Shown piece by piece: positions 1-64,000 of a stretch of 64,000 bases of DNA. Both the position numbers and the translations under genes were made by a program. Every line of letters starts with the position of its first letter. Within the stretch, counting starts at the first letter, position 1. The notes beneath the pieces were generated by a model. It saw only the letters and a program-made list of their open reading frames with translations, searched no databases and had not been told where the DNA came from. Source of the DNA: Metabacillus flavus (GTDB lineage: Bacteria > Bacillota > Bacilli > Bacillales > Bacillaceae); assembly GCF_018283675.1 (NCBI RefSeq), contig NZ_JAGVRK010000001.1, positions 1,984,001 through 2,048,000 of the forward strand. The letters are read 5' to 3'.

Positions 1-1341
1 GTGTATGAGCTGAGGAAAGCAAAAGAGCGCCATCACATCGTGGATGGCCTTATAAAGGCTCTTTCTATCCTGGATCAGGTCATTTCGGTTATCCGTGCCT
101 CAACGGATAAAAAGAATGCAAAAGAAAATCTGATTTCTTCCTTCGGATTTACCGAGCCTCAGGCTGAAGCCATTGTAACCTTGCAGCTATACCGTCTGAC
201 CAATACAGACATTACCGCTCTAAGGGAAGAAGCGAGTGAGCTTGACCGCAAAATCCTTGAACTTGAAGGGATCTTGAATAATGAGAAAACATTATTCCAA
301 GTAATCAAGAACGACTTGAAAAAACTGAAAAAAACCTATCAGGATGATCGCAGATCCATTATTGAAGCAGAAATTGAAGAGATTAAAATCAATCTTGAAG
401 TGATGGTTGCGTCTGAAGATGTAATCGTAACCGTGACAAAGGATGGCTATATCAAGCGGACGAGCCAGCGTTCCTTCTCCGCTTCAAGCGGCCAGGAATT
501 CGGCATGAAAGAAAAAGACAGGCTGATTTCCCAGCTGGAGATGAATACGAAGGATGTTCTGCTCCTCTTTACTAACAAAGGCAGCTACCTGTACTGTCCT
601 GTTCATACTCTGCCTGATATCCGCTGGAAAGACATGGGTCAGCATATCGCCAATATCATACCGATTGACCGGAACGAATGCATTCTTAAGGCCATACCGG
701 TTAAAGAATTCACGGAGCACCATTACTTGCTGTTCATCACGAAGAACGGCATGGTGAAAAGAACTGAGCTTACGGCTTATAAGGCGCAGCGTTATTCAAA
801 ACCGCTAGTTGCCCTCAACTTAAAAGAAGACGACGAGCTGATCGATCTGCACTTAACTGGTGGACAATCCGAATTATTCCTCACCACACACCTTGGATAC
901 GGTCTATGGTTTGGGGAAGAGGAAGTAAGTTTAGTAGGTGCGAGGGCAGCAGGAGTGAAAGGAATCAGCCTGAAGCCGGACGATTTCGTCATCAGCGGTC
1001 AGATCTTCGAGAAAAACACGGCTCCTTCCATACTGATTGTGACGCAAAGAGGCGCTGTAAAACGAATGGATCTGACTGCAGAATTTGAGCGGACTTCCCG
1101 GGCTAAGCGCGGCCTGATTATGCTTAGAGAGCTAAAAAAGAACCCTCATCGCCTGATGGGATCCTTCCTGACGAATAAAGATGTGATGATTTACCTGAAA
1201 ACCGCAAAAGGACTTGTTGAGTCCGTGCGCTCCAGCTCTTACCGAAACAATGACCGCTACAGCAATGGTTCGTTTGCTGTGGATGAGCACGAAGCCGGCA
1301 ATGTTACAGAAATTTGGACAAACGGCTGGATAACAGAATAG
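1..1341 (+). CDS. parC: DNA topoisomerase IV subunit A, C-terminal part (5' end outside window)
   Basis: This is the C-terminal 446 residues of the DNA-cleaving and wrapping subunit of topoisomerase IV, which separates daughter chromosomes. The window opens inside the gene, so the GTG at base 1 is an internal codon. The first ~100 residues are the coiled-coil/tower region (ERHHIVDGLIKAL, then the SFGFTEPQAEAI segment) typical of GyrA/ParC. The rest is the beta-pinwheel C-terminal domain, with repeated blades such as VTKDGYIKR, ITKNGMVKR and VTQRGAVKR. These blades are the degenerate GyrA-box type and I see no canonical GyrA box, which favours ParC over GyrA. In B. subtilis parC lies just before alsT, as it nearly does here. 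A hairpin terminator follows the stop. Confidence 0.93.
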   Translation: MYELRKAKERHHIVDGLIKALSILDQVISVIRASTDKKNAKENLISSFGFTEPQAEAIVTLQLYRLTNTDITALREEASELDRKILELEGILNNEKTLFQVIKNDLKKLKKTYQDDRRSIIEAEIEEIKINLEVMVASEDVIVTVTKDGYIKRTSQRSFSASSGQEFGMKEKDRLISQLEMNTKDVLLLFTNKGSYLYCPVHTLPDIRWKDMGQHIANIIPIDRNECILKAIPVKEFTEHHYLLFITKNGMVKRTELTAYKAQRYSKPLVALNLKEDDELIDLHLTGGQSELFLTTHLGYGLWFGEEEVSLVGARAAGVKGISLKPDDFVISGQIFEKNTAPSILIVTQRGAVKRMDLTAEFERTSRAKRGLIMLRELKKNPHRLMGSFLTNKDVMIYLKTAKGLVESVRSSSYRNNDRYSNGSFAVDEHEAGNVTEIWTNGWITE

Positions 1342-1351
1342 ATACCGAATG

Positions 1352-1384
1352 CCTGAGAGACTGAATCTCAGGTTTTTCTTTTTG
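1352..1384 (+). terminator. Intrinsic terminator after parC
   Basis: A perfect 7-bp stem (CCTGAGA/TCTCAGG) with a 7-nt loop is followed by a T-rich run. It lies 10 bp after the parC stop codon. Confidence 0.8.
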
Positions 1385-1446
1385 CTGAAGTTTTCTTCCT
1401 TGGCCGCAAGGGAATAAATGGAGAAGAACAATAGGGAGGGAACGAT

Positions 1447-1818
1447 ATGAATCGAATTCATGCGTGCGACAAAAACTCAAAAAACTGTGTTTCTACTTTT
1501 AATCAGGAGAAGCCTCAGCAAATTCGTCCGGCTTCATACATCCTATCAGAAGGAGAGGCCATGGCAATTATGAAGGACCTGTTAACGTCCATGGACCGGG
1601 TATCGGTAGAAGAAGAGGATACGGTATACATACGCTGCATTTTCCAGACAAAATGGCTAAGGTTTAAGGATGATGTAGAAATTTGGTTTGATTCGGAAAA
1701 CAAAAAGGTTCATATCAAATCGTCATCGAGAATGGGGTATTCAGACTTTGGAGTGAATCGGAGGAGAGCGGAGCGGATTTTGCAGAGCTTTCAAGAAAAA
1801 GAAAAGCAGCACGTTTAA
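1447..1818 (+). CDS. DUF1499 family protein
   Basis: A 123-residue soluble protein of unknown function. The C-terminal half carries the DUF1499 hallmark SSSRMGYSDFGVNRRRAE at about residues 91-108, preceded by beta-rich sequence (YIRCIFQTKWLRFKDDVEIWF). The ATG follows an AGGGAGGG ribosome site at a good distance. The first ~35 residues, which include two cysteines, are not part of the conserved domain. The gene stands alone between the parC terminator and a convergent small operon; a weak hairpin (GCACG...CGTGC) overlaps its stop codon. No pathway can be assigned from context. Confidence 0.72.
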   Translation: MNRIHACDKNSKNCVSTFNQEKPQQIRPASYILSEGEAMAIMKDLLTSMDRVSVEEEDTVYIRCIFQTKWLRFKDDVEIWFDSENKKVHIKSSSRMGYSDFGVNRRRAERILQSFQEKEKQHV

Positions 1819-1840
1819 CGTGCCGCTCTTCCTTTAAAGA

Positions 1841-1957
1841 TTATTTGTCTGAAAATAGATTCATAAACGCGTGTATGATTTCGTTTCCTTGATAAAACAG
1901 CAGTGTAGCAGCTGTTAAGGAAAATCCGGAAACCATGATTGCTCTTAACCAGAACAT
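1841..1957 (-). CDS. Small hydrophobic protein, 38 aa
   Basis: A short frame that begins MFWLRAIMVSGFSLTAATLL and ends NLFSDK. It has an AAAGGGGG ribosome site upstream of the ATG and starts about 30 bp after the stop of the upstream membrane-protein gene, so the two probably form one transcript. Residues 2-20 could form one membrane segment. The frame is too short for statistical support; the ribosome site, spacing and hydrophobicity are the only evidence. I do not recognise the family. Confidence 0.42.
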   Translation of the reverse strand: MFWLRAIMVSGFSLTAATLLFYQGNEIIHAFMNLFSDK

Positions 1958-1987
1958 TCGGTTTGCCCCCTTTACATAGATTTTTGC

Positions 1988-2314
1988 CTATGCATGAATG
2001 CGCGCGAATGTTCGAAAATAAGAAGATTGATAGAAGACAGCCATGAGAAAATATTGCAGCTGACTTTTCCTTTTTATTGTAAGGATCATTAGACTGGTCA
2101 GCAAAACAACTAGAGCAGCTAATAAGGAATAAGAATGAACCGGAAACGGTATAACCTTATTATGATCTGCAGCATGCAGGTCTGGCTCACTAATCTGAAT
2201 GGATCCCTCTTCAATCATTTTATGTGAAGCTCCGTCACTATGGTGGAAGTGGACATTCGTCATGAGGAGTGCCGATAGGGTAAACATGAAAAGAATAACC
2301 GTATAACGAAACAT
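1988..2314 (-). CDS. Small two-helix membrane protein with a histidine-rich outer loop
   Basis: A 108-residue protein I do not recognise. Residues ~3-20 (YTVILFMFTLSALLMTNV) form a signal-anchor or cleavable signal, and residues ~62-81 (SLLAALVVLLTSLMILTI) form a second membrane segment. The ~40-residue stretch between them holds several histidines (HFHHSD, HAADHN), so it would face outside and could bind a metal; that is inference. The ATG sits 12 bp after a full AGGAGGTGAT ribosome site. It is the first gene of a leftward pair with the 38-residue frame and is divergent from the alanine symporter gene. Confidence 0.6.
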   Translation of the reverse strand: MFRYTVILFMFTLSALLMTNVHFHHSDGASHKMIEEGSIQISEPDLHAADHNKVIPFPVHSYSLLAALVVLLTSLMILTIKRKSQLQYFLMAVFYQSSYFRTFARIHA

Positions 2315-2380
2315 GGCGTCCCATCACCTCCTAATATGGGTATTCTAGCATGATACAACAGGGTTGGAAAGAAAAAAATC

Positions 2381-2408
2381 TAGACAATGTTTATTCATTT
2401 GATATAAT
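2381..2408 (+). promoter_or_regulatory. Sigma-A promoter for the alanine symporter gene
   Basis: A TAGACA -35 box and a perfect TATAAT -10 box are separated by 16 bp and end 53 bp before the start codon. Confidence 0.6.
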
Positions 2409-2461
2409 AAATCAGGTCGTGTTAGGTTTTCTAACATCAAAATTCATAATGGAGGCTTTAT

Positions 2462-3877
2462 ATGGATTTCATCAATGGATTATTTTATGGGTATCTTGAT
2501 TTACTGTGGAGTAAATTATTAATTTATATGCTCATCATATTAGGAATATTTTTTACAATTCGTACAAAGTTTGTTCAATTTCGCCATTTTGGAGAAATGA
2601 TTAAACTGCTTGGTGATAAAAACATGACTTCAGGCGAAGGTGGAAAAGGAGTTTCTTCTCTGCAGGCATTCTTTATAAGTGCGGCTTCGCGGGTAGGAAC
2701 AGGAAACATTGCCGGTGTAGCTATTGCCATCGCATTAGGCGGTCCTGGAGCTGTTTTCTGGATGTGGCTTATAGCTTTAATTGGAATGGCAACTGCATTC
2801 GTTGAAAGCACGCTTGCTCAGGTTTATAAAGTGAAAGACGGGGATCAGTACCGTGGCGGTCCGGCCTACTACATGGAGAGGGCCCTTGGGCAGAGATGGA
2901 TGGGCATTCTGTTTGCCATTTTGATTACACTCTGTTTTGGACTAATCTTTAATGCAGTCCAAGCGAATACAATCTCTCTTGCATTCGAATCCGCATTTAA
3001 TGTAAATAAATCGGTTATGGCCGGTATATTGGTCATTATCACAGCGTTTATCATTTTTGGAGGACTGAAACGAATTGTGGCTGCGACTCAGCTGATCGTA
3101 CCAGTGATGGCCGGTTTATATATATTAGTCGCGCTGTTCGTTGTTATCGTAAATATTACACAGGTGCCTGCAGTCATCGGTCATATTTTTTCTTCTGCAT
3201 TTGGCTTAGACTCTGCAGCGGGCGGTGCTGTGGGTGCAGCAATGATGCAAGGAATTAAACGCGGGCTATTTTCCAACGAAGCAGGGATGGGGAGCGCACC
3301 CAATGCGGCAGCCACCGCACATGTATCCCATCCTGCAAAACAGGGCTTTATACAATCCCTTGGTGTATTTTTTGATACGATTATGGTCTGCAGTGCAACA
3401 GCATTCATGATTCTTCTTTATGATCTGACACCAAATGCGGACTTGGAAGGCATTCAGCTTACACAAGCAGCATTAAGCCATCATATTGGAGGATGGGCGC
3501 AGATTTTCGTTGCAGTCAGTATTTTCTTATTTGCTTACAGCTCGATTATAGGGAATTATTATTATGGTGAAACGAATATTGAATTCATGAATACAAACAT
3601 GAGCTTGCTTTTGGTTTACAGAATAGCTGTTCTTATAATGGTCGTTTTTGGATCCGTTTCAGGCTTCCAGCTTGTATGGGATCTTGCTGATGTATTTATG
3701 GGCACGATGGCAATCGTTAACCTGGTAGCCATTACTCTGCTCGCTGGAATTGCGGTAAAAGTGATGAATCATTATCTGAAGCAACGCAGAGAAGGAATAG
3801 ACCCGGTATTTACAGAAGACTCCGTGCCGGGCTTGAAAAACATTGAAGCATGGAATGAAAATCGACTGAATAAGTAA
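2462..3877 (+). CDS. alsT: Sodium:alanine symporter family protein (AgcS)
   Basis: A 471-residue integral membrane carrier of the alanine/glycine:cation symporter family, importing small amino acids with Na+. The family signature NEAGMGSAPNAAATA lies near residues 272-286, and the N-terminal half contains SRVGTGNIAGVAIA, the conserved substrate/cation-binding loop. About ten to eleven hydrophobic helices are visible and the length is typical. The ATG follows GGAGG by 6 bp. The gene is monocistronic, with a sigma-A promoter upstream and a strong terminator downstream. The position after parC matches B. subtilis alsT, which supports the symbol; the true substrate (alanine, glutamine or glycine) cannot be read from sequence. 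Confidence 0.88.
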   Translation: MDFINGLFYGYLDLLWSKLLIYMLIILGIFFTIRTKFVQFRHFGEMIKLLGDKNMTSGEGGKGVSSLQAFFISAASRVGTGNIAGVAIAIALGGPGAVFWMWLIALIGMATAFVESTLAQVYKVKDGDQYRGGPAYYMERALGQRWMGILFAILITLCFGLIFNAVQANTISLAFESAFNVNKSVMAGILVIITAFIIFGGLKRIVAATQLIVPVMAGLYILVALFVVIVNITQVPAVIGHIFSSAFGLDSAAGGAVGAAMMQGIKRGLFSNEAGMGSAPNAAATAHVSHPAKQGFIQSLGVFFDTIMVCSATAFMILLYDLTPNADLEGIQLTQAALSHHIGGWAQIFVAVSIFLFAYSSIIGNYYYGETNIEFMNTNMSLLLVYRIAVLIMVVFGSVSGFQLVWDLADVFMGTMAIVNLVAITLLAGIAVKVMNHYLKQRREGIDPVFTEDSVPGLKNIEAWNENRLNK

Positions 3878-3883
3878 AGACTG

Positions 3884-3918
3884 AAGAGCGCTGTTATGAT
3901 AAAACAGCGCTCTTTTAG
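3884..3918 (+). terminator. Intrinsic terminator after the symporter gene
   Basis: A 12-bp stem (AAGAGCGCTGTT/AACAGCGCTCTT) with a short loop, followed by TTTAGTTT. Confidence 0.85.
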
Positions 3919-3990
3919 TTTATCTTTCGCAAAAGAGTGGAAAAATGCTTTAGAATAAGCAGAAAGAGCGGGAAGAAAGAAGGTCACGGA

Positions 3991-4623
3991 ATGTTTACGA
4001 TCTCAGATCTGGTATATAAAGACATACTGTCCATCAGCCATATGAAAATGGAAGAAGGGAAGGTAACAAGCATTATCGGAGAAAGCGGAGCGGGAAAATC
4101 TACTCTGCTGAAAATGCTGAATATTCTTCTATCACCCGACAGCGGGAGAATTCAATATAAAAACAGTGACGTTAGTGAGGGAAACGCCATTACCCATCGA
4201 AGGGAAGTGGTCATGCTTGCCCAGCAGCCTGTTATTTTTGAAGGATCGGTTGAAGACAATCTGCAGATTGGCAGAATCTTTTCTGAAAAACTGCCCGTTT
4301 CAACGGATGCACTTAAAAATGTCTTAGCGCTTGTCAAACTGGATAAGGAACTGGATCAATCTGCTGAAGATTTATCAGGCGGAGAGAAGCAAAGGCTTGC
4401 GCTGGCTCGCGTGTATTTGATGGAACCTGAGTGCTTTCTGCTGGATGAGCCTACTTCCGCTTTGGATGAAGGCACCGAGGATGAAATAGTTCGGACGTTT
4501 CTAGAAGCCGTAAAAGGAAAGACGGTCATAATGGTCACCCATTCTAATGAAATCGCAGAGAAATACAGTGACTCCATCATCACATTAAAAAAGCAAAAAA
4601 GGGACAAGACAAATGAAGCATAA
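3991..4623 (+). CDS. fetA: ABC transporter ATP-binding protein, FetA (YbbL) type
   Basis: A 210-residue ABC ATPase. Walker A GESGAGKST spans residues 30-38, the signature LSGGE 128-132, and Walker B FLLDEP 149-154 with the following D-loop SALD. The compact size matches the FetA/YbbL group that pairs with UPF0014 permeases. The frame is open further upstream, but the ATG at 3991 has an AAGAAGG ribosome site and gives the normal N-terminus. It overlaps the permease start by 11 bp, so the two are translationally coupled. E. coli FetAB was linked to iron export under oxidative stress; whether this pair moves iron is inference. Confidence 0.82.
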   Translation: MFTISDLVYKDILSISHMKMEEGKVTSIIGESGAGKSTLLKMLNILLSPDSGRIQYKNSDVSEGNAITHRREVVMLAQQPVIFEGSVEDNLQIGRIFSEKLPVSTDALKNVLALVKLDKELDQSAEDLSGGEKQRLALARVYLMEPECFLLDEPTSALDEGTEDEIVRTFLEAVKGKTVIMVTHSNEIAEKYSDSIITLKKQKRDKTNEA

Positions 4624-5404
4624 CATGATAAATATCGACTTATGGAGACTCATTGCTGCGTACGGGTTTATTGTTCTGCTTCTTGCCATTGTTAAGAGAA
4701 GGGGAATCAGACGAGAGTGGAAAATTATTATAGCCACTACAAGAATGTCTGTGCAGCTAATTTTAGTAGGCTACATCCTTACATACATATTTGAAAAGCC
4801 AAATCCGTTTATATCTATTTTAATTGTTTTGATTATGGAAACCTTCGCTATTATTAATATCTACCGGCAAATCGATGAATACTTATCCAAAAAAATGAAA
4901 ACAGTTATCGCCATTTCCATGTTTTCAGGATCCATTGCAAGCCTACTGTTCTTCAATTTTGTCGTGGTTCACTTTGAACCATGGTATGAACCGCGTTACT
5001 TCATTCCGATAGCGGGAATGATCATCGGAAACTCCATGACAGGAATTACATTAGGAGTAAAGAACATGACGGAAGGTATGAGGAAACAAAAGAATTATGT
5101 AGAAGGAGCGCTGATGCTCGGAGCTAAGCCTGAGGATGCTTCGAAATCGATTGTCAATTCTGCATTTGATTCCGCGATTTTGCCCACATTGAACAACATG
5201 CTCGGAATGGGAATTGTCTTTCTACCAGGCATGATGACTGGACAAATTCTTGCAGGTGCAAGTCCTCTTGTTGCTATTGAGTACCAAATTGTTGTTTTGT
5301 TAAGTATAACGGGCAGTACGGCACTGTGCGTGATCCTTTTCATCCACCTCGGAACAAAGCTGTTTTTTAACAAAAGAGCCCAGCTTGTTTACAAAGAGGA
5401 CTAG
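4613..5404 (+). CDS. fetB: UPF0014 ABC permease, FetB (YbbM) type
   Basis: A 263-residue membrane protein of the UPF0014 family, with about seven hydrophobic helices. Conserved blocks are ATTRMSVQLILVGYIL near the N-terminus, the MIIGNSMTGITLG loop in the middle, and the PTLNNMLGMGIVFLPGMMTGQILAG block towards the C-terminus. The ATG lies inside the end of the ATPase gene, so the pair makes a two-component exporter without a substrate-binding protein. No clear terminator follows before the trhO promoter. The transported substrate is unproven. Confidence 0.84.
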   Translation: MKHNMINIDLWRLIAAYGFIVLLLAIVKRRGIRREWKIIIATTRMSVQLILVGYILTYIFEKPNPFISILIVLIMETFAIINIYRQIDEYLSKKMKTVIAISMFSGSIASLLFFNFVVVHFEPWYEPRYFIPIAGMIIGNSMTGITLGVKNMTEGMRKQKNYVEGALMLGAKPEDASKSIVNSAFDSAILPTLNNMLGMGIVFLPGMMTGQILAGASPLVAIEYQIVVLLSITGSTALCVILFIHLGTKLFFNKRAQLVYKED

Positions 5405-5451
5405 AACCGGCAGGGACTCCGTCATATTTCTTTTTCAGAATAGAAAAAAAC

Positions 5452-5480
5452 TTGATAAAAGAGAAAAAAACCTTTAAAAT
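5452..5480 (+). promoter_or_regulatory. Sigma-A promoter for trhO
   Basis: TTGATA and TAAAAT boxes are separated by exactly 17 bp, about 70 bp before the trhO start codon. Confidence 0.65.
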
Positions 5481-5511
5481 ATACTGTTGCTAAGATAAAC
5501 TGACCTCGAGC

Positions 5512-5534
5512 ATTTATATCTTGCAAATATAAAT
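5512..5534. repeat. Short inverted repeat in the trhO 5' leader
   Basis: ATTTATAT and ATATAAAT form a perfect 8-bp inverted repeat around a 7-nt spacer. It lies between the promoter and the AGGTGAT ribosome site, so it may be an operator or a leader stem. No protein can be named. Confidence 0.4.
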
Positions 5535-5550
5535 AGACAGGTGATAATAT

Positions 5551-6525
5551 ATGTCAACCAAACCATACAGAGTATTGCTGTATTACAACTATGTAACGAT
5601 AGAAGACCCTGAAGAGTTTGCTGCAAGCCATTTGGCATTCTGCAAGGAGCTGGAGCTTAAAGGCCGTATTCTTGTAGCAAATGAGGGAATCAACGGAACG
5701 GTTTCCGGCTCATTCGAGCAAACGGAAGCCTATATGAATGCAATGAAAAACGATGCCCGTTTTGCGGATATGGTTTTTAAAATCGATGAAGCCGATCAGC
5801 ATGCATTCAAAAAGATGCACGTTCGCCCGAGAAAGGAATTGGTGACACTGCGTCTTGAGGATGATGTGAATCCTAAAGAAATTACCGGGAAGTATTACAG
5901 TCCTAAAGAGTTCCATGAGGCATTACAGCAGGAAGATACCATTGTTCTTGATGCACGAAACGATTATGAATATGATCTAGGACATTTTAGAGGCGCGATA
6001 AAGCCTGATATTCACGCTTTCCGTGAGCTTCCTGATTGGATTCGCGAAAATAAGGAGCTGCTGGAAGGCAAAAAAATTCTTACCTACTGCACAGGCGGAA
6101 TTCGCTGTGAAAAGTTCTCCGGTTTTCTTTTGAAAGAAGGATTTGAGGATGTTGCCCAGCTTCACGGAGGAATTGTCACTTACGGTAAGGACGCTGAAGT
6201 TCAAGGTGATTTGTGGGATGGACAATGCTATGTTTTCGATGAACGCATCAGTGTTCCAGTTAACCGCAAAGAGCATGTCATCGTCGGCAAAGACTATTTT
6301 ACAGGCGAACCATGTGAAAGATATACAAATTGTGCAAATCCTGTTTGCAACAAACAGATTTTAGCTTCAGAGGAAAATGAAGAAAAGCATTATCGCAGCT
6401 GCTCTGAAGAATGTCTCGTCCACCCAAGAAACCTTTATGTTGAAAAACATAACCTGAGTGAAGATGATATTCTCCGGAAACTGGAAGAGCTTAAGCAAGA
6501 GAATACTATGCCAGCGATGAGCTGA
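5551..6525 (+). CDS. trhO: tRNA uridine(34) hydroxylase, rhodanese family
   Basis: A 324-residue cytosolic enzyme of the YceA/TrhO family, which hydroxylates uridine at the wobble position of some tRNAs in an oxygen-dependent route to modified uridine. The N-terminal ~95 residues are the acylphosphatase-like domain. Residues ~120-220 form the rhodanese domain with the active loop [10 protein letters not shown], placing the catalytic cysteine at residue 180 and the second cysteine at 186. The C-terminal tail has a cysteine cluster ([16 protein letters not shown]) that probably binds zinc. The ATG follows AGGTGAT. The gene is monocistronic, between its own promoter and a strong terminator. Confidence 0.9.
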
Positions 6526-6535
6526 ATAAAATAAC

Positions 6536-6576
6536 AAAGCCTGCAGGAATTTTAAAAATTTCTGCAGGCTTTTTTC
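6536..6576 (+). terminator. Intrinsic terminator after trhO
   Basis: An 11-bp stem (AAAGCCTGCAG/CTGCAGGCTTT) is followed by a T run. Confidence 0.85.
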
Positions 6577-6745
6577 TCGAGGTAAGTAGAATTCATCTGA
6601 TTATAGGAGATGAAAATATTCCCTCTTACAATCTAAGAAACAAGGGAGAGGAAGGAGAATGCTTAACGTCATTCAATTATATGAACGGCATAATGAAGAT
6701 TATAGTTACGTGTTTTATACGATGAAAAGATCTGAGTATCAAATA

Positions 6746-6786
6746 AAAAAGACCAGCCAATTGCAATTGAAAGGGCTGGTCTTTTT
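6746..6786. terminator. Strong hairpin terminator, reads in both directions
   Basis: GACCAGCC and GGCTGGTC form the stem core, extended by five A:T pairs, with T runs on both strands. No gene ends close to it on either strand, so the transcript it stops is unknown. Confidence 0.7.
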
Positions 6787-7216
6787 GCCGGATTTGCACT
6801 TTTGAATCCTAAGATGCTGCTGAGATCTGGACGCTGTGCTTGATTCCAGCACATGCAATTCGGGATCCTGGGCATTGGATAAGGACAAAAGCAAAACATT
6901 TATAAACAGGCAAACTGCAGGTTTAAATTTTCATTTAGGGTTAGTGAGTTGGATACTAAGCGGAAAAACGTAAATTTCCTAAATGTCAAAATTGTCATTA
7001 AACTGGAAGAAGTGCCTGGAGGAAATTCAGAGTTTAAAGCGTCGCAGCGAGAAAATTTGTATTGATTCTAATTGATGGCTGCAGAACAATTCAAATGAAA
7101 ATAAGCGGATAAATAGCAAAGAATCAAGCAAAACCAGATCCAATTAAAAACAGATTGTAAAATATAGATGGGTGAATGATATTAAACTGGATAATAAATT
7201 AGATGATAAATTTCGC

Positions 7217-7259
7217 TTCCGTCTCATTATCCTAAGTATACTTAGGTATTGAGACGGAA
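7217..7259. repeat. 43-bp near-perfect palindrome
   Basis: Outer arms TTCCGTCTCA and TGAGACGGAA flank a perfect 16-bp palindrome, CCTAAGTATACTTAGG. A short unequal spacer (TTAT versus TAT) sits on each side of the core. It lies 86 bp beyond the 3' end of the LAGLIDADG-type gene and has no T run, so it is a poor terminator. It could be a protein-binding or cleavage site, or the centre of a small mobile element. Confidence 0.75.
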
Positions 7260-7345
7260 ATTGATTTATTTTCAGAACTGACTAGAATATATATTATGTA
7301 AACCGCGAAAAAATATTTTTAAAAACACCAGGTTTCCCCCAGTGT

Positions 7346-8329
7346 TCATTTGAAGTCATTTTTAATCCTATTTTGAAAGGTAGCATCAGTTCTCAACCAT
7401 TTCTGATATGTGTTTAGCTGAATACCTATTTCAGCACAAGTATCTTCAATAGATTGGTTTATCTTATATATTTCAGCAAATTGTTTTTTTCTTTCTAATA
7501 CTGCTTTCTTGGTTCTTGAGAGTTTACGATCCTCTAGTTGTTCTTGGTTCAAAGATTGCTGCTGAAATAATTCATATTTTCTTTTTAAGTATAAATTTCT
7601 ATTGCTGTAAATCCATTGGCCAAACATATAAATTGATCGTTTCCCTGAAATGATCACTCTAGAATAGCTCTTTTCGATTTCTTTAAGATATACATTAAAA
7701 CCTTTATTCTGTAAAATTTTTAAGAGTGCTTGTAAATACTGCTGCGAACCCCCTACAAAACTTACTACGTTTTTTTCAGGATTTACATATCCATCCCCAT
7801 CGAAATATCCCCTAATAAAATGGTTTAAATATTCATCTGGAATTTCAGGAAACACCGCCTCTGATGACTTGTTAGATGAAATCCCAAATAATTGAATGAG
7901 ATCATCCTTCATAATTTTGCTGTTCAAATTTAGCATAAACACACCCGTTTGCTTATTTTGGTATAAGACTTGATCTGATTGCATTTCTTTTTTTATCTGC
8001 TCCAGTATCGTTTTATCTTTTTGAGCAAAGCTGACTGTTTGCTGCGCACTTGCAATAAAGCCATCTGCATAGAAAAATCCCAGTATGTAAGCCATGTTGT
8101 TAGACCATGTTTTGAAATAGTGTTCATTCAACTGGTATTTTCTGTGCCAATGCCCGAAAGGCCTTAAAGTCACGTTATGCTCTCTGAAAATCAGACGGAC
8201 ATAGCCTTGGGAAACGTTTGCTGCCTCTGCGATTTCTTTAGTACCCTTCCCTTCTTGATATTGTTTAATCATGTCTTCAATTTCCATCGTTCTCTTTCTG
8301 CCATTTCTGCGCTTTTTCTCATTTCCCAT
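7346..8329 (-). CDS. LAGLIDADG homing-endonuclease-like protein with flanking helix-turn-helix regions
   Basis: A 327-residue protein with two LAGLIDADG-type helices, ILGFFYADG near residues 82-90 and IRGYFDGDG near residue 173, the arrangement of a single-chain homing endonuclease; the acidic residues are kept in both. The N-terminal ~50 residues (GKGTKEIAEAANVSQGYVRLIF) and the C-terminal ~45 (SIEDTCAEIGIQLNTYQKWL) each look like a helix-turn-helix. The gene is free-standing, not inside an intron or intein. The start follows GGGAGA. Such genes are selfish elements or domesticated regulators; nuclease activity here is inferred from motifs. It ends near a large palindrome. Confidence 0.75.
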   Translation of the reverse strand: MGNEKKRRNGRKRTMEIEDMIKQYQEGKGTKEIAEAANVSQGYVRLIFREHNVTLRPFGHWHRKYQLNEHYFKTWSNNMAYILGFFYADGFIASAQQTVSFAQKDKTILEQIKKEMQSDQVLYQNKQTGVFMLNLNSKIMKDDLIQLFGISSNKSSEAVFPEIPDEYLNHFIRGYFDGDGYVNPEKNVVSFVGGSQQYLQALLKILQNKGFNVYLKEIEKSYSRVIISGKRSIYMFGQWIYSNRNLYLKRKYELFQQQSLNQEQLEDRKLSRTKKAVLERKKQFAEIYKINQSIEDTCAEIGIQLNTYQKWLRTDATFQNRIKNDFK

Positions 8330-8450
8330 CGGCTATCATCTCCCAATAGTAAATACTTCCACCTCCTCATTATACGAACAAATGTTCTAAATATCTATCA
8401 TTTTGCTTTGAATTGAAGTTCTCAGTTTTTCTGAATTCTTATTACATGAT

Positions 8451-8492
8451 AAAAACGGATTTAAAAGGCAATCCCCCTTTAAATCCGTTTTT
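8451..8492 (-). terminator. Strong terminator of helD, bidirectional shape
   Basis: A perfect 15-bp stem (AAAAACGGATTTAAA/TTTAAATCCGTTTTT) with a 12-nt loop and T runs on both sides. It lies just past the helD stop. Confidence 0.88.
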
Positions 8493-8505
8493 ATTTCGCT
8501 GTGGA

Positions 8506-10833
8506 CTATTGTTTTTCCGGCTTAAAATCGCATAGAAATGGACTCGGTCCGCCAACGCTGTACAGCTGCAAGTAATGCATAGCCCGGGTGCATGCGGTAT
8601 AAAACAGTCTCCGCAGGCTCTCATCCCCATATACTTCCGCTGAAGCGTTATAAATAATAACCGCGTCAAATTCGATTCCTTTTGCCAAATACGCTGGTAT
8701 CACGATAACGCCTTGCTCATAGTCCATCGACCCGCTCTTCATAAGCTTAATTCCATCTATCCCGCTCAAGGACTCGTATGCAGCTGCACTTTCCGCGGCA
8801 GATTTGCAAATAACCGCTATTGTGCTGCATTCTCGATTCCGCAATTCTGCAACTTTGGAAGCTATGGAGCGATGTAAATCGGATTGATTGGATACTTGGG
8901 TCAATTCCGGTTTCTCTCCATCGCGTTCAAAAGGAGTAATTTCTTCGCCGTTCGGTACGAGTGTGCGTGTAAATTCGACGATTGGTTTAGTGGATCTGTA
9001 GCTGCGCGTCAAATTGATCGCATACGTTTCATCGGGACCGTACAAGCCGTTAAGCGTTTGAAAGTCGGCCATTTCACTAGCATGGGCAAATATGGCCTGG
9101 TTAAAGTCACCGAGCACGGTCATTCTTGCTGAAGGAAATAACCTTTTTAAAAACTCAAACTGAAAAGGAGAATAATCCTGCGCCTCATCTACAATGACAT
9201 GTTTAATCGAATTGTTCGTCTGAAAGCCGTGAATGAGCTCTTTCAATAGCAAATACGGAGTAGCATCTTCGTATAATAGTTTATTTTCATTCAGCATTTT
9301 TACTGTCAATTGGCAAATACCTGCCCATTCTTCTGGCGCTTCCCCGTCCATCCATTGGCTGATCTGGTTCGGTTCTGTAAAAAACTGCTTATAAATTTCC
9401 TTAATGTTAACGAAACGAAAAGCCTTAATCCGTTTTCGCAAAGGCTTTAATTTCTGACGGACAATTAAGCGGGCCAGCAATTTAGGCTCCATCTCATAAT
9501 CATGAATGGACTCGCCTGCATAGCCGCGCTTTTTCGCTAAATAGGTATACGCCTTATGGTACTCCTCGTTGCTAAGCAGTTCGATTTCCTCCTGAACCCA
9601 AGGCTTCTTCTGTTCATGCTTCTCGGCTTCATCTATTTGCTTAATGAGCCAATCCTTCAATTTTTCAAGCCTGTTGTGAAAACGCAGCGACGAGTCGCTT
9701 GTATAAAACTTTTCTTCGATTTGTTTTGCAGTAATTAGCGGCTTTCCTCTGAAAATAATCCCTTTAAATATCATTCCTGATGACTCGAGCGACTCCCTGT
9801 ATAATTGAATAGCCTCATAAAAATGGGCGGCAGCCTTAAAACGGATTCCCGATATCCTCGTTCTGTACAACGGGTCATCCGCTGCAGTCAATACGTATTC
9901 CAGCTGATCATAGGGGTTTTCTATTTGAAACTCACTTTCCAGACGGTGGTCCAAGTACTCCTGGAAGGTAGCCTGCTGCATATTCTCTTCCCCGAGCTCC
10001 GGCAATACATTCGATACATAGCTATTAAACATGGAGTTTGGTGAGAAAAGAATAATTTGATCGGCATTTAGCATTTCCCTATATTTATAAAGCAGGTAAG
10101 CAATCCTCTGCAGAGCAGCTGAAGTCTTACCGCTGCCTGCAGCGCCGTGTACGATAAGCATCCTCCCGCGATCATGCCGGATGATCCGGTTTTGCTCTTG
10201 TTGAATGGTAGCTACTATACTATGCATCTGTTTGTCAGTACCTTTACCGAGCACTTGCTGTAAAATCTCGTCACCAATCGTCAGACTTGTATCGAACATC
10301 GATTCAATCTTGCCGCCGCGAATGAGATATTGCCACTTTTTCTCAAGTAAGCCCATTATGTCGCCTCCAGGTGTAGCATACTTGGCAGGTCCTGGCGCGC
10401 AATCGTAGTAGACACTTGAGACGGGTGCCCTCCAGTCATAAATTAGGAAATGTTCTCCGCTTGTATCCGTGAGTGTAGAAATGCCGATATAAATTCGTTC
10501 CGCGCCTGATGTACCTTCTTCAATAAAATCAATTCGCCCGAAATATGGAATCTCCTTCATGCGCTGCAGCGAAGATAACCTTTTAGTTGCATGCTTGTGG
10601 GTGCTTTGGCTTACGGATAAAGCTTGCGCCTCTTGCCTCAAGCCGATAATGGTCTCGAGATAATCGTCAAACGTATCAAGATTTACTTTAATTTCATCCC
10701 AAAAGTGCTTGCGAATATCCACTACTTCCTTCCGGCGCCTCGAAGTTTCGCCCTCCAATCGATTCATTTGATCTGTTATGGTTTCCATTACACGGTTCAC
10801 CCGTTCTTGCTCCTGGCGAATAGCCATATTCAT
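8506..10833 (-). CDS. helD: RNA polymerase recycling motor ATPase HelD
   Basis: A 775-residue superfamily-1 helicase-like ATPase of the UvrD/Rep fold. In B. subtilis HelD binds RNA polymerase and frees it from stalled complexes and nucleic acid. Residues 1-80 form the long N-terminal coiled-coil arm; IYDWRAPVSS at 131-140 is a HelD hallmark; Walker A GAAGSGKT is at 230-237; Walker B appears later as VDEAQDYSPFQ; and the C-terminal part has helicase motifs such as TRSYRSTK. The start was set at the ATG 8 bp after AAAGGAG rather than the GTG that overlaps that site. Length fits the family. An inverted repeat AATTATA-ACG-TATAATT lies at 10877-10893, overlapping a possible -10 box. Confidence 0.92.
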   Translation of the reverse strand: MNMAIRQEQERVNRVMETITDQMNRLEGETSRRRKEVVDIRKHFWDEIKVNLDTFDDYLETIIGLRQEAQALSVSQSTHKHATKRLSSLQRMKEIPYFGRIDFIEEGTSGAERIYIGISTLTDTSGEHFLIYDWRAPVSSVYYDCAPGPAKYATPGGDIMGLLEKKWQYLIRGGKIESMFDTSLTIGDEILQQVLGKGTDKQMHSIVATIQQEQNRIIRHDRGRMLIVHGAAGSGKTSAALQRIAYLLYKYREMLNADQIILFSPNSMFNSYVSNVLPELGEENMQQATFQEYLDHRLESEFQIENPYDQLEYVLTAADDPLYRTRISGIRFKAAAHFYEAIQLYRESLESSGMIFKGIIFRGKPLITAKQIEEKFYTSDSSLRFHNRLEKLKDWLIKQIDEAEKHEQKKPWVQEEIELLSNEEYHKAYTYLAKKRGYAGESIHDYEMEPKLLARLIVRQKLKPLRKRIKAFRFVNIKEIYKQFFTEPNQISQWMDGEAPEEWAGICQLTVKMLNENKLLYEDATPYLLLKELIHGFQTNNSIKHVIVDEAQDYSPFQFEFLKRLFPSARMTVLGDFNQAIFAHASEMADFQTLNGLYGPDETYAINLTRSYRSTKPIVEFTRTLVPNGEEITPFERDGEKPELTQVSNQSDLHRSIASKVAELRNRECSTIAVICKSAAESAAAYESLSGIDGIKLMKSGSMDYEQGVIVIPAYLAKGIEFDAVIIYNASAEVYGDESLRRLFYTACTRAMHYLQLYSVGGPSPFLCDFKPEKQ

Positions 10834-11050
10834 ACCAAACACTCCTTTTCTAAAAATAGGGGTTGACTGGAAAGTGAATTATAACGTATAATTATTATAG
10901 GGATAATATTAACTAAAATACATATAATCATATATCCCTCTAAATCTACCATAGTTTTTCATGTTTTTCAATGAATTTTACCGATCCTCGCTATGATGAA
11001 TACATGACTTCTGCAGGCAGCGCGTATATACAAGATAACCAATTTTCAAT

Positions 11051-11097
11051 AAAAAGCCTGATTTCTTTTGATTGACCTTAAGAAATCAGGCTTTTTT
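11051..11097. terminator. Bidirectional hairpin terminator
   Basis: A long stem with its outer half A:T (AAAAAGCCTGATTTCTT pairing with AAGAAATCAGGCTTTTT) and T runs on both strands. It lies between the helD 5' region and the ABC/recombinase remnant, so no intact gene is clearly served. Confidence 0.75.
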
Positions 11098-11125
11098 ACG
11101 TTTGGCAGCGAAACTAACACCTCCC

Positions 11126-11239
11126 TTAAAGCATTGGGTTCAGTGACATACCATCGAGGCGCGCCTCGGGATCAAGTCCGGGTGTTGGTTCGTCGAGGAA
11201 AATGATTTGGGGATTTCCTATCAGTTCACTAGCCAAAAT
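11126..11239 (-). pseudogene. Remnant of an ABC transporter ATPase (Walker B region only)
   Basis: About 35 codons on the minus strand read LASELIGNPQIIFLDEPTPGLDPEAR, which is unmistakably the segment from the signature helix through Walker B and the D-loop of an ABC ATPase, then run into unrelated sequence (LDGMSLNPML) and a stop. Everything before and after this core is missing. Its upstream edge abuts and slightly overlaps the start of recombinase homology on the other strand. It is a fossil left by deletion or insertion and cannot encode a functional protein. Confidence 0.75.
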
Positions 11240-11770
11240 CCATTGAGGCAATTTCATCACTTTAACGAAATTGGAGTAGATATTATTTTTGAAGAAAAAG
11301 TTTCTGGAGCAACTAAGGATCGTGAGCAACTTCAAAAAATGTTAGAGTATTTACATGAGGGTGACATAATTTATGTTACAGACTTAACTCGGATCACTCG
11401 AAGTACGCAGGATTTATTTGAATTGATTGACTGCATAAGGGACAGAAAGGAAAATTTAAAATCTATAAAGGATACTTGGTTAGATTTATCAGAGGATAAT
11501 CCATACAGCCAATTCTTAATTACGATAATGGCTGGTGTTAATCAATTAGAACGAGACCTTATTCGTATGAGTCAACGTGAAGGGATTGACCTGGCCAAGA
11601 AAGAAGGAAAGTTTAAAGGCCGATCAAAGAAGTATCATAAAAATCATGCAGGAATGAATTATGCGGTGAAGCTATATAAAGAAGGAAATATGACTGTAAA
11701 TCCAATTTGTGAAATTACAAATGTGTCTAGGGCTTCTTTATATAAAAAGCTATCGGAAGGGAACAATTGA
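11222..11770 (+). pseudogene. Serine recombinase (resolvase/invertase), N-terminus missing
   Basis: A resolvase-family protein lacking its front end. Homology begins at SQNPLRQF, equivalent to the QNxxRQ segment that normally follows the catalytic N-terminal strand, and continues through IIFEEKVSGATKDREQLQKML, VTDLTRITRSTQDLFELI and the long helix QLERDLIRMSQREGIDLA to a C-terminal helix-turn-helix ending near ASLYKKL. The first ~15-20 residues, including the conserved tyrosine/arginine and catalytic serine, are absent; the sequence there instead belongs to an ABC ATPase remnant. No ribosome site or proper start is visible. It is probably a dead transposon or phage resolvase. Confidence 0.8.
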
Positions 11771-11830
11771 TGGGTTACACCAAAAATCGGAAAATGTAGT
11801 AGAGTTCATTCGTTGTAGAGGTGGAATTAT

Positions 11831-12793
11831 ATGCCTAAAATTGACAATATATTAGCAATCCTATGGATGCTTAGTTCGGGTGAAAAAATTACTGCTCAAC
11901 ATATTTCAGAAAAATTAGAGATGAATATAAGAACTGTGTATCGTTATATTGATACACTTTCCACAAGTGGTGTACCTATAATTTCAGAACCAGGGCATAA
12001 CGGCGGGTACACTTTATTGAACAATTTTATTGAAGCCCCTCTTTTTTTTGATCTTGAAGAGCAAACCTCACTTTATCATGCTGCTGTTTTTGCAGAAGAA
12101 GCCGGATATTATGGTGGTGAGGCACTAAATAGGGCTATTTCAAAGTTAAGCAATTATTCTAATCAAGAACAGGCAACACTGATAAACCAACATTTCAACA
12201 GTCTCGAAGTAATAAGTCGATTAAGCTCCCCTTCTTTGGAAACTTTCTTGAGGAAGCTGGAGCAGGCCGTAGCTGATGGATACACTGTAAAAATTATATA
12301 CCTTAAAAGTGGCGAAGAGCAATCAAAGTATAGATTGGTTGATCCGTACAAAATTATTTATTGGAAAAATAAGTGGTATGTGATTGGATTTTGTCATCTT
12401 AGAAATGAAATCCGTAGTTTTAGAGTAGATCGAATTGAAAGTTTAATGCTAACCGAAAATAAGTTTAACCGGCCAGAAAATTTTTCAGCACGTGAGTTTT
12501 TTATAAAAAGCCTTCTTCCAACTAAAGACGATAAGGAAGGGATTATTTGTTTGGTTATTAATGGGGATAAAAGTGTATTGGCTGATATTTGCCAACATTG
12601 GTTTTTAGGACATTATTTACAAGAACGGACTTCAAATCAAGCAGTTTTTCTTCTTGAAAAAGATATGATACATACATATGTACCTTATTTACTTTTACCA
12701 TACAATAAATCTATTAAAGTTATTGAACCAATAAGTCTAAAGAAAAGACTTATTGAAGTTCTATCGGAATTAATAAAATTTCATCAAGTATGA
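11831..12793 (+). CDS. WYL-domain transcriptional regulator (YafY/DeoR-like)
   Basis: A 320-residue DNA-binding regulator. The N-terminal winged helix-turn-helix covers residues ~5-65 (ITAQHISEKLEMNIRTVYRYIDTL, then the GHNGGYTL wing). A WYL domain spans ~145-225 (VDPYKIIYWKNKWYVIGFCHLRNEIRSFRVDRI), followed by a C-terminal extension. WYL proteins bind small ligands or nucleic acid and control nearby genes. The next gene, a DJ-1/PfpI protein, starts 75 bp downstream behind a terminator and is the natural candidate target, though this is inference. Codon use is more AT-rich than in the flanking core genes, which suggests acquisition. Confidence 0.83.
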   Translation: MPKIDNILAILWMLSSGEKITAQHISEKLEMNIRTVYRYIDTLSTSGVPIISEPGHNGGYTLLNNFIEAPLFFDLEEQTSLYHAAVFAEEAGYYGGEALNRAISKLSNYSNQEQATLINQHFNSLEVISRLSSPSLETFLRKLEQAVADGYTVKIIYLKSGEEQSKYRLVDPYKIIYWKNKWYVIGFCHLRNEIRSFRVDRIESLMLTENKFNRPENFSAREFFIKSLLPTKDDKEGIICLVINGDKSVLADICQHWFLGHYLQERTSNQAVFLLEKDMIHTYVPYLLLPYNKSIKVIEPISLKKRLIEVLSELIKFHQV

Positions 12794-12829
12794 AAACTTC
12801 CCTGACGTTAACTGTCAGGGAAGTTTTAT
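12794..12829 (+). terminator. Terminator between the WYL regulator and the DJ-1 gene
   Basis: A perfect 13-bp stem (AAACTTCCCTGAC/GTCAGGGAAGTTT) begins right at the stop codon and is followed by TATTATA. Confidence 0.75.
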
Positions 12830-12867
12830 TATAATAGCTATATCAAGTATGATTGGAGTGTTATTGG

Positions 12868-13500
12868 ATGCAATCAAAAAAAGCTTTTCTATATGTATTT
12901 AATACAATGTCGGACTGGGAATATGGATATTTAATTGCTGAACTTAACTCAGGAAGATATTTCAAAAAAGATTTAGCACCTTTAAAAGTAATTACAGTAG
13001 GAGCTAATAAAGAAATGATTACTACTATGGGAGGACTGAGCATAAAACCAGATATTCCCTTTGATGAATGTACTCTTGAGAGTGAAGATCTTTTAATCTT
13101 ACCAGGAGGGACTACTTGGAGAGAAATCATTCATGTGCCTATCTTGGAAAGAATCGGCGAAGCTTTAAAGCTTGGCACTATTGTTGCTGCCATTTGTGGT
13201 GCAACTGAAGGTCTTGCAAGTATTGGATACCTAGATTCAAGAAAGCATACAAGTAATAACTTAGAGTATATTAAAATGGTCTGTCCTAATTATAAAGGAG
13301 AAAAATTTTATGAGATGAAACCTGTAGTATCTGATGCGAATTTGGTTACTGCATCAGGATTAGCTCCTCTCGAATTTGCGATGGAAGTACTTAAAAAATT
13401 AGATGTATTTGCACCAGATACTTTACATTCATGGTATAAACTAAATAAAACTTATAACCCTGAATATTTCTTCCAGTTAATGAACTCAATAAATAAATAA
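12868..13500 (+). CDS. DJ-1/PfpI family protein (type 1 glutamine amidotransferase-like)
   Basis: A 210-residue protein of the DJ-1/PfpI superfamily, similar in layout to B. subtilis YdeA-like proteins. The nucleophile elbow AAICGATEG puts the conserved cysteine at residue 110, and the preceding glutamate and the LILPGG strand at ~76-81 fit the fold. The ATG at 12868 follows GGAG by 9 bp; an upstream TTG in frame lacks a ribosome site. Members include proteases, glyoxalases and regulators, so the activity is unknown. Like the preceding WYL gene it is AT-rich. Its stop codon lies in a run of ATAA repeats. Confidence 0.8.
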   Translation: MQSKKAFLYVFNTMSDWEYGYLIAELNSGRYFKKDLAPLKVITVGANKEMITTMGGLSIKPDIPFDECTLESEDLLILPGGTTWREIIHVPILERIGEALKLGTIVAAICGATEGLASIGYLDSRKHTSNNLEYIKMVCPNYKGEKFYEMKPVVSDANLVTASGLAPLEFAMEVLKKLDVFAPDTLHSWYKLNKTYNPEYFFQLMNSINK

Positions 13501-13520
13501 ATAAATAAATATAGTAACGG

Positions 13521-13567
13521 AAAAGCCAATTTCTCTGATTTGATTTTCAAAGAAGTTGGGCTTTTTA
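13521..13567 (+). terminator. Terminator after the DJ-1 gene
   Basis: AAAAGCC-AATTTCT pairs imperfectly with AGAAGTT-GGGCTTTTT around a ~17-nt loop, followed by T-rich sequence. Confidence 0.6.
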
Positions 13568-13748
13568 ATTTGGAATTTCCTTATCGCTTTAAATCCGCGT
13601 TTTCCTGACGACACCCCTTAAAGGTATGTAAAGAAACCTTATGCAAGGCCATTATTTCCATAAAAAGAGTTCTGCACAAATTCGGAAATCTTATATGCAA
13701 GAATAATTTTTTCGTGAAATTAACGCCTGATCTTTTTACAAACAAAAT

Positions 13749-13776
13749 AACAGCAGGCGTGATTCTGCCTGCTGTT
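13749..13776 (-). terminator. Terminator of the aldo/keto reductase gene
   Basis: A perfect 10-bp stem (AACAGCAGGC/GCCTGCTGTT). On the minus strand it is followed by ATTTTGTTTGT. Confidence 0.75.
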
Positions 13777-13797
13777 CTATGTACGCCCTAACAAAAT

Positions 13798-14796
13798 TCA
13801 TTCACTTTTTAACAAAATCGAATCAATCTTCATTAACTCTCCATCTGTAAAATCTAAATTTTCCAGTGCTGCCACGTTCTCTTCAATTTGGCTGACCCTG
13901 CTTGCTCCAATTAAAGCAGAAGTCACTTTCCCGCCGCGAAGTACCCATGCCAGAGCCATTTGCGCAAGGCTTTGACCGCGTTCAGCAGCAAGTGCATTCA
14001 GTTCTTTCACACTTTCAATCACGCTATCCGTTACTGCTTCTTCCCCTAACGCCCCGCTCGGTTTGGCAGCTCTTGAATCAGCCGGAACGCCTTCTAAATA
14101 TTTCTTTGTCAGCAGTCCCTGTGCCAAAGGACAAAATGCAATAGACCCGACTCCAGTTTCCTGAAGAACATCCTGAAGACCGTCTTCAATCCAGCGGTTC
14201 AGCATGGAATAACTCGGCTGATGAATCAAGATTGGTGTTCCAAGTCTATTCATGATTTTTACCGCTTCTGCTGTTTCCTCCGCACTGTAGCTGGAGATTC
14301 CGGCATATAGCGCTTTTCCTTGCTTAACAATAGAATCAAGCGCTCCCATCGTTTCCTCAAGCGGTGTGTTAGGATCCGGACGGTGGGAGTAAAAGATATC
14401 GACATAATCAAGGCCCAATCGTTTTAAGCTTTGGTCAATGCTTGCTGTTAAATATTTCTTGGATCCCCATTCTCCATAAGGGCCAGGCCACATATAGTAT
14501 CCCGCTTTAGTTGAAATAATCATTTCATCCCGGTAAGGGGCAAAGTCTGTTTTTAAAACGCTTCCAAACATCTCTTCAGCAGATCCAGCCGGTGGACCAT
14601 AATTGTTGGCGAGGTCAAAATGGGTAATCCCTAAGTCAAATGCTCTTCTCAGCATTGCCCGGCCATTTTCATATGGGTCAACGCCTCCGAAATTATGCCA
14701 CAGTCCGAGGGAAATGGCCGGCAGGAGCAGACCTGATTGCCCGCATCTGTTATATTTCATTTTTTCATAGCGGTTTTCCGCTGCTTGGTATACCAT
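13798..14796 (-). CDS. Aldo/keto reductase, L-glyceraldehyde 3-phosphate reductase (YghZ) type
   Basis: A 332-residue NADPH-dependent TIM-barrel reductase. The catalytic tetrad is visible as Asp61, Tyr66 (FDLANNYGP), Lys97 (STKAG) and His138 (YSHRP). The N-terminal block CGQSGLLLPAISLGLWHNFG and the NYGPPAGSAEE loop are typical of the YghZ/Gpr branch, which reduces L-glyceraldehyde 3-phosphate and methylglyoxal. The ATG follows a near-perfect AGGAGGAG site. The gene is monocistronic with its own terminator. The physiological substrate in this organism is not shown by context. Confidence 0.86.
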   Translation of the reverse strand: MVYQAAENRYEKMKYNRCGQSGLLLPAISLGLWHNFGGVDPYENGRAMLRRAFDLGITHFDLANNYGPPAGSAEEMFGSVLKTDFAPYRDEMIISTKAGYYMWPGPYGEWGSKKYLTASIDQSLKRLGLDYVDIFYSHRPDPNTPLEETMGALDSIVKQGKALYAGISSYSAEETAEAVKIMNRLGTPILIHQPSYSMLNRWIEDGLQDVLQETGVGSIAFCPLAQGLLTKKYLEGVPADSRAAKPSGALGEEAVTDSVIESVKELNALAAERGQSLAQMALAWVLRGGKVTSALIGASRVSQIEENVAALENLDFTDGELMKIDSILLKSE

Positions 14797-15169
14797 AAGT
14801 AACTCCTCCTACTTCCATTTTATGTACAGGTTTTTTCGGTAATAAGAGTAAAATATTCGTACAAAAAGGTGCTTTTATTTTTAAGTTTATCACCCATTCT
14901 GCACAATTTGACAAATTCCCTTCAAATTTTACTATTTCTCTAAACCGCTTACAAGGAAAAATGACTGCAATTATTTTCACGAGAAAACATCGGTACTCCA
15001 AGCATCAGGTGTTTTTTCAATTACTAATACATTGAGGTTTAAACAAAGGTGGCTTCAAGGGGGGATGATGGACTCTAATGAATATATAGCTCAGAAATTA
15101 CCCGTCTTAATTTCTCAAGGCCGCTTAATAACGGTCAGTATGGATTTGGTCTAAGGAATGTTTGACTGG
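14797..15169. other. Intergenic stretch of about 370 bp
   Basis: It lies between the aldo/keto reductase start and the terminator of the cyanophycinase-like gene. A 29-codon frame (MMDSNEYIAQKLP...) at 15065-15154 follows a G-rich run that is too close to its ATG to be a good ribosome site. I see no repeat, RNA gene or convincing regulatory site. Confidence 0.45.
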
Positions 15170-15203
15170 CAAAAAAAGAATCAATCCCGCTAAGGATTGA
15201 TTC
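15170..15203 (-). terminator. Terminator of the tandem cyanophycinase-like gene
   Basis: A perfect 10-bp stem (GAATCAATCC/GGATTGATTC) with a 6-nt loop, followed on the minus strand by seven T. Confidence 0.85.
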
Positions 15204-15213
15204 TCATAATTCG

Positions 15214-17735
15214 TTACTTCATTCGAACAGAAACTGGATGTATATCCAGTAATACATTGGTTACCGAATAATCGTCCTTTCCTCCATCTTTATATCCCCA
15301 GAAGCCGTCCGTTTCCTCTGTTTTCCGGAAGATCAGTTCGACTCCTGTACCTTGATCAAATGCATAGCTTTTTACTATTTTCTCCCCGCTGTTATCCACC
15401 AGATTGTAGGACAGATAGTTCTTTAAAGTGCCGTGCGGAGTAAGGACTCCTGTATGTGGAGCGGCTTTAAAATCCCCGTATTCGTAGCCTTTTGTACGGT
15501 TTTTATGTGAGCTTATGGTAAATTTCTTTTGTTCCATGTCCACTGTATCTCCCGCTGCAAGAGCAGAGATGGAAATGTTCTTGTATTGCCCTTTTTTCCT
15601 TTCTGCTTTCGATAAATCGACCACCGTCAATCCTGCCCGTCCAACGACTTCCACTTTCTGTTCTTTATTATCGACAACCATAGCCGTATCTTCATCTATG
15701 CCAAAGGAAAGCTGGGTTCTGTCTCCTTTTTCATACGCTGTTGCAATCAGTCTGCCAAGTCTTGATTTATTGTCAAAGTGCTGATCAATGATTCCGTTTT
15801 GAAAAAAGCCGAGACCTCTCTCCAAATAACCGGGGCCTCCCTCCTGCTGTTCGATTCCGTTGTACGTATCAGTAAATCCTTTGGATAGGGTATCCAGGCT
15901 GCCTCCGCCTGCAAGCATCACGTCGCTCATGATCGCTGCACCGGCACTCGTTCCGCCTAAAACGGCTCCCTTTTTATAAATATCCCATATAGCAGATAAA
16001 GCTTTGGATTCCGTCTGATCCGGATTGAATAACGCTTCTGTGATGTACGTCTGATCACCTCCGACAAACCAAATGGCATTGAGTTCTTTTATGGCTGCGG
16101 CTGTTTTATCACTGTTCCTGTTTTCCTTCCACTTGGACTCATCTTCTGCTGTTCCTTTAAAGTCGTGTGAGGAAATAGGAAGAATCTCAATCTGATCTTC
16201 TTTGACCCCGTACTTGACCAGGTCTTTTTTAAAGGCATTCGAAGAGCTTAAAGATCCGCTTGCAGCAGGAATAATCCCGATTTTTGCTTTTGAATTTCCT
16301 CCGGCAAGATCTAAGAACTTCTTATAAACGGCCTCATTGCTTGAACCGAGTGCACCTCCAGCTATAACGAGATTACCTGAAATATCTCCGCGGTTTATTT
16401 TTTCAGGAACCTTGAAATTTGATGGTTTATAGTTTTTAAATGCTGTTTTATCTTTCTTGACCTGGACCGAAACCGGAACTGCATCAAGCTTTACATTGGT
16501 GATGGAATAATCATCTTTCTGACCGTCCTGGTAGCCCCAGTATCCATTGGTAGATGCTGTTTTACTGAAAGTTAATGCGTAGCCTTTCCCTTTGCTGTCA
16601 TACAAATAGCTTTTTACAGATTGAGTGGATGAATTATCCGTCAGAGAATAGGCCAGATACGGCTTTAATCTTCCATATGGCGTCAATAATCCTGTGGCAT
16701 CCAAAGGTTTGAACTGATAGTATTCATAGCCTTTCGTCGCGTCTTTATCCGGATGAATGGTCATTTCCTTCGTTTGATAATTGATTTGATCTCCCGGTGA
16801 CAGAAAGCTGACGGAAACATTGTTAACCGGATGGACTTTTTTGCTTGCAGGCTTTGCTTTGCTTGTGTCAATGACGGTTACGCCGCCTCGTCCGACAATC
16901 TCTGCTTTTTTCTCCCGGTTATGGACAATCAGTGCAGTATCTTCATCAATTCCATATGAGTTATACAGGTCCTTCCGCTTTTCATAATTAATGGCGGCAG
17001 CCGCAAGCCGGCCCAGTCTTGCTCTTTCATCAAAGTGCTGATCGACGATTCCGTATTGAAAAAATCCGAGTCCTTTTTCAATATAAACTTGTTCATATTC
17101 TTTATTTTGAAGGGGTTCATCTTTCTCTGTAAATTCTCCCTTCAATCCTCCGAGACTATCACCGCCCGTGATCATGACATCACTCATAATGGCCGCCCCG
17201 GCGCTTGTTCCTCCTATGACACCGCCTTTTTATACATATTCCAAATCGCATCAAGCACGTTTGAATTTTTTCCCTTCTTATCTACTAATGTCTCGGTTAT
17301 GCGAAGCTGATCGCCGCCAACAAACCAAATAGCTGTAAAGTTTTTGATTTGGTCTGCCCATTCTTTTTTATTCACATTGTCCTTCCACTTGCTTTCATCG
17401 AAATCCGTATCACTGAAATCGTGATTCGACAGAGGAAGAACCTCAATGTTTTCTTTCCTAACCCCATATTTCTCTAAATCGGCTTTGAAGTCATTCGAAG
17501 ATTTCAGTTTCCCGCTTGCTGCCGGAACAATTCCGATTTTTGCCTGTTTCTCTCCGCCTGCCAGTTTAATAAAAGATTGATAGACGGCTGCATTGCTGCT
17601 CCCAAGAGACCCGCCGGTGATGACTAGACTTCCTTTAATGTCACTGCTCGTAATTTGACTTGCCTTTGCTGCCGGTAAACTCACTGTCGAGGCAAGCAAA
17701 CAGGCTGCAGCAAACAGACTAAACCTTTTTTTCAT
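15214..17735 (-). pseudogene. Secreted tandem cyanophycinase-like (peptidase S51) protein, interrupted by a -1 frameshift
   Basis: The gene would encode about 840 residues: a signal peptide (MKKRFSLFAAACLLASTVSLPAAKAS), one S51 domain, a linker, and a second S51 domain of the same kind. Each domain carries the nucleophile motif GGTSAGAA, a DQHF..R.RLGRL motif and GIDEDTA. The frame is broken once, near 17221-17233: the first frame reads YKKAVS-stop, while a -1 shift at AAAAAGG gives YKKGGVIGGTSAGAA, matching YKKGAVLGGTSAGAA in the second domain. The remaining ~670 codons are undamaged, so the shift is recent, a sequence error, or programmed. Such enzymes cleave cyanophycin or related aspartyl peptides; the substrate here is unknown. 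Confidence 0.85.
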
Positions 17736-17786
17736 TGCACGTCCCCCTCATTTTTTAGTTTCCTTATATAAAACCGCTCGAAGAAG

Positions 17787-18362
17787 TTAAGACTCCGTTT
17801 TGAAAGATAACTTATAGGTATATCCATTTGACCTTGACCATGTCTGCGAACCAAACGTATTGCCCGGACGGAGCTTGATGATATCCACATCCTTATTCCA
17901 TAGCTGCTTGACGGAGCAGATGACGTTTTCGCCATATAAATGAATTGCTTGCTTCCGCCTGGCCACGTCATCCAAAGGGGTGTTTTTGATGAAATCGACA
18001 TAATTGAACTGATCGCCTCCTGCGAAAAAAACCGCTTCCGCTTTGCTGATTTTATCTAAAACAAATGAATTGGAAGAAGCATAACGGTTATTCAGCAGGA
18101 TTGTTTCGACCGATCCAGCTTGGCGTTATTGGTTTGTGCCAAATCATATAGATACTGGTTATAGCCATCTGTTCCAGATGTCCGGATCACAACAAAGTCT
18201 CCGCGAGTGGCATCCACAGCATGGCTTTATCTACATCTGTACCGCCACCCATTAAGTTAATTCCATATGAAGTGACAGCGGATACGTTGCCAGTGTTTCC
18301 ATAGCGGCTGCGGCTTGCGCAGATATTCCTTGAAAAGATAAATTCACAAACCTTTTTATTGC
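17787..18362 (-). pseudogene. Decayed cyanophycinase-like gene with several frameshifts and an internal deletion
   Basis: Read leftward across frames, the region shows SYGINLMGGGTDVDKA, then GDFVVIRTSGTDGYNQYL, then VETILLNNRYASSNSFVLDK and AEAVFFAGGDQFNYVDFIKN, then jumps to a C-terminal piece with VDIIKLRPGNTFGSQTWS before a stop. These are in the right order for the GGGTDVD-type cyanophycinase-like family, a different branch from the neighbour downstream. At least two frameshifts and loss of the central nucleophile segment are evident. An alanine-rich, signal-like stretch precedes it in another frame. It is not functional and lies immediately upstream of the tandem S51 gene, in the same direction. 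Confidence 0.75.
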
Positions 18363-18782
18363 ATCAGCTCCCAATCATTAATCTTTTACTGTCGGCTTTT
18401 TTTCCCCAATGGATTCATTGTGTCAGATCACAAGTAAAAAATAGGGACGGTTCAGTCTGAATTGCACCTCCTTTCACACACATCCAGCAAATCACTCGTT
18501 TTCATGGACCTCTAGAATAAGAGCCACTTGTCATGAAGCATGCAAAATTCATGCCAAATCATGGCCCCCACATATATTTAAATAATCGAGTAGCTATAAA
18601 TGCCTGAATGAAAAGGATTAAAAATATTTAGTCACTAATAAAAAAGAATTTTAATTTCTAACTATTCTAAAAATATTGAGTATATGGTTTTATTTGGTTC
18701 TTTATCATGATCGGATAAGACCCAATTGATATATGTGATGACACATGAGGAAGAATCTCCATAATCGCAAGAAGGAGTAAAT
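18363..18782. other. AT-rich intergenic stretch of about 420 bp
   Basis: It lies between the decayed cyanophycinase-like gene and the acetate transporter control region. I see no gene, RNA or clear repeat; the left edge probably holds the lost 5' region of the pseudogene, including a CACCTCCTTTC (minus-strand GAAAGGAGGTG) ribosome-site-like sequence near 18465-18475. Confidence 0.45.
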
Positions 18783-18796
18783 TGTAAACGATTACT
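18783..18796 (+). promoter_or_regulatory. Possible cre (CcpA-binding) site upstream of the acetate transporter
   Basis: TGTAAACGATTACT matches the Bacillus cre consensus TGWAARCGYTWNCW at all but one position (A instead of Y at position 9). It ends 23 bp upstream of the -35 box, a place where CcpA usually activates, as for ackA and pta. Confidence 0.5.
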
Positions 18797-18819
18797 ATTT
18801 TCATTCTTTCAAAATTAAA

Positions 18820-18848
18820 TTGACACTCCTCTTTGAATCCTGTATTTT
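18820..18848 (+). promoter_or_regulatory. Sigma-A promoter for the acetate transporter
   Basis: A perfect TTGACA -35 box and a TATTTT -10 box are separated by 17 bp, 34 bp before the TTG start. Confidence 0.68.
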
Positions 18849-18882
18849 GTTCAAGTATGTATTAATATTTAGGAGGTTCATC

Positions 18883-19500
18883 TTGAACAATCAGAATGTG
18901 CAGCAAGTAAAAATTTCAACGGCCGATCCTTCGGCAATTGGTCTTTTTGGACTCGCTATGGTAACACTAGTAGCTTCATCGCAAAAACTCGGGTTAACGG
19001 AAGGACTTTCCTATATTATCCCTTGGGCAATATTCCTTGGAGGATTTGCTCAGTTGTTTGCCTGCATTCAGGATGCAAAGCACAACAACACTTTCGGTTC
19101 AACGGCATTCGGAGCATTTGGCCTGTTTTGGCTGGGTGTTGCTGGTTCATGGCTTATGCAGCTTGGTGTTTTCGGGGAAGAACTGGCTGCCGGGGTCGAT
19201 TCGAAGCAGCTTGGAATGGCTTTTATCGGGTATTTGATTTTTAGTTTGTTCATGACGGTCGGGGCTATGGAAACCCACAAAGTGCTATTTACCATTTTTG
19301 TTCTTATTGATTTCTTATTTATTGGTTTATCCTTAAGCACTTTTGGAGTCATGCATGAAGCGACACATATGCTTGCTGCAGTATCCGAAATGCTGATTGC
19401 ACTTGTGTCCTTTTACGGATCCGCTGCTGCTGTATTAAACCCTCATTTTGGAAGAGAGTTTCTGCCGGTCGGAAAACCGTTTGGTATTTTTAAAAAATAA
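18883..19500 (+). CDS. Acetate uptake transporter family protein (SatP/YaaH, GPR1/FUN34)
   Basis: A 205-residue membrane protein of the acetate uptake transporter family with six predicted hydrophobic helices. The N-terminal ADPSAIGLFGLAMVTL corresponds to the family's NPxxxGL signature. I chose the TTG at 18883 because AGGAGG lies 7 bp upstream; the frame is open further back only through the promoter. Family members carry acetate or succinate by proton symport as hexamers. The gene is monocistronic, with a possible CcpA site ahead of its promoter and a terminator behind, which fits a role in carbon overflow. Confidence 0.85.
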   Translation: MNNQNVQQVKISTADPSAIGLFGLAMVTLVASSQKLGLTEGLSYIIPWAIFLGGFAQLFACIQDAKHNNTFGSTAFGAFGLFWLGVAGSWLMQLGVFGEELAAGVDSKQLGMAFIGYLIFSLFMTVGAMETHKVLFTIFVLIDFLFIGLSLSTFGVMHEATHMLAAVSEMLIALVSFYGSAAAVLNPHFGREFLPVGKPFGIFKK

Positions 19501-19501
19501 T

Positions 19502-19542
19502 AAAAAAACAGTCTCTCCGGTCCAGTGAGAGACTGTTTTTTT
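19502..19542 (+). terminator. Terminator of the acetate transporter gene
   Basis: A 13-bp stem (AAAACAGTCTCTC/GAGAGACTGTTTT) followed by a T run. A MITE-like element is inserted directly after it. Confidence 0.85.
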
Positions 19543-19545
19543 ATT

Positions 19546-19729
19546 AGGCTCTGTTAAAGCCTGATGTTTATTTTTATCACCTGTTGATTGGAGTGGAAGG
19601 CGCGAGACTCCTGCGGGAGCAGCGGGACGAGACCCCGCAGTCGCAAAGCGGCGAGGAGGCTCACCGCCGCGCCCCGCGGAAAGCGAGCGCCTGCAACGGA
19701 AATCAACAGCCGAAGTTTAACAGAGCCTT
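19546..19729. mobile_element. MITE-like intergenic repeat with 13-bp terminal inverted repeats
   Basis: The 184-bp element is bounded by AGGCTCTGTTAAA and its exact reverse complement TTTAACAGAGCCT. The flanking sequence TTTATT occurs directly on both sides (19540-19545 and 19730-19735), as expected for a target duplication. The GC-rich core contains GACTCCTGCGGGAGCAGCGG and GAGGAGGCTCACCGCCGCG, which I recognise as a dispersed Bacillaceae intergenic repeat. It contains no gene and would fold into long stems. Whether it is moved in trans by a transposase is inference. Confidence 0.75.
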
Positions 19730-19769
19730 TTATTAAAGTGCCCTTTTTACAATGCGAGAACAAATGTTC

Positions 19770-20195
19770 TTATAATTCTTCGCTTCCTTGTTTCCCATTA
19801 ATGGAGTAGCTAGCAGAAAGATTTGCATTAAGAGAATGGGAAACGGAACAATATTTATCTTTAGACAACTGGATGGCATGAGCCACTTTTTCTTCCGGAA
19901 GCTCTCCTTCAAAGGCGTAATGGATGTGAAGGTCCGTAAATCTTTTCGGATGCTCTTCAGCACGTGTACCTGCAACATCCATTTGGAAATTAACAGGCTC
20001 CAGACGCATTTTTTTCAAAATCAGGACGATATCAATTCCTGTACAGCCGGCTACTGCGTGAAGCAGCAGCTCTGTTGGCCTCGGGCCGCTGTTTACTCCG
20101 CCTGTTTCCTGTCCTGCATCCATCTTGATCTCATGTCCGGATGGCGATAGACCCCCAAAAGCAAGGTTCCCGTCCCATGTTATGGTCGTTTTCAT
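19770..20195 (-). CDS. OsmC family protein
   Basis: A 141-residue protein of the OsmC/Ohr superfamily. The two redox cysteines are Cys51 (HAVAGCTGIDI) and Cys116 (KDKYCSVSHSL), both in the expected helices. Members reduce organic hydroperoxides with these thiols; this subtype (YhfA-like) is less well defined. It lies just downstream of the persulfide-stress genes on the same strand, with a 45-bp gap to the TauE gene, so it may be the last gene of that operon, although it could also be read separately. OsmC-like proteins often join sulfur-stress clusters, which is consistent but not proof. Confidence 0.83.
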   Translation of the reverse strand: MKTTITWDGNLAFGGLSPSGHEIKMDAGQETGGVNSGPRPTELLLHAVAGCTGIDIVLILKKMRLEPVNFQMDVAGTRAEEHPKRFTDLHIHYAFEGELPEEKVAHAIQLSKDKYCSVSHSLNANLSASYSINGKQGSEEL

Positions 20196-20240
20196 ACATT
20201 CAGCTCCCTTTTTTCAATAGTATGGCTCCCTTTCTATATT

Positions 20241-21011
20241 TTAAAAAAGTCCGGACCATATCTTAATGGCCGCAGCGGTTATAAGGATGGCCAGGGCGGC
20301 TTGAAGATATTTAGCTGAAATCTTTTGGCCTGCTTTTGCTCCAAGCGGCGCGGCAAGCAAGCTTGCAATCACCAGTATGGAAGCCGGAAAGTAATCAATT
20401 TGTCCAGTGAACATTTTCCCTGCAGTTGTTCCGACGGAAGAAATAAACGTTACGGCCAAAGAGGAAGCAATCGTAACCCGAATCGGTATTTTAAGCACAG
20501 ACAGCATAATCGGCAAAAGAAGAAAGGCTCCGCCAGCACCCACAATCCCGCTGCCAATCCCTGTAAGTATCGATAAAACAACAGCGATCCCTTTATGGAA
20601 ATCTACTTCATTTACTTTGAAATCATTCCCCTCTTTTTTAGGGATAAACATCATTAAGGCAGCAATTAAAGCAAGGAGGGCATATATCATATTGACTCCG
20701 TTTTCTGACATGTAAATAGATAAAAAGCTCCCCATCAAGCTTCCGGTAAGGATTCCTGTTCCCATATAAGCAATCAGCGGCTTATGCAAATAGCTGCCTT
20801 TTTTATAGGACCATACCGCTGCAATGGACGCAGCCATTACCTGTATGGCACTGATGCCCGATACCTCATGTGCCGTGAAGCCGTGAAGTCCAAAAAGTGG
20901 AGGAATGAGGAGAAGCATTGGATAATTAATAATGGATCCCCCAATACCGAGCATTCCGGAAATAAAAGCTCCCGTAATTCCAATAAGAAAAATAATAAGG
21001 ATAAATTCCAT
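20241..21011 (-). CDS. TauE/SafE family sulfite or sulfur-anion exporter
   Basis: A 256-residue membrane protein with seven to eight hydrophobic helices and the duplicated TauE/SafE layout. The repeat motifs SGMLGIGGSIINYPMLL (N-terminal half) and GIGSGIVGAGGAFLLLPIML (C-terminal half) match the family. It probably exports sulfite or a related sulfur anion across the membrane. It sits in the CstR-type operon after the TusA gene; TauE is a usual member of such clusters, exporting the products of persulfide oxidation. The specific anion is inferred from context. Confidence 0.83.
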   Translation of the reverse strand: MEFILIIFLIGITGAFISGMLGIGGSIINYPMLLLIPPLFGLHGFTAHEVSGISAIQVMAASIAAVWSYKKGSYLHKPLIAYMGTGILTGSLMGSFLSIYMSENGVNMIYALLALIAALMMFIPKKEGNDFKVNEVDFHKGIAVVLSILTGIGSGIVGAGGAFLLLPIMLSVLKIPIRVTIASSLAVTFISSVGTTAGKMFTGQIDYFPASILVIASLLAAPLGAKAGQKISAKYLQAALAILITAAAIKIWSGLF

Positions 21012-21061
21012 ATTTGGTTCCTCCCTAATGAATAAGGAACCTTTTCAGGTCCCTCTCTTCT

Positions 21062-21289
21062 TTATCCTTTTTGAATCCAAAATTTTAGAACTTCTCCTTC
21101 AGCGGCTGTTTCCAATAATTCATGTCCGCCTGATGCAGTCCAGGCAGCGAGATCCGCTTTTGCGCCTTTGTCAGTAGCATGAACCTCTAAAATCTGACCC
21201 TTCTCTAAATCATTCATCGCTTTTTTTGTTTTCACAATTGGCATTGGACAAGCAAGCCCTTTTGCATCAAGCACTTTATGTGAATTCAT
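21062..21289 (-). CDS. tusA: TusA-like sulfur carrier protein
   Basis: A 75-residue sulfur carrier. The conserved block GLACPMPIVKTKKAM places the persulfide-carrying cysteine at residue 14. Its sequence is close to the TusA domain of the longer sulfurtransferase two genes upstream, suggesting duplication. It passes sulfane sulfur between rhodanese-type proteins. It lies between the rhodanese-MBL gene and the TauE gene in one leftward operon. Its role in persulfide handling rather than tRNA thiolation is inferred from that context. Confidence 0.88.
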   Translation of the reverse strand: MNSHKVLDAKGLACPMPIVKTKKAMNDLEKGQILEVHATDKGAKADLAAWTASGGHELLETAAEGEVLKFWIQKG

Positions 21290-21317
21290 GAAATCATCTC
21301 TCCTTTTTTTCTATCCA

Positions 21318-22445
21318 TTATTTAACGGCACAGCGGTTCGGTCCGATTTCCATTTCCCGCTGCGTTTCTTCATCCGGGCTGATTCTACCCATGTTCATTT
21401 CGCGTATTTCCTGATAGGCGTTCGGCTGAGGAGGAAGGTTTTCTGTAACCAGTTCTCTGAACTCCTTCTCATCGCCGATGTTCATTCCATGATTTTTTTC
21501 CATTAACGGTCCAAGCCTTTTGCCCACAGATCCATCTTCCTTTAATTCACTGATCTGCATAAAGTGGGCTGGCAAAACCAGCAGATCCTCAGAGAGCTTT
21601 CTATACCTTGTATATAGAGACTCTCTTAAGTCACTAACCCAATCCTCTGCAAGACCTGCCAAGTCCGGTCTGCCGATTGAATCGATAAAGAGGATATCAC
21701 CCGATAATAGATACATACCGTCAATAATAAAGGATGTGGAACCAATGGTATGGCCAGGTGTGTACAAGGCCTCAATATTCATCTCCGTACTGCCAATTTT
21801 GATTTTCATTCCATCCTCAAGAGCCTGATATGAAAATGCAGCTTCCTCTGCATCCTTGGGAGGGAGCCAGTATGCCGCATTCGTTTTTTCAGCAATTTTT
21901 CTGCCGCCGGAAATGTGATCTGCATGAAGATGGGTATCAAATACATGCTTGATTTCGGCACCTGCCTGTCTCGCAAACTCAATAAAAACATCTGTCATCC
22001 TCGTTGCGTCAATAACAGCCGCCTCACCGTTTGACAGAATCATATAGGAGAGGCACCCCTTGCCGAGGCGTACAAATTGATAAATTTCTCCTCCCCCATG
22101 CAAGTCACCGGCTTTTACCGGTTCCAAGTGCTCGCTCCAAGCCTTCATGCCGCCTTCCAGATAAAACACATTTCTTCCTGCATCAGAAAGCATATCTGCT
22201 ACCATGACAGAGGATCCTTCTTTTGCACAAACGACAAGCACATCTTTATTTTCAGGAAGCTTTTCCAGAATCCCCTCTACGCCATCTAAAAGATCAAAGT
22301 AAGGAACATTTAGGTACTCGAAGTTTTCACCTTCAATTTTCCAATTACTAAAATCGTTTTGGTTCCGAACGTCCAAAATAAAAAGGAATTCCTTATCGAT
22401 TACTTTCTTCGCAACTTCTTTGGCTGTCATAGGATTGTATGACAT
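21318..22445 (-). CDS. Rhodanese-MBL fold persulfide dioxygenase-like protein (CstB-related)
   Basis: A 375-residue two-domain protein. Residues ~1-110 form a rhodanese domain with a cysteine at 73 (VVCAKEGSS). Residues ~120-375 form a metallo-beta-lactamase domain with THLHADH at 171-177, PGHT at ~230-233 and LPAHF later, the ligands of an Fe(II) persulfide dioxygenase of the ETHE1 type. S. aureus CstB joins the same activities but puts the MBL domain first, so domain order is reversed here. The ATG was chosen 8 bp after AGGGGG. It probably oxidises low-molecular-weight persulfides and moves the sulfur. Confidence 0.82.
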
Positions 22446-22488
22446 TTTCAATACCCCCTACCGTATTAATAATAGCAAATTTTTTTGA

Positions 22489-23055
22489 TTAAAGCCCTGT
22501 TGTCTCCCCGACCCACTTGCTCATCCCCGGGACAACATTATATACGTTTTGAAACCCTGCCGATTCGAGCTGCTGCGCCGCCATATCACTTCTGCTGCCG
22601 GTCCTGCATACTACATAAATTGCTGTTTTATGGTCAAGCTCACTTAACCGTTCCTTTAATTCCCCTAGGGGTATAGATACTGCGTTGGGTATATGGCTAA
22701 AAGCAAATTCTGCTTCTTCCCGAACATCCAAGATAAAGGCATCGGAATCTGTGTTCAATTTAAGCAGCAGTTCCTCGTTATTGATAATTCTGGAGAAACG
22801 ATTTTCCGAATCCTCATCTGAGGACTTCCTTAAAAAATGCTTTAATACATTCCCTTCATCCACCGTACCAATATATTGATGGCCTGAACTCTCGGCCCAT
22901 GCTTTTAAGTCAGCTTTTGACCCTTTATCTGTTGCCTGTACCTCAAGCACCTGACCGGATTCAAGCTCTGACATGGCCTTTTTCGTTTTGACAATCGGCA
23001 TTGGGCAGGCAAGACCTTTCGCATCCAATAAAACATCTGATTTAATAGAATTCAT
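22489..23055 (-). CDS. TusA-rhodanese fusion sulfurtransferase (CstA-like)
   Basis: A 188-residue fusion protein. Residues ~8-78 are a TusA domain with Cys17 in GLACPMPIVKTKKAM. Residues ~85-185 are a rhodanese domain with Cys150 in the active loop CRTGSRSD. S. aureus CstA is a related multidomain sulfurtransferase with an extra N-terminal rhodanese, so this is a shorter version. It would accept sulfane sulfur and relay it to partner thiols. It lies between the DsrE gene and the rhodanese-MBL gene, with gaps of 21 and 43 bp, in one operon. Confidence 0.85.
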   Translation of the reverse strand: MNSIKSDVLLDAKGLACPMPIVKTKKAMSELESGQVLEVQATDKGSKADLKAWAESSGHQYIGTVDEGNVLKHFLRKSSDEDSENRFSRIINNEELLLKLNTDSDAFILDVREEAEFAFSHIPNAVSIPLGELKERLSELDHKTAIYVVCRTGSRSDMAAQQLESAGFQNVYNVVPGMSKWVGETTGL

Positions 23056-23076
23056 GGAAATTCCCCCTTAAAAAAA

Positions 23077-23556
23077 TTAGATAAATAGATTTACATTTCC
23101 GTTTTCCGCTTCCCCAAGGTAAGCAGCTACACCGGCATACTCAATGTTTTCAAGCAGTTCTCCCTGCTGAAGCCCAAGCAGATCCATTGTCATCGTGCAG
23201 GCAACAAGGTGGATTTCCTGTTCCTGAGCCAAGCCGATCAGCTGTGGAAGAGTCATCGCATTATGTTTTTTTATAACGTGTTTGATCATTTTAGGCCCCA
23301 TGCCTGCAAAATTCATTTTAGATATACTCATCCTGTCCGCACCTCGGGGCATCATATTAGCGAACATTTTTTCAAGGAATCCTTTTTTCACGTTGTAAGG
23401 TTCATCTTTCCTGAGGGCATTCAGTCCCCAAAATGTATGAAAGATCGTTACCTCATGATCATAAGCAGCTGCACCATTTGCAATAATGTAAGCGGCCATC
23501 GCCTTATCATAGTCACCGCTGAATAATACAATGGTGGTTTTCTTTTTATCTGACAT
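23077..23556 (-). CDS. DsrE/DsrF-like (DsrE2) sulfur-relay protein
   Basis: A 159-residue protein of the DsrE/DsrF/DrsH-like family, first gene of the persulfide operon. It has the Rossmann-like start TTIVLFSGDYDKAMAAYIIANGA, the FHTFWGLNALRK segment, and a conserved cysteine in LVACTMTMDLLG, which carries sulfur in DsrE2 proteins. The second in-frame ATG (23556) has AGGAGG 7 bp upstream and is preferred; the first overlaps the ribosome site. It would deliver sulfur to the TusA-type partners. Transcription should start near 23725, inside a set of CstR-like operators. Confidence 0.84.
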   Translation of the reverse strand: MSDKKKTTIVLFSGDYDKAMAAYIIANGAAAYDHEVTIFHTFWGLNALRKDEPYNVKKGFLEKMFANMMPRGADRMSISKMNFAGMGPKMIKHVIKKHNAMTLPQLIGLAQEQEIHLVACTMTMDLLGLQQGELLENIEYAGVAAYLGEAENGNVNLFI

Positions 23557-23576
23557 AACCATTCCTCCTTCTAAAT

Positions 23577-23592
23577 TACCTATAGGGGTATA
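23577..23592. promoter_or_regulatory. CstR-like operator 1
   Basis: TACCTATAGGGGTATA is a pseudo-palindrome of the TACC...GGTA type bound by CsoR/CstR repressors, just upstream of the DsrE ribosome site. Confidence 0.55.
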
Positions 23593-23670
23593 TGAAACTT
23601 TTCAATTCCTCTTTTGCTGATTTTGATTAAAGCTGTTTATAATTAAACAGCAGTTCCATCATCAATCGCG

Positions 23671-23688
23671 TATACCTATAGGGGTATA
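23671..23688. promoter_or_regulatory. CstR-like operator 2
   Basis: TATACCTATAGGGGTATA repeats the 16-bp sequence of operator 1 exactly, 94 bp away. It lies in the transcribed leader of the persulfide operon. Confidence 0.6.
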
Positions 23689-23715
23689 TAAAGGTATAAA
23701 AAATATAGGGGCGGG

Positions 23716-23729
23716 TACCCCTGTGGGTA
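23716..23729. promoter_or_regulatory. CstR-like operator 3, over the transcription start
   Basis: TACCCCTGTGGGTA is a symmetrical TACCC...GGGTA site directly next to the -10 box of the operon promoter. Binding here would block initiation. Confidence 0.6.
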
Positions 23730-23731
23730 TT

Positions 23732-23760
23732 ACATTACAGAATATAAAGCAGTCTGTCAA
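23732..23760 (-). promoter_or_regulatory. Sigma-A promoter of the persulfide-stress operon
   Basis: On the minus strand a perfect TTGACA (23755-23760) and TAATGT (23732-23737) are separated by 17 bp. It lies between the cstR stop codon and the DsrE gene, so the operon has its own start in addition to any read-through from cstR. Confidence 0.65.
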
Positions 23761-23772
23761 TCCTTAAATTTC

Positions 23773-24033
23773 TTACCGGCTTTTAACCAGCAGTTCAACC
23801 GCTTGCTTAACTAAATGATCCGTGCTCTCTCCCTTGGCAATATTCTCCCTTACACATTCCTCTAAATTCTGACTAACGATTACTCCCATAGTGCGGTCAA
23901 TTGCATTTCGGGCGGCTGACAGCTGAGTGACAATTTCTCTGCAGTCCTTCCCCTGCTCCATCATCCCCACCACACCTTTGATCTGTCCTTCAATTCGCTT
24001 TAAACGATTCAAAACATTCTTATCGTACTCCAT
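23773..24033 (-). CDS. cstR: CsoR-family persulfide-sensing repressor, CstR type
   Basis: An 86-residue all-helical repressor of the CsoR family. Copper-sensing CsoR uses a Cys-His-Cys site; here the residues are Cys31, Asn56 and Cys60 (SQNLEEC), so the histidine is replaced. The two cysteines fall at exactly the positions of S. aureus CstR Cys31 and Cys60, which form di- and trisulfides with persulfides. That makes a reactive-sulfur sensor far more likely than a copper sensor. It is followed by sulfur-transfer genes and by three operator-like repeats, and has a similar site in its own promoter. The ATG follows AAAGGAGGATCC. Confidence 0.88.
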   Translation of the reverse strand: MEYDKNVLNRLKRIEGQIKGVVGMMEQGKDCREIVTQLSAARNAIDRTMGVIVSQNLEECVRENIAKGESTDHLVKQAVELLVKSR

Positions 24034-24078
24034 CTTTGGATCCTCCTTTTCTTACTAATTAGGTCATTATGATAGCTA

Positions 24079-24107
24079 ATCTTATACCGGCCTGGGTATT
24101 GTGTCAA
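24079..24107 (-). promoter_or_regulatory. cstR promoter with embedded operator-like repeat
   Basis: On the minus strand TTGACA (24102-24107) and TAAGAT (24079-24084) are 17 bp apart. The spacer holds ATACCGGCCTGGGTAT (24084-24099), an ATACC...GGGTAT dyad like the operators downstream, which suggests autoregulation. Confidence 0.6.
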
Positions 24108-24154
24108 ATAATGAATGGCAGTGAAGCTCCCATATGGCCTAAATGACATGATTT

Positions 24155-24184
24155 GCATAATTCCCCTCTATCTTATGCAAGCTA
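24155..24184 (+). promoter_or_regulatory. Possible sigma-G (forespore) promoter for the germination operon
   Basis: GCATA and CAAGCTA are separated by 18 bp, close to the sigma-G pattern GYATR-N18-CATNNTA with one mismatch in the -10 box. It lies about 30 bp before the gerKA-type gene. Confidence 0.5.
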
Positions 24185-24215
24185 TAATAAGCAGCGTTAA
24201 TAAGGAGATTTTTAT

Positions 24216-25712
24216 ATGGAAACCCGTCCAAATCAAGATTCAGCTCATTCTGCCAATCAAATTCAAACGATTGCCAGCTTGATCGAGAGCTGCAAAATGT
24301 CTTCCGATTTTGCTTCAGATAAGGCAGAGGGTTCTTTATTCAGTGTCCATTATTTTAAGCCGATTATCAATAAAGATGTGCTTCATCGAAGCATTATGCC
24401 TTATTTGAAAAACGCAGGTCAAAACATTAGTCTCATTGGACTGCAGACTGCTATTCCGATTGACCATTCAGTGATCAGTTCTGATCCCTCTGAAATAGAA
24501 GAATTATTGATGCGCGGACATATCCTTGTTATTCCAGCCGCAGCCGTGAAGGAGGCTCTTCTCATTGCCGCTCCTTCTATTGAAAAACGGCCTGTGGGAC
24601 AGCCGGAAGTGGAATACAGTGTTATTGGACCGAAAGAAGCATTTGTTGAGTCATTGGATATTAACCTTAACCTGGTACGCAAAAGAATGCCTACAAGAAA
24701 TCTTATTATCCAGGAACTGAAGGCAGGATCCATTTCAAAAACCAGGATCGCTGTCATTCATCTAAACGAAGTGGCTAACAAGGAAAATGTAGAGAAGGTT
24801 TTGCACAACATAAGAGGAATTCAATTTGACCAGATTGCTGACAGTTCCTTTATTTTGCAGCTGATCTCAGACAATAGCACTTCTCCCTTCCCGCAGATGA
24901 TTGATTCGGAACGACCGGATCGGGTAACAAGCGAATTGGCAGAGGGGAAGATCGCCATCATTGTTGATGGATCACCTCATGCTTTGATTTGTCCAACTAC
25001 ACTCATTCAGTTTTTTTCAGCATTCGAAGATTATTTTCTCCCATGGCCTATTGCATCTGTATTTCGGATGATCCGCTTGTTTGCGGTTTTCTTTTCAGTT
25101 GTTTCTACTTCCCTTTATGTAGCTGTCCTGACCTATCATTATGAAATGATTCCTTCCAATCTCCTGGATCCTCTTATCGCTTCCAGGAGCGGAATTCCAT
25201 TCCCGCCGATCATCGAGGCTATTATCCTTGAGCTAACGATTGAACTGCTGCGGGAAGCTGGAGCAAGACTTCCTCAAAAAATCGGACAGACAATCGGTAT
25301 CGTAGGCGGTATTGTCATAGGGACAGCTGCCGTTGAAGCAGGTTTGACAAGCAACGTTCTGCTTATCATCGTCTCTCTTGCTGCCCTGGCATCCTTTACA
25401 ACTCCCATTTACCAGATGGGAAATACGATCCGGCTCATCCGCTTTCCGTTTATTATCGGCGGGCAGCTTTGGGGGATCTTTGGAGTTTTCCTTTGCTTCG
25501 GCTTTTTTATCTGTCATATTCTTAGTCTTACCTCGTTTGGGAGACCTTATATTGCCCCGGTATACCCTTTAAGATGGAGAGATCTGAAGGATTCCCTGTT
25601 CAGACTCCCTTTCAGCGTTCAAAATACCAGACCGGTGCAGATGCGCTCCCAGGATCCGGTGCGGTTTCACCGCCCATCCAAGCAGCGAAAACCGGATATT
25701 GAAGAATCTTAA
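24216..25712 (+). CDS. GerA-family spore germinant receptor subunit A
   Basis: A 498-residue subunit A of a nutrient germinant receptor in the spore inner membrane. The N-terminal ~240 residues are the soluble GerA domain (ISLIGLQTAIPIDHS, then RKRMPTRNLIIQEL and DGSPHALICPTTLIQFF). The C-terminal half has four to five membrane helices with FPPIIEAIILELTIELLREAGARLP, the most conserved GerAA block. The ATG follows AAGGAG. It heads a three-gene gerA-type operon with a sigma-G-like promoter. The germinant cannot be predicted; I would call it GerK/GerA-like without choosing a symbol. Confidence 0.9.
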   Translation: METRPNQDSAHSANQIQTIASLIESCKMSSDFASDKAEGSLFSVHYFKPIINKDVLHRSIMPYLKNAGQNISLIGLQTAIPIDHSVISSDPSEIEELLMRGHILVIPAAAVKEALLIAAPSIEKRPVGQPEVEYSVIGPKEAFVESLDINLNLVRKRMPTRNLIIQELKAGSISKTRIAVIHLNEVANKENVEKVLHNIRGIQFDQIADSSFILQLISDNSTSPFPQMIDSERPDRVTSELAEGKIAIIVDGSPHALICPTTLIQFFSAFEDYFLPWPIASVFRMIRLFAVFFSVVSTSLYVAVLTYHYEMIPSNLLDPLIASRSGIPFPPIIEAIILELTIELLREAGARLPQKIGQTIGIVGGIVIGTAAVEAGLTSNVLLIIVSLAALASFTTPIYQMGNTIRLIRFPFIIGGQLWGIFGVFLCFGFFICHILSLTSFGRPYIAPVYPLRWRDLKDSLFRLPFSVQNTRPVQMRSQDPVRFHRPSKQRKPDIEES

Positions 25713-25729
25713 ATAAGGAGGAGTCCTCT

Positions 25730-26824
25730 TTGAAAACCATGTTGCCGCCAGACAGCAAAAAAGTCTCCCCCTTTTTTGTATTTTACCTTATCCACTCCCA
25801 GCAAATTGGTGTAGCGGTTTTAGGATTTGAACGGTATGTGGCCAAATCTGCAGGGTATGACGCATGGATTTCTGTTATTCTCTCAGGATTATCGATTATG
25901 GCGGTTGTTTGGTTCTGCTATAGAATTCTAATTAAGGATGGACATGATATTATTTCTGTCCATCATCAAATATTCGGTAAATACATAGGAAATGTCTTGA
26001 ATGTGGCATTGGTCAGCTATGCTTCGCTATTGGTTCTCTTAAATCTTCGAACATACGTTGAGGTCATTCAGGTATGGATGTTTCCTGAGACGTACCATTG
26101 GGTTTTCATTGCATTAATCCTGCTGCTCGCCTATTCCTTTGTATCCGGGGGATTCAGGGTAGTCACAGGGATTTGTTTTTTAAGTGTCATTTATGGGATT
26201 CCTCTTCTTTTTGTGAAGTATTTCCCGTTAAGAGAGGCTCAGGTTGGAAATCTCCTTCCTATTTTCTCGCATTCTTTTTCTGACATTATGGAGGCAACGA
26301 AAACGATGACCTTGAACTATCTTGGATATGAAACGCTGCTGATCTTTTTTCCATTTATCAAGGATGGAAAGAAATCAGAGAAGTGGGCCTACTACGGAGT
26401 ACTCGCTTCCATCGGTATTTATTTGCTGACTATTTTGACCTCGTTCGTGTACTTTGATCAGGATCAGCTCCGCACCACAATTTGGGCCACCCTGACGTTA
26501 TGGAAAATTGTTGATTTGATTATTATCGAACGATTTGAATACATCGGAATAGCGGCATGGCTTTTTATCGTTCTGCCTAATATTGCGCTGGGGCTCTGGG
26601 CGGCCAGCCGGGCCATCAACCGGTTTACTCCCCTCACTCAAAGAGTATCTTTAAAGGGAGTGGCGGCTGCCGTTTTAATTGGTGCGGTACTGATCACGGA
26701 GCGCACCCAAATTGACCAGCTCAATTTCATGGCCAATACCATTGGCTTCTATCTCGCTTATGTCTATATTCCTCTTATCTACATCTGCCAGCTGGCCGTT
26801 AATAAATGGAGGGTTTCAAAATGA
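25730..26824 (+). CDS. GerA-family spore germinant receptor subunit B
   Basis: A 364-residue integral membrane protein of the spore germination permease family (an APC-superfamily fold), with about ten helices. The N-terminal HSQQIGVAVLGFERYVAKSAGYDAWISVILSG is typical of GerAB/GerKB, which binds the nutrient germinant. The TTG at 25730 is taken as start because AAGGAGGAG lies just upstream; an ATG three codons later is too far from it. Its stop codon overlaps the start of subunit C in an ATGA junction, which indicates coupled translation. Confidence 0.9.
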   Translation: MKTMLPPDSKKVSPFFVFYLIHSQQIGVAVLGFERYVAKSAGYDAWISVILSGLSIMAVVWFCYRILIKDGHDIISVHHQIFGKYIGNVLNVALVSYASLLVLLNLRTYVEVIQVWMFPETYHWVFIALILLLAYSFVSGGFRVVTGICFLSVIYGIPLLFVKYFPLREAQVGNLLPIFSHSFSDIMEATKTMTLNYLGYETLLIFFPFIKDGKKSEKWAYYGVLASIGIYLLTILTSFVYFDQDQLRTTIWATLTLWKIVDLIIIERFEYIGIAAWLFIVLPNIALGLWAASRAINRFTPLTQRVSLKGVAAAVLIGAVLITERTQIDQLNFMANTIGFYLAYVYIPLIYICQLAVNKWRVSK

Positions 26825-27891
26825 GGAGATGCTTCTTGCTCTTTCTTTCTCTTAGCCTTATGACTGGATGTACTCCAGAGCAGCAAATACTTGAAGAGCT
26901 CCAGCTTGTTCAGACAATCGGCTATGATTATGTCAGCGAGGATAAAATTCTGGGCACAGGAGGATCCACCTCGATACCGCCGGGCCAGCAGTCCCTTCCG
27001 ACAGACGAAGTGTTTTCCGCAGTTGGGTACACAAGTAAGCAAATCAGGCAAAAGCTTCAGAACGAATCCACAAAGCCGATTGTAATCGGGCGCGTCGGAG
27101 TTGTTCTATTCAATCAGAAGCTGGCAGAAAAGGGCATTTCCGACCTTCTCGATAACCTGCAGCGTGATCCGGAGATTGGGAGGGACATTTTTTTAGCCCT
27201 GGCACAGGATAGTTCCCAAAAAATAATCAGTACAAAATACAGCACCAGTGTGCCTACTTCCAATTATATTTTTGATTTGATCCAGCAAAACATGGAACAG
27301 GACATGCCCAGAATAAATCTCCACGCGTTCTTGTACAGGTACTACGGCAAAGGGCTGAATGCCTACATGCCTATCCTCCAAAAAATAGATGACCGCTTGA
27401 AAATTATCGGAATCGGGATTTTTAAAGATGACAGGCTTGTCCAGCAAATTAATACCGAGGAAGCTTATTATCTAAAAATGGCTGAAGATACGATTAAAAA
27501 AGGCATCCTTGAAATTGATTTTAAGAATAAAAAACTGTCCATTGAAAACCTGTCCTCAAAACCGAAGATTACAGTGGAAAAGCGCAATGGATCTTATAAG
27601 ACTGAGCTCACCCTGAAGATTAAAGGAAGGATCTCCGAAGGCGGTGGATTTAGGATGACAAGCAAGAACATCATCAGCGGAATAGAAAAAACAACACGTA
27701 AGCAAATTGAGCAGCATATGGAAAAACTGATCCAATCCTTTCAGGAGAATCAAGTCGATCCGATCGGATTCAAACGGAAGGCTATGCAAAATCGTACATT
27801 TTCAAATAAAAAATGGGGAGACCAGTATGCGAAAATGCCAATCCGCGTAAATGTAGAGGTTGCCATTATTCATGCGGGAATCATGGAATAG
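26821..27891 (+). CDS. GerA-family spore germinant receptor subunit C (lipoprotein)
   Basis: A 356-residue lipoprotein subunit. The N-terminus MRRCFLLFLSLSLMTGC is a signal with a lipobox, so Cys17 is lipidated and anchors the protein in the spore inner membrane. The Ger(x)C domain follows, with EELQLVQTIGYDY near the start and IGIGIFKDDRLV in the middle. The ATG follows GGAGGG and overlaps the subunit B stop. The three subunits make one receptor. A hairpin terminator follows about 135 bp downstream. Confidence 0.9.
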   Translation: MRRCFLLFLSLSLMTGCTPEQQILEELQLVQTIGYDYVSEDKILGTGGSTSIPPGQQSLPTDEVFSAVGYTSKQIRQKLQNESTKPIVIGRVGVVLFNQKLAEKGISDLLDNLQRDPEIGRDIFLALAQDSSQKIISTKYSTSVPTSNYIFDLIQQNMEQDMPRINLHAFLYRYYGKGLNAYMPILQKIDDRLKIIGIGIFKDDRLVQQINTEEAYYLKMAEDTIKKGILEIDFKNKKLSIENLSSKPKITVEKRNGSYKTELTLKIKGRISEGGGFRMTSKNIISGIEKTTRKQIEQHMEKLIQSFQENQVDPIGFKRKAMQNRTFSNKKWGDQYAKMPIRVNVEVAIIHAGIME

Positions 27892-28025
27892 CCCAAGTTT
27901 TGTATAAATCCAATGCGTTTTTCGATAGTCGGCAGGGACATTTCATTCACGCGGCTTATATCTCAATTATTAGATTGCACCTTGGCATCTACATTGGTAA
28001 GAGCAAACCGTGTTCCTTTCTAAAG

Positions 28026-28063
28026 CTGAAAAAACCAAGTCTTCATTTGACTTGGTTTTTCAG
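28026..28063. terminator. Bidirectional terminator between the germination operon and hemAT
   Basis: CTGAAAAAACCAAGTC pairs with GACTTGGTTTTTCAG around a 7-nt loop. It serves the two convergent transcripts. Confidence 0.75.
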
Positions 28064-28104
28064 CAGATATAATTTGCGTTCCTCCATCATTGAGGAAACC
28101 AGCA

Positions 28105-29400
28105 TTAATCCATTTCCTGAGTAATGCCAGTAAGGCTGTCAGCTGATGAAGCCACCTCATGAAAGGCTTTTCCCAGATCCTGTACTACTTCATTGAATGT
28201 GGTTAATTCGATTTCGATTTTATCATTTTGCTGTTTAGTTTCAGCCATTGCGGTTAAAATTTGTTCAAAGTGGTTTTTGGTTTCTGTCATGCTGCTGTTG
28301 CCTGTTTGTACTGCTTCTGTTATTTTTTCTAAAGATTTTGTAAGCTTTTCAGTTTGTGAGTTTGTGTTCATAATTAATGCAGATACATTATCCACTGACT
28401 TCTTGGTTTGTTCTGAAAGCTTTCGGACTTCTCCTGCAACGACAGCAAAGCCCTTCCCCTGCTCTCCGGCTCTCGCAGCTTCAATTGCGGCATTCAACGA
28501 AAGCAAATTAGTCTGGTCAGCAATTCCTTTAACAATTGCCACAATTTCCTGCATCCTTTTTGAAATGTCTAGAAGTACGGCTGTATCCTTAGAAATGTCT
28601 GCTACTGAACTTTGTATTTTTATCATATTGTCATTCTGCTTGTTCAGCTGCTCCTTTCCAAAACCCGCTCTCTCTTCAGTAAGCAAAGATAACTCCGAAG
28701 CGTTATTGGCTAGGGATACAATCTCTTGGGATTGAGATTCAAGCTGTTGAAATGCAGCATTGGTTTCTTCTGAAATAGCCGCTAAATTTTGAGAAGCGCT
28801 AGAAACATTTTCTCTTATTTTTTTCTTCTCTTCTTCCGCTTCCTGTTTCAATCTTGCAGTCTCAGCATCATATGCTTCAAGGACTAATTGCTGCTCAAGA
28901 TTTACTATTTTTGATACAGACTTGATTGTCTTCACTTTGTCGTCATTCTCTGCAACCGTCTGCTCGATGATGCCGATTAAAGATAAAAAAAGATCCTGAA
29001 ACGCACACATATACCATTTTGATTCTAAACCAATTCTTACATGAACATGAGCAATGCGCACTCTTTTCTCAATATAAGTTTCATCAATCTCTCCTTCAAA
29101 TATTTCAATGATATGCCGTTTAAGCGTTTTTTTTAATCGTTCAATTGAGCTGTGATTCTCTATGATCGAAAGCAATGATTCCTGGTGCCCGAGAGTTTTA
29201 TAGAATCTGTCAACAATTTCGTTAATATGATCTTCTACTGCCGGCCGCAGGCTTTTAATCAGATTTAAATCTTCTTCCTTAAGTTCAATCATTTGAATTT
29301 GCTTTATGATTTCATTGTTTGGATTGATTTTTATTAATTCTTTTTCTTTTCTTATTGGTTCTGTTATTTCAATCTTTTGCCTCTGTTTTTTAAAAATCAT
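28105..29400 (-). CDS. hemAT: Heme-based aerotaxis receptor HemAT (globin-coupled chemoreceptor)
   Basis: A 431-residue soluble chemoreceptor that senses oxygen. Residues ~30-190 form the globin domain; HVRIGL gives a proximal heme histidine at residue 120, and FYKTL gives the distal tyrosine at 67. The 53-residue spacing equals that of B. subtilis HemAT (Tyr70/His123). After a linker helix, the C-terminal half is the methyl-accepting signalling domain with the hairpin tip [20 protein letters not shown]. There are no membrane helices. The ATG follows AGGAGGAG by 4 bp; an in-frame extension upstream lacks a ribosome site. It signals to CheA/CheW encoded elsewhere. Confidence 0.92.
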
Positions 29401-29648
29401 GCTGCTCCTCCTGCTTTTGAGTATATTCTGGTGAATTATACCAAACAATTATGTATAAATAGAGCTTTTTTTACAATTTTTTAGTTTTTTAAGTTTTCGT
29501 TGTTTCAAAATCTTAGTTGTGCTAGAATTTGACACGCATTGCTTTATTATAGTGAAATGATTAAAGTGGAATTTTTTTATTTTTTTGAATACTTTTGTGA
29601 TTTTATTCACAAAATAATCCATTAGAGATTGAACTAGGAGTGGTTATT

Positions 29649-30986
29649 TTGCAGCAGCAGTTAAAGAAAGAAATTGGTTTTCTAGCCGCTTTAACAACGG
29701 TCATCGGCACCGTTATTGGAGCTGGCGTATTTTTTAAGCCGACCGCGGTTTATAGTTCAACCGGCTCGGCAAGCTTAGGATTACTCGCCTGGTTTATAGG
29801 AGGCGTACTGACAATTTGTGCCGGATTGACAGCAGCGGAATTGTCTGCAGCCATTCCTGAAACAGGCGGAATGATGGCCTATTTAAAGCGTACATACGGA
29901 AATTTAACAGCCTTTCTGCTTGGATGGGCTCAAACTGTCATTTATTTTCCCGCTAATATTGCGGCATTGGCTATCATTTTTGGAACACAAACCGTCAGCT
30001 TGTTTGGTTTAGCTGCGAATGATCATAAAATGCTGATCGTCGGGATCGCAGCCGCAACCGCCATTTTTTTAACCCTGCTCAACTTTCTTGGAGCAAAGGC
30101 TGCCGGCGGGATTCAAACCGTGGCCACCATCTGCAAATTGATTCCATTAGCTCTTATCATTATTTTTGGTCTGCTTCATGAAGGAAGTGTGCCCTTTCAA
30201 TTGTTTCCTGTTGAACCAGGACCGGAGCAATCTTCTTTTCTAACCGCGCTTGGGGCAGGTTTGCTTGCTACCATGTTCGCTTATGATGGATGGATTCTTG
30301 TTGGAAATATCGCGGGGGAAATGAGGAACCCGAAAAAGGATTTACCGAAAGCGATTATTTTAGGTTTATCCGCGGTTATGGCCATTTATTTGCTGATCAA
30401 TGTTGCCTTTTTAATGGTGATGTCTGCAGCATCCCTTGCAGGAACGGATACGCCTGCATCAGACGCTGCACAGCTCATATTCGGTTCTATGGGCGGAAAA
30501 CTCGTCAGTATCGGAATTCTTATTTCCGTGTTTGGTTCCATCAACGGATATGTAATGACAGGAATCCGTGTACCATATGCGATGGCTATGGAAAACAAAC
30601 TGCCATTCAGCAAGTGGTTTGCAAAACTATCTTCTAAAAGCAGGATTCCATATAACTCAGGACTTTTTATCCTCTTGATTGCGATCATCATGATGTTTAT
30701 TGGCGGATTCAACACGCTGACAGACATGCTCATTTTTGTCATTTGGATTTTCTACACGATGACGTTTGCGGCTGTCATGATTCTGCGTAAGCGGGAGCCG
30801 AAACTTGTCCGTCCTTACAAAGTGCCGCTGTATCCTGTTTTACCGGTCATTGCGATCCTTGGAGGATTATTCATCGTCATTAATACCCTGTTAACTCAGC
30901 CTGTGCTCGCACTATGCGGATTAGCGATAACAGCTCTGGGTCTTCCCGTTTATTATGGAATGCGCAGCAAGCATATCAATGTATGA
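29649..30986 (+). CDS. APC-family amino acid permease (SteT-like)
   Basis: A 445-residue amino acid transporter with twelve predicted helices. The first helix motif TTVIGTVIGAGVFFKP is the APC unwound glycine-rich segment, and the length and N-terminus resemble B. subtilis SteT (YkbA), a serine/threonine exchanger. The start is probably the TTG at 29649, 8 bp after AGGAG; the GTG at 29640 overlaps that ribosome site. The gene is convergent with the hut operon, which here lacks a hutM permease, but nothing shows that this protein carries histidine. It ends in a clear terminator. Confidence 0.83.
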   Translation: MQQQLKKEIGFLAALTTVIGTVIGAGVFFKPTAVYSSTGSASLGLLAWFIGGVLTICAGLTAAELSAAIPETGGMMAYLKRTYGNLTAFLLGWAQTVIYFPANIAALAIIFGTQTVSLFGLAANDHKMLIVGIAAATAIFLTLLNFLGAKAAGGIQTVATICKLIPLALIIIFGLLHEGSVPFQLFPVEPGPEQSSFLTALGAGLLATMFAYDGWILVGNIAGEMRNPKKDLPKAIILGLSAVMAIYLLINVAFLMVMSAASLAGTDTPASDAAQLIFGSMGGKLVSIGILISVFGSINGYVMTGIRVPYAMAMENKLPFSKWFAKLSSKSRIPYNSGLFILLIAIIMMFIGGFNTLTDMLIFVIWIFYTMTFAAVMILRKREPKLVRPYKVPLYPVLPVIAILGGLFIVINTLLTQPVLALCGLAITALGLPVYYGMRSKHINV

Positions 30987-30994
30987 TCAAAAAA

Positions 30995-31043
30995 CAAAGG
31001 CTCAGATAGGCTGGTTTATGCGCCCTATCTGAGCCTCTTTTGT
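30995..31043. terminator. Terminator between the permease gene and the hut operon
   Basis: A 13-bp stem (AGGCTCAGATAGG/CCTATCTGAGCCT) with A-rich and T-rich flanks, suited to both convergent transcripts. Confidence 0.82.
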
Positions 31044-31076
31044 ATGAGCGGGATATCAAGATATCATATTTCCTCT

Positions 31077-34921
<3,845 letters not shown>

Positions 34922-34940
<19 letters not shown>

Positions 34941-36460
34941 TTCTCAAACTCCCTTCCTTCGTCTAAAGCTGTCCATCCGGCTTTATTTTTTTTTAGCCAT
35001 TCCGCCATGTTCTCTATGTCTTCCGAAAACACCCGGTCCTTGGTGATGGAAGGCACAATCTCCCTTGCTTCATCATAATAAGCCCGGGTTGCAGGAGCCA
35101 TCTTATTGATGCCGCGGAACTGAACGGCTTGAAGGGCGCAAATGCACTCAATTGCCAGCACCCGGCGCACATTTTGAATGATGCTGAAGCAGTGGCGGGC
35201 GGCAATCGTTCCCATGCTTACGTGATCCTCCTGATTCGCTGAAGACGGGATTGAATCCACACTTGCGGGATGGGCAAGTGTTTTGTTTTCCGATACAAAC
35301 GAGGCAGCGCAATACTGCATGATCATCGCACCGGACTGAAGACCGGGCTGAGCGCTTAAAAAGGGCGGCAGATCATTGAGCTGAGGATTCACGAGCCGTT
35401 CGATTCTCCGTTCTGAAATGCTTGCAAACTCCGCCATGGCAATTTTCATAAAATCCATGGCAAGGGCAATGGGCTGTCCGTGAAAATTCCCTCCTGAAAT
35501 TACCGTGAGGCCTCCGTCAAAAATCAGCGGATTATCGGTCGCTGCGTTTATTTCGATCTCAAGCTTTTCTTTCACATAATCAAGAGCCTGCCAGGAAGCC
35601 CCGTGCACTTGGGGGATACATCTAAGAGAATAGGCATCCTGAACCCGTTTTTCTCCTTGCCTTGTCACTAACTTGCTTCCTGTAAGCATTATTCGCATCC
35701 GTTCCGCAACCGCTGATTGCTGCGGAAATCCTCTCGCTTCATGGATGGCAGGGTGAAAGGCATCCATAATCCCTTCCAGACCCTCCATCGTAAGCGATGC
35801 GATTATTTCGCTTTGCAAGGCAAGTTGTTCTGCCTCTAAATAGCTGATCACCCCCATTGCGGTCATCGCCTGGGTTCCATTGATTAATGCGAGACCTTCT
35901 TTCGCTTCCAGGATAAGCGGTGAAAGGCCTGCATGATGAAATGCTTCAGAAGCTTTACACACTTTTCCTGAATAAAACACTTTGCCTTCGCCGATTAGGA
36001 CAAGGGCTAGATGGGAGAGCGGTGCAAGGTCACCTGACGCCCCTAAAGATCCCTGCTGCGGAATGACTGGATGAATGTGTTGATTAAGCAGTTCAGCAAG
36101 CAGCTCTGCCAAAATAGGACGGATTCCTGAAAAGCCTTTTAGTAATGCGTTGAGGCGCAAAAGGACCATCGCTCTTGATACAGGCTCAGGAAAAGGATCT
36201 CCTACCCCGCATGCATGGGAGCGAATCAAGTTCAGCTGCAGCTCATTTACATCTTTCTCACCAATCACGACATCGCTGAATTTGCCGAAACCCGTATTGA
36301 TTCCATATACTGTCTTTTTATCCCGGACGATTTTCAATACCGCTTCCCTGCTTTGTTCTACTTTACGCATGCTTTCTGGCTTGAGAACGATTCGTTCCCC
36401 ATCCAGACAAATTTTCCTTACCTCTTCAAGTGAGAGCGTCTCACCCGTTAAAACAACCAT
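34922..36460 (-). CDS. hutH: Histidine ammonia-lyase
   Basis: A 512-residue lyase that removes ammonia from histidine to give urocanate. The Ala-Ser-Gly triad that cyclises to the MIO cofactor is at residues 141-143 ([14 protein letters not shown]). Other conserved blocks are [10 protein letters not shown] and ALINGTQAM. The ATG at 36460 follows AGGAGGGG; an upstream in-frame TTG is not needed. It is the first structural gene after hutP, and the terminator-like leader between the two is the likely HutP control point. Confidence 0.95.
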
Positions 36461-36478
36461 TTTGACCCCTCCTAAACT

Positions 36479-36522
36479 CAAAAAAGAGACGACAATGGCA
36501 TAAAAACACCATCATCGCCTCC
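36479..36522 (-). terminator. Leader terminator of the hut operon (HutP-controlled attenuator)
   Basis: On the minus strand GAGGCGATGATGG and CCATTGTCGTCTC pair over 13 bp, with three G:U pairs, and are followed by six T. It sits between hutP and hutH, as in B. subtilis, where histidine-loaded HutP prevents termination. It ends about 8 bp before the hutH ribosome site. Confidence 0.78.
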
Positions 36523-36542
36523 TCATGACTTATGAACTATAG
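36522..36542 (-). promoter_or_regulatory. Candidate HutP RNA-binding triplets
   Basis: Just before the leader terminator the hut mRNA reads TATAGTTCATAAGTCATGAG, with TAG, AAG and GAG triplets 7-8 nt apart. HutP recognises NAG triplets at about this spacing. The match is suggestive, not proven. Confidence 0.45.
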
Positions 36543-36553
36543 GCAATGTTTCT

Positions 36554-36991
36554 TCATATATGATTAATTCCCAGACCAACCGTTTCATGCTCGAGCCCTT
36601 TAATCGGGGCGCCGATTGTTCCATAAAATGCGACGGCAATCCATTCTCCTTCTGATTCCTCTGCATATGGCCTGCCCCTTACAATGGCAAACCTCAAGCC
36701 TACCGTCCGGCTCATCTCGCCAATAGAGGGCTGACCGCGGGTAACCCCTTCAATCCCCTCTAAAACAGCATGATAAAGTGCGTGGGTTTCCCTGTAGCAG
36801 TTTTCCAGAATCAGCTCATTCCTTTTTGCTGCGGTTTCAACTGCCGCAATGACCTTTTGCATATTCATTGACCCTACTTTGCCCTGACAATAAAGGATTT
36901 TATCAAAAGACGGCTTGATCAAATCCAACTCTTCATCTGTCAATGAAGCAAGAAGAACCGCGTATTTACCAATGTGTGCTTTCAATGTCAT
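36554..36991 (-). CDS. hutP: Hut operon positive regulator HutP (RNA antiterminator)
   Basis: A 145-residue RNA-binding protein that forms hexamers. With L-histidine and Mg2+ it binds NAG triplets in the hut leader and stops the leader terminator from forming. The conserved tail [22 protein letters not shown] carries the metal/histidine-binding residues, and [10 protein letters not shown] is in place. It is the first gene of the operon, with its own promoter, and the terminator it should control lies directly downstream. Confidence 0.93.
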
Positions 36992-37040
36992 AAGCAGCCT
37001 CTTTTGTCTGAATTTTCTCTATTCACTAATATCTAATGTT

Positions 37041-37070
37041 ATTCTATGGGTTTATTCTTCGCTGTGTCAA
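37041..37070 (-). promoter_or_regulatory. Sigma-A promoter of the hut operon
   Basis: On the minus strand TTGACA (37065-37070) and TAGAAT (37041-37046) are 18 bp apart, about 50 bp before hutP. Confidence 0.6.
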
Positions 37071-37340
37071 TTACTATTGGAAAATTTCAGTTTGTTACCA
37101 ATATGTTTATTAAAGAAAGAAAGCTCTTGGAAAAGGATTAAAAAAGAGGGAGTTTAGTTTTTAAAAGCAAAATTTGTTAAATTTAATAACTATTATATGG
37201 TAAAATATACATAAAATGTTGGGATATATGGAATAAAAATCCTTATTTCAAGGTGTATAGACCTGTGTTCGATCGGGACTTATATTCAATCATTCAGGAA
37301 AAAACAGCATCGATATTGTTTACTGGGAGGTAAACCAATT

Positions 37341-37784
37341 ATGTCACTTTTTGCATTTTCAATTTTATTGCAGATTTTATTATTTTTTTACTTTGAAGCA
37401 ACGACATTGCTCAACCTGTACCCCTGGAATGATCTGGCTAAATACACGAACCGGGAGAAAACACTTGAAGCTGCTTCAAATGGATTGGTCATCTTAATCA
37501 GTATGGGTTTATTTATTTCCCATATTAAATGGCTCATGACGATATCTGTTATATTTTGGTTCATCTTTTTGATTATGCAGCTTTTAACTTGGTGGATGCC
37601 TTATTTAACAGGAAGACATTTAAAGCAATTTCCGAAATCACTTTATGAGACTCACTTTATAAGGACAATAAAAATATTGCCTCGCGTGAAGGATCATATC
37701 GTACCGGATGCCCAGCATAATGTTCTGCAGTTCATTTCACTCATTACTGTTATTGTAAGTGCACTGTCTATTTTTTACGCATAA
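37341..37784 (+). CDS. Membrane protein of unknown function, four helices
   Basis: A 147-residue membrane protein I do not recognise. Four hydrophobic stretches are visible: residues ~3-20, ~47-62, ~65-88 and ~128-146. A positively charged loop between the third and fourth (GRHLKQFPKSLYETHF...RVKDH) should be cytoplasmic. The ATG follows GGGAGGT. It is monocistronic, reads away from hutP and convergently towards the MurNAc operon. The ~270 bp upstream (37071-37340) are AT-rich and show no other gene. Confidence 0.62.
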   Translation: MSLFAFSILLQILLFFYFEATTLLNLYPWNDLAKYTNREKTLEAASNGLVILISMGLFISHIKWLMTISVIFWFIFLIMQLLTWWMPYLTGRHLKQFPKSLYETHFIRTIKILPRVKDHIVPDAQHNVLQFISLITVIVSALSIFYA

Positions 37785-37804
37785 AATATATTTTCAGAAT
37801 TGAA

Positions 37805-37830
37805 GAGAAGGCTCCAGCAGGAGCCTTCTC
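37805..37830. terminator. Hairpin between the membrane protein gene and the MurNAc operon
   Basis: A perfect 11-bp stem (GAGAAGGCTCC/GGAGCCTTCTC) with a 4-nt loop. T-rich tails are weak on both strands, so its strength is uncertain. Confidence 0.6.
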
Positions 37831-37833
37831 CGA

Positions 37834-39069
37834 TCAATACAGCAAATATTTCTCCCGAATATCCAAAAATTTTGTTCTTTCCTCTTCATACTTCTTCTCG
37901 ATCTCTTCAACGGATGCTCCCTTTACCAGCATATCCTTCACCCAGCTGTTTCCAAGCAAAAGATTAAAATTATCGGCTGCTAAAAACTGAAAATCATTCG
38001 GATACATGTCTTTTACGGTTTTCACAATGGATAAGCCAGTTTTGACTGCTTTAAACTTCTTCCGGTCGGTCACGTAGAGCTGTACCCCATGTGAAAGCTT
38101 GCCGGTGTGCTTTGAAAACGTTGGAGTGAAAGATGCTGCTCTAAACGATACGCCCGGCAGCTCCAAGCTGTTCAGTTTTCCAGCGAGTTTATCGCTATTA
38201 ATAAACGGTGCACCAATAAGTTCAAACGGTTTTGTAGTCCCCCTGCCTTCTGAAAGATTGGTTCCTTCAATCATGCCTGTTGCCGGATAAACGATGGCGG
38301 TTTCAAGTGTCGGCATGTTCGGTGACGGCATGACGAATGGAAGACGGGTATCATCAAAGTCCATACTTCTCTTCCAGCCCTTCATTTTCACTACTTTCAG
38401 GTCAGCACCGATCTTAAATTCACTGTCAAAGAGCTTTGCCAGTTCTCCAACCGTCATCCCGTGCTTTAGTGGAATCGGGTATTTGCCTACAAATGAAGAG
38501 AAGGCTGGTTCAAGAACAGGTCCATCCGTTTGAATTCCGCCAAGCGGGTTCGGCCGGTCCAAAACGATAATCGGAATGTTGTTTTCTTTCGCCGCTTCCA
38601 TTGCGTAAGCCATCGAGTAAATGTACGTGTAGTAGCGGGAGCCGACATCCTGAATATCAAAAACCAGCACATCCACGTTTTTGAGCATCTCGGGTGTTGG
38701 CTTTTTCGTTTGCCCATAAAGGCTGTATACCGGCACTCCTGTTTTTTCATCGATGTAATACTCAACATACTGCCCAGCCTGTGCATCTCCACGTACCCCA
38801 TGCTCAGGACCAAAAAGAGCGGTCAGTTTAATGTCTTTATCCTGTGCAAGCAGATCGACAACGCTTGTAAGATTCCGGTCAACTCCGGTAGGATTTGTTA
38901 TCAGACCTACGCGCTTTCCTTTAATCAGGCTTTTTTGTTCCTTCAGCAGCATCTCGGCGCCAGTGAGCACTTTCTTATCTTTTTTATGCCCGAAAAGGGA
39001 AGCATCCACCGATGTAGCCATACCGATTGCAAGTACCCCGGCAATCAGGGCGAATATTATTTTTTTCAT
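37834..39069 (-). CDS. namZ: Exo-beta-N-acetylmuramidase NamZ
   Basis: A 411-residue secreted hydrolase (DUF1343, GH171) that releases N-acetylmuramic acid from the non-reducing end of peptidoglycan chains. A signal peptide covers residues 1-23 (ends ATSVDAS). Conserved blocks are GLITNPTGVD, ALFGPEHGVRGDAQAG, FDIQDVGSRYYTYIYSM and NLSEGRGTTKPFELIGAP. It is the last gene of the leftward murQ-murR-murP-mupG-amiE-nagZ-namZ operon, matching B. subtilis ybbC. It acts outside the cell together with AmiE and NagZ. Confidence 0.92.
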   Translation of the reverse strand: MKKIIFALIAGVLAIGMATSVDASLFGHKKDKKVLTGAEMLLKEQKSLIKGKRVGLITNPTGVDRNLTSVVDLLAQDKDIKLTALFGPEHGVRGDAQAGQYVEYYIDEKTGVPVYSLYGQTKKPTPEMLKNVDVLVFDIQDVGSRYYTYIYSMAYAMEAAKENNIPIIVLDRPNPLGGIQTDGPVLEPAFSSFVGKYPIPLKHGMTVGELAKLFDSEFKIGADLKVVKMKGWKRSMDFDDTRLPFVMPSPNMPTLETAIVYPATGMIEGTNLSEGRGTTKPFELIGAPFINSDKLAGKLNSLELPGVSFRAASFTPTFSKHTGKLSHGVQLYVTDRKKFKAVKTGLSIVKTVKDMYPNDFQFLAADNFNLLLGNSWVKDMLVKGASVEEIEKKYEEERTKFLDIREKYLLY

Positions 39070-39091
39070 AAGCGAGCCCTCTCCCGTCTGC

Positions 39092-41044
39092 TTATTTTAG
39101 TGGTTTTCCATTGAATTTTAAACCGTATCCAAATGGATAAAGAATTTCATTTGGATGAGTTACGGAAGGAATGTCGACCGGCAGTTTTCCTTTAGGCTCA
39201 GATAATCCGAAGATCGTTTCAATTCCCGCTGGAATGTTCGGCTGCCGGAACCGGCCGTTTGTATATCCTTTAAATCCGTAGACAGCCAAGACCGCTTTCG
39301 CTTCTTCAAAATTAGCGGCATCATAAGGATTGCGCAGGCTCATCAGGACAAATTTCTTGCTGTTTTTCTGAGAGTAGTTCATAACTGCTCTCGGAAAAAC
39401 GGTTGCCCATTTGCTTGAATCTGTCACCGGATCATCAATAACCCCATCATTAACGGCCGGATCATTTTTCACGACATAGGAACCGGTAATGACATAATCA
39501 GCTTCATCAATTTTCTCAGCGGTTTTTTGATCAAATACTTTTCCGGAAAAAATCAGGCTTTCCACTTGGACTTTGCTTATTCTTTGTTTGGAGTAGAGCT
39601 CCTTAATGGACCTTCTCATTGCTTCCGCCTGATCTTCGAATGGTGCAAGGATCAGAACTTTTTCGTTCTTTTTTGGTTTAAACGGCAGGGTTTTATCCTC
39701 ATTTTTCAGAAGCGTCACCGCGTCTAATGCCATTTTCTTTTCTAAATGGTAATGCTTCATGCTGCCGACAATTTTTTTGGCATAGGCAATCTTTGCTTCC
39801 AGTGCATCTTCTTGGATTGATCCTTCAGGCTTATATATGCCGCGCTTCATTTTCAAATCGAGAATCCGTTCAACGGAATTATCGATCTCACTCATTGGAA
39901 TTTCTCCGGATTTTACTGCATCTATGACCCCGTTATATACTTCGGTCAAATTTTTTTCTGTTGCTTTGGACGTAACCGGTGCAGGCATCAGGGCAATATC
40001 CACACCGGATTTAATGGCGAGAATCACCGCTTCTTTTTGGCCAAAGTTTTCAGCAATGGCTTTCATGTTCAGTGCGTCGGTTACAACGACTCCCTTAAAG
40101 CCCATCTCATCTCTTAGCAGATCTGTCAGCACTTTGCGTGAGAGTGTCGCAGGAACCATAATCTGCTGACCGTCCTTTTTGCTTTTATATGTGGTATCGT
40201 CAATCGCAGGGAATTGAACATGTGCAGTCATAATCATATCGACGTTTGCATCAATCGCTTTTTGAAAAGGATACAATTCTACATTTTTTAATCGTTCTTT
40301 ATCATGTGTGACCATCGGAAGACCGTAATGGGAATCAACCGCTGTATCCCCATGTCCCGGGAAGTGCTTTGCCGTCGTAGCCATGTTTTGATCCTGCAGG
40401 CCTTTGATTGTCTGAAGACCAAGGGAAGCAACCAGCTCCGGGCTGCTGCCAAAGGAGCGGACCCCGATAACTGGATTGCCGGGATTGTTATTTACATCTA
40501 GAGATGGAGCAAAATTGACGTTGATGCCCAGGGAATGAAGCTCTTTCCCGACAATCGCTCCTGTGTTATAGGCATTTTTCAAGCTTCTACCTGCACCAAG
40601 TGCCATGTTTCCCGGCAAGTTGGTTCCTGATTGCAGTCTTGTTACAATGCCGCCTTCCTGATCAATCGTGACAAAAAGCGGGATGTTCTTGCTCGCTTTC
40701 TGAAGACCATTTGCAAGTCTAACCGTCTGTTCTGTATCTACTACATTTTCGGCAAACAAAATGACCCCGCCAAGATGGTACTTCTCAATGATGCTTCCGA
40801 CTTCATCATTCATTTCTGTTAAGCCGGTCAATTTGCTTTCCCCTTGCTTCTGCCAGTTGCGGAAATCCGGCATCAGCATTTGGCCGACTTTTTCTTCAAG
40901 AGACATTCCATCTGTTATTTGTTCCGCAGCTGCTGGCGTGCTTCTAAGTTCCTGTTTTGCTTTAGCATCGGATTTAATTCCTGCAAATGTAGTTAAAACA
41001 AGAACGGAGACCAAACTATACGTAATGAAACGGGTTTTCTTCAT
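39092..41044 (-). CDS. nagZ: Beta-N-acetylglucosaminidase NagZ (GH3)
   Basis: A 650-residue secreted exo-glucosaminidase of glycoside hydrolase family 3, which removes GlcNAc from muropeptides and glycan chains. A signal peptide spans residues ~1-28. The N-terminal TIM barrel has [18 protein letters not shown], containing the catalytic His-Asp dyad of NagZ enzymes, and [14 protein letters not shown] with the nucleophile aspartate. A C-terminal alpha/beta domain follows, as in B. subtilis YbbD. The start was set at MKKTRF, 5 bp after AGGAGG. Confidence 0.93.
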
Positions 41045-41120
41045 AAAGTCCTCCTTATTGGGTTTAGTATTTACATAGAACGCTATAGGTAAGCGCTTAC
41101 TAACGATGTTGGGCAATCTG

Positions 41121-42491
41121 TTATTTTTTCAGCATGGCTTCATAAACAGCTGTAACGACACTTCCATATTTTCCGGTCTGAAACAGATCGCCCTGGAAAG
41201 TATTTGAATCTTTAGCTGGATTCACTAACGGCGAATGTTTTTTATTTGTAAGGAGAACAATTCCCAGGTTGTATTTTGGATCCAGGATGGTCACAGTGCC
41301 TGTCCACCCCGTATGGCCAAACGCTTTGTCGCTCGCATAGGGCCCGAACATCCACTCCATGCTTTCATTACCATTCAATCGCCATCCTAATCCGTATGTA
41401 GGATTCATGGACGATGGCTGCACAAACGCTTTGGCCGTTTTTTTGCTGAATAGCTGCTGATTGCCATAGCTTCCGCCATTCAGCATGGTTTGGAGCAGGA
41501 CAGCCATATCTCTGGTATTGGAAAACAGCCCCGCATGTCCTGATACCCCTCCCATTGAATAGAAGGCTTTCTCATCATGCACTTCCCCCTGGAGGGTATA
41601 TTTACGAATATTCGGAAAATCAATTACACCATCACGCGTATTCCCCATAAGCTCTGTAGCTGCAGCATCCTTCGGTTTGAATCCCTTTTGAAGAGGATTG
41701 AAAACGGTGTTTTTCAGTCCAAGAGGTTTGTATAAGTGTTTTTCCACATATTCATCAAGCTGTTTTCCGGTTACTTTTTCAATTATGGTGCCGAGCAGCA
41801 TATAGTCGACATCACTATATATGTTTTTTGTTCCAGGCTGGTACGTTAGCGGCGTCCTCGAGATCATACTGATGGTCAGGTCCCGATCCTGGGAGAAAAG
41901 ATTTTTGGACACTTTTGGGTTGTGGTATTGCGGGTCGGGCGGAAAGCCGGCTGTGTGATGAAGGACATCGATAATCCTTAGAGTGTCCTTCCCTTTAATC
42001 ACATCAGTTTCCTGATCGCGGAATTCCGGAATATACGTTTGAATTTTATCCTCAAGATTTATTTTCCCTTCTGATACAAGTTGCTGAAGGGCGAAATTGG
42101 CCGCATACATTTTTGTATTGGAAGCCAGATCAAACAAGGTATCCCGTTTCACTTTTTCAGGACGCTCCAGAAGTGTCTGGCCGTCATATTTTTTTTTATA
42201 TCCATAGGCTTCATTTTTTACAATTTTTCCATCCTTAATCACAATGAGAGCGGCTCCCGGGAAACCCTGGTTGATTTCGTCCTGAATCAGCTTGTCCACC
42301 CTCTTTAGTCCGAATGTGGAAAAACCGGCTTCTTCCGGTCTCTTTACTTGTTTAAGCGTAGAGGCTTTTTGATGCTCCTGCGCCTGTATGGTTTGTGCAG
42401 GTGTGTTCAGCGCCTGTGCAGGAACAGCGGCCGGTGCAATCATCGCAATCGTCAGCAAGGAACCTATTGTTTTTCGTTTCAATTTCCCCAT
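41121..42491 (-). CDS. amiE: Serine hydrolase of the beta-lactamase fold, AmiE (YbbE) type
   Basis: A 456-residue secreted protein. Residues 1-28 are a signal peptide. The active SxxK motif is S124-N-T-K127, and the second conserved element is YSDVDY (YxN-like), typical of class C beta-lactamase-fold esterases and amidases. In B. subtilis the gene at this position (ybbE) encodes the MurNAc-L-alanine amidase that strips peptides before NagZ acts. The ATG overlaps the only purine-rich stretch (AAGGGG), so a TTG three codons in is also possible. It lies between mupG and nagZ. Confidence 0.85.
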
Positions 42492-42507
42492 CCCCTTGTC
42501 ACTTATT

Positions 42508-43524
42508 CTATGAGTCTTTTATTAGCAGCAGAGTCTGTCCGGGCTGAATGAGCTCAAGCAATGGCTGATCTGAAGCTGAAATTCTGCCAATCACGTTGAC
42601 ACGTTCATCCCCCGGCAAATCCTCTTTAACAAGTTGAATTTCGCCCCTATATCTGCCATATAAATCGTTATCCATCGTAATGACCCCTTTGCTTCTTGGC
42701 TTGGCCGGCAATGGAGGTATGGAGCGGTTTGTTCTTGTATTAAGCAATCGAATGACATCCCTTGAAAGATCCGGTCTTACCTGATACCTTTCATTCAAGC
42801 TGGGGGTTGATGAGATTCTGATTTTTATCGTGTCTTCCTTTGAGTAAAGCAAGAGATCCTCCAGAAGTTCTCCCCCAAAATCGGCATCTCCGATATAAAT
42901 ATGATCTGTGTCCATTTGATCCAGCTCAATTGCTGCATGCAGTGGATTTATCGCACGGTGTTTTTCCAATGTCGGCAAGCCCTCAAATAATGGTCCCCGC
43001 TTTTCACCTCTGCCAGGTATGAAGGCAGCTGTTGAGATTCCATATTGTCTGAAAAGGCGGTTTTGCTTTTTGTAAAAAGAATCATCCAGCCCAGTCTCTC
43101 TCCGAGGATAAAAATTGTGCCATGCGATAAGTGCCTCTTGCTTAACCCCAATGGAAAGCAGATCCCGAAGCTCCCTTTCAAAAAGAATGCTTGCATTAAT
43201 GGCAATCGAAAACTCACGGCTGAACTCCGCCATTTCTTCTAATTCAAATCCATCATCGAGACGGAGCCCGTTTACCCCAAGTTCTTTTAACTCATATATC
43301 GAGGCTGCACCAAGCTTTGCAGGAGTTCCTGCAGAGACATCTGCAAAAACCTGAACTCCTGCTTCCTTGGCTGCCCGAAGGAGCTGTTTCGCTTTTCCTG
43401 CGAGATCTCCCTTGTCCTCCGGGATGTGGAGGGAGGTAAAGGCCTGCTTTACCCCCAGTCTCCCTGCTTCCCTAATTCGTTTTTCTGCACATTCATCGTG
43501 CAGATAGAAGGATATACCAATCAT
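42508..43524 (-). CDS. mupG: 6-phospho-N-acetylmuramidase MupG (DUF871)
   Basis: A 338-residue cytosolic protein of the DUF871 family. In S. aureus MupG cuts MurNAc-6-phosphate-GlcNAc, imported as a phosphorylated disaccharide, into MurNAc-6-phosphate and GlcNAc. The N-terminal TIM-like domain begins MIGISFYLHDE and contains LRLDDGFELEEMAEFS and HNFYPRRETGLD; a C-terminal cyclophilin-like domain starts near residue 240. Its ATG overlaps the murP stop in an ATGA junction. Its presence beside namZ suggests two routes of MurNAc recovery in one operon. Confidence 0.9.
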   Translation of the reverse strand: MIGISFYLHDECAEKRIREAGRLGVKQAFTSLHIPEDKGDLAGKAKQLLRAAKEAGVQVFADVSAGTPAKLGAASIYELKELGVNGLRLDDGFELEEMAEFSREFSIAINASILFERELRDLLSIGVKQEALIAWHNFYPRRETGLDDSFYKKQNRLFRQYGISTAAFIPGRGEKRGPLFEGLPTLEKHRAINPLHAAIELDQMDTDHIYIGDADFGGELLEDLLLYSKEDTIKIRISSTPSLNERYQVRPDLSRDVIRLLNTRTNRSIPPLPAKPRSKGVITMDNDLYGRYRGEIQLVKEDLPGDERVNVIGRISASDQPLLELIQPGQTLLLIKDS

Positions 43525-44888
43525 GCGAATTCACTTGCCATTTCATCCTTAAAGCCAAAGAAATATGTGATAAGGAAGCCGGCAGCATAAGAAATCAACA
43601 GCCCAATCAAGTAAAGCACGATTTCATTAAGTGGAATCAGGAAGGCGAGCGGAAGCCCTGAAACGCCAATGCTTGTTGTCGCTACATTAAAGTACGCCTG
43701 AAATGCTCCGCCTACTCCTGCTCCTAAACATGCGGTAAGGAATGGCCTGCCTAGTGGAAGGGTTACACCGAAAATTAAGGGTTCGCCGATTCCAAGCATC
43801 CCTGCAGGAAGACCTCCGCCAATCGCCCGTTTCAAACGTTTTTTCTTTGTTTTAGCAAAAATAGCAAATGCAGCACCTACTTGGCCAGCTCCACCCATTG
43901 CCAGAATCGGAAGCAGCGGATCATCGCCAATTGAACTAATCAATTCCAAATGAACGGGAGTCAATCCTTGATGAAGACCGGTAACGACGAGCGGCAGGAA
44001 TGTAGCGCCAAGAACGAATCCTGCTCCAGGACCTCCTACATCTAACACAGTGAGCAATCCTTTTGTGATGCCTTCAGAAATCCAGCCTCCTACAGGCATG
44101 AACACAATGTACGTAACCAATCCGGTTACGAGCAATGCAATGGTCGGGGTGATGATAATATCGAGTGACTTCGGAACAAATTTGCGGACTCTTTGCTCTA
44201 CGATCGCTATAAATATAGCGGCAAATAAGACCCCAACGAGACCTCCGCGGCCAGGGAGAAGATTTTCTCCAAAGAGAGAAATGCCCGCTATTGCAGGATT
44301 AATAATCAAAATACCTGCGAGAGCACCGAGTGCCGGAGATCCGCCAAACTCCTTGGCTGCGTTGTGCCCGACAAGAATGCCAAGGTAAGCAAATAAACCG
44401 CTTCCAATTGCTGTTAATATAAGTGCCGTTTGCGATTTTTCATCCAGCCAGCCTGCTTGAATAATGGCTTTTGAAATACCAGTTATGAGTCCCGAAGCCA
44501 CAAGTGCAGGAATCAGCGGAATAAAAATATTGGATATTTTTCTGAGAAACTGTTTGAAAGGAGTTGCGTTCTTTTTATTAATCTCAGCTTTATTCGATGC
44601 AGCTGCTTTCTTTAAATCCAGCTCCTCAGGTTCACCTGTCAGTTTGCCAAATTGCTCTGAAACTTGATTTACGGTGCCAGGACCGACAATAATTTGAAAC
44701 GTATCCTCTTCTACCAGGCCGAACACACCATCAATTCTCTTTATTCCATCTCTGTCTACCAATGAATCATCCTGTACCTTTACTCTAAGCCTTGTCATGC
44801 AGTGAGCATAGGAGATAACGTTATCCTTGCCTCCCAATTTCTCCAGTATTTCTGCTGCCAGTGCACTGGATTTATCCATTTTACCCAT
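43521..44888 (-). CDS. murP: PTS MurNAc (or MurNAc-GlcNAc) transporter, EIIBC component
   Basis: A 455-residue phosphotransferase permease. The EIIB domain (residues ~8-90) carries the phosphorylated cysteine at 30 (YAHCMTRLRV). A linker leads to the EIIC domain (residues ~110-455) with about ten helices and the GIGEPLIFGVTLPLG motif. No EIIA domain is present, so a glucose-type EIIA from elsewhere must supply phosphate, as for B. subtilis MurP. The ATG follows GGAGGG. Substrates would be MurNAc or the MurNAc-GlcNAc disaccharide, phosphorylated during uptake. Confidence 0.92.
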   Translation of the reverse strand: MGKMDKSSALAAEILEKLGGKDNVISYAHCMTRLRVKVQDDSLVDRDGIKRIDGVFGLVEEDTFQIIVGPGTVNQVSEQFGKLTGEPEELDLKKAAASNKAEINKKNATPFKQFLRKISNIFIPLIPALVASGLITGISKAIIQAGWLDEKSQTALILTAIGSGLFAYLGILVGHNAAKEFGGSPALGALAGILIINPAIAGISLFGENLLPGRGGLVGVLFAAIFIAIVEQRVRKFVPKSLDIIITPTIALLVTGLVTYIVFMPVGGWISEGITKGLLTVLDVGGPGAGFVLGATFLPLVVTGLHQGLTPVHLELISSIGDDPLLPILAMGGAGQVGAAFAIFAKTKKKRLKRAIGGGLPAGMLGIGEPLIFGVTLPLGRPFLTACLGAGVGGAFQAYFNVATTSIGVSGLPLAFLIPLNEIVLYLIGLLISYAAGFLITYFFGFKDEMASEFA

Positions 44889-44915
44889 CAGAAACCCTCC
44901 CCCAATGAAGTTGTT

Positions 44916-45773
44916 CTATTTTTCTTTTTTGGTAATCGAACGAATGGCTTCTCTCGTATTATCAATATACTGAACTGTTTCACCGTATTGATTGGCTGCC
45001 ATCCCTAAAAAGAGGACATCAATCAAATAGAGCTGAGAGAGCCGTGAAGAAGTCGCCGCACTTCTAAAAGGTGCTTCGTTCGAACTCGATGTATAAAGGC
45101 ATACATCGCATAAAGCTGTCATCCTGGATTGGCCGAAGTGTGTAAGGCCAATCGTCCTCACCCCCTTTTCATTAGCAAGTTTTAAGATGCGGAGAATTTC
45201 AGATGTTTCTCCTGAATACGAAACCGCAAATACCACATCGTCTTGATCCGCATTAGCAATCAAAGTGGCAACTAAATGCAGATCCGCAAAGGCTGTGGCA
45301 TTTTTATTGATTCTTAACAGCTTTTGCTGGGCATCTGTGGCCACTATCCCTGACGCCCCCACTCCATAAAAATGGACTGTTTTCGCTTCTGACAGCAGCT
45401 GAACCGCTTTTGCCAGCTGGTCATAATCCAGAATTTCAGACGTATCTGTAATCGCCTGAATGCTGTTGCTCGCCGTCTTCATGGCGATCGAGTAGAGCGG
45501 CTCCTCCGGTTCAATATCACGGTAGCCTTGCTCGGTAGGCCTCAGAAGATCTCCGGCAATTCGAAGCTTCAGGTCCTGAAAGCCTTTTAAACCGAGCGAC
45601 TTGCAAAGTCTCACTACGGCAGCGCCGCTTGCGTTTGATGAAACACTGATTTGGCTTACGGTACTGTTTACGGCTTCATGAGGATGATCGAGAATATATT
45701 GGGCAATCTTCCTCTCTGATTCCGGAAGTCTTTCAATCGTTTGCTGAATAATCGATAAACCGCCTTTAGTCAT
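44916..45773 (-). CDS. murR: RpiR-family regulator MurR
   Basis: A 285-residue regulator. The N-terminal helix-turn-helix (residues ~1-77) contains NASGAAVVRLCKSLGLKGFQDLK, and the SIS domain (~105-255) contains VHFYGVGASGIVATDAQQKL and VVFAVSYSGETSEILRILK for sugar-phosphate binding. By analogy with MurR proteins it represses the mur operon and is released by MurNAc-6-phosphate. Its ATG overlaps the murQ stop (TAATG). Confidence 0.9.
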   Translation of the reverse strand: MTKGGLSIIQQTIERLPESERKIAQYILDHPHEAVNSTVSQISVSSNASGAAVVRLCKSLGLKGFQDLKLRIAGDLLRPTEQGYRDIEPEEPLYSIAMKTASNSIQAITDTSEILDYDQLAKAVQLLSEAKTVHFYGVGASGIVATDAQQKLLRINKNATAFADLHLVATLIANADQDDVVFAVSYSGETSEILRILKLANEKGVRTIGLTHFGQSRMTALCDVCLYTSSSNEAPFRSAATSSRLSQLYLIDVLFLGMAANQYGETVQYIDNTREAIRSITKKEK

Positions 45774-46693
45774 TACTGAAGATCCTTTTCAGCATAGGCT
45801 GTAATCGCTTTTCTAGCGTTGCCGCCGGATCTGTCCAGCAAATCCTGTGCAGATTCAGCGTCTGAATTGGTTTTAATCATCACAATCGCTTTTTTGACTT
45901 GAAGATCAGCAAGTTCAAGCATTTCTTTTGCCGTTTCATAGGATACCGAGGTGACGGTTTCAATAATCGAAATCGCTCTCTCTTTTAGCTTGTGATTGCT
46001 CACATGCACATCGATCATCAGGTTTTCGTACACCTTGCCGATTCTGATCATAGAAGCGGTAGAGATCATATTCAGGATCATTTTGTGTGCAGTAGCCGCT
46101 TTTAGCCTTGTTGACCCAGTCAGAACTTCAGGACCGACGATCACTTCAATCCGATGCTCTGCATAATCGCTTATGGAAGCGCCTTCATTACAGGATAGCG
46201 CAACTGTATGAGCACCCGTTTCCCTGGCATATTCAAGCGCTCCGGCGACATAAGGCGTTCTGCCGCTTGCTGCGATGCCAATAACCGTATCCGCTGCAGT
46301 AAGATTAAGAGAGATCAGGTCCTTTCTTCCTTCTTCCGGAGAATCCTCTGCACCCTCCACTGCCTTAAGGAAAGCACCTTCTCCGCCTGCCATAACAGCT
46401 CTCACCTGCTCTGATGATGTTCGGAACGTTGGCGGACATTCAACCGCATCAAGGATTCCCAGCCTTCCGCTTGTGCCTGCTCCTGTATAAATCAGCCTCC
46501 CGCCCTTTAAAAAGGAATCCACTGCACATTCCACTGCCTTGCTGATCTCAGGTAATACGCTTTCGACGGCATCTGCAACCTTCTTATCTTCATCATTCAT
46601 GATTTTTAATACCTCTGCTGTATCGGCTGTATCAATATTCATTGAATGTTCATTGCGCTTTTCAGTCGTTAGTTTTCTCAGTTGCTTCTCCAT
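45773..46693 (-). CDS. murQ: N-acetylmuramic acid 6-phosphate etherase MurQ
   Basis: A 306-residue SIS-domain lyase that cleaves the lactyl ether of MurNAc-6-phosphate, giving GlcNAc-6-phosphate and D-lactate. Signature segments are [41 protein letters not shown] and [22 protein letters not shown] chose the ATG at 46693 because the usual family N-terminus begins there and AGGAGGG lies 11 bp upstream; an in-frame ATG 16 codons earlier has a weaker site. It is the first gene of the operon. Confidence 0.92.
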
Positions 46694-46752
46694 TGAACTT
46701 GTACCCTCCTGATTTGAACCATTAGTATTCTGAATATTCATTTCCTATCATG

Positions 46753-46782
46753 ATTATACGCTTTTTTAAATATTTATTTCAA
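46753..46782 (-). promoter_or_regulatory. Sigma-A promoter of the MurNAc operon
   Basis: On the minus strand TTGAAA (46777-46782) and a perfect TATAAT (46753-46758) are 18 bp apart. The AT-rich spacer and flanks (TGAAATAAATATTT) resemble RpiR-type operators, so this is a plausible MurR target. Confidence 0.6.
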
Positions 46783-46879
46783 TTATTTTTTTATAAAAGT
46801 GAAATTTTGTTTTAGTATTGATATATTAACTTTCAAAACATTGGACAATCGAATATTTTTAATCCCTCATCGAGGAAGC

Positions 46880-46922
46880 AAAAAAGACCGGCGAAAGGAG
46901 TTATATTTCCCTTTGCCAGCCC
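46880..46922 (-). terminator. Terminator of the Xaa-Pro peptidase gene
   Basis: On the minus strand GGCTGGCAAAGG pairs imperfectly with CCTTTCGCCGGTC and is followed by six T. Confidence 0.65.
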
Positions 46923-46933
46923 TTTAGCCAAAT

Positions 46934-48718
46934 TTAAAATCCTTTTAACCCTTTCTTTACCGGTAACATCAGATGGCTCTTAGACAAATCCACTTCAATC
47001 CTCGTGCCTGCTCTTGGTCTGATTGTATAATTATAATCACTTGAAAGAAGGACAATGCCAAGCCTGTGCCCCTTTTCGAATACATAATCATCCGGCTGCA
47101 TGCTCCAGCTGAATGAATAGGATTTTCCAGGAGTGAGTGATTGGGATCTTAAAGAGGATTGAACGTTCTGCGGATCCATCCACCCCCTTGTTACGATATT
47201 TGCCTGATTGTCAGGTCCATAGTCCACGAGCAGCGCAGTGAGATTCGCTGCAGGCTTACTTAGTGATGCTTGAACCGTAACCTTCGGTGTACCGCTGATC
47301 CGCAGCGGTTTATTGAGCTCCCCCGTCATAAAGGCAAGCCGGTTTTCATTTTTTTCAATTGGATTTTTGGCAAGTTCTTCGGCTTTTTTCATCGCATCAT
47401 CCAAAATAGTTTGAACGGAGTCATTGTTTTTTGATGTCTGTAATCCAATCAATCCAGCACCTTCAGCTTGTTCTGAAAAATAGAGTTTCGTATCTGAGGT
47501 GTTTTTAGCAGGCCATTTGGATTCGGTATGCCAGCTCTTGTCCTCACGCTGAATATCAACCATTGGCTGTTTCATGACATCATTTTTCACATCATAAAGC
47601 CAATAATCAAACCATTTGTTAAGCGTTGTAAGCCACTCATCTCTTCTAAAGGAATAAGGACTTGCATGACCTCCCTGATGGAGCCATAGCTTTCTCGGAA
47701 CATGATAAGTACCGAGTGCTTCCCACCATTGGGCAAACTGCTTCGTTTTCACGTTCCAGTCATTTAATCCATGCACGACCAGTACACTCGCTCTCACGTT
47801 GTGTGCTTTGCCTGCATAATCACGCGCTTTCCAAAACGCATTATAATCTCCTGTTTTCCGGTCCTGTCCTTCTGTAAGCTCTTCAATTACAGGACGGCAA
47901 ACCTCTGGATTCTCTCTTGTCAAAATGGCCTCTGCCATATTGTCTGTATCTTCACCCTGATAGCCGCCTGGTGCGGTTACAGCTCCATTGCTGCGGTAAT
48001 AATCATACCAGCTGGAAATCGCTGCAACAGGAACAATCGTTTTAAGTCCTTTATCACCGGTTGCAGCCACTGCATTTGGAAGGGTTCCATTGTAGGAAAC
48101 CCCTGTCATTCCGACTTTACCCGTGGTCCAACCGGCATCAATTTTATTCCCTTTGGAGTCAAAAGCATCTGCGGTTCCATTCAGCCAGTCAATGACCGCC
48201 TTGGTGCCAAGAATCTCCCGGTAATCCCCAGTTGAAGGGCAGCCTGTAGACTGGCCTGTCCCAATGCTTTCCGCCAAGATGACCGCATATCCTCTTGGAA
48301 CAAAATAATTGTCATAATAGCCCGGAAAATCAGCAGCTTTTGGTGCTTGCAAATTTGAAATCATGCCGCTTTTTTTCACGGCATTCAGCTCATGGTCCAC
48401 GTCATAGACAGGTACATCGTTCAAGCCTGCCCGGTAAGGGCTTATCTCATAAATAACCGGTACCTTCAGTCCTTTTTCTGTTTCCTTAGGACGGATAATA
48501 TCAGCATGGACTCTGTCCCTTTTTCCATCTTTGTCACTGTCAAGCGGAACCTCGACGAAAACAGTTTCCGGAATGGCTTCTTCCAGAGAATAAACCGGCT
48601 GAGTCATCCCATCCTTCACCAAAATATTTTGAATACCTTCGTTGCCAGGCGGGCTAGCACCCATTAGCATAGAAACAGATAATACAGAACAGCCAAGAAT
48701 ACTAATTTGTTTTTTCAA
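46934..48718 (-). CDS. Secreted Xaa-Pro dipeptidyl-peptidase (S15/CocE family)
   Basis: A 594-residue serine peptidase with a signal peptide (residues ~1-21). The alpha/beta-hydrolase triad is visible: Ser208 in GVSYNG, Asp in VHGLNDWNVKTKQ and His in HQGGHASPY. A C-terminal jelly-roll domain ends ...RAGTRIEVDLSKSHLMLPVKKG. It would remove X-Pro dipeptides from peptides outside the cell. It is monocistronic. Other S15 members hydrolyse esters, so the substrate is inferred. About 180 bp separate it from the convergent-side methyltransferase gene, with nothing notable in between. Confidence 0.86.
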   Translation of the reverse strand: MKKQISILGCSVLSVSMLMGASPPGNEGIQNILVKDGMTQPVYSLEEAIPETVFVEVPLDSDKDGKRDRVHADIIRPKETEKGLKVPVIYEISPYRAGLNDVPVYDVDHELNAVKKSGMISNLQAPKAADFPGYYDNYFVPRGYAVILAESIGTGQSTGCPSTGDYREILGTKAVIDWLNGTADAFDSKGNKIDAGWTTGKVGMTGVSYNGTLPNAVAATGDKGLKTIVPVAAISSWYDYYRSNGAVTAPGGYQGEDTDNMAEAILTRENPEVCRPVIEELTEGQDRKTGDYNAFWKARDYAGKAHNVRASVLVVHGLNDWNVKTKQFAQWWEALGTYHVPRKLWLHQGGHASPYSFRRDEWLTTLNKWFDYWLYDVKNDVMKQPMVDIQREDKSWHTESKWPAKNTSDTKLYFSEQAEGAGLIGLQTSKNNDSVQTILDDAMKKAEELAKNPIEKNENRLAFMTGELNKPLRISGTPKVTVQASLSKPAANLTALLVDYGPDNQANIVTRGWMDPQNVQSSLRSQSLTPGKSYSFSWSMQPDDYVFEKGHRLGIVLLSSDYNYTIRPRAGTRIEVDLSKSHLMLPVKKGLKGF

Positions 48719-48898
48719 CCCCTCATCTCTCCCTCCTATTTCTACCAGCGGCTATTATTCTACTAAACCGGCATTGAAAAATTTGTAGGATTTTGAAGAT
48801 ACAGGAGGAGTCAGAACTAAAGTCGCAGAGCATTTATTTAATTTCATTCTATTGGACTAAATCACAAAAAAAAACAGCTGCATATTTTGCAACTGTTT

Positions 48899-49843
48899 CT
48901 ATCTGCAAACAAGAATCTCTCTGGAAAACCGGCTCTTCACCGCCAGACCGCGATCCTCAATCTCTAAACCTGCTTCTTTTAAATAATGATCAATCGGATC
49001 AATCGTAACAAACACACATTTATCTGCAATCCGCTTCGCATTCTTAATGATCGAAATCTGTTCTTCAACTGTAATGTGAGTATATAAATTATAAGGCAAG
49101 TCGATTATCGCAACATCATAGTAGCCTGCAGCCTCTTCAATCGGACCGATGTTTACATCTGCTTCAAATCCGAAGTGGGCAATATTTTCTCGGGCACCCG
49201 TAACAGCGAGGGGATTGATGTCCCTGCCGGTAATCTGCACTCCCATTGATAGAGCTTCCACCAGAACATTCCCGATTCCGCAGCATGGATCAATAACAGA
49301 GACACCTTCAGGATCAGGGACCGCAATATTTACAAGAGCTCTTGCAACTCTCGTACTTAAAGCGGTAGAGTATTGACGGGGCTTTTTTAAATGTTTCAGC
49401 CACATAGCTTCACTCCGCTCATACGTTCCAAAATACCACCGGTCTCCAATAGCAGCAAGTCCGTATGTATGATCGGGCTGGCGTACATCCGCCTCGGCAT
49501 CAATACTGTGACCGAGATCATACTCAATATTTCTTCGTTTCTCGTATTCAATCGGCTTGCCGCCGGTGAGCAGGCTCTGCTTCACACATATAATCTTAAA
49601 TGTGTCTTCACCAAGCTTGATGGACTGAATTTGTTCTTTTATTTCTTCGAGCGATTTCCCCTCGTATAAAACATCAATCTTTTCCCTGATAAAAGGACTT
49701 CTGCCTATCGAAATATTTCGATTGCTTTTGAATAAGTGTCCTGGAACTTCACCGCCGAAAAGCGATCTCAATTCCAGCATGCACAGCGATTCTTCTTCAC
49801 GGCTGTATGTATAGGTGTAGACATAGCTTTCAGTTGTTTCCAA
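48899..49843 (-). CDS. TRM11-like SAM-dependent RNA methyltransferase
   Basis: A 314-residue methyltransferase. Motif I is VIDPCCGIGNVLVEA near residues 183-197, and the catalytic motif IV is IIDLPYN (a D/N-PPY variant), the pattern of N2-guanine RNA methyltransferases. The N-terminal ~150 residues (YVYTYTYSREEESLCMLELRSLF) form a THUMP-like or ferredoxin-like region as in TRM11 proteins. The target RNA is unknown. It is followed upstream by the DUF1292 and GIY-YIG genes on the same strand, with gaps of 52 and 27 bp. Confidence 0.75.
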   Translation of the reverse strand: METTESYVYTYTYSREEESLCMLELRSLFGGEVPGHLFKSNRNISIGRSPFIREKIDVLYEGKSLEEIKEQIQSIKLGEDTFKIICVKQSLLTGGKPIEYEKRRNIEYDLGHSIDAEADVRQPDHTYGLAAIGDRWYFGTYERSEAMWLKHLKKPRQYSTALSTRVARALVNIAVPDPEGVSVIDPCCGIGNVLVEALSMGVQITGRDINPLAVTGARENIAHFGFEADVNIGPIEEAAGYYDVAIIDLPYNLYTHITVEEQISIIKNAKRIADKCVFVTIDPIDHYLKEAGLEIEDRGLAVKSRFSREILVCR

Positions 49844-49895
49844 TGCATCTCATCCTTTAATTGATAAAAGAGGGGTTGCCCCCTCTTTTAAGATG

Positions 49896-50156
49896 TTATC
49901 CTATTTGGCTTTCAAACGCAGATGTTACTTCTTCGAATTCCTCATCGTTTTCGATTTCAGACAGTTCCCCATCTTCTTCCACTCTTAAAAAGAACAATTC
50001 GATTTCCTCAGTCGTTTCTTTTTCAATTTCTTCGGAAAAACTGACTGCTGCGTATTGTTTGCCTTCAATTTCAGCTGTTGCAAGAACCTCAAGCTCCTGA
50101 TCCTGCCCGTTTTCATCTTCCATCAGCAAAACATCTCCAACTTCAATCTTATCCAT
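49896..50156 (-). CDS. DUF1292 family protein
   Basis: An 86-residue acidic protein of the DUF1292 (YrzB-like) family. The core VGDVLLMEDENGQDQELEVLATAEIEGKQYAAVSF forms a small beta-rich fold, and the C-terminal half is rich in glutamate. The ATG is preceded by AGGAGGAAAACC, a strong ribosome site. Function is unknown across the Firmicutes. Confidence 0.82.
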   Translation of the reverse strand: MDKIEVGDVLLMEDENGQDQELEVLATAEIEGKQYAAVSFSEEIEKETTEEIELFFLRVEEDGELSEIENDEEFEEVTSAFESQIG

Positions 50157-50183
50157 GGGTTTTCCTCCTCAATTGATTCGATC

Positions 50184-50558
50184 TTAATTAAAGAAAACCT
50201 TATCTACGTTGTATTTTGCCTTCTCTTTGTTGATGGCATACGTCTCATAGATTTCCCGCTCAACCGGATCCTCTACATAGCAAATGGCAATTTCAGCAAT
50301 TTCATCGCGGTGATCTTTGACAGCTGAAACATTGTCTTCAAAATGTTTTTTGATGCGCAGTCTTAGCTTTCTTGCCTTTCCGACGAATAGCAATTCATCA
50401 TTCAGGTTGTAAAACATAAAAACTCCGCCCTTGTCCCTTGGAATTTTCAAATAGTCGGTAAACCCGTATTTGCTGATAATGTCTATTTCTCCGGGCTGTC
50501 CTTTTTGATCATTTTTTCTTAACACCAAATCTGGTGATGGCATACTGATTTTTATCAT
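50184..50558 (-). CDS. GIY-YIG nuclease family protein
   Basis: A 124-residue protein. The segment GGVFMFYNLNDELLFVGKARKLRLRIKKHF (residues ~44-73) is a diverged GIY-YIG core like the UvrC N-terminal domain, with the conserved arginine and KARKLRLR helix. The catalytic glutamate may be in EDPVEREIYETYAI. The first motif is VFMFYN instead of the usual GIYxFxN, so activity is uncertain. It probably acts on DNA ends or branched DNA, but nothing in the context shows this. It is the upstream gene of the DUF1292/methyltransferase group. Confidence 0.78.
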   Translation of the reverse strand: MIKISMPSPDLVLRKNDQKGQPGEIDIISKYGFTDYLKIPRDKGGVFMFYNLNDELLFVGKARKLRLRIKKHFEDNVSAVKDHRDEIAEIAICYVEDPVEREIYETYAINKEKAKYNVDKVFFN

Positions 50559-50946
50559 CGTAACTCACTTCCTGCTTCTGTTGAATAGTTTGTTTCTTTA
50601 ACTTTTGTATTATCTCATAACATCCGTTACTTATCCACTCCTTCCCCATCTAGCCGTAATGGAGCCGAATGGTCAGAATCTGCATGAAAAAAAGTCTGTC
50701 AAAACAGACTTTTTTTACTGTGGATAAAATTCTATAGAAAGCTGTGGCAGTTTTTTTATATTGGCTTTGTTAATGTTTTATCAAAAAGATGATTATAACA
50801 CTTATTTATTTCATTAATTCCAATACGAAAACAGACATGTATAAAAATAGTAAGATGATAAATACTACTCTTGGTGCTTACAATTCGGAACGAACGAGGT
50901 AAGTTCTCTAAATGCTTATGATTATGCAGGATAAGGAGGATTTAAA
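50559..50946. other. Intergenic stretch of about 390 bp with an orphan terminator
   Basis: No gene was found. A strong hairpin lies at 50688-50717, far from any stop codon on either strand. The right part is AT-rich and should hold the promoter of the fasciclin gene, but I could not fix clear boxes. A small unrecognised transcript ending at the hairpin is possible. Confidence 0.45.
50688..50717. terminator. Orphan hairpin terminator
   Basis: A perfect 13-bp stem (AAAAAAAGTCTGT/ACAGACTTTTTTT) with a 4-nt loop and T/A runs on both strands. Confidence 0.75.
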
Positions 50947-51441
50947 ATGAAAAAGAAGATAGTTATTGGTTTTTTTCTGATTTTCATGATGGCCCTTTCA
51001 TTTTCACGTGGCATTTTAGCGGCAGAGATTACAGAAGGTAACAAGGATATTGTTGAAACAGCAGCAGAAGCAGGAGAATTTAAAATACTTGCTGCTGCAC
51101 TTGAAAAAGCAGGATTAGCTGAAACACTAAAAGGTGCTGGCCCGTATACTGTATTCGCACCTACAGATCAGGCGTTTGAAAAACTGCTGCAGGATTTAGG
51201 CATTACAGCAGAAGAGTTATTGAACAGAAAAGACTTAAAGAACATTCTGCTTTACCATGTCGTTCCAGGAAAAGTATTGTCGAGTGATCTCAAAAATGGG
51301 ATGAAGGTGAAAACCCTTGCTGGTAAAGAAGTAATGATTTCGCTTGATCCCGTGAAGGTGAATAATGCTACTGTGGTAAAACCGGATATAGAGGCTTCAA
51401 ATGGGGTCATTCACGTAATCGATACTGTGTTATTGCCATAA
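50947..51441 (+). CDS. Secreted fasciclin (FAS1) domain protein
   Basis: A 164-residue exported protein: a signal peptide (MKKKIVIGFFLIFMMALSFSRG, cleaved near residue 25) and one FAS1 domain. The two FAS1 motifs are seen as GPYTVFAPTDQAFEKL (H1) and SNGVIHVIDTVLLP (H2). FAS1 domains mediate adhesion or protein interaction outside the cell. The ATG follows AAGGAGGA. It is monocistronic and ends in a terminator. Confidence 0.88.
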   Translation: MKKKIVIGFFLIFMMALSFSRGILAAEITEGNKDIVETAAEAGEFKILAAALEKAGLAETLKGAGPYTVFAPTDQAFEKLLQDLGITAEELLNRKDLKNILLYHVVPGKVLSSDLKNGMKVKTLAGKEVMISLDPVKVNNATVVKPDIEASNGVIHVIDTVLLP

Positions 51442-51492
51442 GGACTCCCTCTGGTCCGGGAAATGACTAGGATGTGAGAGTGCATTTTACTA

Positions 51493-51529
51493 AAGGGCAT
51501 TTTTTCTTAAAGAAAAAATGCTCTTTTTG
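51493..51529 (+). terminator. Terminator of the fasciclin gene
   Basis: GGGCATTTTTTCTT pairs with AAGAAAAAATGCTC and is followed by five T. Confidence 0.8.
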
Positions 51530-51550
51530 TTATGCCTGTTATTTGCCTGT

Positions 51551-51640
51551 TCATTCCGCTTCTGCCGCTCGCAATAAGGCGCTTTCCGCAGAAGAGGCTC
51601 ACCGCCCAGCCCGCGGAAAGGAGCTTTAACAACTGATTTT
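51551..51640. repeat. Degenerate copy of the GC-rich Bacillaceae intergenic repeat
   Basis: The stretch with GCTTTCCGCAGAAG and GAGGCTCACCGCCCAGCC, ending CGCGGAAAGGAGC, matches the core of the element at 19546-19729 but has lost its terminal inverted repeats. It lies just beyond the modB stop. Confidence 0.6.
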
Positions 51641-51653
51641 CTTGACAGCCCCT

Positions 51654-52319
51654 TTAGCGGATTCTGCTTCTATGGATAGAGACAGCGGTCAGCATAATAA
51701 AGGATATCCCTATAATAGACAGCACCCACATCCATGCAAGGCCCATATCCCCTGAATCAATCGCCATGTATATTGCAGTTGGCACGGTTTGTGTCTTTCC
51801 AGGTATATTTCCTGCAAACATTAACGTTGCCCCAAATTCGCCTAATGCTCTTGCGAAACTTAATAGTAAGCCTGTCACGATTGAACCGGCTGCCAAAGGA
51901 AGAGAAATATGCAAAAGCACCCTTCCTTGATTGGCACCATCCACTTTTGCCGCATCTTCAATATCCGGATCTATCGATTCCAGTCCTGTTTTAGCAGATT
52001 GATACATAAGCGGAAATGACACGACCGCGGAAGCAATCACTCCCGCCCACCATGTAAACATGATGGGCGACCCGAATAAGGAAATAATTCCTTGGCCGAT
52101 CGGACTCCTGTTCCCAAAAATTACAATTAACAGAAAACCTACGACAGATGGCGGAAGCACCAGCGGAAGCAAAAGGATGGTTTCGATAAAAACTTTCCCT
52201 CTGAATGATTTCCTTCCCATAATTACGGCGGAAAAAATTCCTGTACACGCTACAATTATGGTTGAGATAACGGCTATTTCAATTGAAAGGACGATCGGTT
52301 CCCAAAATGAACTGCCCAT
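51654..52319 (-). CDS. modB: Molybdate ABC transporter permease
   Basis: A 221-residue permease with five to six helices. The cytoplasmic coupling loop AKVDGANQGRVLLHISLPLAAG (EAA-type) and the following LLLSFARALGEFGATLMFAGN are typical of ModB. It begins 2 bp after modA. No modC ATPase gene follows; downstream is only a degenerate repeat and then the convergent fasciclin gene, so the ATPase must come from elsewhere, as with the B. subtilis yvgLM pair. Confidence 0.9.
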   Translation of the reverse strand: MGSSFWEPIVLSIEIAVISTIIVACTGIFSAVIMGRKSFRGKVFIETILLLPLVLPPSVVGFLLIVIFGNRSPIGQGIISLFGSPIMFTWWAGVIASAVVSFPLMYQSAKTGLESIDPDIEDAAKVDGANQGRVLLHISLPLAAGSIVTGLLLSFARALGEFGATLMFAGNIPGKTQTVPTAIYMAIDSGDMGLAWMWVLSIIGISFIMLTAVSIHRSRIR

Positions 52320-52321
52320 TA

Positions 52322-53089
52322 CTATTGGTCAGCCTTTGAAAATCCGTATTTTTCATAGGTTTTCATTGCTTCCTTGCTAATCAGATAGGTATAAAGCTTC
52401 TCCGCTTCCTTTGGATGAGGGGTCTTTTTAATAATTCCAAGCGGATAAATGATTGCGGAATGCGATCCCTCAGGCGGAATAGCCGCGATTTTAATCTGTT
52501 TTGAAGCAGAAGCATCGGTTTGATAAACGATCCCCGCCTCAGCATTTCCGGTTTCGACATAATTCAATACCTGTCTCACGTCTCTACCATAAACGATTTG
52601 CTTTGTCAGTTTATCCCAAAGACCTAGGGTTGTTAAAGTTTCCTTCGCATAATGTCCGGCAGGTACAGATTCTGGTGTTCCAATGGAGAAAGTCCCTTTT
52701 AAGCGATTAAGCTCTTCAAATGATTTGATTTTGGAATCCTTGCCTGTAATCAGGACAATTTCGTTTCCGATCAAATCCAAGGCGTGTTTCTCATCAATTT
52801 CCCCTTCCTCTTTCAGCAAATCGAACTTATCTTCAGCTGCAGAAAAGAACAAGTCGGCAGGGGCGCCCTGAGAGATCTGCTGCTGAAGGGTTCCGGATGC
52901 ACCATAATTAAAAGAAAGCTCAATAGTTGGATGCTGCTTATTGAAATCCTTTTGGATCTCAGTCAAGACATCCTTTAAACTGGCTGCCGCAGAAACTGTC
53001 AATTCTGTTTTGTCTTTTTCGTTTGAAGAAGAGCATCCGCTTACTGCAAGCATTGCAACCATCGCTGCTATCAGGATGGATTTTCTCAT
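52322..53089 (-). CDS. modA: Molybdate-binding lipoprotein
   Basis: A 255-residue periplasmic-type binding protein anchored by lipid at Cys19 (MLAVSGC lipobox). The mature part starts LTVSAAASLKDVLTEI, the ModA molybdate-binding loop, and has FNYGASGTLQQQISQGAPADLF and the GRDVRQVLNYVETGNAEAGIVY segment. It captures molybdate or tungstate outside the membrane and hands it to ModB. It lies 29 bp downstream of moaD in the cofactor operon. Confidence 0.92.
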   Translation of the reverse strand: MRKSILIAAMVAMLAVSGCSSSNEKDKTELTVSAAASLKDVLTEIQKDFNKQHPTIELSFNYGASGTLQQQISQGAPADLFFSAAEDKFDLLKEEGEIDEKHALDLIGNEIVLITGKDSKIKSFEELNRLKGTFSIGTPESVPAGHYAKETLTTLGLWDKLTKQIVYGRDVRQVLNYVETGNAEAGIVYQTDASASKQIKIAAIPPEGSHSAIIYPLGIIKKTPHPKEAEKLYTYLISKEAMKTYEKYGFSKADQ

Positions 53090-53118
53090 ATGTATTCACC
53101 CTTACCGTTCATCTAAAG

Positions 53119-53352
53119 TCAGCCTCCGCTAACAGGCGGAATAAAAGCGACTGTGTCCCCTGTTTTAACCATCTCTTCATCTGTAACGAAACTTTCATTA
53201 ATTGCCGCCATGGCATGCTGGAAAGAGGAGCCTGGATACTCGGATTCCAGCAATTCCTTCAGGTCCCTTACTGTAACATTCGATTTCTCCACTTTAATTT
53301 GTTCCTTGCCAATGCTTTCTCTATTGGCTGCAAACAGTAAAACAGTAATCAT
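53119..53352 (-). CDS. moaD: Molybdopterin synthase sulfur-carrier subunit
   Basis: A 77-residue ubiquitin-like sulfur carrier ending in the required Gly-Gly (FIPPVSGG), which is thiocarboxylated by MoeB and a sulfurtransferase. The beta-grasp fold is seen in VLLFAANRESIGKEQI at the start and VRDLKELLE. Its ATG overlaps the moaE stop by a few bases. It works with MoaE in molybdopterin synthase. Confidence 0.92.
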   Translation of the reverse strand: MITVLLFAANRESIGKEQIKVEKSNVTVRDLKELLESEYPGSSFQHAMAAINESFVTDEEMVKTGDTVAFIPPVSGG

Positions 53353-53822
53353 TTATCCATTCCTCCCTTCAGCGGCTTTCCATCTGGATATGCCTGCGTT
53401 TCAAGCTGGTCTCCTACCCACATCGTTCCATCTTCCCAGAATTCTTTCTTCCAAATCGGCACAATCTGCTTAATCCGCTCAATGGCATATTCATTTGCCT
53501 CGTATGCCGCTTTTCTATGAGCTGAAGATACTGCAATCACCACCGCAATATCTGATATTTCAAGACGCCCGATCCGGTGAGTAATCGCCATTTTAGCATC
53601 CGGCCATTTTTGAATCACTTCCTCCCCAATTTGCGAGAGCATTTTGACAGCCATCGGTTCGTATGCCTGATACTCCAGATAGAGCGTTTTCTTCCCATTT
53701 GTTAGCTCTCGGACCGTCCCAATAAAGGTCGTGATTGCTCCCGCTTCTCTTCTCGTGACCATTTGAATCAATTTCTCTGTTCGGATCGGTTCGTCAGTTA
53801 TACTAAATAATGTCTCTTTCAT
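53349..53822 (-). CDS. moaE: Molybdopterin synthase catalytic subunit
   Basis: A 157-residue catalytic subunit that adds two sulfurs to precursor Z. Conserved segments are GAITTFIGTVRELTNGKKTLYLEYQAYEPMA, ITHRIGRLEISDIAVVIAVSSAHRKAAYEA and VPIWKKEFWEDGTMWVGD, which holds the catalytic lysines. It overlaps mobB upstream by 20 bp and moaD downstream by 4 bp. Confidence 0.93.
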   Translation of the reverse strand: MKETLFSITDEPIRTEKLIQMVTRREAGAITTFIGTVRELTNGKKTLYLEYQAYEPMAVKMLSQIGEEVIQKWPDAKMAITHRIGRLEISDIAVVIAVSSAHRKAAYEANEYAIERIKQIVPIWKKEFWEDGTMWVGDQLETQAYPDGKPLKGGMDK

Positions 53823-54339
53823 TTTGGTTTGTCACTTCTTTCATTAAGAAATCTAAATACAGATCCTCTTCTTCTATGTAAAAATGATTCATTCCCGGGA
53901 AATGGTTTTTGTGAACACAGCTGCTTGATATTACACAAACGATGGCTTGAAGCTCATGAACCAGCGGTAAATCCTCCTCTTTACTGATCAGCAAAACCTT
54001 TGGAAAGGGCTCTTTCTTATAGCCTTCAATGAATAATACATCCAGATCAAAATAAGAATAAAGCTCAATCAATCTATGAAGCTGATCATTTCCCAGTCTA
54101 GCTGAAAGCTGAACAGTTCCTTCACCCTCGGCACCTGATACAATGGCACCTGCTTTAAAATGATCGGTGCTGTCTTTTACTGGAAGATCAGGAGTGCCGC
54201 CGTGTCCATGATGCTTAAGCGAACCTGCTGCAAGCCCCTGTTCTGCTGCACGGGCTATCAGCTTTTTCATTAATGTCGTTTTCCCGCTGTTTTGATAGCC
54301 TGTTATCTGTAGGATGGCACAATGTTTTCCCATGGCCAT
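53803..54339 (-). CDS. mobB: Molybdopterin-guanine dinucleotide biosynthesis adapter MobB
   Basis: A 178-residue P-loop GTPase. Walker A is GYQNSGKTT at residues 14-22. LDVLFIEGYKKEPFPKVLLI is the MobB hallmark. It is thought to assist MobA in making the guanine dinucleotide form of the cofactor, which formate dehydrogenases use. No mobA lies in this window. It overlaps moeA by 37 bp and moaE by 20 bp. Confidence 0.9.
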   Translation of the reverse strand: MAMGKHCAILQITGYQNSGKTTLMKKLIARAAEQGLAAGSLKHHGHGGTPDLPVKDSTDHFKAGAIVSGAEGEGTVQLSARLGNDQLHRLIELYSYFDLDVLFIEGYKKEPFPKVLLISKEEDLPLVHELQAIVCVISSSCVHKNHFPGMNHFYIEEEDLYLDFLMKEVTNQNERDII

Positions 54340-55589
54340 TCACTCCCCGACACATCATTTAATAAAAGAGCATCCACGAGCATGCCCTTTTCATAGCCTC
54401 TCGTTCCCCCCGGAAGTAAAATAAACACATCTGCATCAGCTAGAGAGGAAACCGCGCTGGATTTGTTGAATCCGGATGGTGTGACAGAAATCCGTCCATC
54501 CTCTTCAAAGCCTATGCGCGCGCGTACAAAGCGCATAAATGGATTCGCTTTTTTGAAATCGGCTCCTAAAACCGCTTTTACTTTCTTTAGGTGGGGCAGC
54601 TCATTTCCCTGCTCTTTTCTTATGACTGGGCGGACAAAAAGCTCAAATCCCACATAGCATGCGGAAGGATTGCCCGAAAGACCAAAAAGGAGCTTACCAT
54701 TGACCTCCGCTACTGTTGTTACACTGCCTGGCCTCATGGCGACTTTGTTAAAAAGAACAGAGGCGTTAAGTTTTTCATAGATGGCTGGAAGGTAATCATA
54801 ATCCCCTACCGACACTCCGCCTGTAGTTATTAGTAAATCCACCTGCTTCATTGCTGTTTGGATCGTCCTATAACAGGAATTAAAATTATCTTCAAGCTTT
54901 CCAAAATAAAGAGCTTCTGCGCCAGCCCGTTCAATTTGTGAGAGAATCATATAAGCATTGCTGTTACGGATTTTTCCCGGTTCAAGGGCCTCCTCCACAT
55001 CCAGCAGTTCACTTCCCGTAGCTAGAACGCCAATTACCGGCTTGACGGAAACAGGAACAGAATGGTAACCAAAGGTAGCAAGCAAGGCTGATATCCCGGC
55101 ATTAACCGGAGTTCCTTTTTTGACCAGAACGGTTCCTTCCCGTGTATCCTCACCTTTAAAAGATACATTGTCGCCTTTATTATAGGCCCGGTTCAGTTCA
55201 ATGAACTTCTTTCCCTCTATCGAATGTTCTTTGACTAATTCAAGCATCACGACGGCATCGAATCCTTCAGGTATAGCGGCCCCCGTCATGATTCTGACCG
55301 CTTCGAACGGCTCTGCCGGTTTTGCATGCAGAGAACCTGCACCAATCTCGCCGACAACCTTCAGCATCACGTTTTTTTTGCTGCCGGTATCCTCTGACCT
55401 GATTGCAAAACCATCGTAGGGGGACCGGTCAAAGGCCGGGATATCATGGTCTGCAATCAAATCCTCCGCCAGAAACCGGCCGTATGCCTGTTTGATTGGA
55501 ACCCATTCAATCTTTCCGGTTCCCGCAAACTTCATTACTCTATTTACTGCATCCCCTACAGGAATCGGGGTTCGTTTTTCAATCATCAC
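54303..55589 (-). CDS. moeA: Molybdopterin molybdenumtransferase
   Basis: A 428-residue enzyme that inserts molybdenum into adenylated molybdopterin. Visible domain cores are AFDRSPYDGFAIRSEDT near the N-terminus, VRIMTGAAIPEGFDAVVMLE, VGVLATGSELLD-like sequence (GVLATGSELLDVEE), and LLITTGGVSVGDYDYLPAI in the MoCF-binding domain, followed by FGLSGNPSACYVGFELFV. The gene starts 8 bp after the moeB stop. The length is normal. Confidence 0.94.
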   Translation of the reverse strand: MMIEKRTPIPVGDAVNRVMKFAGTGKIEWVPIKQAYGRFLAEDLIADHDIPAFDRSPYDGFAIRSEDTGSKKNVMLKVVGEIGAGSLHAKPAEPFEAVRIMTGAAIPEGFDAVVMLELVKEHSIEGKKFIELNRAYNKGDNVSFKGEDTREGTVLVKKGTPVNAGISALLATFGYHSVPVSVKPVIGVLATGSELLDVEEALEPGKIRNSNAYMILSQIERAGAEALYFGKLEDNFNSCYRTIQTAMKQVDLLITTGGVSVGDYDYLPAIYEKLNASVLFNKVAMRPGSVTTVAEVNGKLLFGLSGNPSACYVGFELFVRPVIRKEQGNELPHLKKVKAVLGADFKKANPFMRFVRARIGFEEDGRISVTPSGFNKSSAVSSLADADVFILLPGGTRGYEKGMLVDALLLNDVSGSEWPWENIVPSYR

Positions 55590-55597
55590 GGATCCTC

Positions 55598-56614
55598 CTA
55601 ACCAAGGATTTGATAATACAATTTTTTCGCTTCCTGTATACTGTTTGTCCCATGTATGAAGACACGGCCATCCTGGAAAATGACAAACCTGTGCTTAGGA
55701 AGCTTGCAGGATAATAGAAACGGATTGCGTTCAATCTTTCCATAAACACTCAGCCGCTTTTCAAGCTCATCGAAGTTATGGTAAATGGCTTCTTGCGGAC
55801 GGATCTGAACCGTATCCCTTCCGCAAAGCACTTCTGATTTCGTCTGATTTTCAAATTTTAAATGCGGGTATGCAGGATTGGAACCGCAGGTCGGGCAATT
55901 CTCTTTCTTTACTTTATCAAACTTAATGGAAAAATGCTGATTGTTCCATAAATCAAAGCTGATAAACGTCTCTCTCAGGTGATCCATATCCTCTACCAGG
56001 ATCTTCATGGCTTCAGCTGTCTGATAGGCTGCCGTGATTTGCACTGCAGGGCTGATAATCCCGGCTGTGTCACACGTCGCTCCCGAAGGAGGCATCCGTT
56101 CTAACAAACACTTAAGACACGGGGTCTTTCCGGGAAGAATGGTGCAGGTCACGCCATAGCTCCCTACACAGGAACCATAAATCCATGGAATGCGGAACTT
56201 GTGGGATAAATCGTTTAACACGAAACGGATATCAAAGTTATCTGCCGCATCAATGATCAAATCAATATCATGAAGGAGCGGTTCCAAATTTCCGGGTGCA
56301 GCGTCTTCTACGTATGCGTCCACCTCAACATCAGCGTTGATCCGGAACAGTCTGTTTTTTGCCGCAAGGGCTTTCGGCATTTTTTCTCTTGCATCCTTCT
56401 CTTCATACAGCTGCTGGCGCTGAAGATTGCTCCATTCCACATAATCGCGATCCATAAGGGTAAGTTTCCCGATTCCAGCCCTGGCAAGCATTTCAGCCGC
56501 TGCACTTCCAAGGGCACCGGTTCCGACAATCAGCACATGCTTCCTGCTGATTTGATCCTGACCCTGTTTTCCTATAGGTGCGAACAAATGCTGTCTCGAA
56601 TAGCGATCGTCCAT
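55598..56614 (-). CDS. moeB: MoeB/ThiF-family adenylyltransferase
   Basis: A 338-residue E1-like enzyme that adenylates the MoaD C-terminus. The nucleotide-binding motif is GTGALG at residues 31-36, with the usual DRDYVEWSNLQRQ strand-loop next. Zinc cysteines are CLKC and CPTC. A C-terminal extension of ~90 residues ends NSIQEAKKLYYQILG, resembling a reduced rhodanese-like tail. ThiF is the alternative, but the place beside moeA, moaD and moaE favours MoeB. It is the first gene of the leftward moeB-moeA-mobB-moaE-moaD-modA-modB group. Confidence 0.88.
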   Translation of the reverse strand: MDDRYSRQHLFAPIGKQGQDQISRKHVLIVGTGALGSAAAEMLARAGIGKLTLMDRDYVEWSNLQRQQLYEEKDAREKMPKALAAKNRLFRINADVEVDAYVEDAAPGNLEPLLHDIDLIIDAADNFDIRFVLNDLSHKFRIPWIYGSCVGSYGVTCTILPGKTPCLKCLLERMPPSGATCDTAGIISPAVQITAAYQTAEAMKILVEDMDHLRETFISFDLWNNQHFSIKFDKVKKENCPTCGSNPAYPHLKFENQTKSEVLCGRDTVQIRPQEAIYHNFDELEKRLSVYGKIERNPFLLSCKLPKHRFVIFQDGRVFIHGTNSIQEAKKLYYQILG

Positions 56615-56698
56615 TTCATGTGCCCCCCTTTAGCTTCTATGTATGGTTAAATTGAAAAGGAAGACCGACTAGTCTGATAGTCAGTCCTGATGGTTACC

Positions 56699-57502
56699 TC
56701 ATGATGCTTTTCTGGATGAAATCGATGGATCCATTTTTTGCTTATAATAGGACGTAAAGTAAGCCATCCCTACAAATACAGCACCGCCTATTATATTCCC
56801 TATTAAAGTGGGAACAAAATTGCTAAAGTAATCCATCCAGGTAAAGTGCCCTGCGAATATAGCGGCCGGAATCAGGAACATATTCGCGACAACGTGCTGA
56901 AAGCCGATGGCGACAAATGCCATGATTGGAAACCAGATGCCTAAAATTTTTCCGCCCACGTCCTCTGCTCCAGTTGACAGCCAGATTGCAAGACACACAA
57001 GCCAATTGCAGCCTATTGCTGAAATAAGGGTCTGACCAAACGATTCATCAATTTTCGCACCTGCAATCGCTACCGTTTTATCCAAAAAAGGTCCAGTTTC
57101 GGTCAGACCGACAATGTGGCCGAAAAAGTAGGCAACGAATAAAGCGCCAAGAAAATTGGCGAGGATGATAAAGAGCCAATTCAAACCAAGATCTTTCAAT
57201 GAAACCTTTTTCGCGTAATACGCCATGGATACAGACATGATGTTCCCTGTTATTAATTCTCCTCCGGCAAGTACGATCAGCATGAGACCTACCGGGAAAA
57301 CAGCTCCACCCAATAAGGATGCAAAACTTCCCCACTCAGGCGGAAGATTTCCGATTACACGGATATCAAGCAGGAAACCAAATGAGATAAAAGCTCCCCC
57401 GAGAAATCCAAGAATCCATAATACCGGCATCGGCAGTTTGGTTTTACTTACCCCTGCTTCAATCGTTTTTTCTGCAATTTGCTGCGGCTTAAGATATGCC
57501 AT
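56699..57502 (-). CDS. Formate/nitrite transporter family channel
   Basis: A 267-residue channel of the FNT family (FocA/NirC/FdhC), like B. subtilis YrhG. Six helices are predicted and the protein should be a pentamer. Family motifs are GGAFISFGFLLDIRV in helix 1, GAVFPVGLMLIVLAGGELITGNIM in helices 2-3 (with the gating threonine), and IGFQHVVANMFLIP with the central histidine. The ATG at 57502 follows GGGAGAGAGAG. Placed among formate dehydrogenase genes, it most likely carries formate. Its leader has a terminator hairpin just before the ribosome site. Confidence 0.88.
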   Translation of the reverse strand: MAYLKPQQIAEKTIEAGVSKTKLPMPVLWILGFLGGAFISFGFLLDIRVIGNLPPEWGSFASLLGGAVFPVGLMLIVLAGGELITGNIMSVSMAYYAKKVSLKDLGLNWLFIILANFLGALFVAYFFGHIVGLTETGPFLDKTVAIAGAKIDESFGQTLISAIGCNWLVCLAIWLSTGAEDVGGKILGIWFPIMAFVAIGFQHVVANMFLIPAAIFAGHFTWMDYFSNFVPTLIGNIIGGAVFVGMAYFTSYYKQKMDPSISSRKAS

Positions 57503-57524
57503 TTTACTCTCTCTCCCATCCTGA

Positions 57525-57582
57525 AAATAAAAAGGCAGCACTCATACAGCCCGTTTCAAAGAAGGGGCTGAAAAATGCTGCC
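57525..57582 (-). terminator. Leader hairpin of the formate channel gene (candidate attenuator)
   Basis: A two-tier stem: GGCAGCA/TGCTGCC outside and CAGCCC/GGGCTG inside, followed on the minus strand by TTTTTATTTT. It ends about 9 bp before the ribosome site and 23 bp before the ATG, leaving no room for a promoter, so transcripts of the channel gene must pass it. It may also end moaA transcription. Confidence 0.75.
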
Positions 57583-57640
57583 AAATCCTGCTGCAATTCC
57601 ATACAGCAAAATCATTCATCATTTTTTACATAATAAAAGA

Positions 57641-57693
57641 TATGCAGGTCTTGCATACCTTCCATTATTGCTCAAACAAACTTATCCTATCAA
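57641..57693 (-). promoter_or_regulatory. Promoter and palindrome ahead of the formate channel gene
   Basis: On the minus strand TTGATA (57688-57693) and AATAAT (57664-57669) are 18 bp apart. TATGCAGGTCTTGCATA (57641-57657), a TATGCA...TGCATA dyad, lies over the expected start site and looks like an operator. The leader would be about 155 nt. Confidence 0.5.
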
Positions 57694-57727
57694 AAAAATG
57701 ATGAGAAAGCTATACAGCATTATTCAG

Positions 57728-58738
57728 TCAGCCGCCAATATGGGACATTTCTACTTTTGATCCGGCTGTTTTTCCATCCCTGCGTTCATCCGAATACCGG
57801 TCTTTCCGGTGATTCCAAATGGAGGAAAGGATATCGAGAAGCTCCTGGTCACTTTTTTCTGACCTCAGCTGATTTCGCAGATCAAACCCGTCCGCCGCAA
57901 AAAGACATGTATAGAGTTTCCCTTCTGCAGAAACTCTAGCTCTCGAACAGGCAGAGCAGAACGAATCTGTAACCGACGAAATCACACCGATTTCCTGTCC
58001 ATCGTCCAAGTACCGGAATCGAGTTGCGACTTCCCCTGTATAATTCGGTGAAAGCGGCTCAATCGGCATGACTTGTCCGATTGTGCTAAGGATTTCCTGT
58101 TTGGAGGAGACCTCGTCCATTCTCCAGCCGTTCGTATTTCCCACATCCATATATTCGATGAAACGGAGAATGTGCTGCTTTTCTTTAAAGTATCTTGCCA
58201 TAGGAATGATGTCCTGGTCGTTCTTTCCTTTTTGTACGACCATGTTAATTTTCACTTGAAGCCCGGCATCTGCTGCAGCCTCAATGCCTTCTAATACCCT
58301 CTTCACACTGCTTCTATTCCCGTTTAAGCTGCTGAATCTCTCTTCATCAAGTGAATCAAGGCTTACAGTCACCCGATGCAAACCAGCTTGCTTTAATGCT
58401 GATGCCTGCTTTTTCAAAAGGGATCCATTCGTGGTGATCGCTATGTCCCTTATTCCGTCAATGACTGCAAGACGTTCGATCAGCGCTGTAAGATTTTTTC
58501 TTAAAAGCGGTTCACCGCCTGTAATTCTGACTTTCTCCACTCCAAGGGAAGCGAAAAGCTTAGTTAATCGCTCCATTTCGTCAAAGGATAGGATATGTTC
58601 TGAAGATAAAAACGGATAATCCGGACCGAAAATTTCTTCAGGCATGCAATACCTGCACCGAAAATTGCAGCGGTCCGTTACAGAAAGGCGCAAATCCCGG
58701 AGCGGACGCTGAAGTGTATCTGTTACACTGTTTCTCAT
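57728..58738 (-). CDS. moaA: GTP 3',8-cyclase
   Basis: A 336-residue radical SAM enzyme that starts molybdopterin synthesis from GTP with MoaC (not in this window). The N-terminal cluster motif is C24-x3-C28-x2-C31 ([14 protein letters not shown]), the second cluster is CSACSRARV...CLF, and the protein ends in Gly-Gly (SHIGG) as required. The start [10 protein letters not shown] has GGAGAGGG 7 bp upstream and lies within 23 bp after the fdhD stop, with the frame open slightly further back. It is in one transcript with fdhD and the DUF2294 gene. Confidence 0.95.
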
Positions 58739-58760
58739 AGCTGTTCCCTCTCCTTCAAAG

Positions 58761-59561
58761 TCATTGTTCATCCAGCTTGATCCGTTCAGGGTGCGTATAT
58801 ATATTCATTGACTCATTTCGGATAAAGCCCGCTGCCGTGATGCCAAGCTCCTCCGCAAGCTTTAACGCAAGCTCAGTCGGTGCTGATTTGGAGAGAACAA
58901 TCTCACAGCCGATTTTTGCAACCTTCAGAAGAATTTCTGAAGAGATGCGGCCGCTGAATACAATGATCTTGTCTTCAATCGATATCTGGTTTTTCAGGCA
59001 ATAGCCATATATTTTATCAAGAGCATTATGACGCCCAATATCCATTCTGCTTAAAATAATTCCATTTACATCACATAATGCAGCATTATGCACCCCGCCT
59101 GTATTTTGGAATGTTTGAGCAGATTGCTGCATGTCTTCCATCAGCCTGAAACAATCTGCTGCGGTTACTCTCACCCGGACCCCGTTCATTTTTTTGGCGG
59201 TAAGTGCGTCGTTGACAAAGACAAATCCCTGTCTGCTCATACCGCAGCAGGAAGTAATATAGCGCTTACTTTGGAAATTTTGATAGTAGGGATTTACATG
59301 ATCCGTTTTCACATGAACATACCCTTCTTTTTCCTGCATCCAAATCTCTTTAATTTCATCATACTTTCGAATTACACCCTCAGATGCCAAAAATCCGGCC
59401 ACCATGTCTTCCACATATTCCGGGGTGCAGACCATTGTCACAAGCTCTTTCCCATTCACTTTCACCGTTACCGGAAATTCGGTGACAACCGTATCCTCCA
59501 GACACTCTGATCTGCCTTTTGATACCCGTATTATCTCTCTTTTTATCTGGATTGGCTCCAA
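58761..59561 (-). CDS. fdhD: Formate dehydrogenase accessory sulfurtransferase FdhD
   Basis: A 266-residue protein that carries sulfur from a cysteine desulfurase to the molybdenum cofactor of formate dehydrogenase. The sulfur-carrying loop is TSCCGMS. Other conserved blocks are [23 protein letters not shown] and [17 protein letters not shown]. Translation starts at TTG with GGAGGG 7 bp upstream. It serves the fdhF product encoded on the other strand. Confidence 0.93.
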
Positions 59562-59579
59562 TAGGAAACCCTCCTCTGT

Positions 59580-59924
59580 TTACATAATATTCTTATCAAA
59601 AACAAATACAGATACAGCCATATTTTCTTCCACTTTTATGTCGGAGAATAAATGCACAAGCTTGGCTCCCATTAGTTCTTCCATACCCTCAGGAGGACTT
59701 ACTGAATAAACATCCTGAATCATTTTTGTTCTGGCCGCATGAATCATGTCCTTGCCTTCCTGTGATTTGGATAGAAACAGTTCGGTTGGCGTCAGATTGC
59801 CATAAAGGGTTGAAACCGCCATGTTTTCAACAAAAACAGTGTGAATCCGTTCTGGCCCCTTTCCGAATAATTCCTTTCGAAGCTTTCTGATCATATCGTT
59901 AAATTCATGAATGACATTTGGCAT
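59580..59924 (-). CDS. DUF2294 family protein (YrhF-like)
   Basis: A 114-residue protein of the DUF2294 family. Its core is FNDMIRKLRKELFGKGPERIHTVFVENMAVSTLYGNLTP; the rest has a repeated MAVSVFVFDKN-like strand. The start at 59924 follows GAGGAGAT; the frame is open upstream but without a ribosome site. B. subtilis yrhF lies in the same formate gene set. Function is unproven; related proteins have been linked to bicarbonate or formate handling. It is first in the leftward group with fdhD and moaA. Confidence 0.78.
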   Translation of the reverse strand: MPNVIHEFNDMIRKLRKELFGKGPERIHTVFVENMAVSTLYGNLTPTELFLSKSQEGKDMIHAARTKMIQDVYSVSPPEGMEELMGAKLVHLFSDIKVEENMAVSVFVFDKNIM

Positions 59925-59952
59925 GAATCCATCTCCTCTATTTCTCTTGCAA

Positions 59953-59981
59953 ACTTTATCAATTGGTCTATCATAAATCAA
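59953..59981 (-). promoter_or_regulatory. Sigma-A promoter for the DUF2294-fdhD-moaA group
   Basis: On the minus strand TTGATT (59976-59981) and TAAAGT (59953-59958) are 17 bp apart. It is divergent from the fdhF promoter. Confidence 0.55.
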
Positions 59982-60036
59982 AGATTCAAAAAATAAAAGA
60001 GCCTTGCATAGGAAGCCCTAATTGTCCCAAGGTGTA

Positions 60037-60065
60037 TTGTATCTTTTAAAAAATGGGTCTATAAT
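60037..60065 (+). promoter_or_regulatory. Sigma-A promoter of fdhF
   Basis: TTGTAT and a perfect TATAAT are separated by 17 bp, giving a leader of about 185 nt before the fdhF ATG. Confidence 0.65.
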
Positions 60066-60071
60066 AGCCAT

Positions 60072-60225
60072 ATTGATGGAGATGCAGTAGTGCGCTGCTG
60101 TGTTTTTATCGCCGATGATAACGAAATGGCTTGGACTGGTTCTTTAGCAAGATCTGCTAATAAATTATTCCACCATGTATTGTGTGCTGTCCAATAATTG
60201 GACTCATGCAATCATGGTGGTTTTT
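60072..60225 (+). promoter_or_regulatory. Structured fdhF leader with terminator hairpin (candidate attenuator or riboswitch)
   Basis: After the promoter come three short stems: CAGTAG/CTGCTG, TTATC/GATAA and TTAGCA/TGCTAA. A bigger hairpin follows, CCACCATG (60170-60177) with CATGGTGG (60211-60218) enclosing GTCCAAT-A-ATTGGAC, then seven T (60219-60225). The fdhF ribosome site (AGAAAGGGG) comes about 15 bp later, so fdhF must be read through this terminator. I do not recognise it as a known riboswitch. Confidence 0.65.
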
Positions 60226-60255
60226 TTATGTCCAAATTCAGAAAGGGGCAAAAAA

Positions 60256-63198
60256 ATGAGTGATTCGAAGATTAGCGTGAAAATTAATGGAAGCGAATAC
60301 GAAGCCAATCAGGGGACTTCCATTCTTGAAATCTTAAACGAACAGCAGATTCAGCATCCGCAGATTTGCTATGTACCTGAAGTGGATCCGATCCAGACGT
60401 GTGATACATGCATCGTGGAAGTGGACGGCCAGCTTGTCCGTTCATGTTCAACCTGTGCGTCTGACGGTATGAATATTGTATTGGATTCAAGTGCAGCAAA
60501 GTCAGCACAAACAGAAGCTATGGACCGTATTCTTGAAAATCACTTGCTCTACTGCACCGTATGCGATAACAACAATGGAAATTGCAAGCTGCATAACACG
60601 GCTGATTTCATGGAAATCGAGCATCAAAAATATCCGTACACACCTAAAGTCGATCTGGATGATGTGGATATGTCCCATCCATTTTACCGCTACGATGCCA
60701 ACCAATGCATTGCCTGCGGACAGTGTGTGGAAGTGTGTCAAAATCTGCAGGTAAATGAGACTCTCTCTATTGACTGGGAGGCGGACCGTCCCCGCGTCAT
60801 TTGGGATAATGATACAACCATCAATGATTCATCCTGCGTCAGCTGCGGACAATGTGTAACAGTCTGTCCATGTAATGCTCTTATGGAAAAATCAATGCTT
60901 GGCGAAGCCGGTTTCATGACAGGACTTAAAACCGACATGCTTAGTCCGATGATTGATCTTGTAAAAGAGGTTGAGCCCGGATACAGCGGCATCTTCGCTA
61001 TTTCGGAAGCAGAAGCAGCGATGAGAGACACTCGCACAAAGAAAACGAAAACGGTCTGCACCTTCTGCGGAGTCGGCTGTGCATTTGAAGTTTGGACGAA
61101 GGACCGCAAAATTCTCAAGGTGCAGCCAGTTGATGATGCACCGGTTAATGCCATTTCCACTTGTGTCAAAGGGAAATTCGGATGGGATTTCGTTAACTCC
61201 GAAGAGCGCATTACGAAACCGCTTATCCGTAAAAACGGCGCTTTCGTTGAAGCAAGCTGGAAAGAAGCACTGGATCTAGTTGCAAGCAGACTTGGAACGA
61301 TTAAAGAAAAGCATGGGGAAGGCTCCGTCGGTCTGATTTCTTCTTCCAAAATTACGAATGAAGAAAACTACGTGATCCAGAAGCTTGCCCGTCAGGTTTT
61401 TGAAACGAACAACGTGGACAACTGCTCCCGCTACTGTCAATCCCCTGCCACAGACGGTTTATTCCGTACAGTAGGAATGGGAGGCGACGCAGGTACAATC
61501 AAGGATATTGCGAAAGCAGGCCTCGTCATCATAGTCGGCGCAAATCCGGCTGAGGGCCATCCGGTTCTGGCAACACGCGTTAAACGCGCCCACAAACTGC
61601 ATGGACAGAAGCTGATTGTCTCCGATCTCAGGAAAAACGAAATGGCCGAACGGTCCGATTTGTTTATCAGTCCAAAACAAGGAACCGATCAAGTCTGGAT
61701 TATGGCGGTTACGAAATACATGATGGATCAAGGCTGGCACGATCAGCGCTTTATTAATGAGAACGTGAACTTCTTTGACGAATACAATGAAGTTCTCGAA
61801 AAATATACACTTGAGTATGCTGAAAAGTGGACGGGCATTACAAAAGAACAAATGATTGAAATCGCTGAAATGATTCGCGATGCTGACGGCACATGTGTGC
61901 TCTGGGGAATGGGCGTTACTCAAAACACTGGAGGATCCCATACTTCCGCTGCCATTTCCAATCTATTGCTCGCTACAGGAAACTATCGCCGTCCCGGTGC
62001 CGGCGCTTACCCTCTTCGCGGACACAATAATGTTCAAGGCGCATGTGATATGGGTACCCTGCCAGGCTGGCTTCCTGGTTATCAGCATGTTACCGATGAT
62101 GCAGCCCGCGCTAAATTTGAAGAAGCGTACGGTGTAAAAATCTGCAGTACGCCTGGATTGAATAACATTGAGATGCTTGGCTCAATCGGTGCTGGAAAAA
62201 TGAAAGCTATGTACCTTGTCGGGGAAGACATGGCTTTAGTAGATGCCGATTCAAACCATGTTGATGAAATTCTTTCAAGCCTAGAATTTTTTGTTGTTCA
62301 GGACATCTTCCTTTCCAGAACGGCCCAATATGCAGATGTCGTTCTGCCGGCGGCTCCCTCTCTAGAGAAAGATGGAACGTTCACTAATACAGAACGCCGG
62401 GTTCAAAGATTGTATCAAGCCCTGCCAACACTTGGTGACTCCAAGCCGGATTGGTGGATTGTTCAGGAAATTGCCAACCGTTTAGGGGCAAATTGGAATT
62501 ACACGCATCCAAGCGATATTTTTGCTGAAATGGCTTCCCTGTCTCCATTGTTCGGTGATGCAAGCTATGAAGTGCTTGAAGGCTGGAACAGCTTCCTGTG
62601 GGGCAGCTTTGATGGGAAAAGTACGCCGCTTCTCTATACGGACGGCTTCAACTTCCCGGACAAAAAAGCGCGGTTCGCCCTTTCTGACTGGGTGACACCT
62701 GCTGAGTTCCCTGATGAGTATGACCTGAATATCAATAACGGGCGGATGCTCGAGCATTTCCATGAAGGAAATATGACGAACAAATCCAAAGGAATTCAAG
62801 CCAAGGTTCCCCAGGTATTCGTAGAGGTCTCCCCTGCCCTCGCTAAAGAACGCGGAGTTGAGGATGGTTCAGTAGTTCGTCTCGTTTCTCCATTCGGAGC
62901 CGTAAAACTGAGTGTCCTGATCACGGATCGTGTAAAAGGAAAAGAAATTTATCTTCCGATGAATTCAGTTGATAAAGAGACAGCTGTCAACTTCTTGACC
63001 GGCCCTATATATGATACGGAAACCAATACGCCTGCCTATAAACAGACGAAAGTACGGATGGAAGTGCTGGGAGAAAAACGCGAGATGCCATTGCCAAGCA
63101 CAAATCCAAGAAATAAAAAACGTTACCCTCAGAACGGCGTTGAAGCAGAACGCAAATGGGCTCGCCCAGGCTATGTTCATCTGACTACGGACAAATAA
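60256..63198 (+). CDS. fdhF: Formate dehydrogenase, large catalytic subunit (YrhE-like)
   Basis: A 980-residue molybdenum (bis-MGD) enzyme that oxidises formate to CO2. In order: a 2Fe-2S ferredoxin domain (residues ~10-85, CDTCIVEVDGQLVRSCSTC), a His/Cys cluster region (CTVCDNNNGNCKLH), two 4Fe-4S motifs (CIACGQCVEVCQN, CVSCGQCVTVCPC), the molybdopterin 4Fe-4S site (CTFCGVGC), and the catalytic domain. The active-site residue is Cys394 (SRYCQS) where E. coli FdhF has selenocysteine. The ATG at 60256 follows AGAAAGGGG; the frame runs upstream into the leader hairpin. Length equals B. subtilis YrhE as I recall it. Confidence 0.93.
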   Translation: MSDSKISVKINGSEYEANQGTSILEILNEQQIQHPQICYVPEVDPIQTCDTCIVEVDGQLVRSCSTCASDGMNIVLDSSAAKSAQTEAMDRILENHLLYCTVCDNNNGNCKLHNTADFMEIEHQKYPYTPKVDLDDVDMSHPFYRYDANQCIACGQCVEVCQNLQVNETLSIDWEADRPRVIWDNDTTINDSSCVSCGQCVTVCPCNALMEKSMLGEAGFMTGLKTDMLSPMIDLVKEVEPGYSGIFAISEAEAAMRDTRTKKTKTVCTFCGVGCAFEVWTKDRKILKVQPVDDAPVNAISTCVKGKFGWDFVNSEERITKPLIRKNGAFVEASWKEALDLVASRLGTIKEKHGEGSVGLISSSKITNEENYVIQKLARQVFETNNVDNCSRYCQSPATDGLFRTVGMGGDAGTIKDIAKAGLVIIVGANPAEGHPVLATRVKRAHKLHGQKLIVSDLRKNEMAERSDLFISPKQGTDQVWIMAVTKYMMDQGWHDQRFINENVNFFDEYNEVLEKYTLEYAEKWTGITKEQMIEIAEMIRDADGTCVLWGMGVTQNTGGSHTSAAISNLLLATGNYRRPGAGAYPLRGHNNVQGACDMGTLPGWLPGYQHVTDDAARAKFEEAYGVKICSTPGLNNIEMLGSIGAGKMKAMYLVGEDMALVDADSNHVDEILSSLEFFVVQDIFLSRTAQYADVVLPAAPSLEKDGTFTNTERRVQRLYQALPTLGDSKPDWWIVQEIANRLGANWNYTHPSDIFAEMASLSPLFGDASYEVLEGWNSFLWGSFDGKSTPLLYTDGFNFPDKKARFALSDWVTPAEFPDEYDLNINNGRMLEHFHEGNMTNKSKGIQAKVPQVFVEVSPALAKERGVEDGSVVRLVSPFGAVKLSVLITDRVKGKEIYLPMNSVDKETAVNFLTGPIYDTETNTPAYKQTKVRMEVLGEKREMPLPSTNPRNKKRYPQNGVEAERKWARPGYVHLTTDK

Positions 63199-63211
63199 GG
63201 AGGAAATACCA

Positions 63212-63694
63212 TTGGCAGCTCCTATTACAGAAATCAGAAAACCTCAATTAAGCGAGGAAGAAGTTAAACAGCAAAAGCTTAATGATTTAAAGACCCTGCT
63301 GGCTGAAAATGAAACAGCTTTGGCAAAAATGATGGAAATTGCGAGCGAGCTGAACAGCATCGGCATTCTTGACGCAGCTGACCATATGCTTCTTGCAAAA
63401 GATGAAATTGCTAAAATAGCTCTTGGACAGGTTTCCCGCAAACCGGTTACCAACCTTCTCAATACCTTGCTCGGTGCAACCGGAGCATTGATGAAAGCAG
63501 ATCCCGGACAGACTTCCAAGCTATTAAACAGTGCTGTTGCCGGTATGGATGCAGGAAGCAAATACTTGAAATCTGAAAAAAAGGTAACCGTCATGGATTT
63601 ATTAAAAACGCTGAACGATCCTGATATTAATAGAGCAATCGGTTTCGGCCTCCATTTCCTCCGCGGAATGGGAAAAGATCTGAAAGAGGATTAA
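63212..63694 (+). CDS. DUF1641 family protein (YrhD-like)
   Basis: A 160-residue soluble helical protein. The DUF1641 core is in the C-terminal half (VMDLLKTLNDPDINRAIGFGLHFLRGMGKDL); the first ~90 residues are helical and charged. It starts at TTG with AAGGAGGAAA upstream, 13 bp after the fdhF stop, so the two genes are one operon. Such proteins accompany YrhE-type formate dehydrogenases and may act as a small partner subunit or electron-transfer adapter; this is inference. Confidence 0.85.
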   Translation: MAAPITEIRKPQLSEEEVKQQKLNDLKTLLAENETALAKMMEIASELNSIGILDAADHMLLAKDEIAKIALGQVSRKPVTNLLNTLLGATGALMKADPGQTSKLLNSAVAGMDAGSKYLKSEKKVTVMDLLKTLNDPDINRAIGFGLHFLRGMGKDLKED

Positions 63695-63700
63695 CCTGCT

Positions 63701-63739
63701 GACTGAAAAGACGCCGTGAGCTTCTTTTCAGTCTTTTTC
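63701..63739 (+). terminator. Terminator of the fdhF operon
   Basis: A perfect 10-bp stem (GACTGAAAAG/CTTTTCAGTC) with a 13-nt loop, followed by five T. Confidence 0.85.
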
Positions 63740-63761
63740 AATGGCGGCGTGAGAGTCCAGA

Positions 63762-63913
63762 GTTTGTTTGACAAATGATCGACTGCCCGGTTTGTCTGAG
63801 AATTTTGCCTGACAAGTGATGGACTGCCCGGATTGTCTGACAATTTTGTCTGACAAGTGATGGATTTCTCCGTTTGTCTGACGATTTTGTCTGACAAATG
63901 ACGGATTGCCCAA
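63762..63913. repeat. 41-bp tandem repeat, about 3.7 copies
   Basis: Three full units lie at 63791-63831, 63832-63872 and 63873-63913, preceded by a partial unit from about 63762. Each has TTTGTCTGAC-AATTTTGTCTGACAA followed by GTGATGGA and a CTGCCCGG-like end, with a few changes between copies. There are no spacers between units. The repeated TGTCTGACAA could form small stems. No gene runs through it. Confidence 0.8.
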
Positions 63914-64000
63914 CGAGAAGCAGGACAGGTGAGATTATTCAGGAGTGTTGCGCAGCGGATCCTCTACTTTGCCCTGCTCATGCAAGCATCCTTATACGAA
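63914..64000. other. Right edge of the window
   Basis: No gene, terminator or repeat is recognisable in the last 87 bases; a feature may continue beyond the window. Confidence 0.3.

Follow-up and report, generated by a model that had tools for sequence, protein, structure and literature searches.

A two-hairpin RNA leader before formate-related genes of Bacilli and MpsC (DUF2294) as its candidate antiterminator

Introduction

Antiterminator proteins of the BglG/SacY-LicT type, which carry a CAT domain, act as homodimers that hold a pseudo-symmetric RAT hairpin overlapping a terminator, and the result is read-through. ANTAR antiterminator RNAs are made of two successive hairpins with conserved hexaloops, the second of which competes with the terminator, while in ON-switch riboswitches an aptamer helix overlapping the terminator is a common layout. 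The leader described here precedes a formate dehydrogenase gene (fdhF) in the 64-kb stretch of DNA that we analyzed as a whole (the window). It is like the BglG/SacY-LicT targets in that a dimer-held hairpin overlapping the terminator is proposed to give read-through, but the RAT consists of a single hairpin interrupted by internal loops, whereas here there are two hairpins with paired symmetric ends. It also has the two hairpins of the ANTAR RNAs, with an overlap between the second one and the terminator in 52 of 63 leaders (the two are flush in the other 11), but hexaloops are conserved in those RNAs, whereas here the loops vary and the conserved bases lie in the stems. Like the Moco RNA motif and further riboswitches of Rfam, the leader is associated with molybdoenzyme-related genes, but neither the window nor the 13 loci scanned has a match to an Rfam 15 family at gathering score. 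Our search of the open-access PMC literature found neither a formate riboswitch nor a named family for this leader.

The corresponding enzyme of Bacillus subtilis, YrhED, is also known as ForCE2 (PMC8808070). A study of Hfq-bound RNAs lists the 139-nt yrhE leader of this species as the most enriched entry of its Table 2 (ratio of 170) and a 234-nt RNA between yrzI and yrhG (ncr2184/ncr60; ratio of 22.2, Table 1) as a putative small RNA (sRNA) (PMC3574147). By gene position, these two are the B. subtilis counterparts of the leaders that we call M1 and M2, and in what that study describes they are unexplained Hfq-bound RNAs with no family, structure, or regulator.

Results and Discussion

The fdhF leader and its surroundings

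The elements of the locus are as follows (positions within the window).

60037..60065, plus strand: promoter of the fdhF leader, TTGTAT-17-TATAAT, read from the sequence
60075..60110, plus strand: hairpin P1 of the M1 leader, symmetric UG-N9-YA arms at 60077-60089 and 60096-60108
60132..60172, plus strand: hairpin P2 of the M1 leader (UGGA...UCCA), conserved core, symmetric arms at 60137-60149 and 60155-60167
60170..60227, plus strand: intrinsic terminator, stem 60170-60220, U tract 60221-60227
60256..63198, plus strand: fdhF, catalytic subunit of a ForC2/YrhE-type formate dehydrogenase (the controlled gene), from a domain scan
63212..63694, plus strand: DUF1641 partner subunit, ForE/YrhD type
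59580..59924, minus strand: MpsC-family gene (DUF2294, PF10057), divergent from fdhF, candidate RNA-binding regulator, from alignment with a PF10057-scanned close homolog
58761..59561, minus strand: fdhD
57728..58771, minus strand: moaA
57529..57670, minus strand: second leader, M2, before focA
56699..57502, minus strand: focA, formate/nitrite transporter, likely ATG at 57502, past the M2 terminator
55598..56614, minus strand: moeB/ThiF-family gene of the divergent cluster

The promoter, folded leader, and intrinsic terminator that a first-pass annotation had proposed before fdhF were confirmed at 60037-60227. The promoter boxes, read from the letters, are TTGTAT (60037-60042) and TATAAT (60060-60065) with a 17-nt spacer, and a comparable TTGTAT or TTGAAT-17-TATAAT in similar placement precedes the leaders of a related genus (g2). 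The terminator has a clamp (CCACCATG, 60170-60177, with CATGGTGG, 60213-60220), an inner stem (GTCCAAT, 60189-60195, with ATTGGAC, 60197-60203), and seven T (60221-60227). A purine-rich ribosome site starts at 60240 and the ATG of fdhF is at 60256, an order of elements that bears out the claim that all transcripts from this promoter must read through the terminator. The "three small stems" of the same annotation turned out to be one long hairpin, P1 (9/9 interior pairs), and one conserved hairpin, P2 (7/9), the 3' strand of which enters the terminator and has 2 or 3 bases in common with it. The folding z-score of the leader is -4.95, and none of 200 shuffles was equally good. Fixed-rule scans of the window for promoters and terminators returned neither of these two, which their rules do not admit; hence, both rest on reading and conservation. 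A DNA-similarity search of the genome for other copies of the leader gave only the leader itself as significant, the other 20 places having E values of at least 0.18.

The second leader, M2, has its P1 at 57664-57634 (9/9 symmetric interior pairs), its P2 at 57614-57583, with a 3' arm ending in UU instead of YA, and a terminator at 57582-57534 followed by a T run (57533-57529). Its match to the M2 model has an E value of 4.7e-14 and its folding z-score is -7.78 (0/200 shuffles equally good). Elsewhere in the window, two repetitive-looking reading frames lie below the DUF1641 gene (63691-63913, minus strand).

Spread, covariation, and the terminator

A protein search in 80 genomes of the taxonomic family located the same element upstream of fdhF in two genera and a divergent version in a third. 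The covariance model built for M1 (R1) has matches in 67 of the 397 genomes of the order, distributed over 18 of 135 genera, and in 26 of 329 genomes of the class, including families outside the order. By pattern, 74 loci were found in named genomes of Bacillus, Gottfriedia, Priestia, Fictibacillus, Sporosarcina, Paenibacillus, Cytobacillus, Domibacillus, and others, 73 of them directly before fdhF and one cut by the end of the locus.

Far from lacking conservation, related leaders covary strongly. In an alignment of 70 M1 leaders, which was fitted to the model and thus leans towards the structure, 94.4% of the pair cells are standard and 20 of 29 pairs changed on both sides, with a covariation score of 0.346 versus 0.153 for shuffled alignments and at most 0.089 in slid controls. 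All 15 pairs of P1 show changes on both sides, with 92.3% of cells paired, and P1 is absent or unalignable in some leaders; the two helices of P2 are paired in 96.7% and 96.3% of cells, one pair being G.U in 70/70. An automatic search found a terminator after the motif in 63 of the 70 aligned leaders, and its arms covary as well (CCACCATG/CATGGTGG, CCACTATG/CATAGTGG, and CCACCAAG/CTTGGTGG). The 5' arm of the terminator overlaps the 3' strand of P2 in 52 of these 63 leaders and is flush with it in 11, all of the B. subtilis group, so that strict mutual exclusion of P2 and terminator, which we had considered for the whole family, was abandoned: it does not explain the leaders of that group. When either structure was forced, the full terminator was better than P2 in 56 of the 63 leaders, by a mean of 2.8 kcal/mol over all 63, which makes termination the likely default.

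A conserved leader with an intrinsic terminator thus lies between promoter and gene, and comparison as good as shows that the region before fdhF is a transcription attenuator belonging to a new, apparently unnamed, RNA leader family of Bacilli, in strong support of the attenuator layout first proposed. The view that it resembles no known riboswitch consensus also holds against Rfam 15, since no family reached the gathering score in the window or in the 13 loci scanned, the Moco RNA motif included. This motif was absent too from the matches ranked by E value, which for M1, M2, M3, and M4 contained nothing meaningful, only noise-like matches; a relaxed Rfam search of the fdhF leader gave one miRNA-like match (E value of 2.3).

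Genes behind the leaders

Among the 60 M1 places fetched out of the 75 R1 places of the order, the next gene is fdhF in 50, MpsC in 7, UPF0126 in 2, and an Mrp-MobB-ModAB cluster in 1, and in one of the copies preceding MpsC this gene is followed by moaB-mobA and modAB (modA and modB were recognized by eye). Seven further M1 places within the taxonomic family of the window are all before fdhF. M2 was discovered through weak R1 matches before focA or moeB, and its own model (R2), for which covariation was computed too, has matches in 42 of the 397 genomes of the order. Leaving aside 4 places that were not retrieved and 3 (L204-L206) that had been dismissed as chance matches ahead of the count, its 46 places gave 39 leaders. 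These are followed by focA (14 leaders), an OFA-like transporter (13), moeB (7), or fdhF (2), and one each by a YdeP-type oxidoreductase, a chemoreceptor-like gene, and a contig end. The OFA-like transporters are named for their apparent likeness to the oxalate/formate antiporters of the MFS; the one scanned passes only the L-lactate transporter model, with strong scores below the cut-offs for the oxalate/formate antiporter models. The theme common to the controlled genes is formate together with the needs of formate dehydrogenase, which supports the formate link suggested at the outset.

Some of these neighborhoods have peculiarities of their own. The leader before the chemoreceptor-like gene (L203 of genome G210, 1001-1114, gene from 1285) is M2-like, with an E value of 0.0064 and one symmetric stem of 9 out of 9 pairs; judged by eye, the gene seems to code for a methyl-accepting chemotaxis receptor, possibly for formate taxis. 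UPF0126 (named "Glycine transporter" in Pfam) is a recurrent second target (L107, L109, L226, L227, and L371), and one of these leaders sits in a genome with no formate dehydrogenase match. In one genus, the leader drives MpsC (L108, L119-L122, and L134); a PsiE family gene comes next in L119, and frames farther down in L108 and L119 were recognized by eye as HutP, HutH, and HutU. A small conserved protein of 77 to 86 amino acids is located directly before modA in the molybdenum cofactor gene clusters of L102 and L118, and the one tested had no Pfam or NCBIfam match.

A symmetric stem in two copies

Comparison of the conserved columns shows that the same two-fold symmetric stem, 5'-UG-N9-YA-loop-UG-N9-YA-3', recurs in P1 and P2, with an interior more variable than its ends. 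The end pairs of P1 are G.U in 63/70 and U.G in 64/68 leaders and those of P2 are G.U in 70/70 and U.G in 51/70 plus C-G in 18/70, next to conserved U-A ends. Requiring at least 6 of the 9 interior pairs, the 70 M1 leaders contain 116 N9 stems, compared with 0 to 14 for other spacings and a mean of 0.96 (maximum of 4) in shuffles. By this rule two stems are present in 47 leaders, one in 22, and none in 1, i.e., 23 of the 70 do not have two full symmetric stems. The same applies to 21 of the 39 M2 leaders (48 N9 stems; two in 18, one in 12, and none in 9), for which the N13 spacing gives 28 stems as well. At a threshold of at least 8 of 9 interior pairs, the only such stems in the 64-kb window are the P1 stems of M1 and M2 (20 shuffles average 0.1).

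The loops vary in length and sequence in P1 (4 to 9 nt in 59 of 70, longer in the rest) and are mostly of five bases in P2. A loop motif common to P1 and P2, NGNNC, was tried and dropped in favor of the symmetry of the stem ends, as it occurs in too few P1 loops (13 of the 59 of 4 to 9 nt versus 5.8 after shuffling; 4 of 2,000 shuffles reached 13). A symmetric stem that occurs twice and is freer inside than at its ends points to a homodimeric protein that would read those ends.

MpsC and its association with the leader

PF10057 is present in 289 of the 397 genomes of the order. The MpsC protein of the window aligns with a leader-linked subfamily, showing 64 to 84% identity to 25 other members and 23 to 27% to four unlinked MpsC proteins. 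A leader-linked MpsC that is its close homolog matches the PF10057 profile with 106 bits (cut-off of 23) and nothing else, with no CAT or PRD domain match, and was the one protein scanned for an ANTAR domain, with no match. An R-x-x-R-K motif in helix 1 is present in 26/26 leader-linked proteins and in 0/4 unlinked ones. The predicted model is of good quality (pLDDT of 91.2) and gave no clear RNA-binding relative in fold searches (best Foldseek E value of 0.029; best VIA Z of 8.2, with an rmsd of 3.0 over 88 aligned residues), nor did a sequence search of MpsC return a solved relative. No symmetric stem was found in the 10 kb surrounding the unlinked MpsC of the same genome.

The association across genomes is close. 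Within a comparison of 284 genomes, an MpsC with at least 57% identity is found in 45/45 genomes with a leader (R1 or R2) and in 1/239 others, and in this lone exception (G242) a divergent leader built on the same plan was read by eye upstream of fdhF; the other 238 genomes are the remainder of the 284 and mostly not named individually. G014 and G043, which also have a leader, are missing from the comparison and were taken as not drawn, the MpsC of the former being of the subfamily (76%). Conversely, among the formate dehydrogenase genomes of the taxonomic family, four have no R1 match (G051, G052, G054, and G056, which the R1 search took in; G050, G055, and G075 fell outside it) and two have no leader before fdhF (G001 and G002, where the upstream regions of fdhF were the only ones inspected); none of the MpsC proteins of these six exceeds 29% identity. 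Since MpsC and leader are often in one gene block, the co-occurrence partly reflects joint inheritance.

A third variant, M3, was first seen in two genomes with a more distant MpsC, and the prediction that leaders would also lie beside other distant MpsC proteins (type B, 38 to 47%) led to M3 hairpins being placed in 26 of the 31 loci fetched. Their loop is GCGANCC or similar, and they precede an OFA-like gene, YdeP, or MpsC; the pattern has 69 placed and 16 unplaced matches in these 31 loci versus 23 matches in 540 kb of other loci. A fourth variant, M4, was found in three type B loci (L371 by pattern and L377 and L378 by eye), and no leader was recognized in two of the 31 (L369 and L374). 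R-x-x-R-K is found in 20 of 22 MpsC proteins of the type B set, G242 included. A conserved cluster of OFA-like transporter, MpsC, YdeP-type oxidoreductase, and fdhD with M3 is common in L353-L383.

In Staphylococcus aureus, deletion of mpsC caused no growth phenotype and MpsC has no known role, according to what is described in PMC6689103. YrhF, which by its position beside yrhE would be the MpsC of B. subtilis, is listed among the targets of the sRNA RoxS with its function given as unknown (PMC8216469).

Antitermination by a protein or direct sensing by RNA

The first-pass annotation had left the choice between a riboswitch and a protein-controlled attenuator. The repeated symmetric stems and the co-occurrence of one MpsC subfamily favor the protein, and we put at about even the chance that the leader works by protein-dependent antitermination, with MpsC as an RNA-binding sensor acting on the two symmetric stems in response to formate. 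RNA polymerase would start at the promoter and make P1 and then P2, each a copy of the 13-bp two-fold symmetric stem, both ends of which, about one RNA helical turn apart, carry a U-A pair plus a G.U wobble (or the equivalent C-G). In an unoccupied leader, the 3' strand of P2 would be drawn into the terminator and transcription would stop. If a homodimeric protein, most likely the neighboring MpsC, occupied P1 and P2, the held P2 would prevent the base of the terminator from closing and fdhF would be transcribed. We infer from the comparative evidence that MpsC dimerizes and binds RNA, that binding means ON, and that formate is the signal.

The chief rival is a direct riboswitch, in which the P1-P2 RNA itself, on binding formate or a related small carboxylate, would keep P2 from the terminator, with the genes ON. 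The near-invariant core of P2, the central place of formate handling among the downstream genes, and the helix overlapping the terminator, as in ON switches, all fit such an RNA. However, the core bases differ among the four variants M1 to M4 while the symmetric stem ends are largely kept, a stem present in two copies with a variable interior resembles a protein site, and the close co-occurrence with MpsC would need another reason, so we regard a riboswitch as rather unlikely, if clearly worth keeping in mind. Still less probable is an attenuator bound by a protein other than MpsC, be it Hfq or another regulator. The ratios of 170 and 22.2 reported for the yrhE leader (top of Table 2) and the yrzI-yrhG RNA (Table 1) speak for Hfq, but the same study reports this protein on many unrelated leaders (PMC3574147, in what it describes), and the co-occurrence with one MpsC subfamily would be left unexplained.

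The signal

With antitermination by MpsC as the preferred reading, formate, or something that follows closely from it, is the most likely signal, formate being the simplest common denominator that we infer from the controlled genes. Against a simple formate switch counts the description of B. subtilis forCE1/2 as seemingly not expressed under anaerobiosis, fermentation, or formate induction (PMC8808070).

A sensor of molybdenum cofactor or molybdate, the other possibility raised in the first-pass annotation, is disfavored, and we rejected it as the main reading on the evidence of one genome, G365 (99% complete). This genome keeps the leader, before a UPF0126 gene, and the linked MpsC, but it has no FdhF match and its MoaA match is a partial one to a radical-SAM protein (26% identity), which argues against molybdenum cofactor sensing. 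Its MpsC could serve the UPF0126 protein instead. A BLAST match of the YdeP reference in G365 (57 residues, 30% identity, E value of 3.9e-5, in an endonuclease-like frame) was taken as chance because the FdhF search gave none. Some copies of the leader do precede MpsC-moaB-mobA-modAB, mrp-mobB-modAB, or moeB, but among the targets focA, the OFA-like transporter, and UPF0126 can do without molybdenum and no Rfam match was obtained at gathering score, which leaves a molybdenum sensor very improbable. Hardest to credit is an ordinary constitutive terminator or unrelated small RNA with no regulation, for although reports on B. subtilis and B. amyloliquefaciens list, in what they describe, short yrzI-yrhG RNAs as sRNA candidates, the upstream hairpins covary, hold a fixed place before formate genes, and include a P2 that competes with the terminator in 52 of 63 leaders.

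Implications

In its widest form, our proposal falls just short of an even chance: MpsC/DUF2294 proteins may be homodimeric antiterminators of a new family that sense metabolites and bind RNA, and their co-evolved subfamilies would each read their own version (M1/M2, M3, or M4) of a symmetric double-hairpin code, UG-N8/9-YA, and in this way govern the oxidation and transport of formate and the supply of molybdenum across Bacilli. If this is true, subfamilies of PF10057, a protein family that is very common and functionally uncharacterized, would acquire a function and the formate metabolism of Bacillus a control mechanism, and two Hfq-bound RNAs of B. subtilis would be explained. One-carbon biotechnology, too, would benefit from a genetically encoded formate switch.
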